Source: Petropleomorpha daqingensis (GTDB lineage: Bacteria; Actinomycetota; Actinomycetes; Mycobacteriales; Geodermatophilaceae). From it: a DNA stretch of 64,000 nt. Each line of letters starts with the position of its first letter. Within the stretch, counting starts at the first letter, position 1. The notes beneath the pieces were generated by a model. The model was not told the DNA's origin. It did no database searches and saw only the letters and a list, made by a program, of their open reading frames with translations. The stretch spans positions 1,550,001-1,614,000 of the forward strand of contig NZ_JACBZT010000001.1 of the NCBI RefSeq assembly GCF_013408985.1, given 5' to 3'. Below, piece after piece: positions 1-64,000 of this stretch. The position numbers and the translations under genes were made by a program.

Positions 1-387
1 CGGCTGCTCGCCGGTGAGGACGACGGCCGCCCGGTGCTCGAGCGCGTGTGCGCGGCCTACGTCGAGGTCAACGACTACGCGCAGGCCGACCTGCCGGTGC
101 TGCGCGAGCGGATGCGGCTGATCCTCGGCGAGCCGGCGCTGCTGGCCCACTCCGAGCTGCGCTACGCCGAGATCGACCGCGCGGTGGCCGAGCACGTGGC
201 CCGGCGGACCGGCGCCCGCCCCGACGACCTGCTCCCCCGCCTGGTCGCCACCACCACCCGGGCCGCCGCGACGACCGCGTTCGAGGTCTGGCTCGCCGAC
301 GGGCGGACGCGGCTGACCGACGACCTGCACGCCGCCTTCGCGGAGCTGGCCGGCGCCTTCCCGGCCCTCAGGACCCCCGGCCCTTGA
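1..387 (+). CDS. TetR-family regulator, C-terminal part (MftR-like), truncated by window edge
   Basis: The frame is open from the first base, so the helix-turn-helix N-terminus lies outside the window and about 128 residues of the ligand-binding half remain. The stretch LPVLRERMRLILGEPAL followed by an amphipathic helix and EVWLADG resembles the C-terminal domain of MftR-type (acyl-CoA-responsive) TetR proteins. The stop lies 34 bases before the likely mftD start on the same strand, which supports a role in mycofactocin control. Family assignment rests on pattern memory and context because the DNA-binding domain is not visible; another TetR subfamily is possible. Confidence 0.6.
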   Translation, partial: RLLAGEDDGRPVLERVCAAYVEVNDYAQADLPVLRERMRLILGEPALLAHSELRYAEIDRAVAEHVARRTGARPDDLLPRLVATTTRAAATTAFEVWLADGRTRLTDDLHAAFAELAGAFPALRTPGP

Positions 388-394
388 CGGGGCC

Positions 395-411
395 GTGGCA
401 CTGAGTGCCAC
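395..411. promoter_or_regulatory. 17-bp perfect palindrome between TetR gene and mftD
   Basis: GTGGCACTGAGTGCCAC has two 8-base arms around one central G and sits between the TetR stop and the mftD start codons. Size and position fit a TetR-type operator or a short hairpin in the mftD leader. It lies inside the longest possible mftD frame (GTG at 395), which argues that translation starts later, at 413 or 422. Confidence 0.5.
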
Positions 412-421
412 GATGACCGCG

Positions 422-1636
422 ATGGCGAATCCCTGGTTCGAGACGGTGGCCGAGGCACAGCGGCGGGCCAAGCGGCGGCTGCCCAAGGGCGTGTACGGGG
501 CGTTGGTCGCCGGCGCGGAGAAGGGGCTGACGGCCGCGGACAACATCGCCGCGTTCGACGAGGTCGGCTTCGCCCCGCACACCGCCGACCTGGCCAACGC
601 CAAGCGCATGGCCACCACGGTGATGGGCCAGGAGGTCTCGCTGCCGGTGCTGATCAGCCCCACCGGCGTGCAGGCGGTGCACCCGGACGGCGAGGTCGCC
701 GTGGCCCGCGCCGCGGCCGCCCGCGGCACCGCGATGGGGCTGTCCTCCATGGCGAGCAAGCCGATGGAGGAGGTCATCGCGGCCAACTCGAAGACGTTCT
801 TCCAGCTCTACTGGGTCGGCGACCGCGACGTCATGGCGGCCAAGGTCGACCGGGCCCGTCGCGCCGGCGCGGCAGGGATCATCGCCACGCTGGACTGGTC
901 GTTCTCCTACGGCCGCGACTGGGGCAGCCCGTTCATCCCGGAGAAGATCAACCTCGAGGCGGTCCGGCGGTACGCCCCGCAGGTCGCGCTCAAGCCGCGC
1001 TGGCTGTGGGACTTCGCCAAGACCAAGAAGCTGCCCGACCTCACCGTGCCGAACATGGTGCCGACCCCGGGCGACCCGGCACCGACCTTCTTCGGCGCCT
1101 ACGGGATGTGGATGCAGTCCCCGATGCCGACCTGGGAGGACGTCGCCTGGCTGCGCGCCCAGTGGCCGGATGCGCCGTTCATGCTCAAGGGCGTCATGCG
1201 GGTCGACGACGCGCAGCGTGCCGTCGACGCCGGGGTCACCGCGATCTCGGTGTCCAACCACGGCGGCAACAACCTCGACGGCACCCCGGCCTCGATCCGC
1301 GCGCTGCCGGCGGTGGCCGAGGCGGTCGGGGACCAGGTCGAGGTTCTCCTGGACGGCGGCATCCGCCGCGGCGCCGACGTCGCCAAGGCGCTGGCGCTGG
1401 GGGCGAAGGCCGTGATGATCGGCCGGGCCTACCTGTGGGGGCTGGCCGCGAACGGGCAGGCCGGCGTGGAGAACGTGCTCGACCTGCTGCGCGACGGCCT
1501 CGGCGCCGCGATGGTCGGCCTGGGCCGGGAGTCGATCGACCAGTTCTGCCGGGCCGACGTCGTGCTGCCGCCGGGCTTCGAGCGGCGCCTCGGCGACGAC
1601 AGGCCGGACGCCCCGGTGGACGTCCGGCCGGTCTGA
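422..1636 (+). CDS. mftD: Mycofactocin system FMN oxidoreductase MftD (pre-mycofactocin synthase)
   Basis: A 404-residue member of the FMN-dependent alpha-hydroxy-acid dehydrogenase family. The N-terminal ANPWFETVAEAQRRAKRRLP and the internal SFSYGRDWGSP are hallmarks of MftD rather than of lactate dehydrogenase LldD. The active-site SNHGGNNLDG carries the catalytic His near residue 280, and DGGIRRGADV (about 308-318) plus IGRAYLWGLA bind FMN phosphate. Family knowledge: MftD oxidatively deaminates the MftC/MftE-processed Val-Tyr product to the redox-active pre-mycofactocin. I start at ATG 422; ATG 413 and GTG 395 are in frame. The other mft genes are not in the window and should lie to the left or elsewhere. 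Confidence 0.9.
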   Translation: MANPWFETVAEAQRRAKRRLPKGVYGALVAGAEKGLTAADNIAAFDEVGFAPHTADLANAKRMATTVMGQEVSLPVLISPTGVQAVHPDGEVAVARAAAARGTAMGLSSMASKPMEEVIAANSKTFFQLYWVGDRDVMAAKVDRARRAGAAGIIATLDWSFSYGRDWGSPFIPEKINLEAVRRYAPQVALKPRWLWDFAKTKKLPDLTVPNMVPTPGDPAPTFFGAYGMWMQSPMPTWEDVAWLRAQWPDAPFMLKGVMRVDDAQRAVDAGVTAISVSNHGGNNLDGTPASIRALPAVAEAVGDQVEVLLDGGIRRGADVAKALALGAKAVMIGRAYLWGLAANGQAGVENVLDLLRDGLGAAMVGLGRESIDQFCRADVVLPPGFERRLGDDRPDAPVDVRPV

Positions 1637-1645
1637 GCGGTCCTC

Positions 1646-2137
1646 TCAGTCGTCGGACCCGTGGCGGTGGCCACCGTGGTCGTCACCGGCGTCGTGGTTC
1701 GCGGGGTCGTCCGCGCCGTGGCCTCCGCTGAGGCCGCCGTGGTCGTCGCCGATGTCGTGCGTGGCCGGGTCGTCCACCCCGTGGTCGTCGCCCACGTCGT
1801 GGCCGACCGGGTCGTCGGCGCCGTGGCGTCCGCCGGCGGTCGGGGCGGCCGGCACGGCGACCGGAGCCGGGGCAGCCGCCGGGGCGGGAGCGGGCACGGC
1901 CGACGGGGTCACCGCCGGGACGTCGTCCGCCCCCTGACCGGCGGAGCCGTGGTCGTCGCCGACGTCGTGGGTGACCGGGTCGTCGGCGCCGTGGCGGAGC
2001 TCGACCGTGGACGACGACGCGGGGGAGACGTCGTCCGAGCCCGACGACGACGGCCCGCTCGCGGAGGCGACGGCGGCCAGGCCGATGAGGCCGGCGCTGA
2101 GCGTGGCGGTGGCTGCGGCGAGAACTGTCTTCTTCAT
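1646..2137 (-). CDS. Exported Asp/His-rich repeat protein of unknown function
   Basis: A 163-residue protein beginning MKKTVLAAATATLSAGLIG, a good Sec signal peptide ending near ASASG. The mature part has low complexity: a Ser/Asp segment, then HGADDPVTHDVGDDHG, a Pro/Ala/Val linker, and further copies of the same roughly 16-residue unit (HGADDPVGHDVGDDHG, VDDPATHDIGDDHG, HGADDPANHDAGDDHG), ending GGHRHGSDD. The periodic His and Asp suggest metal binding at the cell surface. I recognise no family. The longer start at 2161 adds eight residues before the signal peptide and is less likely. It is convergent with mftD. Confidence 0.75.
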   Translation of the reverse strand: MKKTVLAAATATLSAGLIGLAAVASASGPSSSGSDDVSPASSSTVELRHGADDPVTHDVGDDHGSAGQGADDVPAVTPSAVPAPAPAAAPAPVAVPAAPTAGGRHGADDPVGHDVGDDHGVDDPATHDIGDDHGGLSGGHGADDPANHDAGDDHGGHRHGSDD

Positions 2138-2190
2138 GGCGGGAAGCCTCGGACCGACCACCCCAAGGCGACGCTAAGGAACTTCAAAGT

Positions 2191-3612
2191 TCAGGCAGAT
2201 CTGACGGCGGCCACGATGCGATCGGGGCGCAGCAGCACCGAGCGCCCGCCCAGCCAGTTCACCAGCTCTGGTGAGCGCACCTCCCCCGGCCCCGACCCGA
2301 CCCGGACGACGCGCACCGGGTCGGCCAGCGGCGGCGACAGCGGCAGGCCGCCCGCGGTGAGCAGCGCCCAGTCCGGGCCGAGGACGTCGTCGAGCCGGCA
2401 CCGTCGTCCGTCGACCTCCACCTCGGGCTGGGGGACCAGCGACCCGGCACCCCGCGTGAGGACCAGCGGCCCGCGGCGCAGCGCGGGCGTGCGGCTCCCC
2501 CGCGCCAGCGCGGCCGCCACCGGGACCCGGCGGTAGCCGGCCAGGACCACCCGGCGGACGACGTCAGCCGCCCGCCCACCGCCGGTCATCAGCCCGCCGA
2601 GCCGCAGCGCGACCCCGATCAGCGCCCGCGCGTGCGGCTCGCGCTCGGCGCCGTAGGTGTCCAGCAGCCCGGCGTCCACCCGCCCGGCGAGCACCGACTC
2701 CAGCTTCCATGCGAGCTGGTGGACGTCGCGCAGCCCGAGCCCCAGCCCCTGCCCGATGAACGGCGGGGTCAGGTGCGCCGCGTCGCCGGCGAGCAGCACC
2801 CGCCCGACCCGCCACCGATCGGCGACGGCCGCCCGGTACTCGTACGCGGCTGCCCGCTCCACCTCGACGTCGGTGGCGTTCCAGCGCGCCAGCAGACCGG
2901 GCAGGTCGACCGACGACGCCGTCTCCCCCGCGTGCAGCCGGAACTCCCAGCGGTACCGGTCGCGGGGAAGAGGCATGAACGTGGCCGCCCGTGCCGGGTC
3001 GCTGACCTGGTGGACCCCCGGCCAGACAGCAGGCGCCGAGGGCCAGCGGGCGTCCACGACCAGCCAGCGGTCGGGCCGGCCGAGGTCGCGCATGCGGACG
3101 CCGAGCAGCTCCCGCACCGTGCTGCCCGCGCCGTCGCAGCCCAGGACGTACGCGGCGAAGACGGACCGCTCCGTCCCGCCGTCCACGGTGAGCGTCACCC
3201 CGTCGTCGTCCTGCTCGAGACCGGTCACCGTGCAGCCCGGGCGCAGCTCGACGCCGGGGGTCCGCGCCACCGCCGCCCGCAGCACGGCCTCGAGGTCGGG
3301 CTGGCGGAACAGGATCCCCGGCGGCCAGCCGTGCACGCCGTCCTCGGCCCGGCGGGGGAACTCGGCGAGCGTGCGCAGCTGCCGATCGACCAGCCGCATC
3401 CCGGCGATCGGCCGGCTGCCGGCGACCACCTCGTCGGCGACGCCGGCGTCCTGCAGCACCCGGAGCACCTCGTCGTCCAGGTGCACGGCGCGCGGCAGCG
3501 GATACGGCTCGGGGTAGCGCTCCAGCACGAGAACGGGCACGTCGCGGCGGGCGAGCAGCAGCGCGGCGGTCAGCCCGACCGGGCCCGCGCCCACCACGAC
3601 CACCCGCTGCAC
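2191..3612 (-). CDS. FAD-dependent aromatic-ring monooxygenase (MhpA/PheA-like)
   Basis: A 473-residue flavoprotein hydroxylase. VVVVGAGPVGLTAALLLARR at the N-terminus is the dinucleotide-binding GxGxxG fold, VLGCDGAGSTVRELLG is the DG fingerprint, and VLLAGDAAHLTPPFIGQGLG is the GD motif that binds the FAD ribityl chain; all three are diagnostic of class A flavin monooxygenases. The C-terminal region resembles the thioredoxin-like tail of 3-(3-hydroxyphenyl)propionate hydroxylases. The GTG start at 3612 puts the Rossmann motif at residue 3; the frame extends far upstream without any conserved sequence. The true aromatic substrate cannot be read from sequence. It is divergent from the alcohol dehydrogenase. 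Confidence 0.85.
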   Translation of the reverse strand: MQRVVVVGAGPVGLTAALLLARRDVPVLVLERYPEPYPLPRAVHLDDEVLRVLQDAGVADEVVAGSRPIAGMRLVDRQLRTLAEFPRRAEDGVHGWPPGILFRQPDLEAVLRAAVARTPGVELRPGCTVTGLEQDDDGVTLTVDGGTERSVFAAYVLGCDGAGSTVRELLGVRMRDLGRPDRWLVVDARWPSAPAVWPGVHQVSDPARAATFMPLPRDRYRWEFRLHAGETASSVDLPGLLARWNATDVEVERAAAYEYRAAVADRWRVGRVLLAGDAAHLTPPFIGQGLGLGLRDVHQLAWKLESVLAGRVDAGLLDTYGAEREPHARALIGVALRLGGLMTGGGRAADVVRRVVLAGYRRVPVAAALARGSRTPALRRGPLVLTRGAGSLVPQPEVEVDGRRCRLDDVLGPDWALLTAGGLPLSPPLADPVRVVRVGSGPGEVRSPELVNWLGGRSVLLRPDRIVAAVRSA

Positions 3613-3681
3613 CGGCCCAGTCTGACGTGCTACGGACGACGGTCGCGGCGCAAACGTAGCGATGAACGTTGCACGACTCTT

Positions 3682-3699
3682 CCCCCGATGTGACGGGGG
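3682..3699. promoter_or_regulatory. GC hairpin in divergent promoter region
   Basis: CCCCCGATGTGACGGGGG, six-base perfect arms around ATGTGA, in the 165-base region between the divergent monooxygenase and alcohol dehydrogenase genes. Just upstream, AACGT and ACGTT flank eight bases at 3653-3670. Either could be an operator; no known consensus was matched. Confidence 0.35.
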
Positions 3700-3777
3700 C
3701 CATAACGTGCGGGGCAGCCTGCGCGCTCGCGCATGCCCAGACACGGGCCCTCGACGAGGGCGACGAGGAGGTTCCCT

Positions 3778-4908
3778 GTGCCCGTAGAGACCCGCGGCGC
3801 GATCATCCGCGAAGCTCCCGGCAAGTTCGAGGTCGTCGACCTCGTCTCCGACGACCCCCGCCCGGGCGAGATCCAGGTCAAGCTGGCCGCGTCCGGCATG
3901 TGCCACTCCGACGACCACCTGGCGACCGGTGACATCCCGGTCGCGCACTACCCGATGGCCGGCGGCCACGAGGGTGCCGGCGTCGTCACCGCCGTCGGCC
4001 CGAACACCAAGGGCTACAAGGAGGGCGACCACGTCGTCTTCTCCTTCCTGCCCGCCTGCGGCAAGTGCCGCTGGTGCGCCAACGGCATGTCCTACCTGTG
4101 CGACCTCGGTGCCGGGCTGCTCGTCGGCGCCCGCTTCGACGACCTGGAGAGCTTCCGCTTCACCACGTCGGACGGGACGCCGGTCGGCCAGATGTGCGGC
4201 CTCGGCACCTTCGCCGGCGTGACCACCGTCAACGCCGAGTCCGCCGTCGTCATCCCGAAGGACATCCCGCTCGAGGTCGCCTGCCTGACCGGCTGCGGCG
4301 TCGGCACCGGCTGGGGCTCCTCGGTCCAGGCCGCGAAGGTCTCCCCCGGCGAGACCGCGATCATCATGGGCGTCGGCGGCATCGGCATCAACGCCGTCCA
4401 GGGCGCCGCCTACGCCGGCGCCAGCCACGTCATCGCCGTCGACCCGGTCCCGTTCAAGCGGGAGAAGGCGATGGAGCTCGGCGCCACCGAGGCGTTCGAG
4501 AGCATCGAGGAGGCAGCCGAGTTCGCCCGCAGCGTCACCAACGGCCAGGGCGCGGACAAGGCGATCGTCACCATCGGCGTCACCAAGGGCGAGCACGTGG
4601 CCCAGGCGTTCTCCTCGATCCGCAAGGCGGGCACCGTCGTCGTCACCGGCCTGGGCAACATCACCGAGGTGGGCCTGCCGATCTCCATCGGCGAGCTGAC
4701 GCTGTTCGCCAAGGAGATCAAGGGCGCGCTGTTCGGCGACTCGAACCCGCACGCCGACATCCTGCGGATGCTGCGGCTCTACCAGGAGGGCAACCTCAAG
4801 CTCGACGAGCTGGTGACCAAGAAGTACAAGCTCGACGAGATCAACCAGGGCTACGAGGACATGCACGCGGGCAAGAACATCCGCGGCGTGATCATCTACG
4901 ACGACTGA
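3778..4908 (+). CDS. NDMA-dependent (mycofactocin-associated) zinc alcohol dehydrogenase
   Basis: A 376-residue medium-chain dehydrogenase. Catalytic zinc ligands are seen at Cys42, His64 and Cys173, four structural-zinc cysteines at 94, 97, 100 and 108, and the NAD-binding GVGGIGIN near residue 200. The opening TRGAIIREAPGKFEV and the segment GLGTFAGVTTV match the nicotinoprotein family that keeps NAD tightly bound, is assayed with N,N-dimethyl-4-nitrosoaniline, and uses mycofactocin as external electron acceptor. The GTG start is chosen because GAGGAGG lies six bases upstream. Its presence 2 kb from mftD supports a working mycofactocin redox system. The substrate (short alcohols, possibly others) is not determinable. 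Confidence 0.9.
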   Translation: MPVETRGAIIREAPGKFEVVDLVSDDPRPGEIQVKLAASGMCHSDDHLATGDIPVAHYPMAGGHEGAGVVTAVGPNTKGYKEGDHVVFSFLPACGKCRWCANGMSYLCDLGAGLLVGARFDDLESFRFTTSDGTPVGQMCGLGTFAGVTTVNAESAVVIPKDIPLEVACLTGCGVGTGWGSSVQAAKVSPGETAIIMGVGGIGINAVQGAAYAGASHVIAVDPVPFKREKAMELGATEAFESIEEAAEFARSVTNGQGADKAIVTIGVTKGEHVAQAFSSIRKAGTVVVTGLGNITEVGLPISIGELTLFAKEIKGALFGDSNPHADILRMLRLYQEGNLKLDELVTKKYKLDEINQGYEDMHAGKNIRGVIIYDD

Positions 4909-4915
4909 GCCCATC

Positions 4916-4958
4916 GCAGAAGTCGCGATTCCTGCCCGGCAGGAATCGCGACTTCTGC
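4916..4958. terminator. 43-base perfect palindrome downstream of alcohol dehydrogenase
   Basis: Two perfectly complementary 21-base arms around a single C, starting GCAGAAGTCGCGATTCC, seven bases after the stop of the alcohol dehydrogenase gene and before the Shine-Dalgarno of the next gene. It should form a very strong hairpin without a U-tract, the common actinobacterial terminator form. Confidence 0.75.
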
Positions 4959-4972
4959 CGTCAGGAGGTCCT

Positions 4973-5860
4973 GTGGGGAGCACGACCGCGTCGCGGCTGG
5001 ACGTCGGAGGCATGGTCCGGATCGCCCGCGAGCGGGTCGTCGCCCGGCTGCGCGAGGCCGAGGTGGTCGCCGCCGCGCTCTCGGCCGGCCGCAACGTCGT
5101 CCTTGAGGGACCCCCGGGCACCGGAAAGACGACGCTGCTGCGCTCGCTGGCCGACGGCGCGGGCGTCCCGCTCGTGCTCGTCGAGGGCAACGCCGAGCTG
5201 ACGCCGACCCGGCTGGTCGGCCACCACGACGCCTCCCGCGTGCTGTCCGAGGACTACCGGCCGGAGAACTTCGTGCCCGGCCCGCTCACCCGGGCGATGA
5301 CCGAGGGCGCGCTGCTCTACGTCGAGGAGTTCAACCGGGTGCCCGAGGAGACGATGAACGTCCTGCTCGGGGTGCTCTCGGAGCGCGAGATGCACGTGCC
5401 CCGCTACGGCCGGGTCGCCGCGCGGCCGACGTTCCGGCTGGTCGCGGCGATGAACCCGTTCGACGCCGTCGGCACCGCGCGGGTCACCCCCGCCCTCTAC
5501 GACCGCTCCTGCCGGGTCGCCATGGGCTACCAGGACGAGCACGCCGAGCTGGACATCGTCGCGGCGGTCACCGAGGGCCCGGCCGAGCTGGTCACGCAGG
5601 CCGTGCGCGCCGTGCGGATCACCCGCGACTCCCCCGAGCTGCGCATCGGCGCCTCGGTCCGCGGCGCCATCGACACCGTGCTCATCGCCCTCGAGCTCGC
5701 CGTCGTCCGCGGCACCGGCACGGACGGCGACACCGGCCTGGACGCCGCGCTGGCCGCGCTCACCGGCAAGGTCACCCTCGCCGACGGCGTCACGCGCCCG
5801 GTCGAGGACGTCGTCGCCGACATCTGGCGCCGGGCCGGTGAGGAGCCGGGAAAAGCCTGA
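4973..5860 (+). CDS. MoxR/CbbQ-type AAA+ ATPase
   Basis: A 295-residue AAA+ protein. Walker A is GPPGTGKTT (about residue 45-53), followed by the MoxR-type segment NAELTPTRLVGHHD; Walker B is ALLYVEEFNRVPEE, and AAMNPFD is sensor 1. MoxR ATPases act as chaperones that insert cofactors or remodel partner enzymes together with a VWA-domain protein, here the next gene. AGGAGG at 4963-4968 precedes the GTG start. Nothing adjacent clearly identifies the client protein. It is distinct from the CoxD-like ATPase at 18.1-19.0 kb. Confidence 0.85.
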   Translation: MGSTTASRLDVGGMVRIARERVVARLREAEVVAAALSAGRNVVLEGPPGTGKTTLLRSLADGAGVPLVLVEGNAELTPTRLVGHHDASRVLSEDYRPENFVPGPLTRAMTEGALLYVEEFNRVPEETMNVLLGVLSEREMHVPRYGRVAARPTFRLVAAMNPFDAVGTARVTPALYDRSCRVAMGYQDEHAELDIVAAVTEGPAELVTQAVRAVRITRDSPELRIGASVRGAIDTVLIALELAVVRGTGTDGDTGLDAALAALTGKVTLADGVTRPVEDVVADIWRRAGEEPGKA

Positions 5861-5928
5861 CGCCGGGGGACGACGCGCCGCCGTCCCCCGGGGAGGCGGG
5901 CAGCGCACCGCCCAGCGGCCGCCCGCGC

Positions 5929-6867
5929 GTGGTGGAGGACCCCGCCGAGGTCGAGCAGCTGCTGCGCGACTCGGCCGCCCGCCGCGCCAGCCGCGACCAG
6001 CTCTCCCGCAGCAACCCCGACTTCGACGCGGTCTCCCCCGAGGCCGGCCAGCTCGACGCCGCCGCCGTCGCCGAGCTCGCCGCCCGCGACCCGGACGCCG
6101 CCCTGCGCGTGCTCGCCGACGCCGCCAGGGCCTTCGACCCCGCGCTGCGCGCCGCGGCCCGGGCGCTGGCCGCCCGGCTCCCGCTCGGCAACCCGCGGAC
6201 CGGCGTCGCCGACCGCCCCGGGGTGTCGCGGATGGTCACCCGCCGCGATCCCACCGGCTCCGACGTCGACCTCGACGCCACGCTCGCCGCCCGCGGCGCG
6301 GAACCGCACTGGCGCGCCGCCCACCTGCACACCCGCGGCTGGCGCTCCACCGGCCGGGCCATGCTGCTGCTGGTCGACGCCTCCGGCTCGGTCGCCGGCG
6401 ACGAGCTGGCGGCCGCCGTCCTGACCGCCTCGGCGCTGGTGCAGCGGCTGCGGCCGGGTGACGAGCTGGGCGTGGTCGCGTTCTGGTCGAAGGCCGTCGT
6501 CCTGCGGCCGCTGTCGGCCGATCCGCGGGTGGACGTCGTCGTCGACCGGCTCTGCGACCTGCGCGGTGGCGGCACCACCGACCTCGAGCTGGCGCTGCGC
6601 ACGGCCGCGGCGCAGGTGGCCCGCTCCCGCGCCGCCGACCGGCAGGTGCTGCTGCTCTCCGACGGCCTGGCCACCGAGAGCCCCGATCCGGTCGACGCCG
6701 CCTCCTCGCTGGCCCGCGTCCCGGCCCGCCTCCACGTCCTCGCGCTGTCGGCCGACGAGGAGGCGATGACCTCCTGCGCCGCGCTGGCCTCGGCCGGGGG
6801 CGGTCGGGTCGCCCCGCTGCACCGACCGTCGCAGGCGCCGGCCGCCGTCCGGGACCTGCTGGGTTAG
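5929..6867 (+). CDS. VWA-domain protein partnering the MoxR ATPase (ChlD-like)
   Basis: A 312-residue protein from GTG 5929. The C-terminal half is a von Willebrand A domain with a MIDAS metal site: LLLVDASGSVAGDE (DxSxS), a GGGTTDLELAL threonine and LLLSDGLATES. The N-terminal half is Ala/Arg-rich and helical. Organisation as a MoxR/VWA pair recalls the I and D subunits of magnesium and cobalt chelatases. The frame is open back to a CTG at 5857 that overlaps the TGA of the ATPase gene, with GAGGAG about 11 bases before it, so a non-AUG start giving 336 residues and direct translational coupling is possible. Its stop overlaps the stop of the opposing gene. Confidence 0.8.
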   Translation: MVEDPAEVEQLLRDSAARRASRDQLSRSNPDFDAVSPEAGQLDAAAVAELAARDPDAALRVLADAARAFDPALRAAARALAARLPLGNPRTGVADRPGVSRMVTRRDPTGSDVDLDATLAARGAEPHWRAAHLHTRGWRSTGRAMLLLVDASGSVAGDELAAAVLTASALVQRLRPGDELGVVAFWSKAVVLRPLSADPRVDVVVDRLCDLRGGGTTDLELALRTAAAQVARSRAADRQVLLLSDGLATESPDPVDAASSLARVPARLHVLALSADEEAMTSCAALASAGGGRVAPLHRPSQAPAAVRDLLG

Positions 6868-7898
6868 CGACCGCCCCCGATCTTGCGGCTGCGCTGGTCG
6901 ACGCCGAGCTCGCCGTAGGGGTAGTCCGGGGGTGCCGGGTCGCTGGCGGCGTCCAGCCGGGCGGTCTCCTCGTCGCTGAGGTGCAGGTCCGCGGCGCCGA
7001 GGTTGTCCTCGAGCTGCTCGAGCGTGCGCGCCCCGAGGATCACCGAGGTGACCGCCGGCCGGTCGACCAGCCAGGCCAGCGCGACCTGCGGCATCGAGCA
7101 GCCGCGCGCCTCGGCGACCCCGCGGACCGCGTCGACGACGTCCCAGGTGCGCTCGACCGTGCTGCGCCGCCCGTAGGCCTCCATCCCGCGGTTCGGGTCG
7201 TCCCCGAGCCGGGTGGCGCCGGTCGGCTCCTCGTCGCGCCGGTACTTGCCGGTGAGCCAGCCGCCGCCCAGCGGCGACCAGGGCAGCAGCCCCAGGCCGT
7301 TGGCCTGCGCGGCCGGCACGATCTCCCACTCGATCTCGCGGACCAGCAGGTTGTACTGCGGCTGCAGGGTCACCGGCACCGACCAGCCCCGGTGCTCGGC
7401 GACGTCGACGGCGCGCTGCAGCTGCCAGCCGGTGAAGTTGGACAGCCCGACGTAGTGGATCTTGCCCGCGCCGACGGCGTCGTCGAGGAAGCGCAGCGTC
7501 TCGTCGATCGGCGTCCACGGGTCGTGCGCGTGGACCTGGTACAGGTCGACGGTGTCGACGCCGAGGCGCCGCAGCGAGCCCTCGAGCGCGTCGGCGAGGT
7601 GCCGGCGGGACAGCCCCACCCCGTTGGGCCCCTCGCCCATGGGGAAGCGCCCCTTGGTGGCCAGGACGACGCGCTCCCGGACGCCGGACGGCTGCTTGGC
7701 CAGCCAGCGGCCGATGATCTCCTCGCTGGCACCGGCGGTGTAGACGTCGGCGGTGTCGACGAGCGTGCCGCCGACCTCGAGGAACCGGTCGAGCTGGGCG
7801 TGCGAGCCCTCCTCGTCGGTCTCGTTGCCGAACGTCATCGTGCCGAGGGTCAGGGTCGAGACGGCGCAGCCGCTGCGCCCGAGGGTCCGGTACTCCAC
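6864..7898 (-). CDS. Aldo/keto reductase (YajO/Tas-like)
   Basis: A 344-residue NADPH-dependent aldo/keto reductase. The N-terminal MEYRTLGRSGCAVSTLTLGTM and the catalytic Asp and Tyr in DTADVYTAGASEE, the Lys in LATKGRF and the His in YQVHAHD make up the family tetrad; GLSNFTGWQLQ and ILGARTLEQLEDN are cofactor-binding segments. Closest known type is the AKR11/12 group acting on sugar-derived or xenobiotic carbonyls; physiological substrate unknown. It converges with the VWA gene, sharing the overlapping stop codons GTTAGC, and lies 24 bases from the next leftward gene. Confidence 0.88.
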   Translation of the reverse strand: MEYRTLGRSGCAVSTLTLGTMTFGNETDEEGSHAQLDRFLEVGGTLVDTADVYTAGASEEIIGRWLAKQPSGVRERVVLATKGRFPMGEGPNGVGLSRRHLADALEGSLRRLGVDTVDLYQVHAHDPWTPIDETLRFLDDAVGAGKIHYVGLSNFTGWQLQRAVDVAEHRGWSVPVTLQPQYNLLVREIEWEIVPAAQANGLGLLPWSPLGGGWLTGKYRRDEEPTGATRLGDDPNRGMEAYGRRSTVERTWDVVDAVRGVAEARGCSMPQVALAWLVDRPAVTSVILGARTLEQLEDNLGAADLHLSDEETARLDAASDPAPPDYPYGELGVDQRSRKIGGGR

Positions 7899-7922
7899 GT
7901 CGTCCAGCCTTCCCCGTCCGCG

Positions 7923-8654
7923 TCAGGCGTGCAGCTCGGAGAGGGCGGGCGCCTCGGTGCCGAGGGGCCGGCCGGGCTCGCCGGTCCGCACCAGGCGCAC
8001 ACCGAGCACGATGCACCACGCGGTCCAGACCACGTACCCGGCGAAGTTGGCCGCGTCGGCGCCCGGGACGCCCAGCGGCACGAGGAGCCCGACGAGCACG
8101 AGCGGCACCGAGCCCAGCCCGAGCACGACCTGCAGCCGCGACAGCCGGAAGCGCTCGCGCAGCGCCAGCACGACCGCGACGGTGAACACCGCGGTCAGCA
8201 GGTAGCCGCCGGACTCGCCCACGACCTGGCCGAGCACGGTGCCCAGCGTCTCGAACCGGTCGCCCGCCGCCGCCCGCGCGGCCACCGAGGCCGACGGGTC
8301 GGTGGCGGTCGCCGCGAGACCGGGCACCAGCAGCGGCCACCGCAGCAACCCGACGACCTGGACCAGCGCGGCCCCGACGCCGGCCGCGAGGACGACCCGC
8401 CGCCACCGGCCCGCGCCCAACCGCGAGAGCCCGAGCGCGACCGGAGCCAGCAGGGCGGCGGCCGCCGCGAGGACGACGAACAGCGCCGGGACCAGCGGGG
8501 CCTGCTCGGCGAACCGCGCCAGCGCCTCCTGGGCGGGCAGCTGCAGCACGTCGGGGTAGCCGAACACCGAGCTCAGCCCGACGAAGGCGGCGTTGGCGAG
8601 GACGGCGGCGCCGATCAACAGCGTGCCGGTGGTCCGAGGGGTGGGGAGGGTCAC
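7923..8654 (-). CDS. DUF4386-type multi-pass membrane protein
   Basis: A 243-residue protein with about six hydrophobic helices (for example TGTLLIGAAVLANAAFVGL at the start and YLLTAVFTVAVVLAL in the middle). Pattern and divergent pairing with a TetR gene match DUF4386 proteins, whose function is unknown. The GTG start at 8654 leaves a short leader preceded by two TetR-type operators, so expression is very likely controlled by the adjacent regulator. An export or drug-resistance role is possible but not shown. Confidence 0.75.
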   Translation of the reverse strand: MTLPTPRTTGTLLIGAAVLANAAFVGLSSVFGYPDVLQLPAQEALARFAEQAPLVPALFVVLAAAAALLAPVALGLSRLGAGRWRRVVLAAGVGAALVQVVGLLRWPLLVPGLAATATDPSASVAARAAAGDRFETLGTVLGQVVGESGGYLLTAVFTVAVVLALRERFRLSRLQVVLGLGSVPLVLVGLLVPLGVPGADAANFAGYVVWTAWCIVLGVRLVRTGEPGRPLGTEAPALSELHA

Positions 8655-8668
8655 GGCCGACTCATCTC

Positions 8669-8713
8669 TGTACGGTGTACAAGATTGGATGGCGGTAGTT
8701 TGTACGCCGTACA
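8669..8713. promoter_or_regulatory. Two TetR-type operators in the divergent promoter
   Basis: TGTACGGTGTACA (8669-8681) and TGTACGCCGTACA (8701-8713) are near-identical 13-bp palindromes of form TGTAC-N3-GTACA with centres 32 bp apart, about three helical turns. They lie between the DUF4386 gene and its divergent TetR gene, so one dimer can occupy each side and repress both promoters. Confidence 0.85.
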
Positions 8714-8735
8714 GAGATGTCGTCAAGGGAGTTCC

Positions 8736-9407
8736 GTGACCGAATCCGTTCCGCCGCGTTCGCGCCCGGGTCCGCGTCGCGGCCTCACCGAGCGGGCCAT
8801 CCTCGACGCGGCCCTCCGGCTCGTGGACGCCGGCGGCGCGGAGGCGCTCTCGGTGCGCAGCGTGGCCGCCGAGATGGGTGTCGCGCCCAACGCGCTCTAC
8901 ACGTACTTCCGCACCAAGGCCGACCTGGTCGCCGCGCTGGGCGACGACCTCCTCGGCCGCCTCGATCTGGACGCGGCGCTCGGCGACGCCGATTGGCGCT
9001 CGGCCGTCGTCCGGCTGGCCGCGGACCTGCGCGCCACGCTGCTCGCGCACCCCGGCGTCGTCCCGCTGCTCCTGCACGCCGGGTTCGCCGGCCCGCGGGC
9101 ACTGGTCGCCGGGGAGGTCCTCCTGGAGCTGCTGTCCCGCGGCGGACTCCCCGCCGACGACACCGCCCGGGCGTCCTACCTGCTGCAGACCTACGTGCTC
9201 GGAACGGTGGCCCTGGACGCGGCCGAGCTACCGCCCGGGGCCGCCCGGCCCGACGATGCCGCGCGGACCGCCGAGCGCCGCCGGGCGCTGGGCGGCGCCG
9301 ATCCCGCGCTGCTGCCGCGGACCGCGGCGGCCGCCGACGTGGTGGCCGCCTACAACGGCGATGCGCAGTTCCGCTGGGGCCTGGACCGGCTGCTGGACGG
9401 GCTGTGA
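8736..9407 (+). CDS. TetR-family transcriptional regulator
   Basis: A 223-residue regulator. GLTERAILDAALRLVDAGG and LSVRSVAAEMGVAPNALYTYF (residues about 15-60) form the TetR helix-turn-helix; the remainder is an all-helical ligand pocket of the TetR_C type used by drug-efflux regulators. The GTG start at 8736 is preceded by AAGGGAG and avoids the long unconserved upstream frame. Two palindromic operators lie just upstream, indicating autoregulation and control of the divergent DUF4386 gene. The ligand is unknown. Confidence 0.9.
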   Translation: MTESVPPRSRPGPRRGLTERAILDAALRLVDAGGAEALSVRSVAAEMGVAPNALYTYFRTKADLVAALGDDLLGRLDLDAALGDADWRSAVVRLAADLRATLLAHPGVVPLLLHAGFAGPRALVAGEVLLELLSRGGLPADDTARASYLLQTYVLGTVALDAAELPPGAARPDDAARTAERRRALGGADPALLPRTAAAADVVAAYNGDAQFRWGLDRLLDGL

Positions 9408-9411
9408 CCGG

Positions 9412-11103
9412 TCAGCCGCGCAGCTCGGGGAAGTCGGTGTCGGTGTACTCGCCGTCGCTGCCCTGCGGGGCCAGCTGCTCCTCGCGCTCGCGCAGCTCGA
9501 CCCGGCGGATCTTGCCGCTGATCGTCTTGGGCAGCTCCCAGAACTCGATCTTGCGGACCCGCAGGAACGGGGCCAGGTTCTCGCGCGCGTGCTTGAGGAT
9601 CGAGAACGCCGTCTCCCGCGTGGGCTCGTACCCGGGCGCCAGCGCGATGTAGGCCTTGGGGATCGCCGCGCGCACCGGGTCGGGGACCGGGACGACGGCC
9701 GCCTCGGTGACCGCCGGGTGCTCGATGAGCACGCTCTCCAGCTCGAACGGGCTGATCTTGTAGTCGCTGGCCTTGAAGACGTCGTCGGTGCGCCCGATGT
9801 AGGTGATGTAGCCCTCGGCGTCGCGGTTCGCGACGTCGCCCGTGTGGTACCAGCCGCCGGCCATCGCCTCGTCGTTGCGCTCGGGGTCGCCCTGGTAGCC
9901 GGTCATGAGGGTGAGCGGGGACGCCGACAGGTCGAGGCAGATCTCCCCCTCGTCGGCGAGCTGCCCGGTCACGGGGTCGACCAGGACGACGGGGACGCCG
10001 GGCAGCGGCCGGCCCATCGAGCCGGGCTTGACGACGCTGCCGGCGGTGTTGCCCACCGACGCCGTCGTCTCGGTCTGGCCGTAGCCGTCGCGCAGGGTGA
10101 GCCCCCACTGGGCCCTGACCTGCTCGATCACCTCGGGGTTGAGCGGCTCGCCGGCGGCGACGGCCTCGCGGATCGTGCCCGGGCCGCCCGAGAGGTCGGC
10201 CTTGATGAGCATCCGCCAGACCGTGGGCGGCGCGCAGAAGGTGGTGACGCCGTCCTCGCGGATCCGGCCGAGCAGGGCTGCGGGATCGAAGCGCGTGTAG
10301 TTGTAGAGGTAGATCGTCGCCTCGGCGATCCACGGCGCGAAGAAGCAGCTCCACGCGTGCTTGGCCCAGCCGGGCGAGCTGATGTTCAGGTGCACGTCGC
10401 CGGGCCGGACGCCCAGCCAGTACATCGTCGACAGGTGCCCGACCGGGTAGCTGACCTGGGTGTGCTCGACCAGCTTGGGCCGGCTCGTCGTCCCGCTGGT
10501 GAAGTAGAGCAGCAGCGGGTCGCCGGGCAGCGTGCCCGGATGCGCGGTCGGGGCGTCGTCGGCGGTCTCCGAGTCGGAGTACGCCAGCCACCCCGACGGT
10601 GCCTCCCCCACGGCGATCCGGGTGTAGTCGCCGGGGACGCCGTCGAACTTGCCCGCGTCCCCGGCGTTGACGATCACGTGCTTCGCGCCGCCGCGCTCGA
10701 TGCGGTCGGTCAGGTCGGCCGGCCCGAGCGCCGTCGTCGTCGGCATGATCACCGCGCCCAGCTTGATCACGGCGAGCATCAGCTCCCACAGCTCGACCTG
10801 GTTGCCGAGCATGAGGACGACGTGGTCGCCCGTGCCGACGCCGTGCGACCGCAGCCAGGCCGCCACCTGGTCGGAGCGGCGGACCATCGTGTCGAAGCTG
10901 TAGCGGGCCGAGCGGCCGTCCTCCTCGACGATGTGGAGGGCGGTGCCGCCGTTGCCGCGGGCGTAGGCGTCGAACCAGTCGATCGCCCAGTTGAACGGCC
11001 CGTCGAACTCCGGCCAGCGGAACTCGGCGACGGCCTTGGCGTGGTCGCCGTGCAGGGCCAGCAGCTGGTCGCGGGCGGCGCGGTAGACGTCGGTCGCAGA
11101 CAT
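9412..11103 (-). CDS. Acyl-CoA synthetase, AMP-forming (ACSM/acetyl-CoA synthetase-like)
   Basis: A 563-residue ANL-superfamily enzyme. The P-loop is LLYFTSGTTSRPKLVEHTQ, the A5/A7 region includes DGYGQTET and GWYHTGDVA, and the C-terminal PKTISGKIRRVELR holds the catalytic lysine used for adenylation. WAKHAWSCFFAPWI and the overall layout are closer to medium-chain acyl-CoA synthetases than to Acs. It activates a carboxylate, probably a medium-chain or branched fatty acid, with ATP and CoA in the cytoplasm. ATG start at 11103; it converges on the TetR gene with a gap of four bases. Confidence 0.88.
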   Translation of the reverse strand: MSATDVYRAARDQLLALHGDHAKAVAEFRWPEFDGPFNWAIDWFDAYARGNGGTALHIVEEDGRSARYSFDTMVRRSDQVAAWLRSHGVGTGDHVVLMLGNQVELWELMLAVIKLGAVIMPTTTALGPADLTDRIERGGAKHVIVNAGDAGKFDGVPGDYTRIAVGEAPSGWLAYSDSETADDAPTAHPGTLPGDPLLLYFTSGTTSRPKLVEHTQVSYPVGHLSTMYWLGVRPGDVHLNISSPGWAKHAWSCFFAPWIAEATIYLYNYTRFDPAALLGRIREDGVTTFCAPPTVWRMLIKADLSGGPGTIREAVAAGEPLNPEVIEQVRAQWGLTLRDGYGQTETTASVGNTAGSVVKPGSMGRPLPGVPVVLVDPVTGQLADEGEICLDLSASPLTLMTGYQGDPERNDEAMAGGWYHTGDVANRDAEGYITYIGRTDDVFKASDYKISPFELESVLIEHPAVTEAAVVPVPDPVRAAIPKAYIALAPGYEPTRETAFSILKHARENLAPFLRVRKIEFWELPKTISGKIRRVELREREEQLAPQGSDGEYTDTDFPELRG

Positions 11104-11163
11104 GCTGTCGTCCCTACTACCCGGCGGCTCCGAAGGCCAGCTCCGGGCAGCGTCGGTGCAACG

Positions 11164-11727
11164 TCAGCGGCGGGTCGGCTGGAGTCGGTGGACCTCGCCG
11201 GCCCGGGTCGCGTCGAGCGGGACGGCGGAGCGCAGGACGGCGGGGCCGAGCCGCAGGACGCCGTCCGTCAGCGCCGCGCACCGGATGCCGGCCCGGCCAC
11301 GCAACCCGCGGTGGAACCCCGGGCCGAGCGCGACGTCCAGCCAGGCGCACGGGTTGGCCGGCCGGCCGCCGCGGAGCTGCACCTCCCCCTGGCCGCAGTC
11401 CAGCGAGAACTCCTCGCCGCGCAGCGCCTCCACCTCCGCCCCGCGCAGGACGACGTTGCGGCGGGCGAGCAGCGGGTCCGGGACCGGCAGCCCCAGCTCG
11501 GCGGCGAGCGACTCGATCCCCTCGACGCCCAGCACCGTGACCTGGGCGTCGCGGTGCGCGGGCCGGCCGGAGTAGCGGTCCCCGACGATGCCGACCCCGC
11601 CGCGCACGGTCAGCTCGGTGCGGCGGTCGTCGTCCTGGGGCGGGACGAGGTTCCCCGGGCGGCCGTCGTAGCGGTGCTCCGGCGAGGCGAGCAGCCCGAC
11701 GATCTCGACGTCGTACCGGTACCGCAT
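11164..11727 (-). CDS. MOSC-domain protein
   Basis: A 187-residue protein from ATG 11727, preceded by GAAGAGGG. The sequence RGGVGIVGDRYSGRPAHRDAQV, the RRNVVLRG element and ANPCAWLD, with the single conserved cysteine, fit the MOSC domain of molybdenum cofactor sulfurases and YiiM/YuaD relatives. Stand-alone MOSC proteins use that cysteine to carry sulfur or bind the cofactor. This agrees with the strong molybdenum content of the next 20 kb, though the gene is separated from it. The exact reaction is not inferable. Confidence 0.7.
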   Translation of the reverse strand: MRYRYDVEIVGLLASPEHRYDGRPGNLVPPQDDDRRTELTVRGGVGIVGDRYSGRPAHRDAQVTVLGVEGIESLAAELGLPVPDPLLARRNVVLRGAEVEALRGEEFSLDCGQGEVQLRGGRPANPCAWLDVALGPGFHRGLRGRAGIRCAALTDGVLRLGPAVLRSAVPLDATRAGEVHRLQPTRR

Positions 11728-11824
11728 CCAGCCCTCTTCCCTGTGTCGGATCCGTCGCACGACGTCCCGGAATCGGAACGCGACAACCGGTCCACGGTCA
11801 CACGAGATCTCTAGCGTGGGAGCG

Positions 11825-12490
11825 GTGAGGCTCTCCAGGCTGTTCCTGCCGGCTCTGGCGCTGGTCGCCGTCGCCGGTTGCTCCTTCCAGGGCTCGGTCA
11901 CCGACGCCGGCAGCGGCTCGAGCTCGTCCTCCAGCAGGACGACGACGAGCAGCAGCGCTGCGACGTCGTCCTCGGCCGCGCCGGTGACCAGCGGCTCGTC
12001 GGCCGGCGGCTCCTCGTCCGGCGGCTCGTCCAGCGGGTCGCCTGCCGGGTCGACGACCTCCGGCAGCGGGACCACCGGCCGCTGCCACACCGCCGACCTG
12101 GCCGGCAGCCTGCAGCCGGGCAGCCCCGGCGCCGGGCAGCGCTACGCCACGGTGGTGCTGCGCAACACCAGCGGCCGCTCCTGCACGATCAAGGGGTACG
12201 GCGGGATCGGTCTGGTGAACGCCTCCGGCGCGGCGCTGCCCACCCACCAGAACCGCGTCTCCCCCTCGCCCACCACGGTGACGCTGAGGCCCGGCGGCTC
12301 GGCGAGCTCGCAGCTGCACTGGGCCGCCGTCCCGGGCACCGGCGACTCGACCAGCGGGGACTGCCAGCCCACGCCCGGCGCGCTGCAGGTCATCCCGCCC
12401 GACGAGACCGCGCCGCTCTCCATCCCGTGGACGCAGGGCCCGGTCTGCGAGGCCGGCACCATCGACCAGCAGCCCTACGCCGCCGGGTAG
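11825..12490 (+). CDS. DUF4232 lipoprotein
   Basis: A 221-residue lipoprotein. The first 19 residues (VRLSRLFLPALALVAVAGC) are a signal peptide with lipobox Cys19. A Ser/Thr/Gly-rich linker of about 65 residues leads into a DUF4232 domain: CHTADLAGSLQPGSPGAGQR, TIKGYGGIGLVN and the paired cysteines typical of the family. GTG 11825 is preferred over GTG 11816 because GGAG is correctly spaced. Function unknown; the family is found on actinobacterial surfaces. It is followed directly by a paralogue. Confidence 0.8.
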   Translation: MRLSRLFLPALALVAVAGCSFQGSVTDAGSGSSSSSSRTTTSSSAATSSSAAPVTSGSSAGGSSSGGSSSGSPAGSTTSGSGTTGRCHTADLAGSLQPGSPGAGQRYATVVLRNTSGRSCTIKGYGGIGLVNASGAALPTHQNRVSPSPTTVTLRPGGSASSQLHWAAVPGTGDSTSGDCQPTPGALQVIPPDETAPLSIPWTQGPVCEAGTIDQQPYAAG

Positions 12491-12491
12491 C

Positions 12492-12509
12492 TGTGCCGAA
12501 ACCGGCACA
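12492..12509. terminator. Short hairpin after DUF4232 lipoprotein gene
   Basis: TGTGCCGAAACCGGCACA: seven-base arms around AAAC, two bases after the stop codon. A plausible weak terminator separating the two paralogues. Confidence 0.45.
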
Positions 12510-12597
12510 CGCGGTGTCGAACCCTGGACATCAACGGCATCACGGCGCCACACCGCCTTCCTAGCGTCGAGCTCACCACGACTCGAGGGAGGCAACG

Positions 12598-13131
12598 ATG
12601 AACCTGCGAACCAGACTGCGGGCGATCGGGCTGGTCGGCGCCGCGGTGCTGGGCCTCGGCCTGATCACCGCGGCAGCCGCACCGGCCGGGGCCAGCAGCA
12701 CCACGCCGGAGTGCAGCACCGCCGAGCTGAGCGCGAAGCTGCTGCCCGGTTCCCCGGGCGCCGGCCAGCGGTACGCCACCGTCGTCCTCACCAACGCCGG
12801 CGGACGCACCTGCTCGGTGACCGGCTACGGCGGGCTGGCCCTGCTCGGCGCGCCCGGCCAGGGCGTGCCCACCGACCTGCGCCGGGTCTCCTCCCCGGCC
12901 CCGCACACCGTGACCCTCGCCCCCGGCGCCTCCGCCCGCTCGCTGCTGCACTGGGCGGCGATCCCGGCCGCCGACGAGAACGGCGCGGCCTGCGAGCCGA
13001 CGGCGACCGGCGTCGTCGTCACGCCTCCGGACCAGACGTCGGCGCTGCTGCGGTCGTGGTCGTTCGGCCCGGTCTGCCAGCACGGGCTGATCCAGCAGAA
13101 CGCCTACGTCGCGGGCTCCGCGGCGTTCTGA
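12598..13131 (+). CDS. Secreted DUF4232 protein, paralogue of the preceding lipoprotein
   Basis: A 177-residue protein with a Sec signal peptide ending near APAGASS and no lipobox cysteine, so it is predicted to be secreted. The DUF4232 domain repeats the preceding gene's motifs: LPGSPGAGQRYATVVLTN, CSVTGYGGLALLG, SLLHWAA and FGPVC. The ATG start has GAGGGAGG 6-13 bases upstream. Tandem duplication with loss of the lipobox and linker in one copy is the simplest explanation. No enzymatic residues are evident. Confidence 0.85.
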   Translation: MNLRTRLRAIGLVGAAVLGLGLITAAAAPAGASSTTPECSTAELSAKLLPGSPGAGQRYATVVLTNAGGRTCSVTGYGGLALLGAPGQGVPTDLRRVSSPAPHTVTLAPGASARSLLHWAAIPAADENGAACEPTATGVVVTPPDQTSALLRSWSFGPVCQHGLIQQNAYVAGSAAF

Positions 13132-13133
13132 GC

Positions 13134-14063
13134 TCAGCCCTCGCCGGCCCCGGCGGGGAGCCGGACGCGGACCACCGTGCCGCGGCCCACCCGGCTCTCC
13201 GCCGTCGCCGTGCCCCCGTGGCGCTCCACCACGGTGCGGACCAGCGCCAGCCCCAGCCCGCTGCCCGGGACCGTGCGCGCGCGGGGGCTGCGGTACAGCT
13301 CCTCCCAGATGTGGGCCTCGTCGGCGGGCTCGATCCCGGAGCCGGTGTCGGCGACCTCGACGACGACGTCGCCGCCGGCCTCCCGGGCCCGCACCTCGAC
13401 CCGGCCGCCGGCCGGCGTGAACTTGACCGCGTTGTCCAGCAGGTTGCCGACCACGAGCGACAGCAGCTCGGCGTCGCCGGACACCTTGGGCAGCGGCCAG
13501 GGCGCGCGCGGCAGGTCGAGGCTGATCTCCAGCCCGTCGGCGCCGGGCTGCTCGCGGGCGACGTCCACCGCCTCCTCGAGCAGCGCGGTGACGTCGACCG
13601 GACGGCGGTCCAGCGACCCGCTCTCGACGTCGGCGATCTTGCGCAGGTCGGCCGTGAGGCGGGACAGGCGCAGGACCTGCTCCTCGATGCTGCGGACCGC
13701 AGCGGCCCGGTCGGCGTCCGGCCCGGCGGCCGCGACGTTCGCCACCGCGGCGCGCATGGCGGTCAGCGGGTTCTTCAGCTCGTGGTCGAGGCGGGAGAGC
13801 AGCAGCCTTCTATCCCGGGCATAGGCGTCGGCCTGCTCCCGCAGCTCCCGCCGGGCGTGTGCGTCGCGGCGGCCGGCGATCGCGAGCCCGGCACAGGCCA
13901 GCAGGCTGAGGACGGCGCCGATGGCGAGCAGCCAGTCGCCGCGGTACGCGCTGGCGCTGACCAGCAGCCGGTCGTTCGCGTACGCGCCGGCACGGGCCGC
14001 CACCCAGAGCCCCATGCCGACGGCGAGGGGGAGCAGGGCGAGGAGCCACCGGGTGAGGCGCAC
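13134..14063 (-). CDS. Two-component sensor histidine kinase
   Basis: A 309-residue membrane kinase with two N-terminal transmembrane helices (residues about 5-25 and 43-62) and a very short external loop. The H box is SRLDHELKNPLTAMRAAV, the N box NLLDNAVKFTPAGG, with D box VADTGSGI and the G box GSGLGLALVRTVVERHGG. The response regulator lies upstream with a gap of three bases. With such a small sensor loop it may sense within the membrane or through a partner. Its own C-terminus abuts the DUF4232 gene; whether those two envelope proteins report stress to it is unproven. Confidence 0.9.
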   Translation of the reverse strand: MRLTRWLLALLPLAVGMGLWVAARAGAYANDRLLVSASAYRGDWLLAIGAVLSLLACAGLAIAGRRDAHARRELREQADAYARDRRLLLSRLDHELKNPLTAMRAAVANVAAAGPDADRAAAVRSIEEQVLRLSRLTADLRKIADVESGSLDRRPVDVTALLEEAVDVAREQPGADGLEISLDLPRAPWPLPKVSGDAELLSLVVGNLLDNAVKFTPAGGRVEVRAREAGGDVVVEVADTGSGIEPADEAHIWEELYRSPRARTVPGSGLGLALVRTVVERHGGTATAESRVGRGTVVRVRLPAGAGEG

Positions 14064-14066
14064 GGC

Positions 14067-14771
14067 TCAGACGCTCTCGACCCGGGCGGAGAAGCGGTAG
14101 CCGAGGCCCGGCACCGTGGTGATCAGCTCCGGTGAGCCGGAATCGTGCTCCAGCGCCCGCCGCAGCTCGGCGATGCGGGTGTCCACCGAGCGGGTGCTGC
14201 TCTGGTACGACCACCCCCAGACCGCCTCGAGCAGCCGCTCGCGCGTGAGCACCTCGTCGGGATGGCTCATCAGGTAGCCGAGCAGCACCGTGGCCCGCGG
14301 GGTCAGCGCCACCTCGCGGTCGGCCTTGAACACCCGCTGGGACGCCCGGTCCAGGACGACGTCGCCGCTGCGCAGCCGCTGGGCACCGCGCAGCGAAGGG
14401 TCGTTGCGCCCGCCGCGGCGCAGCACCGCGCGGATGCGGGCGACCAGCTCGTACGGGTCGAACGGCTTGTTGAGGTAGTCGTCCGCGCCCTCCTCCAGGG
14501 CCATCGTCCGCTCGCCGGACTCGCCGACCTGGGTGAGCAGGATGATCGGCACCTGCCGCCGCTCGTGCCGGACCCGGCGCAGCACCTCGCGGCCGTCCAT
14601 GCCGGGCAGCAGGACGTCGAGCACCACGAGATCGGGGCTGACCGCCGGCAGCCGGGCGAGCGCCTCCTCGCCGGTGGCGGCGACGACGACCGAGAACCCG
14701 GCGCGCTTGAGGAACGGTGCGAGGTTGTCGGTGATCGCCGCCTCGTCGTCCACCAGGAGGATCGTCGTCAC
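14067..14771 (-). CDS. OmpR/PhoB-family response regulator
   Basis: A 234-residue regulator from GTG 14771. The receiver domain has the acidic pair in LLVDDEA, the phospho-acceptor Asp in LVVLDVLLPGMDG (near residue 52) and the Lys in LNKPFDPYEL. The C-terminal winged helix has ATVLLGYLMSHPDEVLTRERLLEAVWG and VDTRIAELRRALE, typical of PhoB-type DNA binding. It forms an operon with the kinase downstream. No palindromic or direct-repeat target was recognised upstream. Confidence 0.92.
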   Translation of the reverse strand: MTTILLVDDEAAITDNLAPFLKRAGFSVVVAATGEEALARLPAVSPDLVVLDVLLPGMDGREVLRRVRHERRQVPIILLTQVGESGERTMALEEGADDYLNKPFDPYELVARIRAVLRRGGRNDPSLRGAQRLRSGDVVLDRASQRVFKADREVALTPRATVLLGYLMSHPDEVLTRERLLEAVWGWSYQSSTRSVDTRIAELRRALEHDSGSPELITTVPGLGYRFSARVESV

Positions 14772-14795
14772 GGGCAGATTCTGGCGACGCCCTGC

Positions 14796-15458
14796 TCAGC
14801 GGTCTACGAGCCCGTACTCCTGGGCCTCCTCGGTCGACAGCAGCCGCCCGGTGCGCATGTCGGCCGCGATCTGCTCGACGTCCCGCCCGGTCGCCGCGGC
14901 CAGCCTCTCCTGCAGCCGGCGCAGCTGCCGGGCGTGCTCGGCGGCGAGCGCCTCGACGTCCCGGCCGAGCCCGCGGCGCGGGCTGCGCGGCTCGGTCAGG
15001 TGCACGACGGCGTGCGCGCCGGCCGTCCGCCGGTCGGCGACGGCCAGGACGGCGACCGCCGCCCCGGTCAGCGTGCCGAGGACGGTGGCGTGGACGGGCG
15101 CCCCCATGAGGTCGAGGGCGTCGACGAGGGTGAGTGCCCCGTCGAGGTCGGCGCTCACGCCGGACAGGCGCAGCTGGACGGGCTCGTCGCCGGACGAGTC
15201 GAGCAGCGCCAGCTCGGCGACCGCGCGGTTGACGTCGTCCGCGTCGAGCGCGCCGGACAGCGCGACCACCCGCTGCTCGAGCAGCCGCTCGGCCAGCCAG
15301 TTGTCGGCGCCCACGACGACGGACACCGACGGCCCCGATGGCACTCCGGGCCGCGGTTCGACCCGCCACGGCGAGGGCGGCGGGTACTGCGGCGGCTGGG
15401 GCGGGAACGGGGGCGGCGGCGGTCCCGGGGGAACGGGCGGCCAGGTGGCTCGGGTCAT
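14796..15458 (-). CDS. ClpP-like protein with degenerate active site
   Basis: A 220-residue protein. A Pro-rich N-terminus of about 45 residues precedes a ClpP/crotonase-like fold: LLEQRVVALSGALDADDVNRA, a LDGALTLVDALDLMGAPV helix, and the C-terminal STEEAQEYGLVDR typical of ClpP. In the active-site segment GTLTGAAVAVLA the position of the catalytic serine (GMAASMG in ClpP) is glycine; a histidine remains in VVHLTEP, and the aspartate region reads RTGRLLS. It is therefore likely not a peptidase. Its ATG overlaps the TGA of the upstream XRE regulator gene (ATGA), so the two are translationally coupled. Confidence 0.72.
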   Translation of the reverse strand: MTRATWPPVPPGPPPPPFPPQPPQYPPPSPWRVEPRPGVPSGPSVSVVVGADNWLAERLLEQRVVALSGALDADDVNRAVAELALLDSSGDEPVQLRLSGVSADLDGALTLVDALDLMGAPVHATVLGTLTGAAVAVLAVADRRTAGAHAVVHLTEPRSPRRGLGRDVEALAAEHARQLRRLQERLAAATGRDVEQIAADMRTGRLLSTEEAQEYGLVDR

Positions 15459-15742
15459 GGCGACTCCTCGCTGGTGCGGACCTGCCAGTCGACGGTGCGG
15501 CCGAGAGCGGCCGCGTAGCGCTCCACCGTGGACAGCCGGGCGTCCAGCTCGCCGCTCTCGAGGCGGGCGACGGCCGACTGCGACGTCCCCATGCGCGCGG
15601 CGATCTCGGTCTGGCTGAGCTCGCTCTCGCGGCGGAGCCGGGCCAGCTCCTCGATCAGCTCGCGGCGGCGCTCCCCTGGGCCATCCAGACCCGGGAAGCG
15701 ACTGCGACGCGACGGAGCCATACCGGAAACGGTATACCTCAT
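15455..15742 (-). CDS. XRE-family helix-turn-helix regulator
   Basis: A 95-residue protein (88 if ATG 15721 is used). LSQTEIAARMGTSQSAVARLE, residues about 43-63, is a clear Cro/C1-type helix-turn-helix, followed by RLSTVERYAAALGRTVDW, as in HigA-like and stand-alone XRE proteins. It is co-transcribed with the ClpP-like gene. The start region overlaps a symmetric set of palindromes, so autorepression is likely. A toxin/antitoxin arrangement was considered, but the downstream partner resembles no toxin. Confidence 0.85.
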   Translation of the reverse strand: MRYTVSGMAPSRRSRFPGLDGPGERRRELIEELARLRRESELSQTEIAARMGTSQSAVARLESGELDARLSTVERYAAALGRTVDWQVRTSEESP

Positions 15743-15751
15743 CCGGTATGG
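15718..15751. promoter_or_regulatory. Nested palindromic operator at the XRE gene start
   Basis: CCATACCGG (15718-15726) and CCGGTATGG (15743-15751) are exact inverted copies flanking the central palindrome GGTATACC (15731-15738) with equal four-base spacers. The shared core GGTA/TACC suggests three half-site groups for a dimeric XRE protein. It overlaps the start codons of the regulator gene, fitting autorepression. Confidence 0.7.
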
Positions 15752-15758
15752 CCGCCAC

Positions 15759-15800
15759 GGTTTCGCGCGCTTGACCGCGCGCGGTTAAGCGCGCGAAACC
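15759..15800. repeat. 42-base near-perfect palindrome, copy 1 (gene-end hairpin)
   Basis: Begins GGTTTCGCGCGCTTG and ends AAGCGCGCGAAACC; 21-base arms pair with one G/A difference (a G-U pair in RNA) and no loop. It lies seven bases after the stop of the XdhC-like gene and upstream of the XRE promoter. An identical 42-base copy lies at 51731-51772 in the same strand orientation. Likely a terminator, but the exact duplication suggests a dispersed repeat. Confidence 0.85.
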
Positions 15801-15807
15801 ACGGGGG

Positions 15808-16929
15808 TCAGCGCTCGGCGGTGGCGTGGATGGGGCCCTCGATGCCGGACAGCCGCTCGCCGGACCCGCCCCACCGGCCGGCGATGATCTCCGCGGCGAT
15901 CGAGACGGCCGTCTCCTCCGGCGTCCGGGCGCCCAGGTCGAGGCCGATCGGCGAGGACAGCCGGGCGATCTCCTCCTTCGACAGGCCCGCCTCCTGCAGC
16001 CGCGCCAGCCGCTCCTCGTGCGTGCGCCGCGACCCCATCGCGCCGACGTAGGCGACCGGCAGCCGCAGCGCGACCTCCAGCAGCGGGACGTCGAACTTCG
16101 GGTCGTGGGTGAGCACGCAGAGGACGGTGCGCTCGTCGATCCGGCCGGCGTCGACCTCGCCCTGCAGGTAGCGGTGCGGCCACTCGACGATCACCTCGTC
16201 GGCGTCCGGGAAGCGCTTGGGCGTCGCGAACACCGGGCGGGCGTCGCAGACGGTCACCCGGTAGCCGAGGAACGAGCCGACCCGTGCCACCGCGGCGGCG
16301 AAGTCGATCGCGCCGAAGACCACCATCCGCGCCGGCGGCGCGAAGGAGTTCACGAACAGCTCGAGGTCGTCACCGCGGCGCTCGCCGTCGTGGCCGAAGT
16401 GCAGCATCCCGGTGCGGCCGGCGGCGAGCATGCCGCGGGCGTCGGCGGCCACGGCGTCGTCCATGCGCTGCAGGCCGAACGAGCCCGACGTGCGGTCGGG
16501 CCAGAGCACCATCCGCCGTCCCAGCCGGTCGTCGGGACCCTTCACGCAGGTGACGACGGCGACCGGCTCGTGCCGGTCGACGGAGTCCTTGATCTCCCCC
16601 AGCTCGGGGAACGACTCGCGGGAGACCGACTCGACGAAAACGTCGAGGATCCCGCCGCAGGTCAGCCCGACGGCGAAGGCGTCGTCGTCGCTCACGCCGT
16701 AGCGCTGCAGCGTCGCCTCGCCGGTCTCGACGGCGTCCTTGGCCTCCTCGTAGACCGCGCCCTCGACGCAGCCACCGGAGACGCTGCCCACCGCTGTCCC
16801 GTCGGGGCCGACCAGCATCGAGGCGCCGGCCGGGCGCGGCGCCGAACGCCACGTGGCGACGACGGTGCCCATCCCCACGGTCTGTCCCGCCTGCCACCAG
16901 CCGACCAGGTCGTCGAGCACGTCACGCAT
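15808..16929 (-). CDS. XdhC/CoxF-family molybdenum hydroxylase maturation protein
   Basis: A 373-residue XdhC/CoxI-family protein. VATWRSAPRPAGASMLVGPDG and SVSGGCVEGAVYEEA form the N-terminal XdhC domain with its conserved cysteine; LTCGGILDVFVE follows; the C-terminal half is a Rossmann domain (MVVFGAIDFAAAVARVGSFL) ending with the family signature VGAMGSRRTHEERLARL. XdhC proteins bind molybdenum cofactor, guide its sulfuration and insert it into xanthine dehydrogenase- or CO dehydrogenase-type enzymes. It follows coxE- and coxD-like genes on the same strand after a 62-base gap with a hairpin. No structural enzyme is adjacent. Confidence 0.88.
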   Translation of the reverse strand: MRDVLDDLVGWWQAGQTVGMGTVVATWRSAPRPAGASMLVGPDGTAVGSVSGGCVEGAVYEEAKDAVETGEATLQRYGVSDDDAFAVGLTCGGILDVFVESVSRESFPELGEIKDSVDRHEPVAVVTCVKGPDDRLGRRMVLWPDRTSGSFGLQRMDDAVAADARGMLAAGRTGMLHFGHDGERRGDDLELFVNSFAPPARMVVFGAIDFAAAVARVGSFLGYRVTVCDARPVFATPKRFPDADEVIVEWPHRYLQGEVDAGRIDERTVLCVLTHDPKFDVPLLEVALRLPVAYVGAMGSRRTHEERLARLQEAGLSKEEIARLSSPIGLDLGARTPEETAVSIAAEIIAGRWGGSGERLSGIEGPIHATAER

Positions 16930-16945
16930 TCCGACTCCTCATCTC

Positions 16946-16983
16946 GGAGTGCCACGGCGCGGAAAACGCGCCCGTGGCACTCC
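16946..16983. terminator. Bulged hairpin between CoxE-like and XdhC-like genes
   Basis: GGAGTGCCACGG (16946-16957) pairs with CCGTGGCACTCC (16972-16983); an inner CGCG/CGCG pair closes the loop GAAAA with one bulged C. It lies eight bases past the stop of the CoxE-like gene and before the XdhC-like gene, so it may attenuate read-through. Its GAGTGCCAC core also occurs in the palindrome near mftD. Confidence 0.6.
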
Positions 16984-16991
16984 ACAACGTC

Positions 16992-18113
16992 CTACGCACG
17001 CTCGATCACTCCCGTCAGCTCCTCGAACGCCGCGAGGCTGTGCCCCGAGACGAAGTGGTCGACCGAGGGCAGGGCGGCCTGCATCCCGCCGGTGAGCGGC
17101 TCGTAGCCCTCCCGGCCCTTGTGCGGGTTGACCCAGACGACCGCGTGCGCGAGCCGCCGCAGCCGGGCCATCTGCTCACCGAGCAGCTCCGTGCCGCCCC
17201 GCTCCCAGCCGTCGCTGCAGACGACGACCACCGCGCCGCGGGCCATGCCGCGCTGACCCCACCGGTCCAGGAACGCCTTGAGCACCTCGCCCAGGCGCGT
17301 GCCACCGGACCAGTCCGGGATCGCCGAGCCGCTGGCGGCCAGCGCCTTGTCGGGGTCGCGCAGCCGCATCTCGCGGGTGACCCGGGTCAGCCGGGTGCCG
17401 ATCGTGAACACCTCGGTGGACGACGGCCGGGCGCGCACCGCCGCGTGCGCGAAGCGCAGCAGCGCGTCGGCGTACGGGCTCATCGACCCGGAGACGTCGA
17501 CCAGCAGGACGACGCGGCGCGGGCGCGGCGCGGCCCGGCGGTGCAGCAGGCGGGTGACCTCACCGCCGTCGCGGAGCGCGCGGCGGACGGTGCGGGCAGG
17601 GTGGACCGAGCCGACCGGGCTGGGACGACGACGCCGCGCCGGGCGCATCGGCGAGGCCGGCTGGAGCAGGGCGAACAGCCGCCGCAGGTGCTCGCGCTCG
17701 GCGACGGTCAGCTCGGAGACGTCGCGGTGGCGGAGGACCTCCGCGGCGCTGGCCTGCACGGCGAGCTCCTGGGCGTCGGAGGACTGGTCGCCCTCGCCCG
17801 AGCCCTCGGTCAGGGGGGCCATCGCCGAGACGATCTGCTGCTCCGGTGGCGCGGTGCGGGTCGGCCGCGGCCGCTCGCCGGCGAAGTAGGCCGTGAACGC
17901 GGCGTCGTAGCGGTCGAGGTCGTCGGGGCCGGAGCACAGCGTCAGCCGGCCGGCCCAGTAGACGTCCCGGGCGTCCAGGACGTCGAGCGAGCCGACGGCG
18001 GCCAGCATCGCCTCGACGCGGTCCGGGGAGGCGGCCACACCCGCCGCGCGCAGCGTGCGCGCGAAGCCCAGCACGGTGTCGACGACATCGCGCGCCACGA
18101 CGTCAGCCGCCAC
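16992..18113 (-). CDS. CoxE-like VWA-domain protein
   Basis: A 373-residue protein of the CoxE family. The C-terminal VWA domain has MIDAS VVLLVDVSGSMSPYADALL, the distal WSGGTRLGEVL and VVVVCSDGWERGG; the N-terminal helical region includes FARTLRAAGVAASPDRVEAM, characteristic of CoxE. In Oligotropha, CoxD (MoxR ATPase) and CoxE act together in maturation of the copper-molybdenum centre of CO dehydrogenase. The GTG start at 18113 overlaps the end of the coxD-like gene by 11 bases, indicating coupling. Clients other than CO dehydrogenase are possible. Confidence 0.88.
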   Translation of the reverse strand: MAADVVARDVVDTVLGFARTLRAAGVAASPDRVEAMLAAVGSLDVLDARDVYWAGRLTLCSGPDDLDRYDAAFTAYFAGERPRPTRTAPPEQQIVSAMAPLTEGSGEGDQSSDAQELAVQASAAEVLRHRDVSELTVAEREHLRRLFALLQPASPMRPARRRRPSPVGSVHPARTVRRALRDGGEVTRLLHRRAAPRPRRVVLLVDVSGSMSPYADALLRFAHAAVRARPSSTEVFTIGTRLTRVTREMRLRDPDKALAASGSAIPDWSGGTRLGEVLKAFLDRWGQRGMARGAVVVVCSDGWERGGTELLGEQMARLRRLAHAVVWVNPHKGREGYEPLTGGMQAALPSVDHFVSGHSLAAFEELTGVIERA

Positions 18114-19029
18114 CGAAGAGCGCCCCCCGCACCTGCATCTGCACGCGCTCGGTGTCCTCGCGGTACTTCAGCACCGCGCCGAGCGTGCGGGCGGCGACGT
18201 CGGGGTCGAGGTCGCGGGCGCCGAGCGTGTGCAGCGCGGTCGCCCAGTCCATCGCCTCGGCGATCCCCGGCGGCTTGAGCAGGTCCAGCGTGCGCAGCTT
18301 CGCCGTCGCCCGCGCGACCTCGCGAGCCAGCTGCTCGGTGACCTCGGGCAGCCGCCGGCGCAGGATCGCCACCTCGCGGTCGAAGTCCGGGTGCTGCAGC
18401 CAGTGGTAGAGGCAGCGGCGCTTGAGGGCGTCGTGCACCTCACGGGTCCGGTTGGACGTGAGGATCACCAGCGGCGGGGTGACCGCCCGGACCGTGCCGA
18501 GCTCGGGGATCGAGATGGTGAAGTCCGACAGCACCTCGAGCAGGAACGCCTCGAACTCGTCGTCGGCGCGGTCGACCTCGTCGACCAGCAGCACGGACGG
18601 CGAGTCCTCCAGGGCCTGCAGCAGCGGCCGGGCCAGCAGGAACCGGCGGTCGTACAGGGAGGCCTCGAGCGCGTCCGGGTTGTCGTTGACGTGCGCCGCC
18701 TCGGCCGCGCGCAGGTGCAGCAGCTGCCGGCCGAAGTCCCAGTCGTAGAGCGCCTGGCTGGCCTCCAGACCCTCGTAGCACTGCAGCCGGTAGATCGGCC
18801 GGCCGGTGACCTCGGCCAGCGCGTGCGCCAGCGCGGTCTTGCCGACGCCGGCCTCGCCCTCGAGGAACAGCGGGCGGTGCATGACCAGCGCCAGGTAGGC
18901 CGCGGTGGCCAGCCCCTCGTCGGGCAGGTAGCCGGTCGCTTCCAGCGCCGCGGCGAGCTTCTCCGGGCTGGACAGGTCCGAGGGCAGGTCCTGCACCGGC
19001 GGGGTGGGGTCGGTCACGCCACCGAGCAT
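18103..19029 (-). CDS. CoxD-like MoxR AAA+ ATPase
   Basis: A 308-residue AAA+ ATPase. Walker A EGEAGVGKTALA, then LQCYEGLEASQALYDWDFGRQ, a signature of CoxD-type MoxR ATPases; Walker B SVLLVDEVDRADDEFEAFL; sensor 1 VILTSNRTREVHDAL. Together with the overlapping VWA gene and the XdhC-like gene it forms a coxD-coxE-coxF/I-type maturation unit. ATG 19029 and GTG 19017 are both possible starts. The upstream neighbour on the same strand is a PRC-barrel gene that ends 74 bases away and is probably separate. Confidence 0.88.
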   Translation of the reverse strand: MLGGVTDPTPPVQDLPSDLSSPEKLAAALEATGYLPDEGLATAAYLALVMHRPLFLEGEAGVGKTALAHALAEVTGRPIYRLQCYEGLEASQALYDWDFGRQLLHLRAAEAAHVNDNPDALEASLYDRRFLLARPLLQALEDSPSVLLVDEVDRADDEFEAFLLEVLSDFTISIPELGTVRAVTPPLVILTSNRTREVHDALKRRCLYHWLQHPDFDREVAILRRRLPEVTEQLAREVARATAKLRTLDLLKPPGIAEAMDWATALHTLGARDLDPDVAARTLGAVLKYREDTERVQMQVRGALFGGG

Positions 19030-19103
19030 CCCACTGCACGTGGAAACGGTGGCCGGCCGAGTCTGGTCCTCGGCCGGCCACCGTCGTCGGTGGGCCTGCG
19101 GGG

Positions 19104-19889
19104 TCAGCGACCGCGGTCGCGATCCGCGGCGCCGTCCACCTCGATCTGCTCCTTGCGGAGGTCGGCGGACACCGTCTCGGTGTCGGTCACCGTCTCCTTG
19201 TCCAGGCGTACCCGCTCGACCGGGACGGCCTCCTTCTCCACCACGGGCCGCTCGGCGCGGAGCGTGACCTCGTGCTCCTCCTCGCTGATCGCCGGGCCGT
19301 CCATCGCGGCGCCGACGTTGGCGTCGGTGATCGGCTCGCGCTCGACGCGGATCTCCTCGCGGGCGACCGGGACGGTCTCGGTGGCGTTCTCGGTGACGAC
19401 GTACTTGCGCAGCCGCGCCCGGCCGATCTCCTCCGAGCGGGTGCCGACCTCGAGCCGCTCCTCCGAACGCGTCATGGCGTGGTCCGTGGTCGGACCCGAG
19501 GTGTCGTGGCCGACCGTGCCAGCGGCGTCCGTGCGCGCCGTCTGCATACCCGCAGTGTCGGTGCCTGCGTAGCCATCGCTGACGTTGCCGTAGTAGCGGT
19601 AGAGCTCCTGCTCCTCCTCGGGCGAGAGGTGGCCGTCGGCGTCGATCTTCGGTGCGTCCTTCACCCGGTCCTTGCTCACCGGTACCCGCACGCCGTCGTC
19701 GGTGAGGTCGGCGTCCCGGATCGGGACGAAGGACTCCTTGGTGCCGAACAGGCCGGTCCGCACCGTCACCCACTCCGGCCGGCCGCTCTCGTCGTCGAGG
19801 TACACCTCGGAGGCGGAGCCGATCTTCTCGCCGGAGGCGTCGTAGACGTCCTTGCCGATCACGCGGTCGATGGTCTCGGTGCCGATCAT
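19104..19889 (-). CDS. PRC-barrel / DUF2382 stress-type protein
   Basis: A 261-residue protein. Residues 1-75 are a PRC-barrel: RVIGKDVYDASGEKIGSASE and WVTVRTGLFGTKESFVP. A flexible middle with YRYYGNVSDGYAGTD follows. The C-terminal 110 residues are DUF2382, with repeated acidic elements such as VPVAREEIRVEREPI and RLDKETVTDTETVSADLRK. This architecture is common in Actinobacteria and usually linked to envelope or desiccation stress; molecular function is unknown. ATG 19889 is the clear start. No sigma-B promoter could be assigned with confidence in the upstream 290 bases. Confidence 0.85.
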   Translation of the reverse strand: MIGTETIDRVIGKDVYDASGEKIGSASEVYLDDESGRPEWVTVRTGLFGTKESFVPIRDADLTDDGVRVPVSKDRVKDAPKIDADGHLSPEEEQELYRYYGNVSDGYAGTDTAGMQTARTDAAGTVGHDTSGPTTDHAMTRSEERLEVGTRSEEIGRARLRKYVVTENATETVPVAREEIRVEREPITDANVGAAMDGPAISEEEHEVTLRAERPVVEKEAVPVERVRLDKETVTDTETVSADLRKEQIEVDGAADRDRGR

Positions 19890-20179
19890 GGTGGGCTCCC
19901 GTCTTGGCTCGTTCGATCTGGTCGCCGACAGGGGTGACCGTGGCAGAGGACGCGAAACGAATTCGTCCCTTGAGGACGGCACGCCCGGGGGTGTCGCGGC
20001 GCCGCAGGTTTCCGCCGTCGGGCGCGGTGACGCCGCAGGTGGGACGCGCCATACGGTCGCGCGCCACTCGATTGACACCACGTCGTCCCGGGTTGAGGAA
20101 CTCGAGCGGGCGGATGCTCCCCGGGCGTGTCACGGCGCGTCTGCGCCCGTGGCGGACAGGTTCTGCTCAGCATGGTCGG
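19890..20179. other. 290-base divergent intergenic region
   Basis: Contains the divergent promoters of the PRC-barrel and DUF3097 genes. The only symmetric element seen is ACGAATTCGT at 19957-19966. No small gene or structured RNA was recognised. Confidence 0.5.
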
Positions 20180-20989
20180 GTGCCTCCCCGTTCGCCGTAC
20201 GACAACCTGGTCCACCCCCGCACCGTGAAGAAGCAGGTGCCGCAGATCGCCGCTGAGCGAGACCTCGTCGTCGAGGACCCCAGCAGCGGCTTCGTCGGCG
20301 CCGTCGTCCGGTGCGAGAAGGACGTCGTCCACCTCGAGGACCGCAACGGCCGCGTCCGCGCCTACCCGCTCGGCCCCGGCTTCTGGGTCGACGGCCGCCC
20401 GGTCGTGCTGGTGCGGCCGCGGATCGAGGCGCCGAAGGGGCCGGCGCGCAGCGCCTCCGGCTCCACCTACGTGGCCGGGGCCAAGGCGCGGGTCGCCCGC
20501 GAGGGGCGGATCTACGTCGAGGGCAAGCACGACGCCGAGCTCGTGGAGAAGGTCTGGGGCCACGACCTGCGCATCGAGGGCGTCGTCGTCGAGCCGCTGC
20601 ACGGCGTCGACGACCTGCCCGCGATCGTGCGCGACTTCCGGCCCGGCCAGGGACGGCGGCTCGGCGTCCTCGTCGACCACCTCGTCCGCGGGTCCAAGGA
20701 GTCCCGCATCGCCGAGCAGGTGACCGGCCAGCACGCGCTCGTCGTCGGCCACCCGTTCATCGACATCTGGCAGGCGGTCAAGCCGTCGGTGGTCGGCATC
20801 CGCGAGTGGCCGACCGTGCCGAAGGGCGAGTCCTGGAAGGAGGGCGTCTGCCGCCGGCTCGGCTGGGAGGACGACACCGGCTACGTCTGGGCGCAGCGCA
20901 TCCTCGCCCGGGTGAAGACCTGGACCGACCTCGAGCCGGCGCTCATCGGCCGGGTCGAGGAGCTCATCGATTTCGTGACCACCGACTGA
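20180..20989 (+). CDS. DUF3097 family protein
   Basis: A 269-residue cytoplasmic protein. VEDPSSGFVGAVVRCEKDVVHLEDRNG, YVEGKHDAELVEKVWG, GVDDLPAIVRDFRPG and LVDHLVRGSKESRIA are recognisable as DUF3097, widespread in Actinobacteria. The YVEGKHDAE and LVDH acidic residues recall a Toprim-like metal site, an inference that has not been tested here. GTG 20180 gives the length usual for the family. It stands alone, ending in a strong bidirectional terminator. Confidence 0.85.
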   Translation: MPPRSPYDNLVHPRTVKKQVPQIAAERDLVVEDPSSGFVGAVVRCEKDVVHLEDRNGRVRAYPLGPGFWVDGRPVVLVRPRIEAPKGPARSASGSTYVAGAKARVAREGRIYVEGKHDAELVEKVWGHDLRIEGVVVEPLHGVDDLPAIVRDFRPGQGRRLGVLVDHLVRGSKESRIAEQVTGQHALVVGHPFIDIWQAVKPSVVGIREWPTVPKGESWKEGVCRRLGWEDDTGYVWAQRILARVKTWTDLEPALIGRVEELIDFVTTD

Positions 20990-21030
20990 CGGAGGCTGAG
21001 GAGCGAGGAAACCTCGCTCCTCAGCCTCCG
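20990..21030. terminator. Bidirectional terminator, 19-bp perfect stem
   Basis: CGGAGGCTGAGGAGCGAGG (20990-21008), loop AAA, then its exact complement to 21030. It lies between two convergent genes, right after the stop of the DUF3097 gene and eight bases before the end of the opposing reductase gene. Confidence 0.85.
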
Positions 21031-21037
21031 CACGGGC

Positions 21038-21877
21038 TCACTTCGGGATGTAGTTGAACGAGTCCGGGTCGGGGCCGGTGCGCTCGCCGCGGTCCAGCCC
21101 GGTCAGCGTGGCCATGTCGCCCTCGGCGAGCTCGAAGTCGAACAGCGCGAAGTTCTCCTCCATCCGCGCCCGGTTCACCGACTTCGGGAACACGACGTCG
21201 CCGCGCTGGACGTGCCAGCGCAGCACGACCTGCGCCGGCGTGCGCCCCACGTTCTCCGCGATCGCGACGATGGCCGGGTCGTCGAGCACCTTGCCCTGCG
21301 CGATCGGCGACCAGGCCTCGGTGACGATCTGGTGCTCGGCGTCGAAGGCGCGCAGGTCGTCCTGCGCCAGGTAGGGGTGGATCTCGATCTGGTTCGCGGC
21401 CGGCCGGACCTCGGTCTCGTCGAACAGCCGGTTCAGGTGGTGCTGCTTGAAGTTGGAGACGCCGATCGCGCGGCACTTCCCGCCGGCGTAGATCTCCTCC
21501 ATCGCCTTCCACGTCTCGACGTAGTCGACGTCGATGCCCGGCAGCGGCCAGTGCACGAGGAACAGGTCGAGGTAGTCGAAGCCGAGGGCCTCGAGCGTGC
21601 CGTCGAACGCCGTGAGCGCGGCCTCGCGGGCGTGGAAGCCGTTGTTCAGCTTGGAGGTCACGAAGACCTCCTCGCGGGGGACGCCGGAGCGGCGGATGGC
21701 CTCGCCGACCTCCTTCTCGTTGCCGTACATCTCGGCGGTGTCGATGTGCCGGTAGCCGACCTCGAGCGCGGCGACGGTGGCCTCGACGGTGTCGGCGGGC
21801 TTGATCTGGAAGACGCCGAATCCCAGCTGGGGGATCTCGACGCCGTTGTTGAGCGCGATGGTGGGCACGGATGCCAC
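21038..21877 (-). CDS. Aldo/keto reductase, 2,5-diketo-D-gluconate reductase-like
   Basis: A 279-residue AKR5-type enzyme. The family signature is clear: YRHIDTAEMYGNEKEVGEAI (catalytic Asp and Tyr), VTSKLNNG (Lys), FLVHWPLPG (His), AIGVSNFKQHHLNRL and VVFPKSVNRARMEENF for NADPH binding. It reduces small aldehydes and ketones in the cytoplasm; in this family activity on 2,5-diketo-gluconate and methylglyoxal is known. The ATG at 21877 is preceded by GGAAC. It is probably monocistronic; TDO ends 61 bases away on the upstream side. Confidence 0.9.
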   Translation of the reverse strand: MASVPTIALNNGVEIPQLGFGVFQIKPADTVEATVAALEVGYRHIDTAEMYGNEKEVGEAIRRSGVPREEVFVTSKLNNGFHAREAALTAFDGTLEALGFDYLDLFLVHWPLPGIDVDYVETWKAMEEIYAGGKCRAIGVSNFKQHHLNRLFDETEVRPAANQIEIHPYLAQDDLRAFDAEHQIVTEAWSPIAQGKVLDDPAIVAIAENVGRTPAQVVLRWHVQRGDVVFPKSVNRARMEENFALFDFELAEGDMATLTGLDRGERTGPDPDSFNYIPK

Positions 21878-21938
21878 GAGAAGTTCCTTTCGTCCGGTGC
21901 CGGTCGGCTACCCGTCGACCGCGCGCTCAACCGGTCGC

Positions 21939-22799
21939 TCAGATCACGGTGCGGGCGGCCCACAGGTCCGGGAAGACGACGCGGGCGGCGCTGCGCTCCA
22001 ACCAGGCCAGCCCGGCCGAGCCACCGGTGCCGGGCTTGGCGCCCATCGAGCGGCGCACCGCGGTGACGTGCCGCTGCCGCCAGGTGGTGAACTCCTCGGC
22101 GACGTCGGTCAGCGCCTCGCCCAGCACGAACAGCTCGTCGCCCGGCCGCGGGTCGCGGTAGATCTCCGCCCACAGCTCGGTGACGGCGGGGTGCGCGTCG
22201 TGCGTCTCGGTTCGGTCGCGGGTCAGGACGTCGTCCGGCACCGCCAGCCCGCGTCGCGCCAGGTAGGCAAGGACGTCGTCCTCCAGGGACGGCGCGGCCA
22301 GCGCCCTCTCCAGGTCGGCGTGCACGGCCGGCAGGCCCTTGTGCGGCCGGACGACGGACTCCGCCTTGAGCCCGAGCAGGAACTCCACGTGCCGGTACTC
22401 GTAGGACTGGAAGCCCGAGGCCTCGCCCAGCTGGTCGCGGAAGCCGTTGAACTCGCTCGGCGTGAGCCACAGCAGCGAACCCCACGAGGCGTTGAGCGAG
22501 CGCAGGTGGTGCACCGAGCGCTGAATCGCCGCGATCGCGCCGTCCAGGTCGTCGACCCGCAGCCGTCGCTGGGCGAGCTCCCACTCGCGGCGCAGCAGGA
22601 TGAACCAGAGCTCCATGACCTGGGTGACGACGAGGAACGACGGCTCGGCGGGGTGGTCGGTGACCGTCCGCACCAGAGCCTGGAGCTGCCGGACGCCGAC
22701 GTACTGCTCGTACGGCGTCGCCTCGGCGAACTCGACGATCGGCTCCGCCGGGCCCTCGTCGGGATGCGCTGCCGCGCCGTGCAGTCGCCGGGTGCTCAC
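21939..22799 (-). CDS. kynA: Tryptophan 2,3-dioxygenase
   Basis: A 286-residue heme enzyme. The near-diagnostic motif FRDQLGEASGFQSYEYRHVEF is present, as are YEQYVGVRQLQAL at the N-terminus, VTQVMELWFILL, and the His in HHLRSLN expected near the heme. It opens the indole ring of L-tryptophan to N-formylkynurenine, the first step of the kynurenine route. No kynureninase or formamidase is seen nearby, so the pathway would be completed elsewhere. GTG 22799 is the likely start. It follows the MFS transporter gene by ten bases and may be cotranscribed, which hints at a transported tryptophan-related compound. Confidence 0.93.
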   Translation of the reverse strand: MSTRRLHGAAAHPDEGPAEPIVEFAEATPYEQYVGVRQLQALVRTVTDHPAEPSFLVVTQVMELWFILLRREWELAQRRLRVDDLDGAIAAIQRSVHHLRSLNASWGSLLWLTPSEFNGFRDQLGEASGFQSYEYRHVEFLLGLKAESVVRPHKGLPAVHADLERALAAPSLEDDVLAYLARRGLAVPDDVLTRDRTETHDAHPAVTELWAEIYRDPRPGDELFVLGEALTDVAEEFTTWRQRHVTAVRRSMGAKPGTGGSAGLAWLERSAARVVFPDLWAARTVI

Positions 22800-22809
22800 C
22801 GGGCCAGCA

Positions 22810-24060
22810 TCACCCAGCGCCGGAAGCGGCGGGAAGAGGCTCGGCGGGATGGTCCACCGATCGGGCCCGCAGCAGCAACGGCGCACCGACCAGGGCCAGC
22901 ACGCCGGCCACGCCCGCGGCCAGCGCCGGGACGGCGAAGGCGCTCTCCGCACCCCAGGCGTCCACCGCGGCCCCGGCCAGCGCGGACCCCGCGGTCACCC
23001 CGAGCGTGAGCCCGGTCGTCGTCCAGGAGAGCGCCTCGGTCAGCGCCGACCGCGGCACCCGCGCCTCGACCAGCGACGTGCCGGAGACGAGCGCGGGCGC
23101 GATGGACAGCCCGGCGACGAACGCGACGGGGACGAGGACGGCGAGCGAGCCCACGACCAGCACCAGCTGGACGGCGATCCCGAAGAGCACGGCGCACCCG
23201 AGGAACCGCGCGGCCAGCGACCCGGGCAGCCGGGCCAGGCCGTACACGAGCCCGGCGACCAGGCTGCCGAACGCGAAGGCGGCGAGCGCGACGCCGGCCA
23301 TCGCCGCCCTGCCCGCCTCCTGGGCGAACCCGACGACGACGACGTCCATGGCGCCGAAGACCGTGCCCATGGCGACGTAGACGATGACCACGACGAGCAC
23401 GGTCGGGCTGAGCAGCGCCCGGCGCCGGGACGGCCCGCTGGGGTCGGCCGCGTGGATCGGCGGCTCGGTGGCGCGCAGCCCGGCGAACCAGAAGCCGCCG
23501 ATCACGCCGATGGCCAGCCCGGCGAGGTAGCCGGCCGGTGGGGAGATCAGCGTGGCCAGCAGCGTGACGAGCGGGGGACCGACGACGAAGACCACCTCGT
23601 CGACCACGGCCTCGTACGCGAAGGCGGTCTGCCGGCCGGCGCCGTCGAGCGCGTTCGCCCACCGGGCGCGGACCAGCGCCCCGATGTTCGGCGAGGTGGC
23701 GCCGGTCAGCGCGGCCAGGGCGAACCACAGCCAGTGCGGGCCGCCGACGATCACGGCGACCGCGAACGCCGCGCCGAAGAGCAGGTAGGCGCTCACCTGC
23801 ACGCGCAGCACCGAGCTCTGCCCCCGCCGGTCGGTGAGCCGCGCCCACTGGGGGCTGACCACCGAGAAGGACAGGGCGAGCGCCCCGGACAGCGCGCCGG
23901 CCAGGCCGTAGCTGCCGGTCTCGCCGGCCACCAGCAGGACGGTGCCCAGGCCGATCATCGGGATCGGCAGCCGGGCCAGCCAGCCGACCAGCGAGAAGGC
24001 CAGGGCGCCCGGGACGGCGAACAGCGAGGCGTAGGGACGAAAGACGGTGCGGGCGGACAC
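22810..24060 (-). CDS. MFS-family transporter
   Basis: A 416-residue protein with about twelve hydrophobic segments. PYASLFAVPGALAFSLVGWL is helix 1 and WARLTDRRGQSSVLR is the loop 2-3 motif (G-x-x-x-D-R-R-G type) of the major facilitator superfamily; charged residues in PPIHAADPSGPSRRR mark the central loop. The type is close to actinobacterial uncharacterised or multidrug permeases. The start at GTG 24060 agrees with a first membrane helix within 15 residues. The substrate is unknown; the downstream gene kynA, ten bases away, is the only functional clue. Confidence 0.82.
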   Translation of the reverse strand: MSARTVFRPYASLFAVPGALAFSLVGWLARLPIPMIGLGTVLLVAGETGSYGLAGALSGALALSFSVVSPQWARLTDRRGQSSVLRVQVSAYLLFGAAFAVAVIVGGPHWLWFALAALTGATSPNIGALVRARWANALDGAGRQTAFAYEAVVDEVVFVVGPPLVTLLATLISPPAGYLAGLAIGVIGGFWFAGLRATEPPIHAADPSGPSRRRALLSPTVLVVVIVYVAMGTVFGAMDVVVVGFAQEAGRAAMAGVALAAFAFGSLVAGLVYGLARLPGSLAARFLGCAVLFGIAVQLVLVVGSLAVLVPVAFVAGLSIAPALVSGTSLVEARVPRSALTEALSWTTTGLTLGVTAGSALAGAAVDAWGAESAFAVPALAAGVAGVLALVGAPLLLRARSVDHPAEPLPAASGAG

Positions 24061-24093
24061 GGCTGTTCTCGCGCTTCCTGGCCACAAGCGAGT

Positions 24094-24109
24094 GCGGGGT
24101 TTGCCCCGC
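24094..24109. promoter_or_regulatory. Small hairpin in the 5' leader of the MFS gene
   Basis: GCGGGG and CCCCGC flank TTTG, 34-49 bases upstream of the leftward MFS start codon. The rest of the 268-base gap to moaA shows no gene. It could be a leader hairpin or simple GC composition. Confidence 0.3.
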
Positions 24110-24315
24110 CGGTCTCTCGGGTGGCGACATCGACGGTAGCAACGCCGGACGACGATCCGCCGCTGGTTTTCGGCGACGACCGGGGAGCCTCCGGGTGCAA
24201 CGTCGGTGCAGCGTCTCGATCCGCGGACGCGGCGGGATCGGCACGGTGTCTCCGCGGATGCGGTCGGGCCGGGTGAGCTGTTCCTGAGCCCCGCGACGCC
24301 GTCGGCACCCGCGAT

Positions 24316-24321
24316 TACATT
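24316..24321 (+). promoter_or_regulatory. Putative -10 element of leaderless moaA
   Basis: TACATT ends seven bases before GTG 24329, the spacing expected when transcription begins at the start codon. This supports the GTG start over longer upstream frames and suggests a leaderless mRNA. Confidence 0.45.
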
Positions 24322-24328
24322 CGGGCTC

Positions 24329-25378
24329 GTGAGCGCCTCGTCCCTGCCCGACCCCTGGGTGCGTCCTGCCGACGCGGTCCCGGGCACGGGCGGCCTGGTC
24401 GACCGGCACGGCCGGGTGGCCACCGACCTGCGCGTCTCCCTGACCGACCGCTGCAACCTGCGCTGCACCTACTGCATGCCGCCCGAGGGCCTGGCCTGGC
24501 TGCCGAAGCAGGAGATCCTCACCGACGAGGAGATCAACCGGCTCATCCGGATCGGCGTCGAGCAGCTGGGCATCCGCGAGGTGCGCTTCACCGGCGGCGA
24601 GCCGCTGCTGCGTCCCGGCCTGGTGGGCCTGGTGGCGGCGGCGTCGTCGCTCGACCCGCGGCCCGAGATCAGCCTCACGACGAACGCGATCGGCCTGGCC
24701 CGCACCGCGTCCGCGCTGGCCGAGGCCGGGCTGGACCGGATCAACGTCAGCCTCGACACGCTCGACCCGGCGCGGTTCAAGCAGCTGGCCTACCGCGACC
24801 GGCTGCACGACGTGCTCGACGGGCTCGCCGCCGCGCAGGCCGCAGGGCTCACCCCGGTCAAGGTCAACGCGGTGCTGCTGCACGGCATCAACGACTCCGA
24901 CGCGGTCCCGCTGCTCGACTTCTGCCTGGAGCACGGCTACCAGCTGCGGTTCATCGAGCAGATGCCGCTCGACGCCCACCACGCCTGGACCCGCGGCCGC
25001 ATGGTCACCGCCGAGGACATCCTCGAGCAGCTCTCGGCCGCGCACACGCTGACGCCGGACTCCGAGGAGCGCGGGTCGGCCCCGGCCGAGCGCTGGCTGG
25101 TCGACGGCGGACCGGCGACGGTCGGCGTCATCGCCTCGGTCACCCGGTCGTTCTGCGGCGCCTGCGACCGCACCCGGCTCACCGCCGACGGGCAGATCCG
25201 CAACTGCCTGTTCGCCCGCGAGGAGTCCGATCTGCGCACGGCCATGCGCGACGGTGCGACCGACGAGGAGCTGGCCGACCGCTGGCGGATCGCCACCCTC
25301 GGAAAGCTGCCCGGCCACGGCATCGACGACCCGAGCTTCCTGCAGCCCAGCCGCCCCATGTCGGCCATCGGCGGCTGA
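24329..25378 (+). CDS. moaA: GTP 3',8-cyclase MoaA
   Basis: A 349-residue radical SAM enzyme, first step of molybdenum cofactor synthesis: GTP to 3',8-cyclo-GTP, later cPMP. The radical-SAM cluster cysteines are 42, 46 and 49 in CNLRCTYC; the second 4Fe-4S cluster uses Cys276, Cys279 and Cys293 in SFCGACDRTRLTADG...NCLF. VRFTGGEPLLRPGL is the SAM-binding GGE motif, and the C-terminal Gly-Gly tail (SAIGG) required for activity is intact. moaD follows after four bases. moaC is not in the window. Confidence 0.95.
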   Translation: MSASSLPDPWVRPADAVPGTGGLVDRHGRVATDLRVSLTDRCNLRCTYCMPPEGLAWLPKQEILTDEEINRLIRIGVEQLGIREVRFTGGEPLLRPGLVGLVAAASSLDPRPEISLTTNAIGLARTASALAEAGLDRINVSLDTLDPARFKQLAYRDRLHDVLDGLAAAQAAGLTPVKVNAVLLHGINDSDAVPLLDFCLEHGYQLRFIEQMPLDAHHAWTRGRMVTAEDILEQLSAAHTLTPDSEERGSAPAERWLVDGGPATVGVIASVTRSFCGACDRTRLTADGQIRNCLFAREESDLRTAMRDGATDEELADRWRIATLGKLPGHGIDDPSFLQPSRPMSAIGG

Positions 25379-25382
25379 GCGG

Positions 25383-25625
25383 GTGACCGTCACCGTTCGC
25401 TACTTCGCCGGCGCGCGGGCGGCCGCCGGCGTCGACACCGAGAACCGCGACGCCGCGACGCTCGACGAGCTGGTCGGGCAGATCGTCGGCGACCACGGCG
25501 AGAAGCTGGAGCGGGTGCTGACCGCCTGCTCGTTCCTCGTCGACGGCACGACGACGCGCGACCGCTCGCTGTCCCTCGCACCGGGGACCGTCGTCGACGT
25601 CCTCCCTCCCTTCGCGGGAGGATGA
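25383..25625 (+). CDS. moaD: Molybdopterin synthase small subunit MoaD
   Basis: An 80-residue beta-grasp protein: [38 protein letters not shown], and the essential C-terminal Gly-Gly (PPFAGG), where thiocarboxylate forms and donates sulfur to cPMP. GTG 25383 starts four bases after the moaA stop, so the two are coupled. Its partner moaE lies 2.2 kb to the right on the other strand. MoaD-activating MoeB-type genes are not seen. Confidence 0.9.
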   Translation: MTVTVRYFAGARAAAGVDTENRDAATLDELVGQIVGDHGEKLERVLTACSFLVDGTTTRDRSLSLAPGTVVDVLPPFAGG

Positions 25626-25629
25626 CCCC

Positions 25630-25845
25630 ATGAGCGTCTGGGGCAGGGCCAAGGCCAAGTGGGACGAGCTGCTCGGACGCGCCGAGGAGCTCTACGGGGA
25701 GTCGCACGGGGACGCCGCCGCCGAGCTGCACGGCGAGGCCGTCCGCCTCGAGGGCGAGGTCGAGGAAGAGCGCGAAGAGGCCGAGGAGGCCGCCGAGGAC
25801 TCCGCGCAGCGGCACGACGACGACGGCCTCGCCGGCGCCCGCTGA
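25630..25845 (+). CDS. Small acidic helical protein (CsbD-like pattern)
   Basis: A 71-residue, very charged protein with no Cys. WGRAKAKWDELLGRAEELYG followed by LHGEAVRLEGEVEEEREEAEE gives two amphipathic helices with spacing like the CsbD stress family, though similarity is weak. The tail is Asp/Glu-rich. It begins four bases after moaD with a possible GAGGATGA ribosome site, and ends eight bases before the next gene, so it belongs to the moaA operon by position. No molybdenum role can be inferred. Confidence 0.55.
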   Translation: MSVWGRAKAKWDELLGRAEELYGESHGDAAAELHGEAVRLEGEVEEEREEAEEAAEDSAQRHDDDGLAGAR

Positions 25846-25852
25846 CGTCCGC

Positions 25853-26698
25853 GTGCGTGCCGAACAGGTCACCGACCCGGTCGCCTACCACGGAGAAGGC
25901 CCCGTCTGGTCGTCCCGCTGGGGCGGCCTGCGCTGGGTCGACATGCTCGCCGGCGACGTCCTCGCGCTCGCCGACGACGGTGCGATCACCCGCACGCACG
26001 TCGGCGACGTCGCGGCGGCGCTGCGGCCGCGGCGGGACGGCGGCGCGGTCATCGGCGTCGAGCGCGGGTTCGCCCTCCAGGACGCCGACGGGTCCCTGAC
26101 CACGTTGCCGCCGGTCTGGTCGGACCCGGGCGTGCGCATGAACGAGGGCGGCTGCGACCCCGACGGCCGGTTCTGGTGCGGCTCGATGGCCTACGACCAG
26201 CGTCCCGGCGGCGGCAGCCTCTACCGGCTCGACCCCGACGGCACGGTGGCGGTCGCCTTCGGCGGGGCGACCATCTCCAACGGCCTCGAGTGGAGCCCCG
26301 ACGGGTCGCTGGCCTACTACAACGACACCCCGACCCACCAGATCGCCGTCTTCGACTACGCGCGCGAGAGCGGGCTGACCGGCCGGCGCACGTTCGTGCA
26401 GCTCGCCGACGACGAGAACCCCGACGGGCTCACGGTGGACGCCGAAGGCGGGGTGTGGATCGCGCTGTACGGCGCCGGCGCCGTCCACCGGTACACCCCC
26501 GACGGCCGGCTGGACGGCGTGGTCGAGGTCGCCGCGGAGAAGGTCACCGCCTGCACGTTCGGCGGCTCGCGGCTCGACCGGCTCTACATCACGACCTCGC
26601 GCGAGGACCTCCCGCCGGACGCCGATCCGCTGGCCGGCTCCCTCTTCGCGGTCGACCCCGGCGTCGCCGGCCGACCCGTGCGGGAGTTCGCCGGCTGA
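25853..26698 (+). CDS. SMP-30/gluconolactonase-family hydrolase
   Basis: A 281-residue six-bladed beta-propeller. YHGEGPVWSSRWGGLRWVD has the metal-ligand Glu in the first blade; MNEGGCDPDGRFWCGSMAYD contains the conserved Asn and Asp; TISNGLEWSPDGSLAYYNDT and NPDGLTVDAEGGVWIALYG carry the second Asn and the catalytic Asp. These are the calcium/zinc ligands of SMP-30 lactonases that open sugar lactones. GTG 25853 is assumed. Regucalcin-type substrates are likely, but the precise lactone is unknown. Confidence 0.88.
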   Translation: MRAEQVTDPVAYHGEGPVWSSRWGGLRWVDMLAGDVLALADDGAITRTHVGDVAAALRPRRDGGAVIGVERGFALQDADGSLTTLPPVWSDPGVRMNEGGCDPDGRFWCGSMAYDQRPGGGSLYRLDPDGTVAVAFGGATISNGLEWSPDGSLAYYNDTPTHQIAVFDYARESGLTGRRTFVQLADDENPDGLTVDAEGGVWIALYGAGAVHRYTPDGRLDGVVEVAAEKVTACTFGGSRLDRLYITTSREDLPPDADPLAGSLFAVDPGVAGRPVREFAG

Positions 26699-26738
26699 AC
26701 CTGCTCGGAACGTGCCGTTTCCAGCGTCCAGGGGGACC

Positions 26739-27239
26739 ATGAACGGCATGGCCCCTCTGGGGACCCCCGAGACGAGGGGGATCGCCGATGTGGCCCCGTG
26801 GCCCGACTGGGCCGCGGCGGCCGATGGTTCCCTCGCGTTCCTGCACGAGCAGCTGGGCTGGGACCTCTGGGCCGTGACCCGGATCGAGGGGGACGTGCAG
26901 GTCGTCCTGCACGCGTTCCCGCACGGCGCCGTCCCGCCGGGCGCGGCGCTGACCTGGGACGAGAGCTTCTGCAAGCAGATGGTCGAGGGTGCCGGTCCGC
27001 GCGTGGCGACGGTGACCGCCGCGATCCCCGCCTACGCGCGGTGCGCGACGGGGCTGGCGGCGGACGTGGCGGCCTACCTCGGCGTTCCGCTGGTCGGCCG
27101 GGACGGCGAGCTGTTCGGCACGCTCTGCGCGCTCGCCTACCGGGCGCAGCCGCTGAGCGCCGCCCGCGGCCTGGCCACCGTCGAGTTCGTCGCCCGGACG
27201 CTCAGCACGCTGCTCGCCGGCACCGCGGCGCACGTCTGA
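26739..27239 (+). CDS. GAF-domain protein
   Basis: A 166-residue single-domain protein. WAAAADGSLAFLHEQLGWDLWAVTRIEGD, a central SFCKQMVEGAGPRVA, AAYLGVPLVGRDGELFGTLCAL and a closing VEFVARTLSTLL helix are typical of GAF sensors, in which the conserved Phe-Gly-Thr-Leu strand packs on the ligand. There is no output domain, so it may act through protein contacts or the output gene may lie elsewhere. ATG 26739 is preceded by AGGGGGA. A cysteine in SFCKQM and one in TLCAL might bind a chromophore or sense redox, but this is speculative. Confidence 0.75.
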   Translation: MNGMAPLGTPETRGIADVAPWPDWAAAADGSLAFLHEQLGWDLWAVTRIEGDVQVVLHAFPHGAVPPGAALTWDESFCKQMVEGAGPRVATVTAAIPAYARCATGLAADVAAYLGVPLVGRDGELFGTLCALAYRAQPLSAARGLATVEFVARTLSTLLAGTAAHV

Positions 27240-27449
27240 CCGCCCAGCCGGATCCTGGGTGCGCCGCGGTCGCTGATCGCGAGGTGACCACCGCGTAGCG
27301 GTCCGGCGCACCGGGCCCGCCGCTCGCGCGCCGTGCGACGGGGTCCCGTCCAGGTCACGCTGGCGACGGCGTTGCAGCGTCGCGTCGTCGACCGGCCCCG
27401 GTGCCGTGGCCGCCCCTACCGGCCCGATCGATCCCGCGGAGAACCAGCG

Positions 27450-27776
27450 ATGACCCGATCCGATGTCCCCTCCAGCGTCCGCGTCGAGGACGACGGCAAG
27501 CTCCTCGCCGAGGCCGACGTCTGCCCTGACGCCGAGCCCGGCGTGGTGCGCTCCGCCCTGCACGTCGAGGCGGGCCACCTGCCGCCGGGAACGCGTACCC
27601 GGCTCGTGGACGCCGTGCTGGAGCACCCCGCCGTCGAGGGCGCCGAGAAGCTGGTGGCGAGCATGCCGATCAGCGACAGCGAGATGCTCGGGCGGCTGCG
27701 TGAGCGCACCGACGAACTCGGCACGCGGGCGGCCGGAGCCACCAAGATCGTCGAGGCGCGCATCGAGAAGCCCTGA
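27450..27776 (+). CDS. Hypothetical protein, 108 residues
   Basis: Begins MTRSDVPSSVRVEDDGKLLA; mixed alpha/beta composition, no signal peptide, one cysteine, and a repeated acidic pattern (ALHVEAGHLPPGTRTRLVDAVLEHP). I recognise no family. ATG 27450 has CGGAGAA upstream at good spacing; the 210 bases before it hold nothing recognisable. It meets moaE tail to tail with no gap. Confidence 0.65.
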   Translation: MTRSDVPSSVRVEDDGKLLAEADVCPDAEPGVVRSALHVEAGHLPPGTRTRLVDAVLEHPAVEGAEKLVASMPISDSEMLGRLRERTDELGTRAAGATKIVEARIEKP

Positions 27777-28196
27777 TCAGGGGCAGGCGACCCACTCCTC
27801 CTCGCCGTCGGTGAAGACCTGCCGCTTCCAGATCGGCAGCCGCTTCTTCACCTCGTCGACGAGCTCGGCGCAGGCGGTGAACGCCTCGCCGCGGTGCGAC
27901 GCGCTGACCGCGCAGGCCAGCGCCACGTCGCCGATGCCCAGCATGCCGACCCGGTGCGAGACGGCGACGGCGTGCAGGCCCGGCCGGGCGGCGAACTCAG
28001 CGGCGATCTCGGTGATCACGTCGGAGGCCGTGGGGTGGCCGACGTACTCGAGCTCGGTCACCGACCGCCCGCCGTCGTGGTCGCGGACGACGCCGGCGAA
28101 GGAGACGACGGCGCCGGCGGCCTTGTCGGCGACGGCGTCCTCGTGCTCGGCCACCGACAAGGGCTCGTCGACGACGCGGGCGATCTGCGGGCTCAC
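27777..28196 (-). CDS. moaE: Molybdopterin synthase catalytic subunit MoaE
   Basis: A 139-residue protein. AGAVVSFAGVVRDHDGGRSVTELEY, VSHRVGMLGIGDVALACAVSASHRG and the closing LVDEVKKRLPIWKRQVFTDG are the MoaE signature; Lys and Arg residues in the KKRLPIWKRQ segment form the active site where MoaD thiocarboxylates attack cPMP. GTG 28196 gives a normal family length and has AGGA upstream. The nucleotidyltransferase gene lies 20 bases upstream on the same strand, so they can be cotranscribed. Confidence 0.92.
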   Translation of the reverse strand: MSPQIARVVDEPLSVAEHEDAVADKAAGAVVSFAGVVRDHDGGRSVTELEYVGHPTASDVITEIAAEFAARPGLHAVAVSHRVGMLGIGDVALACAVSASHRGEAFTACAELVDEVKKRLPIWKRQVFTDGEEEWVACP

Positions 28197-28216
28197 GTCC
28201 TGGAAGGTACCCGTGG

Positions 28217-28789
28217 CTAGGACGCCGGCGGGACGTCGAGATCCGTGGGATCGGCCAGCCCCGAGCAGTCGACCTCGGTGACCTCGTGTGCGGCGAGGTA
28301 CCGGCGGGCGCCCTCGTCGCCGGTCGCCGTCTCGATCACCCCGGCCCAGTGGTCGCGGCCGATCAGCACGGGGTGCCCGCGGACGCCGTCGTAGGTGGCG
28401 ACGGCGAGCGCGTCCGGGGTGCCGTACCCGGCCATCCGCTCCAGCGCCGCCGGGGTCATGCCGGGCATGTCGACCAGCGTGATCAGCGCGGCGTCGATCC
28501 GCAGCGGCAACCCGCGCAGGCCCTCCAGACCGGTGCGCAGCGAGGAGGCCATGCCGGTCTCCCAGTCCTCGTTCGCCACCACGACCGCGTTGCCGAGCTG
28601 CGCCTGCCGCCACACGTCGACGGCCCGGGCGCCGAGGACGACGAGCACCGTGTCGCAGACGGCCTGCGCCGTCCCGACCGCCCGTTCCACGAGCAGGCTG
28701 CCGTCGTACTCGACGAGGGCCTTGGGCATGCCGTAGCGGCGCCCTCCTCCGGCGGCGAGGACGACGGCGGCGACGGTCACGGCCTCCAC
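28217..28789 (-). CDS. MocA-like molybdenum cofactor cytidylyltransferase
   Basis: A 190-residue NTP-transferase. VAAVVLAAGGGRRYGMPKALVEY is the nucleotide-binding loop of the MobA/MocA family, followed by LITLVDMPGMTPAALERM (metal-binding Asp) and VRGHPVLIGRDHW. Proteins of this kind make molybdopterin cytosine dinucleotide, the cofactor form used by CO dehydrogenase and xanthine dehydrogenase-type enzymes, in agreement with the CoxD/E/XdhC set at 15.8-19.0 kb. MobA-like (guanylyl) specificity is not excluded. GTG 28789 or GTG 28780 may be the start. Confidence 0.82.
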   Translation of the reverse strand: MEAVTVAAVVLAAGGGRRYGMPKALVEYDGSLLVERAVGTAQAVCDTVLVVLGARAVDVWRQAQLGNAVVVANEDWETGMASSLRTGLEGLRGLPLRIDAALITLVDMPGMTPAALERMAGYGTPDALAVATYDGVRGHPVLIGRDHWAGVIETATGDEGARRYLAAHEVTEVDCSGLADPTDLDVPPAS

Positions 28790-28793
28790 TCTC

Positions 28794-29840
28794 TCAGCGC
28801 TCGTAGACGGCGATCTCGGAGGCCTTCACCGTGGCCCAGACCGGCGAGCCAGGCGCGAGCTGCAGCTCGGCGAACGCGGTCGCGGTGACGTCGGCGACCA
28901 GGGACACCTCCCCCTCGAGGTCGCAGCGGACGGTCGCCCCGTACGGGGTCGCGCCGACCAGGTGCACCGGCCAGACGTTGCGCGGGCTGCCCTCGGGGCG
29001 GCTGAGGTACAGCGCGACCGATTCCGGCCGGACGGCGACGAAGACCGGCCCGTCGGCCTCCTCGGCGACGGCCACCACGCCGCCGTCGTCCAGGCGCACC
29101 GTCGTCCCCTCCGCCGTGCCGGGCAGCAGCGAGAGCCCGACCAGCCGGGCGACGTAGTCGGTCCGCGGCCGGCGGGCCACCTCCGCGGGCGTCCCCTCCT
29201 GCACGACGCGGCCGTCCTCGACGACGACGACCCGGTCGGCCAGCGCCATCGCGTCGACCGGGTCGTGGCTGACCAGCACCGTGCTGCCGGCGAACGCGGC
29301 CAGGTGCCGGCGCAGCTCGGCGCGCACGGTGAGGCGGGTGCGGGCGTCCAGCGCGGACAGCGGCTCGTCGAGCAGCAGCACCGCCGGGTCGGTGGCCAGC
29401 GCGCGGGCCAGGGCCGCCCGCTGCGCCTGGCCGCCGGAGAGCTGGCCGGGCTTGCTGGTGGCGAGGTCGCCCAGGCCCACGCGGGCCAGCCAGTCGGCGG
29501 CGCGGCGGCGGGCCTCGGCGTGCCGCATCCCCCGCGTGCGCAGCCCGAAGGCGACGTTCTCCAGCGCGGACAGGTGCGGGAACAGCAGGTAGTCCTGGAA
29601 GACCATGCCCACCCGGCGGCGGTGCGGCGGGACGTGGACGCCGTCGTCGTCCCACACGTCGCCGTCCACGGTGACCCGGCCGGTGTCCGGGGCGAGCAGC
29701 CCGGCGAGCACCCGCAGGAGGGTGGACTTGCCGGCGCCGTTGGGACCGAGGACGGCGAGGACCTCGCCGTCGGCGACGGCCAGGTCGAGGTCGACCGTGA
29801 GCTGTCCGCGGCGCACGGTCATGGTGACCGCCAGGCTCAT
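28794..29840 (-). CDS. modC: Molybdate ABC transporter ATPase ModC
   Basis: A 348-residue ABC ATPase. Walker A GPNGAGKSTLLRVL, Q-loop VFQDYLLFPHLSALENVAFG, signature LSGGQAQRAALARALA, Walker B VLLLDEPLSALDARTR, H-loop VLVSHD. The last 110 residues are a TOBE/Mop-type domain (VRPESVALYL, EVSLVADVTATAFAELQL, VWATVKASEIAVYE), as in ModC where it binds molybdate and controls the transporter. ATG 29840 overlaps the modB stop. Leftward order modA-modB-modC is complete. Confidence 0.92.
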   Translation of the reverse strand: MSLAVTMTVRRGQLTVDLDLAVADGEVLAVLGPNGAGKSTLLRVLAGLLAPDTGRVTVDGDVWDDDGVHVPPHRRRVGMVFQDYLLFPHLSALENVAFGLRTRGMRHAEARRRAADWLARVGLGDLATSKPGQLSGGQAQRAALARALATDPAVLLLDEPLSALDARTRLTVRAELRRHLAAFAGSTVLVSHDPVDAMALADRVVVVEDGRVVQEGTPAEVARRPRTDYVARLVGLSLLPGTAEGTTVRLDDGGVVAVAEEADGPVFVAVRPESVALYLSRPEGSPRNVWPVHLVGATPYGATVRCDLEGEVSLVADVTATAFAELQLAPGSPVWATVKASEIAVYER

Positions 29841-30640
29841 GCCGCGGCGGCCCGTCCCAGCCAGCGCTCGCGAAGGAGCAAGAGCGTGGCCACGGACACG
29901 ACCAACAGGATGAGGGACAGCACGATCGCCGCCTCGGGGTCGCTCTGCAGCGCGAGGTAGACCGACAGCGGCATCGTCTGCGTCGTCCCGGGGAAGTTGC
30001 CCGCGAAGGTGATGGTCGCGCCGAACTCGCCGAGCGCGCGGGCCCAGCAGAGGACGGCGCCGGCGGCGACGCCGGGGGAGACCAGCGGCAGCGTGACGCG
30101 GCGGAACGTCGTCCACCGGTCGGCGCCGAGGGTGGCGGCGGCGTCCTCGAAGCGGGCGTCGGCCGCGCGCAGCGCTCCCTCGACGCTGATCACGAGGAAC
30201 GGCATCGCGACGAACGTCTCGGCGATGACGACGGCCAGCGTGGTGAACGGGATGGTGAAACCGGTCCACTCGTACAGCAGCCGGCCGAGGATGCCCTGCC
30301 GGCCGAGCACGAGGAACAGCGCGACGCCGCCGACCACCGGCGGCAGCACGAGGGGGACCGTGACCAGCGCGCGGAGCACCGACCGCCCGCGCATGCGGGT
30401 GCGGGCCAGCACCCAGGCGATGGGCACGCCGAGCACCATCGCGACCGCCGTGGCCAGCGTCGCGGTGACCAACGAGAGCCGCAGCGCCTCACCGACACCG
30501 GGCTCGGTGAGCCGCGCGCCGAGGTCGGACCAGGGCGCGCGGATCAGCAGGCCGAGCAGCGGCAGGACCAGGAACAGCGTGCCGATCGCGGCGGGGACGA
30601 GCAGGGGGAGCGGGACCCCGCCCTCGCGGGGACGGCTCAC
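29837..30640 (-). CDS. modB: Molybdate ABC transporter permease ModB
   Basis: A 267-residue inner-membrane permease with about six helices. The EAA loop is present as DAAATLGADRWTTFRRVTLPL, with ARALGEFGATITFAGNFPGTTQTMPL, the motif characteristic of ModB/CysT-type permeases. Start and stop overlap neighbouring genes by four bases (ATGA type), so modABC is translationally coupled. Confidence 0.93.
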   Translation of the reverse strand: MSRPREGGVPLPLLVPAAIGTLFLVLPLLGLLIRAPWSDLGARLTEPGVGEALRLSLVTATLATAVAMVLGVPIAWVLARTRMRGRSVLRALVTVPLVLPPVVGGVALFLVLGRQGILGRLLYEWTGFTIPFTTLAVVIAETFVAMPFLVISVEGALRAADARFEDAAATLGADRWTTFRRVTLPLVSPGVAAGAVLCWARALGEFGATITFAGNFPGTTQTMPLSVYLALQSDPEAAIVLSLILLVVSVATLLLLRERWLGRAAAA

Positions 30641-31443
30641 GGGTTGCGGAAGCCGGCGTCGGTGAGCGCCTTCTGCCCCTCGTCGGAGGTCACCAGGTCG
30701 ACGAACGCCTTCGCCGCGTCGGGGTTGGGTGCCGCCTCGAGCACGCAGATCGGGTACTCGTTGACCGCCTGGTCGGCCTCGGGGAACTCGATGCCCTCGA
30801 CCTGGTCGCCGGCCGCCTCGACGTCGGTGGCGTAGACCAGGGCGGCGTCGACCTCACCGAGCTGCACCTTGTTCAGCGCGGCCTTGACGTCGGTCTCCTC
30901 GGTGTCGGGCCGGGCGTTGATCCCGGCCGCCTGGAAGACCGTCTGCGCCGCGGCGCCGCACGGCACGGTCGGCGCGCAGACCGCCAGGGTCAGGTCGGCG
31001 TTCTCGAAGTCCTTCAGCCCGGTCACGTGGCCGGGGTTGCCCTTGGGGACGGCGATCTCCAGCACGTTCTCGGCGAAGATCTTCGGGTCGGCGCCCTGCA
31101 GCCCGGCGTCGGTGACGACCTTCATCTGCTTCTCGTTGGCGCTGGCGAAGACGTCGGCGGGGGCGCCCTGCGTGATCTGGGTGGCCAGGGCGTCGCTGCC
31201 GGCGAAGTTGAACTTCACGTCCAGCTCCGGGTTCTCCTTCATCAGCTGGTCGCCCAGATCGGTGAAGACGTCGGTGAGCGACGCGGCGGCGAAGACCGTG
31301 AGCGTGCCGGTGAGGTCGCCGCCGGAGGACTCCGCCGCCGAGGAGCGTCCCGAGGTCGAGGCGGCGTCGTTCGACGAGCCGCCGCAGGCGGTCAGGGCAA
31401 GCAGCGCCGCCGCGGGCAGCGCGAGCAGGGCACGCGTCCTCAT
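30637..31443 (-). CDS. modA: Molybdate-binding lipoprotein ModA
   Basis: A 268-residue lipoprotein; lipobox LTACGG with Cys20. TLTVFAAASLTDVFTDLGDQL, FNFAGSDALATQITQGAPADV, KGNPGHVTGLKDFENADL and VYATDVEAAGDQVEG are the ModA signature; the Ser in AAASLTD and Ser in FAGSDAL bind the oxyanion. ATG 31443 has GGAGGACGG upstream. It captures molybdate or tungstate outside the cell and delivers it to ModBC. Confidence 0.93.
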   Translation of the reverse strand: MRTRALLALPAAALLALTACGGSSNDAASTSGRSSAAESSGGDLTGTLTVFAAASLTDVFTDLGDQLMKENPELDVKFNFAGSDALATQITQGAPADVFASANEKQMKVVTDAGLQGADPKIFAENVLEIAVPKGNPGHVTGLKDFENADLTLAVCAPTVPCGAAAQTVFQAAGINARPDTEETDVKAALNKVQLGEVDAALVYATDVEAAGDQVEGIEFPEADQAVNEYPICVLEAAPNPDAAKAFVDLVTSDEGQKALTDAGFRNP

Positions 31444-31454
31444 CCGTCCTCCGT

Positions 31455-31503
31455 CTCCGCAAGTGCGGAGTGACAACACCAGACGGAACCGTACTTGCGC
31501 AAG
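31455..31503. promoter_or_regulatory. modA leader hairpin and adjacent palindrome (candidate Mo-responsive operator)
   Basis: CTCCGCAAGTGCGGAG (31455-31470) has six-base arms; 23 bases on, CTTGCGCAAG (31494-31503) is a perfect palindrome with the same CGCAAG core. Both sit in the 83-base gap between modA and the upstream HTH-TOBE regulator gene, so they are good candidates for that regulator's operator at the modA promoter. Confidence 0.5.
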
Positions 31504-31526
31504 AGTGACGGGCCGCAGGGCCGCTG

Positions 31527-31922
31527 TTACGGGATGTCGACGCTGACCTGGGTCGCCTTGACCGTGGCCACGGCCCGGACACCGACCTCGAGCCCGAGCT
31601 CGTCGGCGGCCTCGCGGGACATCAGCGAGACCACGCGGAACGGGCCGGCCTGGATCTCGACCTGCGCCATGACGGTGTCGCGAACCACCCGCGTGACGAT
31701 GCCGGTCAGCCGGTTGCGGGCCGACGAGGACCGGGTGGTGCCGGGGTCGGGCGCCTCGTGCAGCTGCGTGGCCACCCGGGCGAGGTCCGAGCCGTCGACC
31801 ACCGCCGGGCCACCGCCGTTGCGCCGAGCCGGCAGGCGGCCGCTGTCGATCCAGCGGCGCACCGTGTCGTCGCTGACGCCGAGCAGCTCGGCGGCCTCGG
31901 CGATGCGGTAGGTGGCGGCCAC
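31527..31922 (-). CDS. HTH-TOBE molybdate-responsive regulator (ModE/Mop-like)
   Basis: A 131-residue two-domain protein. YRIAEAAELLGVSDDTVRRWIDSGRLPARR is an excisionase/MerR-type helix-turn-helix; residues about 65-131 are one TOBE/Mop domain (RNRLTGIVTRVVRDTVMAQVEIQAG, VVSLMSREAADELGL, ATVKATQVSVDIP) that binds molybdate or tungstate. This architecture replaces ModE in many Actinobacteria. It is the first gene upstream of modA on the same strand, separated by 83 bases with two palindromes. GTG 31922 is assumed. Confidence 0.87.
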   Translation of the reverse strand: MAATYRIAEAAELLGVSDDTVRRWIDSGRLPARRNGGGPAVVDGSDLARVATQLHEAPDPGTTRSSSARNRLTGIVTRVVRDTVMAQVEIQAGPFRVVSLMSREAADELGLEVGVRAVATVKATQVSVDIP

Positions 31923-32011
31923 GCGCCAGACCCTAGACGGCGTTGTGGACGACGCCCCGCCGTCCACAGGCGCTCCGGCTCCTCGTCGGCACCGCTGGGC
32001 ACCATGGCGCC

Positions 32012-33223
32012 ATGACGCACGACCCGTGGCTCGCCGATCTCCTGCTCGACCGCACCGGCATGCTCTCCGACGCCGACATCGCGCAGGAGCTCGCGGCGAC
32101 GCTGGCCGCGCGCGATCCGTCCCTGGCCGGCCACGGGATCGCGACGCAGGCGCTGCTGGACGCTCTCGACCAGAGCTGGGAACGCGGCTGGCAGCCGGCC
32201 GACGTCGTGCACAACGCCCGGCGGGCGCTCACGGCCGGGGCCGTGCCGCTGGCCGTCGCGCTGATCGGCGAGCACGCCCGGCGCAGCGACGCCGTGCTGC
32301 GCGCGCCCGACGCCTGGGTCGACCAGCTGCGCGAGCTGGGCGCGCTGGAGCCCGGGGACCCTGCCGTGGTGCACACCTGGCACCGGTCCGAGCGCCGGTC
32401 GGCGGCCGAGGCGTGGCGGATCGTGCTGCAGCTCGTCGGAGCGCTGCGCGGGGCGTTCCGGATCGAGACGCTGGTGCCACCGCCGTCGCAATGGGGTCCG
32501 CCGCGGTCGCGTCCGGCCGGGGAGCAGACGGCGGGCGACGAGCGCGTGCTGCGGCGGATCCGCGGGCTGCTGGCGAAGGCCGAGTCGACGGAGTTCCCGG
32601 AGGAGGCCGAGGCGCTGACCGCCAAGGCGCAGGAGCTGATGACCCGGTACGCGGTCGACGCCGCCCTGCTCGACACCGGGGCCTCGCCGTCCGACGGCGT
32701 CGGGACCCGGCGGGTGCACGTCGCCGACCCCTACGTGCGCGCCAAGATGCAACTCCTCGCCGCCGTCGCCGAGGCCAACGACGTCCGGCTGGTCTGGTAC
32801 GCGAGCCTCGGGATCGCCAACCTCGTCGGCCTGCCGGCCGACGTGGCCGCCGTCGAGCTGCTGTTCACCTCGCTCCTGCTGCAGGTCGCGCAGGCGATGT
32901 CCGCGGCCGAGCGGGCGCAGGGACGGCGGTCTGCGTCCCGGTCGTTCCGGCGGTCCTTCCTGCTCGGCTACGCGCACCGGATCGGTGAGCGGCTGCAGAC
33001 GGCGCGGCAGCGGGCCACCGCCGCGGCGGCCGCCGAGCACGGTGTCGATCTGCTGCCTGTGCTGCGGTCGCGGCGCGAGGCGGTGGGGAAGGCGACGGCC
33101 GAGCTCTTCCCGCGCGTGCGCAGCAGCCGGAGCAGGGCGTCGGTGGATGCCGGTGGCTGGTTCGCGGGCCGGGAGGCGGCCGAGCGCGCCGACGTGGGCC
33201 ACCGCCGGTCCTCGCTGCGCTGA
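32012..33223 (+). CDS. DUF2786 domain protein
   Basis: A 403-residue protein. RVLRRIRGLLAKAESTEFPEEAEALTAKAQELMTRY (about residues 180-215) is the DUF2786 signature helix pair; the rest is helical and Ala/Arg-rich, with VRAKMQLLAAVAEANDVRLVWY after it. Function is unknown; the domain is found near phage and restriction genes in some genomes, but no such context is evident here. ATG 32012 is chosen because similarity begins soon after. A palindrome follows the stop directly. Confidence 0.8.
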   Translation: MTHDPWLADLLLDRTGMLSDADIAQELAATLAARDPSLAGHGIATQALLDALDQSWERGWQPADVVHNARRALTAGAVPLAVALIGEHARRSDAVLRAPDAWVDQLRELGALEPGDPAVVHTWHRSERRSAAEAWRIVLQLVGALRGAFRIETLVPPPSQWGPPRSRPAGEQTAGDERVLRRIRGLLAKAESTEFPEEAEALTAKAQELMTRYAVDAALLDTGASPSDGVGTRRVHVADPYVRAKMQLLAAVAEANDVRLVWYASLGIANLVGLPADVAAVELLFTSLLLQVAQAMSAAERAQGRRSASRSFRRSFLLGYAHRIGERLQTARQRATAAAAAEHGVDLLPVLRSRREAVGKATAELFPRVRSSRSRASVDAGGWFAGREAAERADVGHRRSSLR

Positions 33224-33239
33224 CGTTCCCGCGGGAACG
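33224..33239. repeat. CGTTCCCGCGGGAACG palindrome, copy 1 (left of HNH gene)
   Basis: Perfect 16-bp palindrome starting directly after the stop codon of the DUF2786 gene and 52 bases before the HNH gene start. An identical copy is at 34857-34872 near the end of the HNH gene, so the pair brackets that gene. Confidence 0.75.
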
Positions 33240-33291
33240 CCGCAACGCGCTGACCTGCACTCTTGTCGGCAGGCAGCGGTAGCGTTCGAAC

Positions 33292-34893
33292 ATGAGTTCG
33301 AGTGACAGAGATGTTCCGATCGAGGAGCTGGCGGCGGCGATCACGGCCGGTGCCGTTCGGCTGGCCGCGGCCACGGCGTCCTGGCTCCGGCTGGTCGCGG
33401 AGTTCGACGAGCGCGGCGGCTGGCAGGGCGTCGGCATCCGTTCGTGCGCCGAATGGCTGGCCTGGCAGTGCGGTCTCGGTCCCGGCGCGGCACGGGAGCA
33501 CGTGCGCGTGGCCCGGGCGCTGCGCTCGCTGCGGGCGATCGACGCCGCGTTCGCGACCGGCCGGCTGTCCTACTCGAAGGTGCGGGCATTGACGCGTATC
33601 GCAGAACCCGGTTGCGAGGCCGCCCTCCTGGAGCTCGCACTCTCGGCGACCGCATCGCAGACCGAGCGGTTCTGCCGGACGTGGCGGCGCGTCGACGACG
33701 AGACGGCCGACCAACGGCGGCCCGAAGAGCGGCTGCTCTTCGAGTACACGACCGACGACGAGGGCTTCTTCACCCTGAGGGTGCGCGGTCCCGTCGACCA
33801 GGGCGCACCGATGATGGCCGCGATCGAGTCCCTCGCCGAGCGCGACGCCCGCCGCGAGCGCGCCCAGAACAAGAAGGCCGCCGCTGGGCACGAGCAGGTG
33901 CGCAGGGACGGCGGCGCGGTCGATCCGGACCTGGCCGAGCGATGCGCCGAGGACGCCGCCGTCGGATTGGCGCGCGAGCGCACGACCGCCCGCCGGATCA
34001 CTGCGCTCACCGCACTCGCCGAGGCCCGCGCAGCGATGGACCGCCGCCCCGGCGACCCGCCTCGGCGCGAGGTCGTGGTCCACGTCGACGCCGACGTCCT
34101 GGCCGACGACACCGCCGCCGGCCGCGCGCACTACGAGGGCGGATCCGCGGTCACCGGCGCCCAGGCCCGGCGGCTGATGTGCGAGGCCAGCGTCGTCGCC
34201 ATGCTCGAGAAGGGCCGAGAACCGCTCGCCGTCGGCCGGCGGCGCCGCCTCGCCACGAAGGCCCAGCGACGGGCTCTCCTGCGCCGCGACGGTGGCTGCG
34301 CCCGTCCTGGCTGTCCCGAGACGCGGCTGGAACGGTTGCACGCCCACCACCTGCGCCACTGGCTCTTCGGCGGACGCACCGACCTGGCCAACCTGGTCCT
34401 GCTGTGCGACAACGACCACGGTCTGGTCCACGACCAGGACCTCGTGATGAGCCGCCAGGACGGCCGACTCGTGGTCCTGGACGACGACGGTCGGCATGTC
34501 TGGGGCACCGCCGACGCGGCGTTCGCCGAAGGGCTCGCCGGGCTCGGAACCGACCCGGCGTCGCATCCCGCCTTCGTCGGCGTCCAGCCGTTCGACCAGG
34601 TCAGCGGGCGGCGCCCGGCTCCCCGCCGCCCTGCCCGTCCGTGCCGTCCTGCCGGTCGCCGCGACTCGGTCCGACCGGCGTCCCAGCGTCGGCGCATCGA
34701 CCGCGTGCTCTTCCCCCACGGTGCACCGGACGACCTGCCCGACACGCTGCAGGAGCGCTACGACCGGATGGATCTCCGGTACGCCGTCAGCGTCCTCATG
34801 ACCAATCGCGATCTCGCCCGGCGCCTCGCCGCCGAGACCGGGACCCCCGTCGACGACGTTCCCGCGGGAACGTCGGGTGCCGGACGGGGATGA
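33292..34893 (+). CDS. DUF222 / HNH endonuclease-domain protein (13E12-type)
   Basis: A 533-residue protein. Residues about 1-300 are DUF222, helical (IRSCAEWLAWQCGLGPGAAREHVRVARALR and LSYSKVRALTRIA). Residues about 320-375 are the HNH nuclease: two cysteines in CARPGCPETRLERLHAHHL, then HWLFGGRTDLANLVLLC and DNDHGLVHDQD. Such proteins are the 13E12 repeat family of mycobacteria and form large paralogous sets in Geodermatophilaceae. Function is debated: domestic nuclease, mobile-element remnant or competence-related. ATG 33292 is clear. The gene is bracketed by two copies of a 16-bp palindrome; the right one is inside the last codons. Confidence 0.9.
   Translation: MSSSDRDVPIEELAAAITAGAVRLAAATASWLRLVAEFDERGGWQGVGIRSCAEWLAWQCGLGPGAAREHVRVARALRSLRAIDAAFATGRLSYSKVRALTRIAEPGCEAALLELALSATASQTERFCRTWRRVDDETADQRRPEERLLFEYTTDDEGFFTLRVRGPVDQGAPMMAAIESLAERDARRERAQNKKAAAGHEQVRRDGGAVDPDLAERCAEDAAVGLARERTTARRITALTALAEARAAMDRRPGDPPRREVVVHVDADVLADDTAAGRAHYEGGSAVTGAQARRLMCEASVVAMLEKGREPLAVGRRRRLATKAQRRALLRRDGGCARPGCPETRLERLHAHHLRHWLFGGRTDLANLVLLCDNDHGLVHDQDLVMSRQDGRLVVLDDDGRHVWGTADAAFAEGLAGLGTDPASHPAFVGVQPFDQVSGRRPAPRRPARPCRPAGRRDSVRPASQRRRIDRVLFPHGAPDDLPDTLQERYDRMDLRYAVSVLMTNRDLARRLAAETGTPVDDVPAGTSGAGRG
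34857..34872. repeat. CGTTCCCGCGGGAACG palindrome, copy 2 (within 3' end of HNH gene)
   Basis: Identical to the copy at 33224-33239; here the symmetry extends three further bases on each side. It encodes the tail residues VPAGTS of the HNH protein. Confidence 0.75.
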
Positions 34894-34900
34894 TGCCCGG

Positions 34901-35341
34901 GTGCCTCGGCTGCTGGTCGTCCACCACACGCCCTCGCCCGCTCTGCAGACCGTGCTGGAGGCGGTCAAGGAGGGAGCCGCGATGGTGGAGGAGGCGGAGC
35001 TCGTCCTGCGCCCGGCGCTGTCCGCCGGGGCTGCCGACCTGCTGGAGTGCGACGGCGTCCTGCTCGGGACGCCGGCCAACATCGGCTACATGTCGGGTGC
35101 GCTCAAGCACTTCTTCGACACCGTCTACTACCCCTGCCTCGATGCGACGGTCGGCCTGCCCTACGGCGTCTACGTGCACGGCAACGACGACACCGCCGGT
35201 GCGCTGAGGGCCATCGACACGATCACCGGGGGACTGAGGTGGAAGCAGGTGGCCGCCCCGCTCAGCCTGATCGGCACGCCTGGCAAGGACGAGCTCGAGG
35301 CGGTGCGGGAGCTGGCGGCCACGGTCGCCGTCAGCCTGTGA
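34901..35341 (+). CDS. Flavodoxin-like NAD(P)H-dependent FMN oxidoreductase
   Basis: A 146-residue single-domain protein. PRLLVVHHTPSPALQTVLEAV is the first strand and phosphate loop, and VLLGTPANIGYMSGALKHFFDTVYYPCLD is the FMN-ring loop of the NADPH-dependent FMN reductase/flavodoxin family (WrbA-like). It probably binds FMN and transfers electrons between partners or quinones. GTG 34901 is used; another GTG at 34877 overlaps the HNH gene. It lies eight bases after the HNH stop, so read-through is possible. Confidence 0.78.
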   Translation: MPRLLVVHHTPSPALQTVLEAVKEGAAMVEEAELVLRPALSAGAADLLECDGVLLGTPANIGYMSGALKHFFDTVYYPCLDATVGLPYGVYVHGNDDTAGALRAIDTITGGLRWKQVAAPLSLIGTPGKDELEAVRELAATVAVSL

Positions 35342-35363
35342 CCCCTGGCGCGGTTTGCCCCGG

Positions 35364-37070
35364 ATGACGCTCGGGCAGCCTGAGCCGGTGCCACCACGCC
35401 GCAGCGACGCCACCACGATCCGGAAGATCACCCACGACGTCCTCGGCTTCGACGACTTCCGCCCCGGCCAGGAGCGCGCGATGCGGGCAGTGGTCGGTGG
35501 GCGGGACACCCTCGCCGTCCTTCCCTCGGGCGCCGGGAAGTCGGCGATCTACCAGGTCGCCGGGCACCTGCTCGACGGTCCGGTCGTCGTCGTCTCCCCG
35601 CTCATCGCCCTGCAGCGCGACCAGGTCGACCGGCTGGAGGAGCTGCAGCCGGGCGCGGCCCACCACCTGAACTCCAGCATGTCCGCCGGCGACCAGCGGA
35701 AGGTCCTCGAGGGCCTGGCGGACGGAACGGTCCTCTACGTCTTCCTCGCCCCCGAGCAGCTGACCAAGCCCGAGGTCGTCGACGCCATCCGCGATGCCGG
35801 ACCGGCGCTGTTCGTCGTCGACGAGGCCCACTGCGTGAGCGCCTGGGGCCACGACTTCCGCCCCGACTACCTGCGCCTCGGCGGCGTGATCGAGCAGCTC
35901 GGTCACCCGACCGTCCTCGCCCTCACCGCCACCGCAGCCCCTCCGGTCCGCGCCGAGATCGTCGAACGCCTCGAGATGCGCGACGCCGAGGTCGTGGTCG
36001 CCGGCTTCGACCGCCCGGAGATCCGCCTCGAGGTCGACGCGCAGCCCGATGCGCACGGCAAGCGGGAGGCGGTCCTCGACCGCGTGCTCCAGCTCGTGGG
36101 CGACGGGCAGAAACCCGGCATCGTCTACAGCGCCACCCGCAAGGGCACCGAGGACCTCGCCGAGGCGCTGACCGAGCGCGGTCTGCGTGCCACGGCCTAC
36201 CACGCCGGGGTGCGCGCCGCCGAGCGCGACGAGCGGCAGGAGGCCTTCATGGCCGACGAGCTCGACGTCGTCGTCGCCACCACCGCCTTCGGCATGGGCA
36301 TCGACAAGCCCGACGTCCGGTTCGTCGTCCACGCCGAGCCGGCCGACTCGATCGACAGCTACTACCAGGAGATCGGCCGGGCCGGCCGCGACGGGCAGCC
36401 GGCGCTCGCCGTCCTGGTCTACCGGCAGGAGGACCTCGGGCTGCGTCGCTTCTTCGCCGCCGGCATCCCCGCCGAGCAGGAGCTGCAGCAGGTCGCCGGT
36501 CTGGTGCAGGCGGCCCAGGCAGCGGGCATCGAGGACGGCGTCGACGTCAAGGACCTGCGCGAGGAGACCGGCCGGGGCGCCACCCCGCTCGCCCGCGACC
36601 TCAACCTGCTCGAGCAGGTGTCCGCCGTCGTCCTCGACGAGGAGGGCGCCGCGCACCCCGCGGAGGGCGCCCCGAAGCCGTCCGAGGCCGCAGCGGCCGC
36701 CCGCGAGCTGGCCGAGCACCACGAGCGGGTCGACCAGAGCCGTGTCGAGATGATGCGCGGCTACGCCGAGACCACCGAGTGCCGGCGCCAGTTCCTCCTC
36801 GGCTACTTCGGCGAACAGCTCGACCAGCCGTGCGGCAACTGCGACAACGACACCCGCGCGGCCGAGAACGGGCAGCCGCAGCCGGCCGCCCCACCCGTGG
36901 ACACCCCCTTCCCGGTCGAGACGCCGGTCGAGCACGCCGAGTGGGGTCCCGGCGTGGTCATGCGGGTCGAGGACGACCGCCTCGTCGTCCTCTTCGACGA
37001 GGTCGGCTACAAGACGCTCGCGCTCGCCGCGGTGCTCGAGCACGGCCTGCTGAAGCCGCGGCCCGCCTGA
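35364..37070 (+). CDS. recQ: RecQ-family ATP-dependent DNA helicase
   Basis: A 568-residue SF2 helicase. Motif 0 is LGFDDFRPGQERAMRAV, Walker A PSGAGKSAIYQ (about residues 54-64; usual form PTGGGKS), motif II VVDEAHCVSAWGHDFRPDY, motif III ALTATAAP, motif V TTAFGMGIDKPDVRFV and motif VI YYQEIGRAGRDGQ. A zinc-binding RQC region follows (ECRRQFLLGYFGEQLDQPCGNCDN), then an unusual C-terminal TudorS/KOW-like segment (VEHAEWGPGVVMRVEDDRLVVLFDEVGYKTL). No HRDC domain is visible. GTG 35388 is an alternative start. Confidence 0.85.
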   Translation: MTLGQPEPVPPRRSDATTIRKITHDVLGFDDFRPGQERAMRAVVGGRDTLAVLPSGAGKSAIYQVAGHLLDGPVVVVSPLIALQRDQVDRLEELQPGAAHHLNSSMSAGDQRKVLEGLADGTVLYVFLAPEQLTKPEVVDAIRDAGPALFVVDEAHCVSAWGHDFRPDYLRLGGVIEQLGHPTVLALTATAAPPVRAEIVERLEMRDAEVVVAGFDRPEIRLEVDAQPDAHGKREAVLDRVLQLVGDGQKPGIVYSATRKGTEDLAEALTERGLRATAYHAGVRAAERDERQEAFMADELDVVVATTAFGMGIDKPDVRFVVHAEPADSIDSYYQEIGRAGRDGQPALAVLVYRQEDLGLRRFFAAGIPAEQELQQVAGLVQAAQAAGIEDGVDVKDLREETGRGATPLARDLNLLEQVSAVVLDEEGAAHPAEGAPKPSEAAAAARELAEHHERVDQSRVEMMRGYAETTECRRQFLLGYFGEQLDQPCGNCDNDTRAAENGQPQPAAPPVDTPFPVETPVEHAEWGPGVVMRVEDDRLVVLFDEVGYKTLALAAVLEHGLLKPRPA

Positions 37071-37110
37071 GCCGAGCCGCCGGTCACGCCCTGCAGAGAG
37101 GAACCACCCC

Positions 37111-38754
37111 GTGAAGGTCCTGGGCATCAACGCCATCTACCACGACCCGGCGGCCGCGCTCGTGGTCGACGGCAGGGTCGTGGCCGCGGCGGAGGAGGAG
37201 CGCTTCAGCCGGCGCAAGCACGGCAAGCGCCCGCTGCCGTGGAGCGCGTGGGAGCTGCCCGAGCTCTCCGCGGCGTGGTGCCTGAAGGAGGCCGGCATCC
37301 GGCCCGAGGAGCTCGACGCCGTCGCCTACTCCTTCGACCCCGCGCTCATGGGGACGCCGGAGGACTCCGGGCTGTTCGACGACGGCGACACGATGCGCAA
37401 GAAGTACGCCGAGATGGCCCCGGACTTCCTCGCCCACGCCCTGCCCGGTCTCGACCCGGCCCAGGTCCGCTTCGTGAAGCACCACGTCGCGCACGCGGCG
37501 TCGGCCGGGCTGGCCGCGCCGCAGCGCGACAACGCCGTCCTCGTCCTCGACGGGCGCGGCGAGGCGCACAGCCACCTGTCCGGCCGCTACGTCGACGGGC
37601 AGCTGGAGATCCTCGCCGGCCAGGCGCTCCCCCACTCGCTCGGCCTGATGTACGAGGAGCTCACCGAGCACCTCGGCTTCCTGCGCAGCTCCGACGAGTT
37701 CAAGGTCATGGCGATGGCGAGCTACGGCAAGCCGCGGTTCCTGGGCGAGGTCTCCGAGCTCATCCGCGCGACCGGCGACGGCGGCTTCGTCACCGAGACG
37801 ATCGACTTCTCCGACTTCGCCCCCCGTCTCGGCAAGGACGAGCGCTGGACCGAGGACCACGCCGACCTGGCTGCCAGCGTCCAGACGCGGCTGGAGGAGG
37901 TGCTGGTCGAGCTGGCCCGCTGGCTGCACGCGCAGACCGGTGACCGGGTGCTCACCATGGCCGGCGGGACGGCGCTCAACTGCGTGGCCAACACGCGGAT
38001 CCTCGCCGAGACCCCGTTCGAGGAGGTCTGGGTGCAGCCGGCCGCCGGGGACGCCGGGACGGCGCTCGGCGGCGCCCTGCACGTGGCCCACGAGCTGGGC
38101 GAACGCACCGAGCCGATGCCCGGGGCCGCGCTCGGCCGCGGCTGGACCGACGAGCAGATCGAGACCTGGCTGCAGACCGCCGCGATCGACTACGAGCGGC
38201 CGGACGACGTCGCCGAGGCCGTGGCGGAGGTCCTCGCCGACAACGGCATCGTCGCGTGGTTCCAGGGCCGCAGCGAGTACGGCCCCCGGGCGCTCGGCCA
38301 CCGGTCGCTGCTCGCCCACCCCGGCTTCGAGGCCAACCTCGAGCGGATGAACGACGTCAAGGGCCGCGAGCAGTTCCGCCCGGTCGCGCCGATGGTGCTG
38401 CTGGAGCGGGCGCCCGAGATCTTCAGCCGCGGCCCGATCCCCTCGCCGTACATGCTCTTCGTGCACGACGTCGCGCCGGAGTGGAAGGACCGGATCCCCA
38501 CCGTCACCCACGTGGACGGCACGGCGCGGATCCAGACCATCGACCCCGAGACCGAGCCCCTCGTGCACCGCATGATCGCGGCGTTCGAGCGGCGCACCGG
38601 GCTGCCGGTCGTGGTCAACACCAGCCTGAACACCGCGGGGCGCCCGATGGTCGACGACCCCCGCGACGCCCTCGAGTGCTTCGGCTCGGCGCCGGTCGAC
38701 CTGCTGGCCATCGGCCCGTTCGTCGTCCGCCGTCCGAAGCCCACGTCGCGCTGA
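37111..38754 (+). CDS. Carbamoyltransferase (NodU/CmcH family)
   Basis: A 547-residue enzyme. The N-terminal MKVLGINAIYHDPAAALVVDGR and HHVAHAASA are the Kae1/NodU ATP- and metal-binding part, with GGTALNCVANTRI; the C-terminal domain has GRSEYGPRALGHRSLLAHP, REQFRPVAPMVLLE and TSLNTAGRPMVDDP, all family hallmarks. These enzymes O-carbamoylate sugars or antibiotics using carbamoyl phosphate and ATP. No natural-product or nodulation genes surround it, so the substrate is unknown; a cell-wall sugar or small molecule are both possible. GTG 37111 has AGAGAGGA upstream. Confidence 0.9.
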   Translation: MKVLGINAIYHDPAAALVVDGRVVAAAEEERFSRRKHGKRPLPWSAWELPELSAAWCLKEAGIRPEELDAVAYSFDPALMGTPEDSGLFDDGDTMRKKYAEMAPDFLAHALPGLDPAQVRFVKHHVAHAASAGLAAPQRDNAVLVLDGRGEAHSHLSGRYVDGQLEILAGQALPHSLGLMYEELTEHLGFLRSSDEFKVMAMASYGKPRFLGEVSELIRATGDGGFVTETIDFSDFAPRLGKDERWTEDHADLAASVQTRLEEVLVELARWLHAQTGDRVLTMAGGTALNCVANTRILAETPFEEVWVQPAAGDAGTALGGALHVAHELGERTEPMPGAALGRGWTDEQIETWLQTAAIDYERPDDVAEAVAEVLADNGIVAWFQGRSEYGPRALGHRSLLAHPGFEANLERMNDVKGREQFRPVAPMVLLERAPEIFSRGPIPSPYMLFVHDVAPEWKDRIPTVTHVDGTARIQTIDPETEPLVHRMIAAFERRTGLPVVVNTSLNTAGRPMVDDPRDALECFGSAPVDLLAIGPFVVRRPKPTSR

Positions 38755-38806
38755 CACACCCGACCCGGTACTGAACCGCAGGCCAGAGGGCTGCCGAACA
38801 TCGGTT

Positions 38807-38864
38807 GTGCGCTACACGGACGGGTGAGATCCGTTTCCACGCAACACATCTGCGGGTAGCGCAC
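38807..38864. ncRNA. Candidate structured leader before the DUF4383 gene
   Basis: GTGCGCTAC (38807-38815) and its exact complement GTAGCGCAC (38856-38864) enclose 40 bases that hold a second, smaller inverted pair (ACGGA 38816-38820, TCCGT 38830-38834). It could be a cis-acting RNA or a nested terminator after the carbamoyltransferase gene. No known riboswitch consensus is recognised. Confidence 0.35.
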
Positions 38865-38914
38865 GGCCGGACCGCCGAGTCGTGGCGGAGGACTGATCTT
38901 CTGGAGGACACGAG

Positions 38915-39352
38915 ATGACCGCTTCGGCGGACAACACCAGCACCGGGGCCAGGCCCTGGCCGCAGATCCTCGCGCTCGTCTTCGGCGCGGTGTACCTGCT
39001 GGTCGGGATCGTCGGCTTCTTCGTCACCGGCTTCGACAACTTCGCCGACAACAGCCAGCACGAGATGCTGCTGTTCTTCATGATCAACCCGCTGCACAAC
39101 GTCGTGCACATCGTGATCGGCCTCGCCGGCCTGCTCCTCGCGCGCACCCTGACCGGTGCCCGCACCTACGGCTGGCTGCTCGCGGTGGGCTACGCCGCGG
39201 CCTTCGTCTACGGCCTGATCGCCGTCGGCGAGAGCTGGGACTTCCTGAACATCAACGCCGCCGACAACGTGCTGCACATCCTCACCGCGGTCGTCGGCCT
39301 GGTCATCGCGCTCGCCCCCGTGCGCACCGCGACGGCCGCTCGCACCGCCTGA
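38915..39352 (+). CDS. DUF4383 membrane protein
   Basis: A 145-residue protein with four membrane helices: ILALVFGAVYLLVGIVGFFV, a helix over NPLHNVVHIVIGLAGLLLA, GWLLAVGYAAAFVYGLIAVG and VLHILTAVVGLVIALA. The HNVVHIVIG and DNVLHILTAVVG motifs mark DUF4383, common and uncharacterised in Actinobacteria. ATG 38915 has TGGAGGAC in good position. A strong hairpin follows. Confidence 0.85.
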   Translation: MTASADNTSTGARPWPQILALVFGAVYLLVGIVGFFVTGFDNFADNSQHEMLLFFMINPLHNVVHIVIGLAGLLLARTLTGARTYGWLLAVGYAAAFVYGLIAVGESWDFLNINAADNVLHILTAVVGLVIALAPVRTATAARTA

Positions 39353-39369
39353 TCCACCCGCACGACCGG

Positions 39370-39412
39370 TCCGGCCGGTTCCGCAACGAAAACGTGCGCG
39401 GAACCGGCCGGA
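39370..39412. terminator. Terminator, 15-bp perfect stem
   Basis: TCCGGCCGGTTCCGC (39370-39384) and its exact complement at 39398-39412 enclose a 13-base A-rich loop. It lies 18 bases after the DUF4383 stop. Confidence 0.8.
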
Positions 39413-39506
39413 TCCATGTGTGAAACCGTCGATCCTGGGAAAGCGGCGCGGCACGGGTGACCCGGCAGGGAGGGACGACGCCCGTCCGGACCCCGAGGGG
39501 GCGGCC

Positions 39507-39866
39507 ATGGACGACGATCCCGTCCTCCGCGCGCTGGCGGAGGCGCTGGAGCGGGACGACCCGCAGCTGGCTGCGCTGCTGCGCGCCGGGCCTACCCAGC
39601 ACGTGCGCCGCGTCCTCGCCGCACCGGCGCGGCCGGCCGCTCCTCCTGGGGATCGTCCCCGCTACCGCCGCCGGCCGCCCGGCTGGGTGCTCTGGCTGGG
39701 GTGCGCGCTGGCCGCCGGGCTCGTCGTCCTCGCCAGCATCCCGCTCGGCCTGGCCGCCTTCGGCGTGCTCGGCATCGTGCTGCTCATGCTCTCGCCGCTG
39801 GTCGCCTGCCTCTGGTGCGCCACCATCGACGAGATGCGCCCACCGGAGCGGCCGGCCGGATCCTGA
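39507..39866 (+). CDS. Small membrane protein, DUF3040-like
   Basis: A 119-residue protein. The N-terminus DDDPVLRALAEALERDDPQLAALLR has the acidic helix seen in DUF3040 proteins; a basic Pro/Arg stretch follows, then two hydrophobic helices (WVLWLGCALAAGLVVLASIPL and AAFGVLGIVLLMLSPLVACLW). Probably an integral membrane protein of unknown role. ATG 39507 is preferred to the longer frame because similarity starts there. Confidence 0.65.
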   Translation: MDDDPVLRALAEALERDDPQLAALLRAGPTQHVRRVLAAPARPAAPPGDRPRYRRRPPGWVLWLGCALAAGLVVLASIPLGLAAFGVLGIVLLMLSPLVACLWCATIDEMRPPERPAGS

Positions 39867-39908
39867 CCCCGCTGCGCCGGGCATCGGCGGGGCGTTTACG
39901 TTGCGGTC

Positions 39909-41120
<1,212 letters not shown>

Positions 41121-41198
41121 AACCGGCGCAGCGATCCGCCCCTCGGGGCCCCGACGTGCGGGATCATCCCGGGCGGACGGGAGCGGAGGGATGACGTC

Positions 41199-43211
41199 GT
41201 GCTGAACCCTGGCGCCGTCTTCGCCGGCTACCGCATCGAGGGGCTGATCGGCGAGGGCGGCATGGGCGCGGTCTACCTCGCCCGGCACCCGAGGCTGCCG
41301 CGGTACGACGCGCTCAAGGTGCTGCACCCCCGGCTGACCACCGAGTCCTCCTACGCCAGCCGCTTCGAGCGCGAGGCCGACGCCGCCGCCCAGCTCTCCC
41401 ACCCCTCGGTCGTCGCCGTCTACGACCGGGGCATGGAGGGCGACCAGCTGTGGATCAGCATGCAGTACGTCCGCGGCACCGACGCCGCGGCGGAGCTGCG
41501 CATGCACGGGCCCATGTCGCTGCGGCGGGCGGTCGCCGTCGTCAGCGCCGTGGCCGACGCGCTCGACCACGCGCACGCGCACGGCCTGGTGCACCGCGAC
41601 GTCAAGCCGGACAACATCCTGCTCACCCCGACCGACACCGGCGGCGAGCGGGCGATGCTCACCGACTTCGGCATCGCCTCGGTGACCGGCCACACCGCGC
41701 TGACCAGCACCGGCTCGTTCGTCGCCACGATGGCCTACGCCCCGATCGAGCAGCTGGAGGGCCGCGGGGTCGACGCCCGCACCGACGTCTACGCCCTCGG
41801 CGCCGTCCTGTTCGAGCTGCTCACCGGCGTGCGCCCGTTCGCCGACCTCGGCATCGAGGCGGTCTACGCGGCGAAGATCCGCGGCGAGGTCCCCGACCTG
41901 GCGCCCCTGCGGCCCGATCTCCCGGACGCCGTCGGCGCCGTCGTCCGCCGGGCCATGGCCGGTCAGCCGCAGGCGCGCTACGCCACCTGCGGCGAGCTGG
42001 CCGAGGCGCTGCGGCTGGCGGCCGCACCTCCGGCTCCACCGCCGCCTCCCCCGACGGCGCCCCAGCCGCAGCAGCAACCGGCTCCGGACGGCGCCACCCG
42101 CGTCGCCCCGCCCGTCGGACCGCAGCCGTCGGTGCCGGTCCCGCCGCCGTCGTGGCAGACCGGCCCGGTCCCGCCGCCCCGCCGCCGGTCCCGCACCGGG
42201 CTGATCGTCGGGGCGCTGCTGCTCGTGCTGGTCGTGGCCGGCGGCATCGTCACGTTCGTGCTGCTCGGCGGCGGACCGGGCACCCCGGCGGCGCTGAAGG
42301 CCACCACCGCCGACGGCGAGGTGCACCTCCGGTGGGACGCGGTGCGCGGGGCCGACCGCTACGAGATCACCCGCGACGGCACGCGGCTGACCGACACCGA
42401 CGCGACCCGCTACACCGACGCCTCGGTGGAGGGCGGCGTCCGCTACCGCTACCAGGTCACCGCGGTCACCGGCTCCGGCGACCGGTCGGAGCCGGCGTCG
42501 TTCGCGCCGATCACCGCCGCGATCGGCGCACCGCGGATCTCCCGGCCCGCCGTCGACGGGCTGGCGGTCACGCTGACCTGGACCGCCGTGCCCGGCGCCG
42601 AGCACTACGAGGTCGCCCGGGAGGGGACCGCGCTCGACCGGGTCAGCGGCACCACGTACACCGACCGGCAGGCGCCGGTCGGCCGCGTCCGCTACCAGGT
42701 GAAGGCCGTGGACGAGGACGGCGAGGGCGGCTCGTCGTCGGCCAGCGCGGTTGCCGACGTCGAGCCGTGGGCAGGTATCCAGCCCGTGGCGTCGGCACTC
42801 CCGTCGCTGGTCCCGGCAGCCCCCGACCAGAACCTCGACACGCCGGTCGGCACGCACAGCTGCGTGGTCGGCGACGTCAGCGGGACCCAGGCGGTGGAAG
42901 GGATCGACTGCACCTTCGACAACGGGATCAAGGCCTTCATCAACCGGTTCCCGGACGCGGCGACGCTGGCCGACGTCGTCCAGTTCTACAACTACGGGAA
43001 CGGGCAGGTGATCACGACGTGGTCCTGCGACCAGAAGACGCAGGGCAACTTCACCCAGTGGACCAACCCCAGCGACGGGACGCCGTTCGAGCTGCTCACG
43101 TTCGTCGACAAGGACCTCGCGTTGTTCAACGTGTACGTGACCTGGTCGGCCGACCACACGGTCGACGACCTGTACAACACGTTCTTCCTCTCGGGCATCA
43201 CGTGCTCGTGA
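41199..43211 (+). CDS. Membrane Ser/Thr protein kinase with fibronectin-type external domains
   Basis: A 670-residue receptor kinase. The kinase domain (about 1-270) has GEGGMGAVYLA, the ATP Lys near 40, HRDVKPDN near 132, DFG near 156 and an activation loop with Ser/Thr. A Pro-rich juxtamembrane linker precedes one TM helix (about 332-354). Outside there are two FN3-like repeats (VHLRWDAVRGADRYEI and VTLTWTAVPGAEHYEV), instead of the PASTA domains of PknB, and a C-terminal domain of about 130 residues with paired cysteines (HSCVVGDVSGTQ, DCTFDNG, TTWSCDQ, GITCS). It likely senses an external ligand. GTG 41199 has GCGGAGGG upstream. Confidence 0.88.
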   Translation: MLNPGAVFAGYRIEGLIGEGGMGAVYLARHPRLPRYDALKVLHPRLTTESSYASRFEREADAAAQLSHPSVVAVYDRGMEGDQLWISMQYVRGTDAAAELRMHGPMSLRRAVAVVSAVADALDHAHAHGLVHRDVKPDNILLTPTDTGGERAMLTDFGIASVTGHTALTSTGSFVATMAYAPIEQLEGRGVDARTDVYALGAVLFELLTGVRPFADLGIEAVYAAKIRGEVPDLAPLRPDLPDAVGAVVRRAMAGQPQARYATCGELAEALRLAAAPPAPPPPPPTAPQPQQQPAPDGATRVAPPVGPQPSVPVPPPSWQTGPVPPPRRRSRTGLIVGALLLVLVVAGGIVTFVLLGGGPGTPAALKATTADGEVHLRWDAVRGADRYEITRDGTRLTDTDATRYTDASVEGGVRYRYQVTAVTGSGDRSEPASFAPITAAIGAPRISRPAVDGLAVTLTWTAVPGAEHYEVAREGTALDRVSGTTYTDRQAPVGRVRYQVKAVDEDGEGGSSSASAVADVEPWAGIQPVASALPSLVPAAPDQNLDTPVGTHSCVVGDVSGTQAVEGIDCTFDNGIKAFINRFPDAATLADVVQFYNYGNGQVITTWSCDQKTQGNFTQWTNPSDGTPFELLTFVDKDLALFNVYVTWSADHTVDDLYNTFFLSGITCS

Positions 43212-43226
43212 CGCCCGGCTGACGAC

Positions 43227-44519
43227 ATGGACGGCGGCGGCGCTCCCGAACCCACGACCCGGCGGCGGTCCCGCGGTCCCGGTGGCGTGCTGGCCGCCGC
43301 CGTGGCGCTCGTGCTCGTCTTCGTCGCCGTCCGGCTGACCTCGTCGCCCGCCCCCGTGCAGGAGCACGACCGGACCGACCCGAGCCCCCCGGTGCGGACC
43401 CATCCGGTCGAGTTCTTCGACATCGCGACCCGCGGCACGCTCGCCGACGACGCGGCCTGGGTGTCGGGTGTCGCGTCGATCCCCGCCGTCTCCGGGTTGC
43501 CGGCCGAGCGGCACGTGACGCTCGCGACCGACGCGCCCGAGGAGCGGATCGCCTTCGTCCTCGGCCGCGACAGCGACCAGACGGTGGCAGCCTGGCTCGT
43601 CGGGCCCTCCGGGGCGCCCCCCGAGCAGATGACCCTCGCGACCGCGCCGTTCGCGGTCAGCGGCTGGGACCCGGTCGCGCTGTGGGACGTGCCGCCCGCG
43701 CAGTGGACGGGAGGCCTACTGGTCGTCGTCGGGCACCCGGGCGACCAGATCTCCTTCCTGCTGGGGCGCGCGGTCACCGCCGGTGGCGAGGTGGAGCGCG
43801 TCGCCAACCGGCTGCCGGTCACCGACGGCATCTCCGTCGCGCCCGTCGGCCCGCCGCCGGCCCCCTCGGGCACCCTCGTGCTGGTCGACGCCGACTCCAT
43901 CGGCGGCTGGCGGACCTCCCCGGTGCTCAGCGACCGGGCCCGGGCGATCGCCGAGGCGCCGGTGCAGCCCGCCGATCCGCGGCAGCTGCGGGGCTCGGTC
44001 GACGAGGGCCGGCTGCAGTCGCTGCTGCGCGACATGGTCGCCGCCTACGGCATCCCGGCGTCGATGATCTCGCCGGTGCTGCTCGCGACCGGACCGATCG
44101 GGGACGGCGGCGACCAGGCGGTCCTCGTCGGGGCCACGCTGCCGACCGGTGCGACCGTGGCCTGGCTCGGGGTGGCCGGGAGCGGCCAGGGCGATCCGCT
44201 GATCCGCGTGGTCCGCACGGTCCCCGCGGCGTCGGGCACGGCCCTGCTGGACAGGGTGATCGCCGTCCCGGCGGGCTGGGCGGTGTCGCGGCTCCCGCTA
44301 CCCCCGGGAAACGGGCCGCCCGGCTGGCTGGTGGTCAGCGGTCCCCGGAACGGGACGACGGCCGAGGCGCTCGCCGCGAACGGCAACACCCTGGGGAGCT
44401 TCCCCCTGATCGCCGGCGCCGGCGTGGGCGCGGTGGCGCCCGGCACGGTCGGGATCCGCGTCCTCGACGCCAGCGGCGTCGACCTCGGCGACGGGCCGCT
44501 CGCCGAACTGCCGGGCTGA
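43227..44519 (+). CDS. Membrane-anchored protein of unknown function
   Basis: A 430-residue protein. An Arg-rich start is followed by a single TM helix (GVLAAAVALVLVFVAVRLTS, about 18-38), so the remaining 390 residues are extracellular. They are rich in beta-strand-like Val/Ala patterns with repeats resembling ERIAFVLGRDSDQTVAAWLV and DQISFLLGRAV; no catalytic motif is visible. It begins 15 bases after the receptor kinase and probably belongs to its operon, so a ligand-binding or partner role is plausible but unproven. ATG 43227 is assumed. Confidence 0.68.
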   Translation: MDGGGAPEPTTRRRSRGPGGVLAAAVALVLVFVAVRLTSSPAPVQEHDRTDPSPPVRTHPVEFFDIATRGTLADDAAWVSGVASIPAVSGLPAERHVTLATDAPEERIAFVLGRDSDQTVAAWLVGPSGAPPEQMTLATAPFAVSGWDPVALWDVPPAQWTGGLLVVVGHPGDQISFLLGRAVTAGGEVERVANRLPVTDGISVAPVGPPPAPSGTLVLVDADSIGGWRTSPVLSDRARAIAEAPVQPADPRQLRGSVDEGRLQSLLRDMVAAYGIPASMISPVLLATGPIGDGGDQAVLVGATLPTGATVAWLGVAGSGQGDPLIRVVRTVPAASGTALLDRVIAVPAGWAVSRLPLPPGNGPPGWLVVSGPRNGTTAEALAANGNTLGSFPLIAGAGVGAVAPGTVGIRVLDASGVDLGDGPLAELPG

Positions 44520-44539
44520 GCTCAGCGCAGGGACGGAGC

Positions 44540-44569
44540 CTCGGGCGCGGCAACGCTGGCGCGCCCGAG
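44540..44569. terminator. Terminator after the kinase operon
   Basis: CTCGGGCGCG (44540-44549) and its exact complement at 44560-44569 enclose ten bases, 20 bases after the stop of the membrane-anchored protein gene. Confidence 0.65.
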
Positions 44570-44668
44570 GACGGCGACCTCTCCCACGTCGTCGGGGGAG
44601 AGGGGTGCCATGGCTCCACCATGCCAGTCGTCTCAGACGTCTTCTACGCAGGCAGGACGTGATCCCGG

Positions 44669-45244
44669 TCACTCCCGGGGCAGCACGGGCTCCTGCCCGG
44701 GCGCCCAGGCCCAGGTGAAGCCCACGGTCACGCCCTCTGCGGAGTCCACGAAGCGGTGCGCCGCGTGCTCGGCGTCGAGGGTGACCACCTCGGCGGCCCG
44801 CACCGTCGCGTCCGGGCCGAAGCCGTCCCAGACCGCCCACTCCAGCCGGGCCGGCAACCGCAGCGGGGAGAACTCCACGCGCATGTCGAGCCGCTCGACG
44901 CGCTGCCGCATGCCGCGGCGCAGCTGCGGCGGCGGCACCGAGCGCCAGTCGAAGAGGGTCTCGTACTCCATCGCGGCCGTCTCCCCCACCGCCAGCGTGC
45001 GCGGCAGCACGAGGTCGACTGCCGTGAGCCCGTGGGCGTCGGGCCGGGGAGCACCCGCGCGGCAGCCCCGGACCGCCCGCACCCGGGCCTCCCGGCTGTC
45101 GAACCGGTAGGTGTAGGTGGCCAGTCCCGGTCGCAGCGCGCGCAGGACGTGCACGGTGCGATGGCGCGCCGGCAGCCCGTCCGCGCCGACCACGTGCCAC
45201 TCGTGCAGCGACACCGTGCGGTGCGCCGGCCCCGCCCCCGTCAC
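44669..45244 (-). CDS. Conserved hypothetical protein, no family recognised
   Basis: A 191-residue cytoplasmic protein without signal peptide or membrane segment. It is rich in Arg and aromatic residues: SLHEWHVVGADGLPARHRTVHV, TYTYRFDSREARV, MEYETLFDWRSVPPPQLRRGM, FSPLRLPARLEWAVWDGFGPD. The pattern of alternating strands suggests a beta-sandwich, but this is a guess. GTG 45244 is chosen because GGGGAGG lies seven bases upstream. It is divergent from a LuxR-type regulator gene, which could regulate it. Confidence 0.6.
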   Translation of the reverse strand: MTGAGPAHRTVSLHEWHVVGADGLPARHRTVHVLRALRPGLATYTYRFDSREARVRAVRGCRAGAPRPDAHGLTAVDLVLPRTLAVGETAAMEYETLFDWRSVPPPQLRRGMRQRVERLDMRVEFSPLRLPARLEWAVWDGFGPDATVRAAEVVTLDAEHAAHRFVDSAEGVTVGFTWAWAPGQEPVLPRE

Positions 45245-45345
45245 CCGTTGCCTCCCCGTCGAAGCGACCGGTACCGAAACGCCGCTCCCACCTGCGCGGA
45301 TCCGGAACGGGTGAGAACCTACCGGGGAGCGACGGAAGGAGCACG

Positions 45346-45924
45346 GTGGAGGCTCGGGGTCGTTCGGAACCGCACCGGATCGCCGTCGTCGCGGACGATT
45401 CCGCTGCCCGGGAGAACCTCCGCGCCGCCGTCGACCGGGTGCCCGGCACCCAGGTGGTGGCCTGGTCGGAGCGGGTGGGCCACCTGTTCGCGCTCGGCTC
45501 CCGGCTCGACGTGGTCGTCTGCACGGCGACGCCGGAGCGCGACGACGCCGTCCGGCTGCGCCAGCGGGGCACCGCGGTGGTCGTCGCCGGCCCCGGGACC
45601 GATCCGGCCGAGGTGCTCCGGGCGGAGCTGGAGCGGAGCCCGGCAGGTGGGGGTGTCCGCCGTCCCCGGCTGGCGCCGCGGCAGCGCGAGGTCCTCGTCG
45701 CCTACGTCGCCGGCAGCGACCTGCTGCCGACCGTCGCACGCGAGCTGGGCATGGACCGGGAGACGCTGAAGACCCACCTGCGCCGGATCCGGCTCAAGTA
45801 CGCCGAGGTGGGCCGGCCGGCCCCGACCCGCCGCGACCTGTACGTGCGGGCGGTGGAGGACGGCCTGGTCCCGCCGCCGGCCGAGGACGGGCACCACCAC
45901 TCGGGTGGGCGCGCCGGGCCCTGA
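45346..45924 (+). CDS. LuxR-type regulator with pseudo-receiver domain
   Basis: A 192-residue protein. The N-terminal domain resembles a response-regulator receiver (RIAVVADDSAARENLRAAV) but the phospho-acceptor position reads VVVCTATPE, so the Asp is replaced by Cys, and the conserved Lys is absent. The C-terminal RLAPRQREVLVAYVAGSD and VARELGMDRETLKTHLRRIRLKY is a LuxR/NarL helix-turn-helix. It therefore probably works without phosphorylation. GTG 45346 has GAAGGAG at ideal spacing. The tail is Pro/His-rich. It is divergent from the unknown gene to the left. Confidence 0.8.
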   Translation: MEARGRSEPHRIAVVADDSAARENLRAAVDRVPGTQVVAWSERVGHLFALGSRLDVVVCTATPERDDAVRLRQRGTAVVVAGPGTDPAEVLRAELERSPAGGGVRRPRLAPRQREVLVAYVAGSDLLPTVARELGMDRETLKTHLRRIRLKYAEVGRPAPTRRDLYVRAVEDGLVPPPAEDGHHHSGGRAGP

Positions 45925-45943
45925 TCGGGTGCACACTGCCGCC

Positions 45944-46546
45944 GTGAGCAGGACGTTCCCGGTGGTGCTCGCGCTGTTCCTGGCCGCGCTGGGCGTGGTG
46001 GTGCTGCCTGCTGCCCCCGCGGCCGCCTGCGACTGCGTGTCCGACGACGCTGCCGGGTTCTTCGCACGGGCCGACGTCGTCTTCACCGGCACGCTCGTCT
46101 CGCGAGAGGTGAGCCATCCGAACGCGCCGGTCTTCAGCAGCGCCGACCCGGCGCTGCACGTCTTCGCCGTCGACTCGGTGTTCAAGGGCTCAGCCGCGGA
46201 GCACCAGGGCGTCGTCTCGGCGGACAGCGGCGCGACCTGCGGACTGGAGCTCTCCGGGACCGGGCCGTTCGTCGTCTTCGCCAACTCCGACGCGGCGCTG
46301 CCGGCGGGGGAGTACGCGGCGTCCCTGTGCGGCGGCAGCGGCCCGCTCACCGCAGCGCTGGAGGCCGACCTCCGGGAGCTCGGGCCGGCCGCGGGGCCGT
46401 CGGCGGAGCCCCGTCCGGGCGCGGCCGGGGTGGCACCCGTCGACGGACCCGGGCCGTGGCCGTGGCTGGCCGGCGGCGCCGTCGTCCTGGTGGCAGGTGC
46501 CCTGGTCCGGCGGCGGCGACGCCGGCGGGTCTTGTCAGGCAAGTAG
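45944..46546 (+). CDS. Exported, membrane-anchored NTR/TIMP-like protein
   Basis: A 200-residue protein. The signal peptide ends near AAPAAACDC; the mature CDCVSDDAAGFFARADVVFTGTLV resembles the N-terminal fold of netrin/TIMP-like domains, in which the first Cys follows the cleavage site directly. Two further cysteines (TCGLEL, SLCGGSG) can form disulfides. The C-terminal membrane helix (WPWLAGGAVVLVAGALV) is followed by an Arg-rich stop-transfer tail; no LPxTG motif is visible, so it is a type I membrane protein. GTG 45944 starts the signal peptide. Function unknown. Confidence 0.75.
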   Translation: MSRTFPVVLALFLAALGVVVLPAAPAAACDCVSDDAAGFFARADVVFTGTLVSREVSHPNAPVFSSADPALHVFAVDSVFKGSAAEHQGVVSADSGATCGLELSGTGPFVVFANSDAALPAGEYAASLCGGSGPLTAALEADLRELGPAAGPSAEPRPGAAGVAPVDGPGPWPWLAGGAVVLVAGALVRRRRRRRVLSGK

Positions 46547-46556
46547 ATACTTGCCT
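46537..46556. promoter_or_regulatory. ArsR-type operator palindrome
   Basis: AGGCAAGTAGATACTTGCCT: eight-base perfect arms around AGAT, ending 11 bases before the ArsR-family start codon and overlapping the previous stop codon. Size and position match an autoregulatory ArsR operator. Confidence 0.75.
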
Positions 46557-46567
46557 ATTGTTCCGTC

Positions 46568-46837
46568 GTGGGCGACGTGTTCAAGGCGCTCGCCGACCCG
46601 ACCCGACGCGCCATCCTCGACGAGCTGCAGGAGCGGAACGGCCAGACGCTGTTCGAGCTGATCGCCCGCCTGATCTCCAAGCACGGGCTGAGCTCGACCC
46701 GGCAGGCGGTGTCCCAGCACCTGGAGGTGCTCGAGGCGGCGGGGCTGGTCCGGTCGCGCCGCGAGGGTCGGTACAAGTTCCACGACCTGGACACCTCGCC
46801 GCTCAAGGCCATCGTCGAGCGGTGGCACATCGAGTGA
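46568..46837 (+). CDS. ArsR-family transcriptional repressor
   Basis: An 89-residue winged-helix protein: VFKALADPTRRAILDELQERNG is the first helix pair, STRQAVSQHLEVLEAAGLVRSRREGRYKFHDL the recognition helix and wing. The metal-binding ELCVCDL motif of metal-sensing members is absent and no Cys occurs, so it is of the group that senses other signals and is often paired with glyoxalase-like or SRPBCC proteins. The next gene, a VOC protein, starts 11 bases downstream. A 20-bp palindrome lies at its promoter. Confidence 0.9.
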   Translation: MGDVFKALADPTRRAILDELQERNGQTLFELIARLISKHGLSSTRQAVSQHLEVLEAAGLVRSRREGRYKFHDLDTSPLKAIVERWHIE

Positions 46838-46848
46838 GGAGAACTGCC

Positions 46849-47232
46849 GTGCGGATCAACCTGACCAGCGTGCTGGTCGACGACCAGGACAGGGCGTTGC
46901 GCTTCTACACCGAGGTGCTGGGCTTCGTGAAGAAGACCGAGGTGCCGCTGGGGGAGCACCGGTGGCTCACCGTCGTCTCGCCCGAGGCGCCGGACGGCGT
47001 CGAGCTGGTCCTCGAGCCCGACGAGCACCCCGCCGCCAAGCCGTTCAAGGCGGCGCTGGTGGCCGACGGGATCCCCTACACCTCGTTCGCGGTGGCCGAC
47101 GTGCACGCCGAGTTCGACCGGCTCAAGGGGCTCGGGGTCACGTTCACCCAGGAGCCCACGCAGATGGGACCGGTGACGACGGCGGTCTTCGACGACACCT
47201 GCGGCAACCTCATCCAGATCGCCGCGATGTAG
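46849..47232 (+). CDS. Glyoxalase/VOC-superfamily protein
   Basis: A 127-residue protein with the two beta-alpha-beta-beta-beta units of the vicinal oxygen chelate fold: LTSVLVDDQDRALRFYTEVLGF, then SFAVADVHAEFDRLKGLGV and VFDDTCGNLIQIA. Candidate metal ligands are Glu in GVELVLEP and the Asn/Gln region at the end. GTG 46849 has GAGGAG upstream. The pairing with an ArsR repressor is common in Actinobacteria and suggests inducible detoxification or resistance; the substrate is unknown. Confidence 0.85.
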   Translation: MRINLTSVLVDDQDRALRFYTEVLGFVKKTEVPLGEHRWLTVVSPEAPDGVELVLEPDEHPAAKPFKAALVADGIPYTSFAVADVHAEFDRLKGLGVTFTQEPTQMGPVTTAVFDDTCGNLIQIAAM

Positions 47233-47320
47233 GACAGACAGCCGCGTCAGCCGTCCGGCGGCTCTCGGCCCCCTCTCGGGTCCCACCCCGAGCCTGCGAG
47301 GGGTGGGGAGGAGGGGGTCC

Positions 47321-48178
47321 TTACACGAAGAGGGGCGTGGCCTCCTGGCGGGCGGCGAGCGCGGCCATGTCGTCGTCCGAGGGGCGCTGCTGGAAGCGCT
47401 CGGCGGCGTCGAGCAGCAGCGGGAGGATCTCGACGTCCCCGGTGGTGAGCAGGAACGCCTGCGGCCGCCCGAGCACCCAGTGCACGGCGAGGTCGATGTC
47501 GGCCTGCTCGCGCAGCGGCTCGTACCAGGTCGACGCGGTGGCCTTGCGACCGTCCCAGCGGCGCCGGGCGAGGCTCTTGATCGTCTGCAGCGCCACGTCC
47601 CGCTCGGCGCAGACGGCGGCGAGGGCCTCGAACCGGTCGGCGTAGCGCTCGTCCTGCATCTGCACCCAGTTGTAGGGGCAGAGCACCGAGTCGAAGGCGA
47701 AGCGCTCGAGGCTGCGCCGGTGCATCTCGGGCACCGACAGGCCGTGGCCGGTGACGCCGATGAAGCGGACCAGCCCCTCCTCGCGCGCCTCGAGCGCGGC
47801 CTCCAGGGCACCGCCGCCGCTCAGGGCCTGGTCCCACTCGATGACGTCGACCAGGTTGTGCAGCTGGATCGAGTCGACGCGGTCGACGCCGAGGCGGTCC
47901 AGCGAGCGGTGGATCGACTCCCGCGCCTCCCGGTAGGTGCGCTTCTCGGTCTTGGTGGCGAGGAAGAACGTGTCCGGGTGCCGCTTGAGCCAGGGCGCCA
48001 CGCGCAGCTCGGCGTCGCCGTAGCTGGCCGCGACGTCGATGTGGTTGATCCCGTGCTCCAGCAGGACGTCGAGCGCCCGGTCGGCGTCCCCCTTCGACCC
48101 CCTGGCCAGTGCCGCCGCCCCGAAGATGACCCGGCTGGACTCGTGCCCGGTCGCGCCGAACGGCGCCCGCTCGATCAT
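47321..48178 (-). CDS. Aldo/keto reductase of the rhamnose operon
   Basis: A 285-residue member of the YajO-like family. The tetrad is visible as Asp and Tyr in [13 protein letters not shown], Lys in [10 protein letters not shown] and His in [24 protein letters not shown] is also conserved. It ends the leftward cluster 9 bases after rhamnulokinase, so it is probably cotranscribed with rhaI-rhaEW-rhaB. A lactaldehyde reductase role would fit the pathway, but no specificity residue proves it. Confidence 0.82.
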
Positions 48179-48187
48179 GCGCCGACC

Positions 48188-49666
48188 CTAGGCCCGGGAA
48201 CCCCCGAGCCGCGCCTCGGCGGCGTCCCACCCGGGACCGCTGCCCGGCGTCGGGCGGTACGTGCGCACCTCCTGCGTCGCGCACAGCAACGACCGAAGCT
48301 CGGCCAGTCCGCCGGCGAGCACCCCGGCGGCCCGGGCCTGCACCAGCGCGTTGCCCAGTGCGGCTGCCTCGACCGGCCCGGCGAGCACGGGGACACCGCA
48401 GGCGTCGGCGGTCAGCTGGCAGAGCAGGGCGTTGCGCGCTCCCCCGCCGACCAGGTGCACGACCTCGACCTCGCGGCCGGAGAGCTCCGCGGCGCGGCGG
48501 ACGGTGCGCCGGTAGGCCAGCGCGAGGCTGTCGAGGATGCACCGGACCGTCGCGGGCACGCTCTGCGGCGGGACCTGCCCGGTCTCCGCGCAGACCTGCG
48601 CGATCCGGGCCGGCATGTCACCCGGCGGCAGGAAGCGGGGGTCGTCGGCGTCGACCAGCGCCGTGAACACCGGCACCTGCGCCGCAGCGGCGAGCAGATC
48701 GGGCAGGTCGGCGGTGAGCCCGGATGAAGCCCAGGTGCGCTGCGACTCCTGGAGCAGCCACAGGCCCATGACGTTGTGCAGGTAGCGGACCGTTCCGTCC
48801 ACGCCCAGTTCGTTGGTGAACCCGGCCCGCCGGCTCTGCTCGGTCAGCACCGGCTCGTCCAGCTCGACGCCGACCAGCGACCAGGTGCCGCAGGAGATGT
48901 AGGCGAACCGGTCGGTGGACGCGGGCACGCCCACGACCGCCGAGGCGGTGTCGTGCGAGGCGACCGCGGTGACGGGGACTGGCCCGGCCAGGCCGGTCTC
49001 CGCCAGCACCTCAGCGGTGAGCTCGCCGATCCGCTCTCCCGGCCCGCGCAGCGGCGGGAAGAGGCCGCGCGGCAGGCCGAGCTCGTCGACGAGCTCCCAC
49101 GCCCACTGCCGGCTGGTCGCGTCGAGCAGCCCGGTGGTCGAGGCGTTGGTGAGCTCCGCGCCGACCGCACCGGTCAGCCAGTAGCCGAGCAGGTCGGGGA
49201 TCAGCAGGAGCGTGCGCGCGGCCTCCAGCTGGGCCGTCCCCCGTGCGGCGGCCAGCTGGAAGATCGTGTTGAACGGCAGGTGCTGCAGTCCGGTGGTCCG
49301 GTACAGCTCGTCCGGCGGGACGACGGCGTGCACCGCCGGTACCGCCGTCTCGTGCCGGGCGTCGCGGTAGTGCACCGGGTTGCCGAGCAGCACGCCGTCG
49401 GCGTCGAGCCGGCCGGTGTCCACCCCCCAGCTGTCGATGCCCACCCCGGCGAGCCGGCCGGCGTCCCGGCCCGCGGCGCGCAGCCCCTCGAGGATGCCGC
49501 CGTGCAGGGCCAGGACGTCCCAGTGCAGCGTGCCGCCGACGCGGACCGGCCGGTTGGGGAACCGGTGCACCTCGTGCAGGTCGAGGCGGTCCGGGCCGAC
49601 CCGCGCGGCCATGACCCGGCCGCTGGAGGCGCCCAGGTCGACGGCCGCGAAGGTCGTGCCGGTCAC
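48188..49666 (-). CDS. rhaB: L-rhamnulokinase
   Basis: A 492-residue FGGY-family sugar kinase. FAAVDLGASSGRVMAARV is the N-terminal phosphate motif, GVGIDSWGVDTGRLD the substrate region, TAVASHDTASAVVG and ISCGTWSLVGVEL the adenosine region, and VVHLVGGGARNALLCQLTADACGVPV the FGGY signature-2. DSWGVD and CGTWSL are typical of rhamnulokinases. It phosphorylates L-rhamnulose at O1. GTG 49666 overlaps the upstream aldolase stop (GTGA). Confidence 0.9.
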   Translation of the reverse strand: MTGTTFAAVDLGASSGRVMAARVGPDRLDLHEVHRFPNRPVRVGGTLHWDVLALHGGILEGLRAAGRDAGRLAGVGIDSWGVDTGRLDADGVLLGNPVHYRDARHETAVPAVHAVVPPDELYRTTGLQHLPFNTIFQLAAARGTAQLEAARTLLLIPDLLGYWLTGAVGAELTNASTTGLLDATSRQWAWELVDELGLPRGLFPPLRGPGERIGELTAEVLAETGLAGPVPVTAVASHDTASAVVGVPASTDRFAYISCGTWSLVGVELDEPVLTEQSRRAGFTNELGVDGTVRYLHNVMGLWLLQESQRTWASSGLTADLPDLLAAAAQVPVFTALVDADDPRFLPPGDMPARIAQVCAETGQVPPQSVPATVRCILDSLALAYRRTVRRAAELSGREVEVVHLVGGGARNALLCQLTADACGVPVLAGPVEAAALGNALVQARAAGVLAGGLAELRSLLCATQEVRTYRPTPGSGPGWDAAEARLGGSRA

Positions 49667-51699
49667 CGCAGGAACGCCGCCGCGACGCCGGAGTCCACCG
49701 GGATGTGCAGACCCGTCGTCCGGGTGAGCTCCCCGCCGGTGAGGGCGAGGACGGCGTCGGCCACGTGCTCGGGCAGCACCTCGCGCTTGAGCAGGGTGCG
49801 CTGGGCGTAGTACTGGCCGAGCTCCTCCTCGGGGACGCCGTAGACCGCGGCGCGCTGGGCGCCCCAGCCGCCGGCGAAGATCCCCGACCCGCGGACGACG
49901 CCGTCGGGGTTGATGCCGTTGACCCGGATCTGGTGCTCGCCGAGCTCGGCGGCCAGCAGCCGCACCTGGTGCGCCTGGTCGGCCTTGGTCGAGGAGTACG
50001 CGATGTTGCTCGTCCCGGCGAAGACGGAGTTCTTGCTGGAGATGTAGACGATGTCGCCGCCGAGACCCTGCTCGATCATGATCCGGGCCGCCTCGCGGGA
50101 GACCAGGAAGCTGCCCTTGGCCATGACGTCGTGCTGCAGGTCCCAGTCGGCCTCCGTCGTCTCCAGCAGGGGCTTGGAGATCGACAGGCCGGCGTTGTTG
50201 ACCACCAGGTCGACGCCGCCGAAGGCGAGCACCGCCTCGCGGAAGGCCGCGGCCACCGCCTCGGCGTCGCTCACGTCGGCCGCCACGCCGACGGCGACGT
50301 CGGTGCCACCGATCTCGGCGGCGGCGTCCCGGGCCTTGTGCAGGTCGAGGTCGGCGACGACGACGCAGGCGCCCTCGCGGGCCAGCCGCTGCGCGATGGC
50401 CTTGCCGATCCCGCTCGCCGCGCCGGTGACCAGGGCGACGCGGGTGGCCAGCGGCTTCGGCTTCGGCATCCGCTGGAGCTTGGCCTCCTCGAGCGCCCAG
50501 TACTCGATGCGGAACTTCTCGGCCTCGTCGATCGGCGCGTAGGTGCTGACCGCCTCGGCGCCGCGCATGACGTTGATGGCGTTGACGTAGAACTCGCCGG
50601 CCACACGGGCGGTCTGCTTGTCCTTGCCGAAGCTGAACATGCCGACCCCGGGCACCAGGACGATCGCCGGGTCCGCACCGCGCATCGCGGGGGAGTCCGG
50701 GGTGGCGTGCCGCTCGTAGTAGGCGGCGTACTCGGCGCGGTACTCCTCGTGCAGAGCGTGCAGCCGGGCCACGGCCTCGTCGAGCGGCGCCGTGGGCGGC
50801 AGGTCGAGGACCAGCGGGCGCACCTTCGTGCGCAGGAAGTGGTCGGGGCAGGACGTGCCCAGCGCCGCCAGCCGCGGGTGCTCGCTCGCGGCCAGGAACT
50901 CCAGGACGACGTCGGCGTCGGTGAAGTGGCCGACCTGCGGCTTGTCGGTGCCGGCCAGCCCGCGGATCACCGGCGCCAGGGCGGCCGCGCGGATCCGGCG
51001 CTCGGCCGGCGCCAGCGGCTCGAACCCGGGCAGCGGGGCGCCGAAGGGTTCGGCCTTCCCGCGCTCGGCGAGGAACCGCTCCGCCGTCCGGATGATCTCG
51101 AGGCTGTTGGCCTCGCACTCCTCGCTGGTCTGCCCCCACGCGGTGATGCCGTGGCCGCCCAGGATGCAGCCGATCGCCTGCGGGTTCTTCTCGGCGATCG
51201 CGGCGATGTCCAGGCCCAGCTGGAAGCCGGGACGGCGCCACGGCACCCAGACGACGCGTTCGCCGAAGCACTCGCGGGTGAGCTGCTCGCCGTCCTCGGC
51301 CGTGGCCAGGGCGATGCCGGAGTCGGGGTGCAGGTGGTCGACGTGCGGCGCGGTCACCAGGCCGTGCATCGCGGTGTCGATCGACGGGGCGGCGCCGCCG
51401 CGGCCGTGCAGGCAGTAGTCGAACGCGGCGACCATCTCGTCCTCGCGCTCGACGCCGGGGTAGACGTCGACGAGGGAGCGCAGCCGGTCCAGCCGCAGGA
51501 CGGCCAGGCCGCTCTCCGTCAGCGTGCCGAGGTCGCCGCCGGAGCCCTTGACCCAGACCAGCTCGACCGGCGTGCCGGTGACCGGGTCGGTCTCGGTGCC
51601 CTTGGCGGAGGTGTTGCCGCCGGCGTAGTTGGTGTTGCGCGGGTCGGCGCCGAGCCGGTTGGACCGGCCGATCAGCTCACTGACCACGGGGTTCGTCAC
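49663..51699 (-). CDS. rhaEW: Bifunctional rhamnulose-1-phosphate aldolase / lactaldehyde dehydrogenase
   Basis: A 678-residue fusion. The N-terminal 410 residues are a class II aldolase (LGADPRNTNYAGGNTSAKG, TAPHVDHLHPDSGIALA, CILGGHGITAWG metal-binding His). The C-terminal 255 residues are a short-chain dehydrogenase: RVALVTGAASGIGKAIA, LVVNNAGLSISKP, YISSKNSVFAG, and YSSTKADQAH with the catalytic Tyr and Lys. Known proteins of this fusion (RhaEW type) split L-rhamnulose-1-phosphate to DHAP and L-lactaldehyde and oxidise the latter to L-lactate. GTG 51699 follows the 42-base palindrome downstream of rhaI. Confidence 0.92.
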   Translation of the reverse strand: MTNPVVSELIGRSNRLGADPRNTNYAGGNTSAKGTETDPVTGTPVELVWVKGSGGDLGTLTESGLAVLRLDRLRSLVDVYPGVEREDEMVAAFDYCLHGRGGAAPSIDTAMHGLVTAPHVDHLHPDSGIALATAEDGEQLTRECFGERVVWVPWRRPGFQLGLDIAAIAEKNPQAIGCILGGHGITAWGQTSEECEANSLEIIRTAERFLAERGKAEPFGAPLPGFEPLAPAERRIRAAALAPVIRGLAGTDKPQVGHFTDADVVLEFLAASEHPRLAALGTSCPDHFLRTKVRPLVLDLPPTAPLDEAVARLHALHEEYRAEYAAYYERHATPDSPAMRGADPAIVLVPGVGMFSFGKDKQTARVAGEFYVNAINVMRGAEAVSTYAPIDEAEKFRIEYWALEEAKLQRMPKPKPLATRVALVTGAASGIGKAIAQRLAREGACVVVADLDLHKARDAAAEIGGTDVAVGVAADVSDAEAVAAAFREAVLAFGGVDLVVNNAGLSISKPLLETTEADWDLQHDVMAKGSFLVSREAARIMIEQGLGGDIVYISSKNSVFAGTSNIAYSSTKADQAHQVRLLAAELGEHQIRVNGINPDGVVRGSGIFAGGWGAQRAAVYGVPEEELGQYYAQRTLLKREVLPEHVADAVLALTGGELTRTTGLHIPVDSGVAAAFLR

Positions 51700-51730
51700 G
51701 GGAGCAGTTCCTTCGATCGTCGAGAAAGGT

Positions 51731-51772
51731 GGTTTCGCGCGCTTGACCGCGCGCGGTTAAGCGCGCGAAACC
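51731..51772. repeat. 42-base near-perfect palindrome, copy 2 (gene-end hairpin)
   Basis: Identical base for base to 15759-15800, again starting GGTTTCGCGCGCTTG, and again just past the stop of a leftward gene, here six bases after rhaI. The only asymmetric base is in the same strand orientation in both copies. Confidence 0.85.
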
Positions 51773-51778
51773 GCGGGA

Positions 51779-52948
51779 TCAGGCGCCCCAGCCGGCCTGC
51801 TGGCCGCCGACGCGCTCGCGGGCGATGCGCTCCTGGTAGCCGGAGCGGGCGTAGGCGGCGTACGGGTCGGGCTCGAGGCCCTTCGACTCGCGCAGCTCGG
51901 CCAGCAACGGCCGGACGTCGGTGTTGTAGGCGTCCATCAGGACGCCGTTCGCGGCCAGCACGTCACCGGACCGCTGGGCCTCGCGCAGCGCTTCGCGGTC
52001 GACCAGCAGCGCCTTCGCGGTCGCCTCCTGGACGTTCTGCACCGAGCGGATCTGGCCGGGGATCTTCGGCTCGATGTTGTGGCACTGGTCGAGCATGAAG
52101 TTGACGCCGGAGTCCGGGCGCAGCGCGTCGGCGGCCACGATCTCGTTCATGATCCGGAACAGCTGGAACGGGTCCGCGGACCCGACGATGAGGTCGTCGT
52201 CGGCGTAGTTGCGGGAGTTGAAGTCGAAGGCGCCCAGCCGGCCGGCCCGCAGCAGCTGCATGACGATGAACTCGATGTTCGTCCCGGGCGCGTGGTGGCC
52301 GGTGTCGAGCACGACCTGCGCCCGCTCGCCGAGCGCGAGGCAGTGCAGCAGCGAGGTGCCCCAGTCGGGGATGTCCATCGCGTAGAAGTACGGCTCGAAG
52401 AACTTGTACTCGATGAGCAGCCGGTGCTCGGGGTCCAGCAGCGCGTAGATCTGCTGCAGCGAGTCGGCGAGCCGGTCCTGGCGGGCGCGCAGGTCGTCCT
52501 GGCCCGGGTAGTTGGTGCCGTCGGGCAGCCAGAGCTTGAGGGCGGTCGACCCGGTCTGCCGCATGACCTCCACGCACTGCGCGTGGTGGGCGATCGCCTT
52601 GGCGCGCACCCGCTGGTCGGGGTGGGTCAGCGAGCCGAGCCGGTAGTCGTCGTCCTGGAACAGGTTGGAGTTGATCCCGCCGATCTGCACGCCCAGGTCA
52701 GCCGCGTGCGCGGCGAGCTTGCCGTAGTCCTCGACGAGGTCCCACGGGATGTGCAGCGAGACCCGCGGCGCGACCCCCGTGTAGCGGTGCACCTGGGCGG
52801 CGTCCTCGAGCTTCTCGAACGGATCGCGCGCCACACCGGGCTGGCCGAACACCTTGAAGCGGGTGCCGGAGTTGCCGAACGCCCAGGAGGGCAGCTCGAT
52901 CGTCTGCGCGGCCAGGGCCTCGAGGGCGCGGGCACGGAGGTCGGTCAC
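51779..52948 (-). CDS. rhaI: L-rhamnose isomerase
   Basis: A 389-residue TIM-barrel isomerase of the RhaI (Pseudomonas/Streptomyces-type) group. Key segments are SLHIPWDLVEDYGKLAAHAAD, GINSNLFQDDDYRLGSLTHPD, LKLWLPDGTNYPGQDD, LIEYKFFEPYFYAMDIPDWG (metal-ligand Glu), VLDTGHHAPGTNIEFIVMQLL (Asp and His ligands) and FDFNSRNYADDDL. It converts L-rhamnose to L-rhamnulose. GTG 52948 is chosen because similarity begins at once. First gene of the leftward rhamnose operon, divergent from the LacI regulator. Confidence 0.92.
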   Translation of the reverse strand: MTDLRARALEALAAQTIELPSWAFGNSGTRFKVFGQPGVARDPFEKLEDAAQVHRYTGVAPRVSLHIPWDLVEDYGKLAAHAADLGVQIGGINSNLFQDDDYRLGSLTHPDQRVRAKAIAHHAQCVEVMRQTGSTALKLWLPDGTNYPGQDDLRARQDRLADSLQQIYALLDPEHRLLIEYKFFEPYFYAMDIPDWGTSLLHCLALGERAQVVLDTGHHAPGTNIEFIVMQLLRAGRLGAFDFNSRNYADDDLIVGSADPFQLFRIMNEIVAADALRPDSGVNFMLDQCHNIEPKIPGQIRSVQNVQEATAKALLVDREALREAQRSGDVLAANGVLMDAYNTDVRPLLAELRESKGLEPDPYAAYARSGYQERIARERVGGQQAGWGA

Positions 52949-52979
52949 GGGTCTCTCCGATCGGAGCGAGCAAGTGCTG

Positions 52980-52991
52980 TGAAACGTTTCA
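52980..52991. promoter_or_regulatory. LacI-family operator TGAAACGTTTCA
   Basis: A perfect 12-bp palindrome of the LacI/GalR class, 32 bases upstream of the rhaI start in the divergent region with the LacI-family gene. Position fits repression of the rhamnose operon, relieved by a rhamnose-derived inducer. Confidence 0.8.
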
Positions 52992-53106
52992 GGAAATGAT
53001 GGCGCAGACCCTAAGGAACCTGCTAGGAATGTGTCAACCACTGCGCCACGATCCTCTCGGGAACGGCGTCCGCTTCCGTCGTTGAGACGGTTCACCAGGA
53101 GGTCCG

Positions 53107-54150
53107 CTGACCGCCAGCATCCGCGACGTCGCCCTGCGGGCCGGGGTGTCGGTCGGCACCGTGAGCAACGTCCTCAACCGGCCCGAGGTGGTCAGCCCGC
53201 CCACCCGCGAGCGCGTGCTCGCCGCGATCGACGCGTTGGGCTTCGTGCGCAACGAGTCGGCCCGTCACCTGCGCGCGGGCTCCAGCCGCACGGTCGGCCT
53301 CGTCGTCCTCGACATCGCCAACCCGTTCTTCACCGACGTCGCCCGCGGGGTCGAGGACGTCCTCAACGAGCAGGGCCTGGCGCTGATCCTGTGCAACGCC
53401 GACGACCGCCCCGAGAAGGAGGCGGCCTACCTGGCGGTGCTGGCCGAGCAGCGGGTGCAGGGCGTGATCATCACGCCCACCGCCCAGCTGTCCCCGCACC
53501 TCGACGCGATCCGGCAGCGCGGCGTCCCCGTCGTCCTGCTCGACCGCCGGGCACCCGGTCCCGACCAGTGCTCGGTCGCCGTCGACGACGTCGTCGGCGG
53601 TCAGCTGGCCGCCGAGCACCTGCTGGAGCGCGGGCACGAGCGGATCGCGTTCATCGGCGGCCCGTCCGGGCTGCCGCAGGTGCAGGAACGGCACGCCGGC
53701 GTGGAGCGCGCCGTCCGCCGGCGGTTCGGGTCCGACGAGCCGCTGACCGTGTTCTCCCCGGAGACGCTCACCGTGCTCGGCGGTCGCGAGGCCGGCGCGC
53801 AGATCGTCGGGATGTCCGAGTCGCGGCGGCCGACGGCGGCGGTCTGCGCCAACGACCTGATCGCGCTGGGCCTGCTGCAGGAGATGGTCCGGCACGGGGT
53901 GCGGGTCCCGGACGACTTCGCGATCGTGGGCTACGACGACATCGACTTCGCCGGCGCGGCCGCCGTTCCGCTCACCTCGGTGCGCAAGCCGCGCCAGGAG
54001 CTCGGCCGCCGGGCCGCCGAGCTGCTGATCGAGGAGGCCAACGCGCACGCGACGCACCTGCACCAGCAACTGGTCTACGAGCCGACGCTCGTCGTCCGGG
54101 AGTCCAGCATGGTCCGCCGCTCCGCGGCGGCCCGGAGAGGGAGCGCATGA
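53107..54150 (+). CDS. LacI-family regulator of rhamnose/lactate genes, CTG start
   Basis: A 347-residue regulator. The helix-turn-helix (SIRDVALRAGVSVGTVSNVLN) begins at residue 3, so the true start must be before GTG 53146. An in-frame TGA at 53083 and the absence of ATG, GTG or TTG leave CTG 53107, with AGGAGG at 53097-53102, as the only good start. The periplasmic-binding-like domain has VGLVVLDIANPFFTDVARGVED, GVIITPTAQLSP, HERIAFIGGPSGLPQV and IVGYDDIDFAGAAAVPLTSVR. It is coupled to lutA by a four-base overlap, and a matching LacI operator lies in front of rhaI. Confidence 0.87.
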   Translation: MTASIRDVALRAGVSVGTVSNVLNRPEVVSPPTRERVLAAIDALGFVRNESARHLRAGSSRTVGLVVLDIANPFFTDVARGVEDVLNEQGLALILCNADDRPEKEAAYLAVLAEQRVQGVIITPTAQLSPHLDAIRQRGVPVVLLDRRAPGPDQCSVAVDDVVGGQLAAEHLLERGHERIAFIGGPSGLPQVQERHAGVERAVRRRFGSDEPLTVFSPETLTVLGGREAGAQIVGMSESRRPTAAVCANDLIALGLLQEMVRHGVRVPDDFAIVGYDDIDFAGAAAVPLTSVRKPRQELGRRAAELLIEEANAHATHLHQQLVYEPTLVVRESSMVRRSAAARRGSA

Positions 54151-54920
54151 AGGTCGCGCTGTTCGCCACCTGCCTGGTGGACACCGTCGCACCGCAGGTG
54201 GCCCGCGCGACGGCGGTGCTGCTCGAGCGGCTGGGGCACGAGGTCGTCGTCCCGCCCGGCCAGGCGTGCTGCGGTCAGATGCACGTCAACACCGGCTACC
54301 GCCGCGAGGCGGTGCCGATCGTGGCCAACCACGTGCGCGCCTTCGCCGGTGCGGAGGCGGTCGTGGCGCCGTCCGGCTCGTGCGTCGCGTCCATCCACCA
54401 CCAGCAGGCCGACGTGCTGCGCCGGGGCGGCGAGACCGCCCTGGCCGACGAGGCCGCCGCGCTCGCCGAGCGGACCTACGAGCTCTCCCAGTTCCTCGTC
54501 GACGTCCTCGGGGTGACCGACGTCGGCGCCTACTACCCGCACCGCGTGACCTACCACCCGACCTGCCACTCGCTGCGGATGCTCCACGTCGGCGACCGAC
54601 CGGTGCGGCTGCTGCGGGCGGTCCGCGGCCTGGAGCTGGTCGAGCTGCCCGGCGCCGAGCAGTGCTGCGGCTTCGGCGGCACGTTCGCGGTCAAGAACGC
54701 CGACACCTCGACGGCGATGCTCACCGACAAGATGGCGAACATCCTCGGCACGCACGCCGAGGTCTGCACCGCCGGCGACGCGTCGTGCCTGATGCACATC
54801 GGCGGCGGGCTGTCGCGGCTGCGCTCGGGCACGCGCACCGTGCACCTCGCCGAGATCCTCGCCTCGACCGAAGAGGCGGTCTCCCCGCACCAGGCGACCC
54901 GGCCGGCGGTGCCGGCGTGA
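54147..54920 (+). CDS. lutA: L-lactate oxidation protein LutA
   Basis: A 257-residue protein with two CCG-type cysteine-rich motifs: PGQACCGQMHVNTGYRREA near residue 40 and GAEQCCGFGGTFAVK near 170, with further cysteines in TYHPTCHSLRM and GDASCLMH. This arrangement binds a 4Fe-4S or heterodisulfide-reductase-like cluster. With LutB and LutC it forms the non-flavin L-lactate dehydrogenase complex giving pyruvate. ATG 54147 overlaps the LacI stop. Confidence 0.9.
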   Translation: MKVALFATCLVDTVAPQVARATAVLLERLGHEVVVPPGQACCGQMHVNTGYRREAVPIVANHVRAFAGAEAVVAPSGSCVASIHHQQADVLRRGGETALADEAAALAERTYELSQFLVDVLGVTDVGAYYPHRVTYHPTCHSLRMLHVGDRPVRLLRAVRGLELVELPGAEQCCGFGGTFAVKNADTSTAMLTDKMANILGTHAEVCTAGDASCLMHIGGGLSRLRSGTRTVHLAEILASTEEAVSPHQATRPAVPA

Positions 54921-56374
54921 CCGTCTTCCTCGGCCTGCCCACCGCACCCCGTGGGGTCGGCAACCTCCGCGGCGACCAGCCGTTCCCCGACGCCGCCCGC
55001 ACCGCGCTGCGCGACGGGCAGCTGCGGGCCAACCTCGGCCACGCGACGAGCACGATCCGCGCGAAGCGGGCGGCCGTGGTCGGCGAGGTGCCCGACTGGG
55101 CGCAGCTGCGGGCAGCCGGCGCGGCGCTCAAGCGCGCGACCATGGCCCGGCTCGACGAGCACCTGCTCGCCCTCGAGGAGCAGGTCACCGCGCGCGGCGG
55201 CACCGTGCACTGGGCGCGCGACGCGAACGAGGCCAACGAGATCGTCACCCGCCTGGTCCGGGCCACCGGCAGCGACGAGGTGGTCAAGGTCAAGTCGATG
55301 GCCACCCAGGAGATCGGCCTCAACGAGGCGCTCGAGGCCGCCGGCATCGCCGCGCACGAGACCGACCTCGCCGAGCTGATCGTGCAGCTCGGGCACGACA
55401 AGCCCTCGCACATCCTGGTGCCGGCGATCCACAAGAACCGCGCGGAGATCCGCGAGATCTTCCTGCGCGAGATGCCGGCCGTGGACCCCGAGCTGACCGA
55501 CGAGCCGCGGCAGCTGGCCATGGCCGCCCGCGCGCACCTGCGGGAGCGGTTCCTGCGGGCGAGGGTCGCGATCAGCGGGGCGAACTTCGCCGTGGCCAAG
55601 ACCGGCACCCTCGCCGTCGTCGAGAGCGAGGGCAACGGGCGGATGTGCCTGACCCTGCCGGAGACGCTGATCACGGTCATGGGCATCGAGAAGCTCGTGC
55701 CCACCTGGCGCGACCTCGAGGTCTTCCTCCAACTGCTGCCGCGGAGCTCCACCGGCGAGCGGATGAACCCGTACACGTCGCTCTGGGCGGGGGTCACCCC
55801 CGGCGACGGGCCGCAGGAGTTCCACCTGGTCCTGCTGGACAACGGGCGGACGGCGACCCTCGCCGACGAGATCGGCCGCGAGGCGCTGCACTGCATCCGA
55901 TGCTCGGCCTGCCTCAACGTCTGCCCGGTCTACGAGCGCACCGGCGGGCACGCGTACGGCTCGGTCTACCCGGGGCCGATCGGGGCGGTGCTCTCGCCGC
56001 AGCTGACCGGGGTGGAGGACAACGCCTCCCTGCCGTACGCGTCGTCGCTGTGCGGGGCCTGCTACGAGGTCTGCCCGGTGGCCATCGACATCCCGTCGAT
56101 CCTCGTGCACCTGCGCGCCGAGCACGTCGAGGCCCAGGAGCGGACGACGGTCGAGGCCCTCGGCTTCCGCTGGCTGGCCAAGGCGATGTCGAACCCGCGG
56201 CTGTGGCACGCGGCGCAGAAGGCGGCCGGGCTGGGCCGGTTCCTCGCCCGCGGCAAGCCGACGATGCCCGCGGCGCTGCCGCCCCCGGCGTCGAAGTGGA
56301 CGCGCACCCGCGATCTGCCCACCCCGCCGAAGGAGACCTTCACCCAGGCCTGGCTGCGGGAGCACGGCGGATGA
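54917..56374 (+). CDS. lutB: Lactate utilization iron-sulfur protein LutB
   Basis: A 485-residue protein. The N-terminal LUD domain has KVKSMATQEIGLNEALEAAGI and KTGTLAVVESEGNGRM; two 4Fe-4S ferredoxin motifs follow, CIRCSACLNVCPVY (about residue 326) and CGACYEVCPVAID (about 379); the C-terminus is the DUF3390-type tail. It carries electrons in the LutABC complex. GTG 54917 overlaps the lutA stop and its own stop overlaps lutC, so the three genes are coupled. Confidence 0.93.
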   Translation: MTVFLGLPTAPRGVGNLRGDQPFPDAARTALRDGQLRANLGHATSTIRAKRAAVVGEVPDWAQLRAAGAALKRATMARLDEHLLALEEQVTARGGTVHWARDANEANEIVTRLVRATGSDEVVKVKSMATQEIGLNEALEAAGIAAHETDLAELIVQLGHDKPSHILVPAIHKNRAEIREIFLREMPAVDPELTDEPRQLAMAARAHLRERFLRARVAISGANFAVAKTGTLAVVESEGNGRMCLTLPETLITVMGIEKLVPTWRDLEVFLQLLPRSSTGERMNPYTSLWAGVTPGDGPQEFHLVLLDNGRTATLADEIGREALHCIRCSACLNVCPVYERTGGHAYGSVYPGPIGAVLSPQLTGVEDNASLPYASSLCGACYEVCPVAIDIPSILVHLRAEHVEAQERTTVEALGFRWLAKAMSNPRLWHAAQKAAGLGRFLARGKPTMPAALPPPASKWTRTRDLPTPPKETFTQAWLREHGG

Positions 56375-56994
56375 GCGCCCGCGACGAGGTGCTGGCCCGG
56401 ATCCGGACGGCGCTGGGCGACCGTCCGGCGGTGGCCGAGCTCGCCCGCGACTACCGGGTCCGCGACGACCGCCCGGCCGACGTCCTGCGCGAGGTGCTCG
56501 CCGACCGGCTCGAGGACTACCGGGCGCAGGTGCTGCGCTGCGCGCCGGACCGGATCGCCGAGGCGGTCAGCGCGGCGCTGGACGCCGGGCTGGGGGCCGG
56601 CTGGCGGCCGGCCGACGTCGTCGTTACCCCCGGTCTGCCGGGCCCCTGGCGTCCCGATGGGGTGACCGAGGACGACGGCCGCCCCGCGGTCGAGCTGGCC
56701 GGCTTCGCCGCCGCGGTCACCGGCGTCGCGGTCGCGATCGCCGAGACCGGCACGCTGGTGCTCGACGGCGCCGCCGAGAGCGGCCGGCGCGCGGTCTCCC
56801 TGCTGCCCGACTGCCTGGTCTGCGTGGTGACCTCCGACCAGGTCGTCGGGGGAGTGCCCGAGGGGCTCGCGCGGCTCGACCCGGTGCGACCGCTGACGAT
56901 GATCAGCGGTCCGTCGGCCACCAGCGACATCGAGCTCTCGCGGGTCGAGGGCGTGCACGGCCCCCGGACCCTCGTGGTGGTGCTGGCCGCCTAG
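56371..56994 (+). CDS. lutC: Lactate utilization protein LutC
   Basis: A 207-residue LUD-domain protein: SARDEVLARIRTALGDRP at the start, VAIAETGTLVLDGAAESGRRA and GPSATSDIELSRVEGVHGPRTL, the family signatures. It is the third subunit of the L-lactate-oxidising complex. The last codon CTAG shares four bases with the stop of the opposing LCP gene. Confidence 0.92.
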   Translation: MSARDEVLARIRTALGDRPAVAELARDYRVRDDRPADVLREVLADRLEDYRAQVLRCAPDRIAEAVSAALDAGLGAGWRPADVVVTPGLPGPWRPDGVTEDDGRPAVELAGFAAAVTGVAVAIAETGTLVLDGAAESGRRAVSLLPDCLVCVVTSDQVVGGVPEGLARLDPVRPLTMISGPSATSDIELSRVEGVHGPRTLVVVLAA

Positions 56995-58547
56995 CGGTGG
57001 CGGGTGGGCGGCTTGCCCTGGGCGAGCGCCTGCTGCGCCTGCTGCGGGTTGTAGGCGCACGCGTCGCCGACGTCGGTGACCGGCGAGCCCGACGGCGGCG
57101 GCGTCTCCCCGGCGGACCCCGAGGTGACCGGGGCCGTCGTCCCCGTGGTCGGCGCCGCGCTGCTGCTGGACGCGGGGGCGTCGGACGACAGCGCGGACTG
57201 CACGATCTGGCGCATCTGGTCGTAGTCCGGGTACGCCGGGTCGATCAGCGTGTTGTCGAAGACGACGCTGTGCACCTCGGCGTCCTTGACCTGGAACCCG
57301 AGGTCGACGAAGTCCGACAGCGCCGACTGCGGGATGTCGGTGCTGACCATGTCCTGCGTGGTCTCGGCGATCTGCTGGTACTTGCGCAGCACCGTCACCG
57401 GGTCGGCGGCCTGGACGATGGCGCCGATCGTGCAGCGCTGCCGCGCCATGCGGTCGTAGTCGGTGAGGCCGAACCGGCCGCGGGCGAACTGCAGCGCGTG
57501 GAAGCCGTCGAGGTGCTGGTGCGGCCCGGGGGCGATGTAGTCGTCGGGCAGCTGCCCGGTGCCCGGGTCACCGTTGATCGGCACCCAGTAGTTGACGTTG
57601 ACCGTGACGCCGCCGAGCGCGTCGACCAGCCGGCTGAAGCCCTCGAGGTTGACCAGCACGAAGTAGTCGATGTGCAGCCCGAGCGCCTGACCGACGCCGA
57701 GCTTGAGCCAGTCGGCGCCCTCGTCGTCGGTGGGGCCGAGGATGCCGGGGTGCTGCGCCGGGCCGTTGCGGTAGACGGCGTTGAGCAGTCCCTCGCTCTC
57801 GCTGCCGGCCTCGAAGCCGTTCGGGTAGAACTGCGCCATCGGGCTGCTCGGCGGGAAGGGCAGGTTCTCCAGGTTGCGGGGCAGGCTGAACAGCGTCGTG
57901 TCGCCGTTGTGGGTGTCGATGCTGGCCACGATCACCGTGTCGGTGCGCAGGCCGTCGCGGCCCGGACCGGAGTCACCGCCGAGCAGCAGCACGTTCACCC
58001 GGTCCTTGCCGGCGAACGGGTTGGGCTTGTCGTCGACGGTGGCCGACTGGTGGTCGGCGAAGACCCCGTTGATCAGGCCGCGCTGCGCGTCGGCCAGCCG
58101 CACCACCCAGTAGGCGGGCACGGCCACCGCGACCGCGAGCAGGACGACGAGCACCGTGCCGACGACGTGCTGCAGCGCGCGGGTCCCCCGGGGGGCGAGC
58201 ATCGTGTAGCCCGCGGCGATCACCGCGATCCAGAGCAGCGCGATCAAGGCCACGCCGCCGATCACCCAGAGCAACGAACTCGTGCTCACCGCGAGCTGGA
58301 CGGCGGCGTGCCGGCCGATCGTCGCGAGGTACAGGGCACCGCCGACCACCAGCAGGAACACCACCAGGGTCAGCGCGCCGAGCTTGCGCCGTCCGGCGGC
58401 GAAGAAGCCGGTCCCGGGGACGACGGCGCCGAGAACCGTGAGGCCGAGGGCCCCACCGAAGCTGTGGGCGGTCCGGCGCGAGCGGCGCGGCGGCCGGCGC
58501 GCACCACCGGATCCGGCGTCCGGCGGCGCCTCGAGGTCAGCGCTCAC
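56991..58547 (-). CDS. LytR-CpsA-Psr (LCP) family cell-wall ligase
   Basis: A 518-residue protein. Several N-terminal hydrophobic helices (residues about 30-150) lead to an external LCP domain: RVNVLLLGGDSGPGRDGLRTDTVIVASID, TLFSLPRNLENLPF, YFVLVNLEGFSRLVDALGGVTVNV and FARGRFGLTDYDRMARQRC with Arg and Asp residues that bind polyprenyl phosphate. The C-terminus is Ser/Pro-rich. LCP enzymes ligate arabinogalactan or teichoic-acid-like polymers to peptidoglycan. Unlike typical members it carries several TM helices instead of one. GTG 58547 is uncertain; other in-frame starts lie upstream. Confidence 0.85.
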   Translation of the reverse strand: MSADLEAPPDAGSGGARRPPRRSRRTAHSFGGALGLTVLGAVVPGTGFFAAGRRKLGALTLVVFLLVVGGALYLATIGRHAAVQLAVSTSSLLWVIGGVALIALLWIAVIAAGYTMLAPRGTRALQHVVGTVLVVLLAVAVAVPAYWVVRLADAQRGLINGVFADHQSATVDDKPNPFAGKDRVNVLLLGGDSGPGRDGLRTDTVIVASIDTHNGDTTLFSLPRNLENLPFPPSSPMAQFYPNGFEAGSESEGLLNAVYRNGPAQHPGILGPTDDEGADWLKLGVGQALGLHIDYFVLVNLEGFSRLVDALGGVTVNVNYWVPINGDPGTGQLPDDYIAPGPHQHLDGFHALQFARGRFGLTDYDRMARQRCTIGAIVQAADPVTVLRKYQQIAETTQDMVSTDIPQSALSDFVDLGFQVKDAEVHSVVFDNTLIDPAYPDYDQMRQIVQSALSSDAPASSSSAAPTTGTTAPVTSGSAGETPPPSGSPVTDVGDACAYNPQQAQQALAQGKPPTRHR

Positions 58548-58703
58548 GCGTTGTGCCCAGGCCTCTGCCGCTCGGTCATCCGGCCATGATCGCACCCCGA
58601 GCTGAACACAGCCTGTGATCGGGCCCCCGCGACAGGAAGGTCCACCCGCTGGTGGGTGAGCTGGGTCGCATCGGGGCACCAACCCTTGATGTCACCCGTT
58701 GGC

Positions 58704-58730
58704 TACGGGAGCGTAGGTTACGCAGTCGTA
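58704..58730. promoter_or_regulatory. Paired TACG-N4-CGTA palindromes at desaturase promoter
   Basis: TACGGGAGCGTA (58704-58715) and TACGCAGTCGTA (58719-58730) are two palindromes with centres 15 bp apart, ending 20 bases before the desaturase ATG. They probably bind a TetR-type fatty-acid regulator; in mycobacteria the DesA1/DesA2 genes are controlled by such a regulator (MadR), though I cannot confirm the same motif. Confidence 0.55.
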
Positions 58731-58750
58731 GGTCGAGCCGGAGGTCGTCC

Positions 58751-59683
58751 ATGTCCAGCACGCCCGCCCAGAGCGCCGTCCTCGTCGAACTCGAGCCGGT
58801 GGTCGCAGAGAACCTCGACCGGCACCTGTCGCTGGCCAAGGAGTGGCACCCGCACGACTACATCCCCTGGTCGCAGGGGCGCGACTTCGCGTTCCTGGGC
58901 GGGGAGGACTGGGCGCCGGAGCACTCGCGGCTCGACGAGACCGCCAAGGCCGCGATGATCACCAACCTGCTCACCGAGGACAACCTGCCCAGCTACCACC
59001 GCGAGATCGCCACCCGCTTCGGCCGGGACGGCGCGTGGGGCACGTGGATCGGCCGGTGGACGGCGGAGGAGAACCGGCACGGCGTCGCCCTGCGCGACTA
59101 CCTCGTGGTCACCCGCGGCGTGGACCCCGTGGAGCTGGAGCGGGCCCGGATGGACTACATGACCATCGGCTACGACTCCGGGGACAAGACGCCGCTCGAG
59201 GCGATCGCCTACGTCTCGTTCCAGGAGCTGGCGACCCGCGTCTCGCACCGCAACACCGGCCGGGCCACCGGCGACCCGATCGCCGACCGGCTGCTGGCCC
59301 GCATCGCGACCGACGAGAACCTGCACATGGTCTTCTACCGGAACATGATGGCGGCCGCGTTCGACATCGACCCGGACCTGGCCATGCAGGCGGTGACCAA
59401 GGAGGTCGTCGGCTTCGAGATGCCCGGCGCCACCATGGCGAACTTCCGGCGCAACTCGATGCTGATCGCCAAGGCCGGCATCTACGACCTGCGGCTGCAC
59501 CACGACGAGGTGGTCAGCCCCGTGCTGCGCGCCTGGAAGGTGTTCGACCGCACGGACCTGGGCCCGGCGGGGGAGAAGGCGCGCGAGGAGCTGGCCGTGT
59601 TCCTCGAGGGCCTCGACGCGCAGGCGACCCGGTTCGTGGAGAGCCGCGAGCGCGCCCGGGCCAGGGCCGCGGCCAAGGACTGA
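58751..59683 (+). CDS. Acyl-[ACP] desaturase (DesA1/DesA2-like)
   Basis: A 310-residue non-heme di-iron enzyme. The two carboxylate motifs are seen as RWTAEENRHGVALRDYL (E-x-x-H) and IATDENLHMVFYRNMM (E-x-x-H), with LTEDNLPSYHREI and YVSFQELATRVSHRNTG supplying the other ligands. It introduces a double bond into a fatty acyl chain bound to ACP. It belongs to the soluble plant-type desaturases retained in Actinobacteria. ATG 58751 is preceded by GGAGGTC. Two palindromes lie at the promoter. The next rightward gene is 60245. Confidence 0.92.
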   Translation: MSSTPAQSAVLVELEPVVAENLDRHLSLAKEWHPHDYIPWSQGRDFAFLGGEDWAPEHSRLDETAKAAMITNLLTEDNLPSYHREIATRFGRDGAWGTWIGRWTAEENRHGVALRDYLVVTRGVDPVELERARMDYMTIGYDSGDKTPLEAIAYVSFQELATRVSHRNTGRATGDPIADRLLARIATDENLHMVFYRNMMAAAFDIDPDLAMQAVTKEVVGFEMPGATMANFRRNSMLIAKAGIYDLRLHHDEVVSPVLRAWKVFDRTDLGPAGEKAREELAVFLEGLDAQATRFVESRERARARAAAKD

Positions 59684-59713
59684 CCATCAGCTCGTGAGCA
59701 CCTGGCCGCGGTG

Positions 59714-60190
59714 TCATCCGGAGGATGACAGATCACAGAGGACGACGGCCTCGATCTCGACGGCGATGTCGAAGGGCAGCGCCGCCTGGCCCACCGCCGA
59801 GCGGGCGCCCCGGCCCTGGTCGCCGAACACCTCGACCAGCAGGTCGGAGCAGCCGTTGATGACACCCGGCGTGTCGGTGAAGCCGGGCGCCACGTTGACC
59901 ATGCCGAAGAGCTTGACCACCTGACGCACGCGGCCGAGGTCGCCGAGTTCGGACTGGAGAACGGCGAGCAGCTGCAGCCCGGTCAGCCGGGCCGCCTCCC
60001 GCCCCTCGGCGAGGCTCAGCCCGCCGTCCCCCACCTTGCCGGTGACCATGCTCCCGTCGGGCCGCGCCGGCCCCGCGCCGGAGAGGAACAGCAGGTCGCC
60101 GGCCCGCATGACCGGGACGTAGTTGCCGCCCGGGGCGACCGGTTCCGGCAGCTCGATGCCGAGCTCCTTCAGGCGGGTGTCGACGTCCAT
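59714..60190 (-). CDS. RidA/YjgF-family protein
   Basis: A 158-residue protein. GGNYVPVMRAGDLLFLSGAGPARPDG, VTGKVGDGGLSLAEGREAARLTGLQLL and VNVAPGFTDTPGVINGCSDLLVEVFG, with ARSAVGQAALPFDIAVEIEAVV at the end, match the RidA superfamily. The Arg in GARSAVG is the catalytic residue used to deaminate imines. The slightly long length places it in a RidA subgroup other than the housekeeping RidA. ATG 60190 is convergent with the desaturase and divergent from xth. Confidence 0.87.
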   Translation of the reverse strand: MDVDTRLKELGIELPEPVAPGGNYVPVMRAGDLLFLSGAGPARPDGSMVTGKVGDGGLSLAEGREAARLTGLQLLAVLQSELGDLGRVRQVVKLFGMVNVAPGFTDTPGVINGCSDLLVEVFGDQGRGARSAVGQAALPFDIAVEIEAVVLCDLSSSG

Positions 60191-60232
60191 GGGGTCCAGC
60201 CTGGCCGCCCGAGGACTGTCGGGGAAGGCACA

Positions 60233-60238
60233 TAGGTT
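60233..60238 (+). promoter_or_regulatory. Putative -10 element of leaderless exonuclease III gene
   Basis: TAGGTT ends six bases before the GTG start at 60245, the spacing of a leaderless actinobacterial transcript. It supports this start codon. Confidence 0.5.
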
Positions 60239-60244
60239 GGTCGC

Positions 60245-61036
60245 GTGCGACTGGCCACCTGGAACGTGAACTCCATCCGCAGCCGGGTCGACCGGGTGGC
60301 CGCCTGGTTGCAGCGCCGCGACATCGACGTCCTGGCGCTGCAGGAGACCAAGTGCCGCGACGACCAGTTCCCCGAAGAGCGGTTCACCGAGCTCGGGTAC
60401 CAGGTGGCGCACGTGGGCTACTCGCAGTGGAACGGCGTGGCGATCGTGTCGCGGGTCGGCCTGGACGACGTCGAGATCGGCTTCCCCGGCCAGCCGTGCT
60501 GGGGCGAGGACCCCGACACCGAGGCCCGGGCGCTCGGCGCGACCTGCGGAGGCGTCCGGGTCTGGAGCCTCTACGTGCCGAACGGGCGCACGCTGACCGA
60601 CCCGCACTACCAGTACAAGCTGCAGTGGCTCGCCGCGTTGAAGGAGACGGCGGCCGGCTGGCTGGCCGCCGATCCGGACGCTCCGGTGGCGCTGGTCGGC
60701 GACTGGAACATCGCGCCGGAGAACGACGACGTCTGGGACATGGCCGTGTTCGCGCACTCCACGCACGTCTCACCGCCGGAGCGGGCAGCGTTCCGGGCGA
60801 TCGTCGACGCGGGGTACGCCGACGTCGTCCGGCCGCTCGCGCCCGGCCCGGGCGTGTACACGTACTGGGACTACACGCAGCTGCGCTTCCCGCGCCGCGA
60901 GGGCATGCGGATCGACTTCGTCCTCGGCTCCCCGGCCCTCGCCGGTCGGGTGACCGGCGCGCTCATCGACCGCGAGGAGCGCAAGGGCAAGGGCGCCAGC
61001 GACCACGCACCGGTGGCCGTGCAGCTCGCGGACTGA
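60245..61036 (+). CDS. xth: Exodeoxyribonuclease III / AP endonuclease
   Basis: A 263-residue enzyme of the ExoIII family. RLATWNVNSIRSRVDRVAAWL, DVLALQETKCRD (metal-ligand Glu), SLYVPNGRTL (Tyr), VALVGDWNIAPENDDV (Asp-Trp-Asn catalytic), MRIDFVLGSPAL and GASDHAPVAVQL (Asp-His pair) are all present. It cleaves DNA at abasic sites and trims 3' ends in base-excision repair. GTG 60245 with a close -10 element suggests a leaderless mRNA. Confidence 0.95.
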   Translation: MRLATWNVNSIRSRVDRVAAWLQRRDIDVLALQETKCRDDQFPEERFTELGYQVAHVGYSQWNGVAIVSRVGLDDVEIGFPGQPCWGEDPDTEARALGATCGGVRVWSLYVPNGRTLTDPHYQYKLQWLAALKETAAGWLAADPDAPVALVGDWNIAPENDDVWDMAVFAHSTHVSPPERAAFRAIVDAGYADVVRPLAPGPGVYTYWDYTQLRFPRREGMRIDFVLGSPALAGRVTGALIDREERKGKGASDHAPVAVQLAD

Positions 61037-61053
61037 GGCGGGGCCCGCCGACC

Positions 61054-61356
61054 TCAGACGGGCGGGAAGTGCTGGGTCCGGCTCGGGGGGCCGTCCTCGC
61101 CCCAGCGCAGCCAGCCGGACAACCCGGTCCGGGCAGGGCGCTCGTGCGGGGTGCGTGGCTTGTGCTGCCCGCTCTTCGGGGGGTGCAGACCGTCCTCGGT
61201 GCGGGAGTGCTCGAGGTAGTGCTGGATGGGCGCGACGTCGGCGATGCGTCCGCGGGCCGCGACGTCGTGGCGGGCCTCGCGCTCGCACGCGAGCTTCTCC
61301 TCCAGCGACATCTCGGCCGGCAGGCCATTCTCGGGCCGCTCCGACAACGCTGACAT
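61054..61356 (-). CDS. Small hypothetical protein, 100 residues
   Basis: Begins MSALSERPENGLPAEMSLEE; a charged N-terminal half (EKLACEREARHDVAARGRIA) is followed by a Pro/Arg-rich tail ending GWLRWGEDGPPSRTQHFPPV. No membrane segment and one cysteine. ATG 61356 has GAAGGGAGAGGA upstream, a strong ribosome site, so I think it is real. No family is recognised. It converges with xth at 18 bases. Confidence 0.6.
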   Translation of the reverse strand: MSALSERPENGLPAEMSLEEKLACEREARHDVAARGRIADVAPIQHYLEHSRTEDGLHPPKSGQHKPRTPHERPARTGLSGWLRWGEDGPPSRTQHFPPV

Positions 61357-61428
61357 GGCGTCCTCTCCCTTCGCAGGGATGCGCGGTGATCTGCCGCACC
61401 CTCGATGGTGCTCCGGTGGCTCGCGACG

Positions 61429-61453
61429 TGCCAGGACTTCGGTCCTCTTGGCA
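61429..61453. promoter_or_regulatory. UUCG-tetraloop hairpin in the divergent region
   Basis: AGGAC and GTCCT enclose TTCG (closing pair C-G on the + strand), extended by TGCC/GGCA with a three-base bulge. It lies 57 bases before the YaaA-like start and 73 before the opposite gene. Its role is unknown; an RNA structure or operator are both possible. Confidence 0.4.
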
Positions 61454-61495
61454 GGGACTTCGCAGGAACGCCTCAGGCGAGCTCTCCGGGCGACG

Positions 61496-61501
61496 TAACG
61501 T
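61496..61501 (+). promoter_or_regulatory. Putative -10 element of leaderless yaaA-like gene
   Basis: TAACGT ends eight bases before the GTG start at 61510, again a leaderless spacing. Confidence 0.45.
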
Positions 61502-61509
61502 GGCGCCTC

Positions 61510-62295
61510 GTGCTGGTCCTGCTCCCCCCGTCCGAGACGAAGTCGCCGGGCGGGTCCGGCTCCCCGCTCGACCTCGACTCGCTGTCCTCTCCCGCCCTGT
61601 CGCCGGTGCGTGCGCAGCTGGTCGAGGCGCTGGTGGCGCTCTCCGACGACCCGCCGTCGGCCCGGGCCGCGCTCGGGCTCTCCGCGCAGCAGGACGGCGA
61701 GATCGCGCGCAACGCGGCGCTGCTGAGCGCGCCCACCGCGCCCGCGCTGGAGCGCTACACCGGCGTCCTCTACGACGCGCTCGACGTCCGGTCGCTGACG
61801 AAGGCAGGGCGGGCCCGGGCGGCATCTCGACTGGCGGTGGGCTCGGCGCTGTTCGGGCTGGTGCGCGACGGCGACCGGATCCCGGCCTACCGGCTCTCGG
61901 CGGGCTCGCAGCTGCCGGGGCTGCCGACGCTGCGCACGCTGTGGAAGCCGGCGCTGTCGGCGGTGCTGGCGGACATCGACGACCTGGTGGTCGACCTGCG
62001 CAGCGGCTCGTACGCCGCGCTGGCGCCGGTGCCCGGGGCGGTGACGGTCACCGTGCTCAGCGAGCGGTCCGACGGCAGCCGCGCCGTCGTCAGCCACTTC
62101 AACAAGGCGCACAAGGGGCGGCTGGCGCGGTTCCTCGCGACCACCACGGCCGAGCCCACGGACGTCGGCCGGCTGCGGGCGCTGCTGCGGCGCAACGGCT
62201 TTCCGGTGGAGGCCGACGGCTCGGCGCTGACGCTCGTCGTCCCGGCCGACCAGGTGGTCACCACCCGCGCTCAGCGTGGGAACCTCGCAGGGTGA
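61510..62295 (+). CDS. YaaA-family peroxide stress protein (DUF328)
   Basis: A 261-residue protein. LVLLPPSETKSPGGSG at the N-terminus, YTGVLYDALDVRSL, and HFNKAHKGRLARFL near the end match the YaaA/UPF0246 family; the ETKSPG and NKAHKG lysines are conserved DNA-interacting residues in E. coli YaaA. In E. coli it lowers intracellular free iron during peroxide stress. GTG 61510 is favoured because the similarity starts at once. Its stop overlaps the amidase start. Confidence 0.87.
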   Translation: MLVLLPPSETKSPGGSGSPLDLDSLSSPALSPVRAQLVEALVALSDDPPSARAALGLSAQQDGEIARNAALLSAPTAPALERYTGVLYDALDVRSLTKAGRARAASRLAVGSALFGLVRDGDRIPAYRLSAGSQLPGLPTLRTLWKPALSAVLADIDDLVVDLRSGSYAALAPVPGAVTVTVLSERSDGSRAVVSHFNKAHKGRLARFLATTTAEPTDVGRLRALLRRNGFPVEADGSALTLVVPADQVVTTRAQRGNLAG

Positions 62296-63704
62296 GTCAC
62301 GACCTCTGCTTCACCCCGGCGACGGAGCTGGCGGCGCTGATCCGCGGCCGGACGGTGTCGGCGCGCGAGGTTCTCGACGCGCACCTGGATCGCATCGAGC
62401 GGGTCAACCCCGCGCTGAACGCGATCGTGACCCTCGACGTCGAGGGCGCGCGGGCGGCGGCCGACGCCGCCGACGCGGCGCTCGCGGCGGGGGAGCCGGT
62501 CGGCCCGCTGCACGGGCTGCCCGTGGCGCACAAGGACACCCACGCGACCGGGGGCCTGCGGACGACGTGGGGCTCGCCGCTGTTCTCGAACACCGTGCCC
62601 GCCCGCGACGAGCTCGTGGTCGCGCGGCTCGGTCGAGCGGGCGCGGTGCGGGTCGGGAAGACGAACGTGCCGGAGTTCGCGGCGGGATCGCACACGTTCA
62701 ACCCGGTCTTCGGCGTGACGCACAACCCGTACCGGCACGGGCTCTCGGCCGGCGGGTCCAGCGGGGGAGCGGCGGCCGCGCTGGCCGCCGGGCTCGTGCC
62801 GGTGGCCGAGGGCTCGGACATGGGCGGTTCGCTGCGCAACCCGGCGGCGTTCTGCAACGTCGTGGGCCTGCGGCCGACACCGGGCCGGGTGCCGTCGTGG
62901 CCGGCGCCGCTGGGCTGGTCGACGCTGTCGGTGCAGGGGCCGATGGGGCGCACGGTCGCCGACGTCGCGCTGCAGCTGTCGGTGATCGCGGGGCCGGATC
63001 TGCGGGTGCCGATCTCGCTGGAGACGCCGGGCGCCGTCTTCGCCGAGCCGCTGCCCACGTCGCTGGACGGGCTGCGGGTCGCGTGGACGCCGGACCTCGG
63101 CGGGCGGGTGAGGGTCGACCCGGCGGTGACCGAGGTGCTCATGGCGCAGCTGGGGGTGTTCCGCGACCTCGGGGCGCGGGTCGACGAGGACTGCCCCGAT
63201 CTGACCGACGCCGACGAGGTGTTCGGGACGCTGCGGGCGTGGCTGTTCGAGCAGGCGCACCTGGAGAAGTCGCGGCGGACCCCGGAGCTGGTCAAGGAGA
63301 GCATCCGCTGGAACGCCGAGATGGGCGCGAAGCTCACCGGCGCCGACGTCGCCCGCGCCGAGGTGGCGCACACGAAGCTGTACGAGCGGATGGTGGCGTT
63401 CTTCGAGCGGTACGACGTCCTGCTGGCGCCGACGACGCAGGTGCTGCCGTTCCCGGTCGAGATGGAGTACCCGACCGAGATCGGGGGAGTGCCGCAGGAG
63501 AACTACCTGGAGTGGATGCGCTCCTGCACGCTGTTCTCCCCGACCGGCTGCCCGGCGCTCTCGGTGCCGGGCGGGTTCACGCCGGACGGGCTGCCGGTCG
63601 GTCTGCAGATCGTCGGGCCGCCGCGCGCCGACCGGCGGGTGCTGGAGGTCGGGCACGCCTTCGAGCAGGCGACCCGCTTCGGCGACCGTCGTCCGCCCCT
63701 CTGA
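62292..63704 (+). CDS. Amidase-signature-family hydrolase
   Basis: A 470-residue amidase. The Ser-cisSer-Lys triad is visible: Lys in LPVAHKDTHATGG (near residue 78), cis-Ser and nucleophile Ser in LSAGGSSGGAAAALAAG and SDMGGSLRNPAAFCNV. GLRPTPGRVPSWP follows. It hydrolyses amides or acts as a GatA-like subunit; the lack of gatB and gatC suggests a stand-alone amidase of unknown substrate. GTG 62292 overlaps the YaaA stop, so the pair is coupled. Confidence 0.9.
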   Translation: MSHDLCFTPATELAALIRGRTVSAREVLDAHLDRIERVNPALNAIVTLDVEGARAAADAADAALAAGEPVGPLHGLPVAHKDTHATGGLRTTWGSPLFSNTVPARDELVVARLGRAGAVRVGKTNVPEFAAGSHTFNPVFGVTHNPYRHGLSAGGSSGGAAAALAAGLVPVAEGSDMGGSLRNPAAFCNVVGLRPTPGRVPSWPAPLGWSTLSVQGPMGRTVADVALQLSVIAGPDLRVPISLETPGAVFAEPLPTSLDGLRVAWTPDLGGRVRVDPAVTEVLMAQLGVFRDLGARVDEDCPDLTDADEVFGTLRAWLFEQAHLEKSRRTPELVKESIRWNAEMGAKLTGADVARAEVAHTKLYERMVAFFERYDVLLAPTTQVLPFPVEMEYPTEIGGVPQENYLEWMRSCTLFSPTGCPALSVPGGFTPDGLPVGLQIVGPPRADRRVLEVGHAFEQATRFGDRRPPL

Positions 63705-63765
63705 GGCCTTCTACGACTCTCTAGCTCTGGGGCTAGACCTCCCGAGACGGACCTAGCGGCGGCCG

Positions 63766-63829
63766 ACCCTCGCGGTGTGGTCGGGAACCGCGCGGCATGA
63801 CGCGAGGGCGGCGACGACACCGCGAGGGT
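63766..63829. terminator. Long hairpin between convergent genes at the right edge
   Basis: ACCCTCGCGGTGTGGTCG (63766-63783) and CGACGACACCGCGAGGGT (63812-63829) pair over 17 of 18 positions and enclose 28 bases. It separates the amidase gene from the opposing partial gene, so it is probably a bidirectional terminator. A small TCTAGC/GCTAGA pair lies nearby at 63718-63735. Confidence 0.65.
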
Positions 63830-63846
63830 GAAGCCGCCGCCCCCGT

Positions 63847-64000
63847 CAGCGGTGGCGGAGGCCGCGCAGGGTCCGGACGGCGACCAGCAGCTCGGCGAGC
63901 TCCTGGCGGTCCCCGGTCGCGATGTCGGTGAGCTGGCCGGCGGCCCGGCGCTGCGCGATGTCCCACGCCGACGCCCACGCCTCGACCAGGGCCCCCGCGT
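63847..64000 (-). CDS. C-terminal end of a leftward gene cut by window edge
   Basis: The last 50 codons of a gene entering from the right: it reads AGALVEAWASAWDIAQRRAA, GQLTDIATGDRQELAELLVA, VRTLRGLRHR then TGA at 63849-63847. The helix with LAELLVAVRTLR is similar to the C-terminal dimerisation helix of MarR-type regulators, but too little is visible for a call. Confidence 0.55.

Follow-up and report, generated by a model that had tools for sequence, protein, structure and literature searches.

The window, that is, the whole stretch of DNA analyzed here, covers 64,000 nucleotides (bases 1,550,001-1,614,000) of the single 5,376,835-base contig of Petropleomorpha daqingensis (genome of 5.38 Mb, termed G000). 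Within it, the 42-mer GGTTTCGCGCGCTTGACCGCGCGCGGTTAAGCGCGCGAAACC occurs at 15759-15800 and again at 51731-51772, with no mismatch and in the same orientation, a repeat for which dinucleotide shuffles give no expectation by chance. The first-pass annotation had reported this exact recurrence 36 kb apart, and it is borne out at both coordinates. The copies had also been described as loopless, near-perfect palindromes with an asymmetric G, and this is accurate: the arms are 21 and 21 bases long, and G15/T28 is the single non-complementary pair. Exactly these two window copies, and no other copy in the genome, carry the one-sided G variant.

Each copy is found at the 3' end of a leftward gene. The first, a doublet of what we term the A family, comprises an 18-nt unit (15759-15776), the linker GCGCGC (15777-15782), and an inverted unit (15783-15800), and starts 7 nt beyond the stop codon of an open reading frame encoding an XdhC/CoxI-family protein (15808-16929, minus strand; Pfam PF02625/PF13478). 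The second, identical doublet is 6 nt beyond the stop of an L-rhamnose isomerase-like gene, rhaI (51779-52945, minus strand; open reading frame supported by PF06134 and orthologues), and is followed by a gene named from its sequence as a bifunctional rhamnulose-1-P aldolase/dehydrogenase-like gene (49663-51699, minus strand). Both distances agree with the 6-7 nt noted earlier.

A second family of A-like architecture is present within the window: the F family, with a doublet at 4915-4959 formed by the 22-mer GGCAGAAGTCGCGATTCCTGCC with a 23-bp period, 7-8 nt past a stop codon. Elsewhere on the contig, a single F-type palindrome, GGCAGAAGTCGCGACTTCTGCG, lies in frame within a large regulator-like gene (L054, position 3374430). 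The window also contains a 41-nt hairpin, CGGAGGCTGA.GAGCGAGGAAACCTCGCTC.TCAGCCTCCG, at 20990-21030; it has a near-identical counterpart at contig position 313291, both being at convergent gene ends, and a partial one at 1847357.

A dispersed palindrome family placed at gene ends

Using a covariance model together with a direct scan of fetched DNA, we found a total of 57 copies of the 42-mer in the genome at 0-7 mismatches from one palindrome, most of them at 3 or fewer (about 50 places), so the case of only two copies, considered in the first-pass annotation, is ruled out. Their scores are separated by a sharp gap from any weaker sequence, and degenerate copies do not trail off below them. 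Their consensus, GGTTTCGCGCGCTTAACC-GCGCGC-GGTTAAGCGCGCGAAACC, is perfectly palindromic, and because of this structure we take the real unit to be the 18-mer GGTTTCGCGCGCTTAACC, two inverted units and a 6-nt linker making up the 42-mer. The same 18-mer is also arranged in about six direct arrays with a 24-bp step (500348, 1455314, 1944633, 2111072, 2836386, and 3634326). Outside this core, the palindromy continues weakly as GY...RC; aligned copies end GY-GGTTT...AACC-RC, and the GTAG/CGTC tetranucleotide is absent at the foot of the unit. Comparison of the flanks of the aligned copies, as proposed earlier, revealed no apparent target-site duplication.

The genome holds several such families. 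Doublets of the B family (GCTTTATCGCGATAAAGC), with the structure B-ACGCGT-B and a 24-bp step, are 42 bp long and palindromic like those of A, and some arrays mix A and B units. Three near-identical 61-65-bp hairpins (AGGCATGGGAAGCGATAC...) at 595153, 777347, and 817953 lie between convergent genes, touching or overlapping their stops. A further dispersed family, consisting of TGATCAGGTGACCTGATCA and a CTGTCC..GGACAG hairpin, was seen at 1266769 and 4980949.

The placement of the A copies is strict. Mapped against gene 3' ends, at least 49 of the 57 doublets have a stop codon no more than 15 nt from their start, in windows that amount to about 2% of bases; for 25 of them, this holds for both genes of a convergent pair. 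Their contexts, with genes outside annotated records called by a simple codon-usage caller, are convergent for 31, tandem for 23, and scored divergent for 2; one "divergent" doublet (2835408) in fact provides the stop codon of the preceding gene. The median gap between convergent genes is 52 nt with the element and 7 nt without it, as would be expected if 42-46 bp had entered a minimal gap. More generally, 41 of 47 long palindromes were intergenic in 1.42 Mb sampled mostly evenly over the genome. One A copy is located inside a gene: a direct doublet reads in frame through a linker of E2 (dihydrolipoamide acyltransferase), just ahead of RIPIKGVRKHT.

As RNA, the A doublets fold into hairpins of -31.6 to -35.7 kcal/mol (z of -5.4 to -6.4), so a stable RNA hairpin directly follows the stop, as in a terminator. 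It is unlikely, in our judgment, that the copies are ordinary bidirectional terminators held identical by selection or gene conversion. Strong hairpins that follow genes or separate convergent ones are what such terminators would look like; however, most other 3'-end hairpins of this genome have a sequence found only once, and the A sequence is not common to relatives. Direct arrays and single 18-mers fold far more weakly than inverted doublets and, together with the in-frame copy, are left unexplained by termination. One-sided changes in tandem contexts, though few, gave 9 A-C and 4 G-U pairs in the transcript, the opposite of what constraint on the RNA would leave. Covariation at the RNA level was rejected, since these changes show no preference for G-U. 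Bidirectional termination by the A copies, as predicted from their folding, is plausible as a side effect.

The regular spacing bears on another explanation. Unit steps are 23/24 or 33/34 bp in nearly every case, for A, B, and other families of this genome and for those of relatives described below, and one turn of B-DNA separates the two classes, suggesting that a protein recognizes the duplex. Such dyad units, with only these periods, could be target sites of a chromosome-organization protein (matS-, parS-, or BIME/gyrase-like) selected on duplex DNA. The distribution along the chromosome points the same way, 73% of the A, B, and array loci being in the half opposite coordinate 0 (p ~5e-5, uncorrected for the location of dispensable genes), but this bias may only mirror that location. 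Against it stands the turnover seen here, where one species differs from the next in the entire sequence; binding sites for proteins of this kind normally stay the same throughout a family. We regard this explanation as quite improbable.

Homologous sites in relatives

The A family is specific to this lineage, with 0 copies in 40 relatives. Across 84,980 species genomes, the sole match to a relaxed 42-mer pattern was a 3.8-kb soil contig of an 'Arthrobacter' metagenome-assembled genome (L020, JAODMA010000444.1). This contig looks chimeric: an A-type palindrome lies in its bases 1-405, between the ends of a pirin-like and a transporter-like gene, and these bases are unlike the remainder. These first ~405 bases most likely come from an unsampled relative of this organism.

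Relatives have, in equivalent positions, palindrome families that are built alike but unrelated to A. The rhaI junction is a bare gap of 21-22 nt with no element in three g6 genomes; in other relatives, it contains a direct doublet of GTGCAGAACCGCCATTCCGCAC (motif C), a doublet of GCTTTCGGTACCGAAAGC (motif E), or a unique hairpin. Both motifs are themselves dispersed in their genomes: C, in 34-bp doublets, amounts to 98 units in G018 and 44 in G070 (two g11 genomes), and E to 22 units in G012 (genus g2), and neither was found in most congeners. C doublets, too, are located at gene ends, with 24 of 24 loci intergenic. The E2 linker behaves in the same manner. Its direct A doublet in G000 is replaced by C doublets in G069 and G070 and by other palindromes in G060, G071, and G074, and in several relatives the linker is shorter and devoid of palindrome. 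The same tolerated site was thus filled independently, which argues that insertion takes place everywhere and copies survive where they are harmless, and against terminator function as the driver.

The earlier ideas of recent copying and of a REP/MITE-like element, as regards a dispersed one, are supported by the 57 near-identical copies, their absence from relatives, and the homologous sites that are empty or differently filled. Overall, the earlier interpretation of the 42-mer is partly supported; the several families per genome, the species-specific turnover with retained architecture, and the linked gene described below are patterns beyond its view.

A DUF559 gene bracketed by the family of its own genome

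REPs are abundant, but to our knowledge HUH transposases are the only enzymes known to move them, and REP families without one are a puzzle. The Y1/RAYT transposase (PF01797) was absent from G000 and nine relatives, with positive control genomes, and such an enzyme is thus rejected as partner of the A family, being missing in all 10 genomes. Spread by phages or plasmids was also rejected: viral contigs had no match, and the DUF559 protein of this genome (see below) was not found there, apart from one weak phage hit.

We searched for genes bracketed by A copies. Between an A doublet and a four-unit A array lies a gene (2835504-2836392) whose 295-aa product matches DUF559 (PF04480) with 30.8 bits, and that of its orthologue in G070 with 30.3 bits, against a gathering score of 20.6; the adjoining units are one-base variants of the A consensus. 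The G070 orthologue is bracketed by two C doublets. In G018, two C doublets with a spacing of 1.06 kb led us to predict the gene, which was then found. The palindromes flanking the gene hence match the dispersed family of each genome, A in G000 and C in G070 and G018. In these three genomes the locus is syntenic, following a NUDIX-like gene, and the DUF559 proteins are 57-66% identical, versus 70-94% for the shared neighbors (two short peptides being at the low end), which indicates that the gene was inherited in place and evolves fast. It is a single-copy, vertically inherited candidate partner flanked by its genome's own repeats.

Across 11 divergent members, S195, E198, D230, E241, and G244 are invariant. 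The profile matches PDB 3hrl, an endonuclease-like structure, and weakly 3r3p (a mobile intron protein of homing endonuclease type) and Vsr. Based on the conserved acidic residues and these profile matches, the protein is likely a nuclease, its C-terminal part being likely a Vsr/EDxHD-like PD-(D/E)XK domain. Some members have an N-terminal AbiEi_4 winged helix; others match AbiEi_4 alone or fall just under the gathering score of PF04480.

In order to generalize, we took 16 DUF559-type genes from G000, G070, G018, Tsukamurella, Arthrobacter, and Nonomuraea and, for each, scored the preceding 300 nt against the 300 nt that follow. In 14 of them the similarity score was 49-91, versus a maximum of 46 among 852 control genes of G000 and of 37 among 38 control genes of Tsukamurella; matching hairpins on both sides were seen at 14/16 DUF559 genes and at 0/852 controls (Fisher p ~1e-28). 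Three of the 16 loci (in G000, G070, and G018) came from regions that had been selected for repeats, or from their vicinity, and most others did not; among DUF559 genes found irrespective of repeats (in plasmid records and evenly spaced stretches), 9 of 10 scored at least 49. The flanking hairpins differ between DUF559 genes. Two of those in Tsukamurella are dispersed in that species only, at 12 and 20 places, with all 6 copies checked being at gene 3' ends, and the Arthrobacter hairpin occurs at 7 places on one megaplasmid.

Several observations accompany this survey. The TGATCAGGTGACCTGATCA family flanks a second DUF559-type gene in G000 (L219, 3758.8-3759.8 kb), and a DUF559 gene of G070 (L277) has a related form on its flanks. 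A motif CTGTGGA(C/T), in either orientation, is present ~30-85 nt before the start of 12 of the 16 DUF559 genes and of ~14 of the 852 controls; it lies, as CTGTGGAC/CTGTGGATAAC, past the upstream palindrome and ahead of the start codon (L045, L251, L263, L265, L267, L269, L277, L278, and others), and in sequence it resembles a DnaA box. The 'plasmid' records of Tsukamurella tyrosinosolvens NCTC13231 (L261, L264, L266, L268) carry housekeeping genes (purB, purC, gatA, and pntB) and look like chromosome pieces filed as plasmids. A gene of G001 located between two E doublets (L140) was considered as a second DUF559 case and discarded, as by eye it appears polysaccharide-deacetylase-like.

The role of the protein is open to a different reading, in which the palindromes are REP-like and mobile but are moved by an unrecognized transposase or by host repair, DUF559 proteins being passengers or regulators; indeed, the protein could be a passenger or host control protein instead of a mobilizer. 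Among the fetched B-family copies, none has a DUF559 gene within 2 kb, and the fetched DNA gave no DUF559 partner for the E and F families. Flanking repeats are lacking at 2 of the 16 DUF559 genes (L244 and L262), and the gene is stably syntenic. Stable synteny is, however, also typical of RAYTs (PMC8049555). Moreover, the association spans proteins that are 24-59% identical and unrelated repeats in four or more genera, and the repeats on the flanks correspond to the family dispersed in the genome concerned, both of which argue against a mere passenger, so that we hold this reading to be rather doubtful. We found no paper that links DUF559 to palindromic or repetitive DNA in the literature searched, which proves no absence.

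A probable REP-like element with a candidate nuclease partner

REPs and REPINs are inverted doublets or arrays of short palindromes that occur in tens of species-specific copies near stops, mostly between convergent or tandem genes, with occasional in-frame copies in genes (PMC3733652, PMC8049555, PMC6006769), and their RAYT is a single vertically inherited gene flanked by its own repeat family (PMC8049555, PMC6006769). The A family resembles REPs as a short palindromic repeat with tens of extragenic copies near 3' ends, and REPINs or REPtrons in its two inverted units, to which it adds direct arrays. It differs from them in lacking the GTAG/CGTC tag and a Y1 (HUH) transposase, and its units are more regular than REPs (18-22 nt, with a period of 23/24 or 33/34 bp). 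In place of the RAYT of a REPtron stands a Vsr-like PD-(D/E)XK nuclease (DUF559), whose inheritance in place and own-family flanks are as described for RAYTs and REPINs (PMC8049555, PMC6006769).

Other known systems are less close. The BIMEs of Escherichia coli are likewise found at gene 3' ends as mosaics of palindromic units in head-to-head and direct arrangement, but differ in sequence and unit length. CGTC-tagged REPs without a known transposase (PMC3733652) are also dispersed palindromes without a dedicated HUH transposase; they belong to other phyla, whereas A has no CGTC tag and has a candidate partner gene. MITEs are similarly small, non-autonomous, and bounded by terminal inverted repeats; in contrast, A is only 42 bp long and shows no clear target-site duplication, and no parent IS with A ends was found in the portion of the genome screened. 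On the protein side, Vsr and the EDxHD homing endonuclease I-Bth0305I (3r3p) share a weak profile match and conserved acidic residues with DUF559, which differs by its extra N-terminal region and by its link to palindromes on its flanks, not to dcm or an intron.

Taken together, we consider that the A 42-mer is probably a non-autonomous REP/REPIN-like element, with the DUF559 nuclease as its candidate partner, spread by copying to ~57 places. The nuclease would recognize the palindromes and drive their copying: it would bind the dyad units and nick or cleave both these and receptive sites, into which the palindrome would then be copied by repair or replication. Copies would survive almost only where they are harmless, that is, directly after stops (mainly of convergent pairs) or in a flexible protein linker, a placement that would reflect purifying selection, perhaps in addition to site preference. 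Once in place, a copy would form a strong hairpin that may act as a bidirectional terminator. Protein and palindrome would drift together, giving each species its own family.

For the wider proposal, we see even chances: that DUF559/Vsr-like nucleases mobilize a large undescribed REP-like class in Actinobacteria, as an analogue of the REPtron with PD-(D/E)XK instead of HUH, with such rapid co-evolution of nuclease and palindrome that nearly every species ends up with a family of its own. If this is true, DUF559, an abundant family of unknown function, would gain a role, and another chemistry by which tiny DNA elements are copied would become testable. The species-specific gene-end hairpins of many actinobacteria would also be given an origin, and annotators would be alerted that, in such genomes, mobile repeats account for many 'terminators'.
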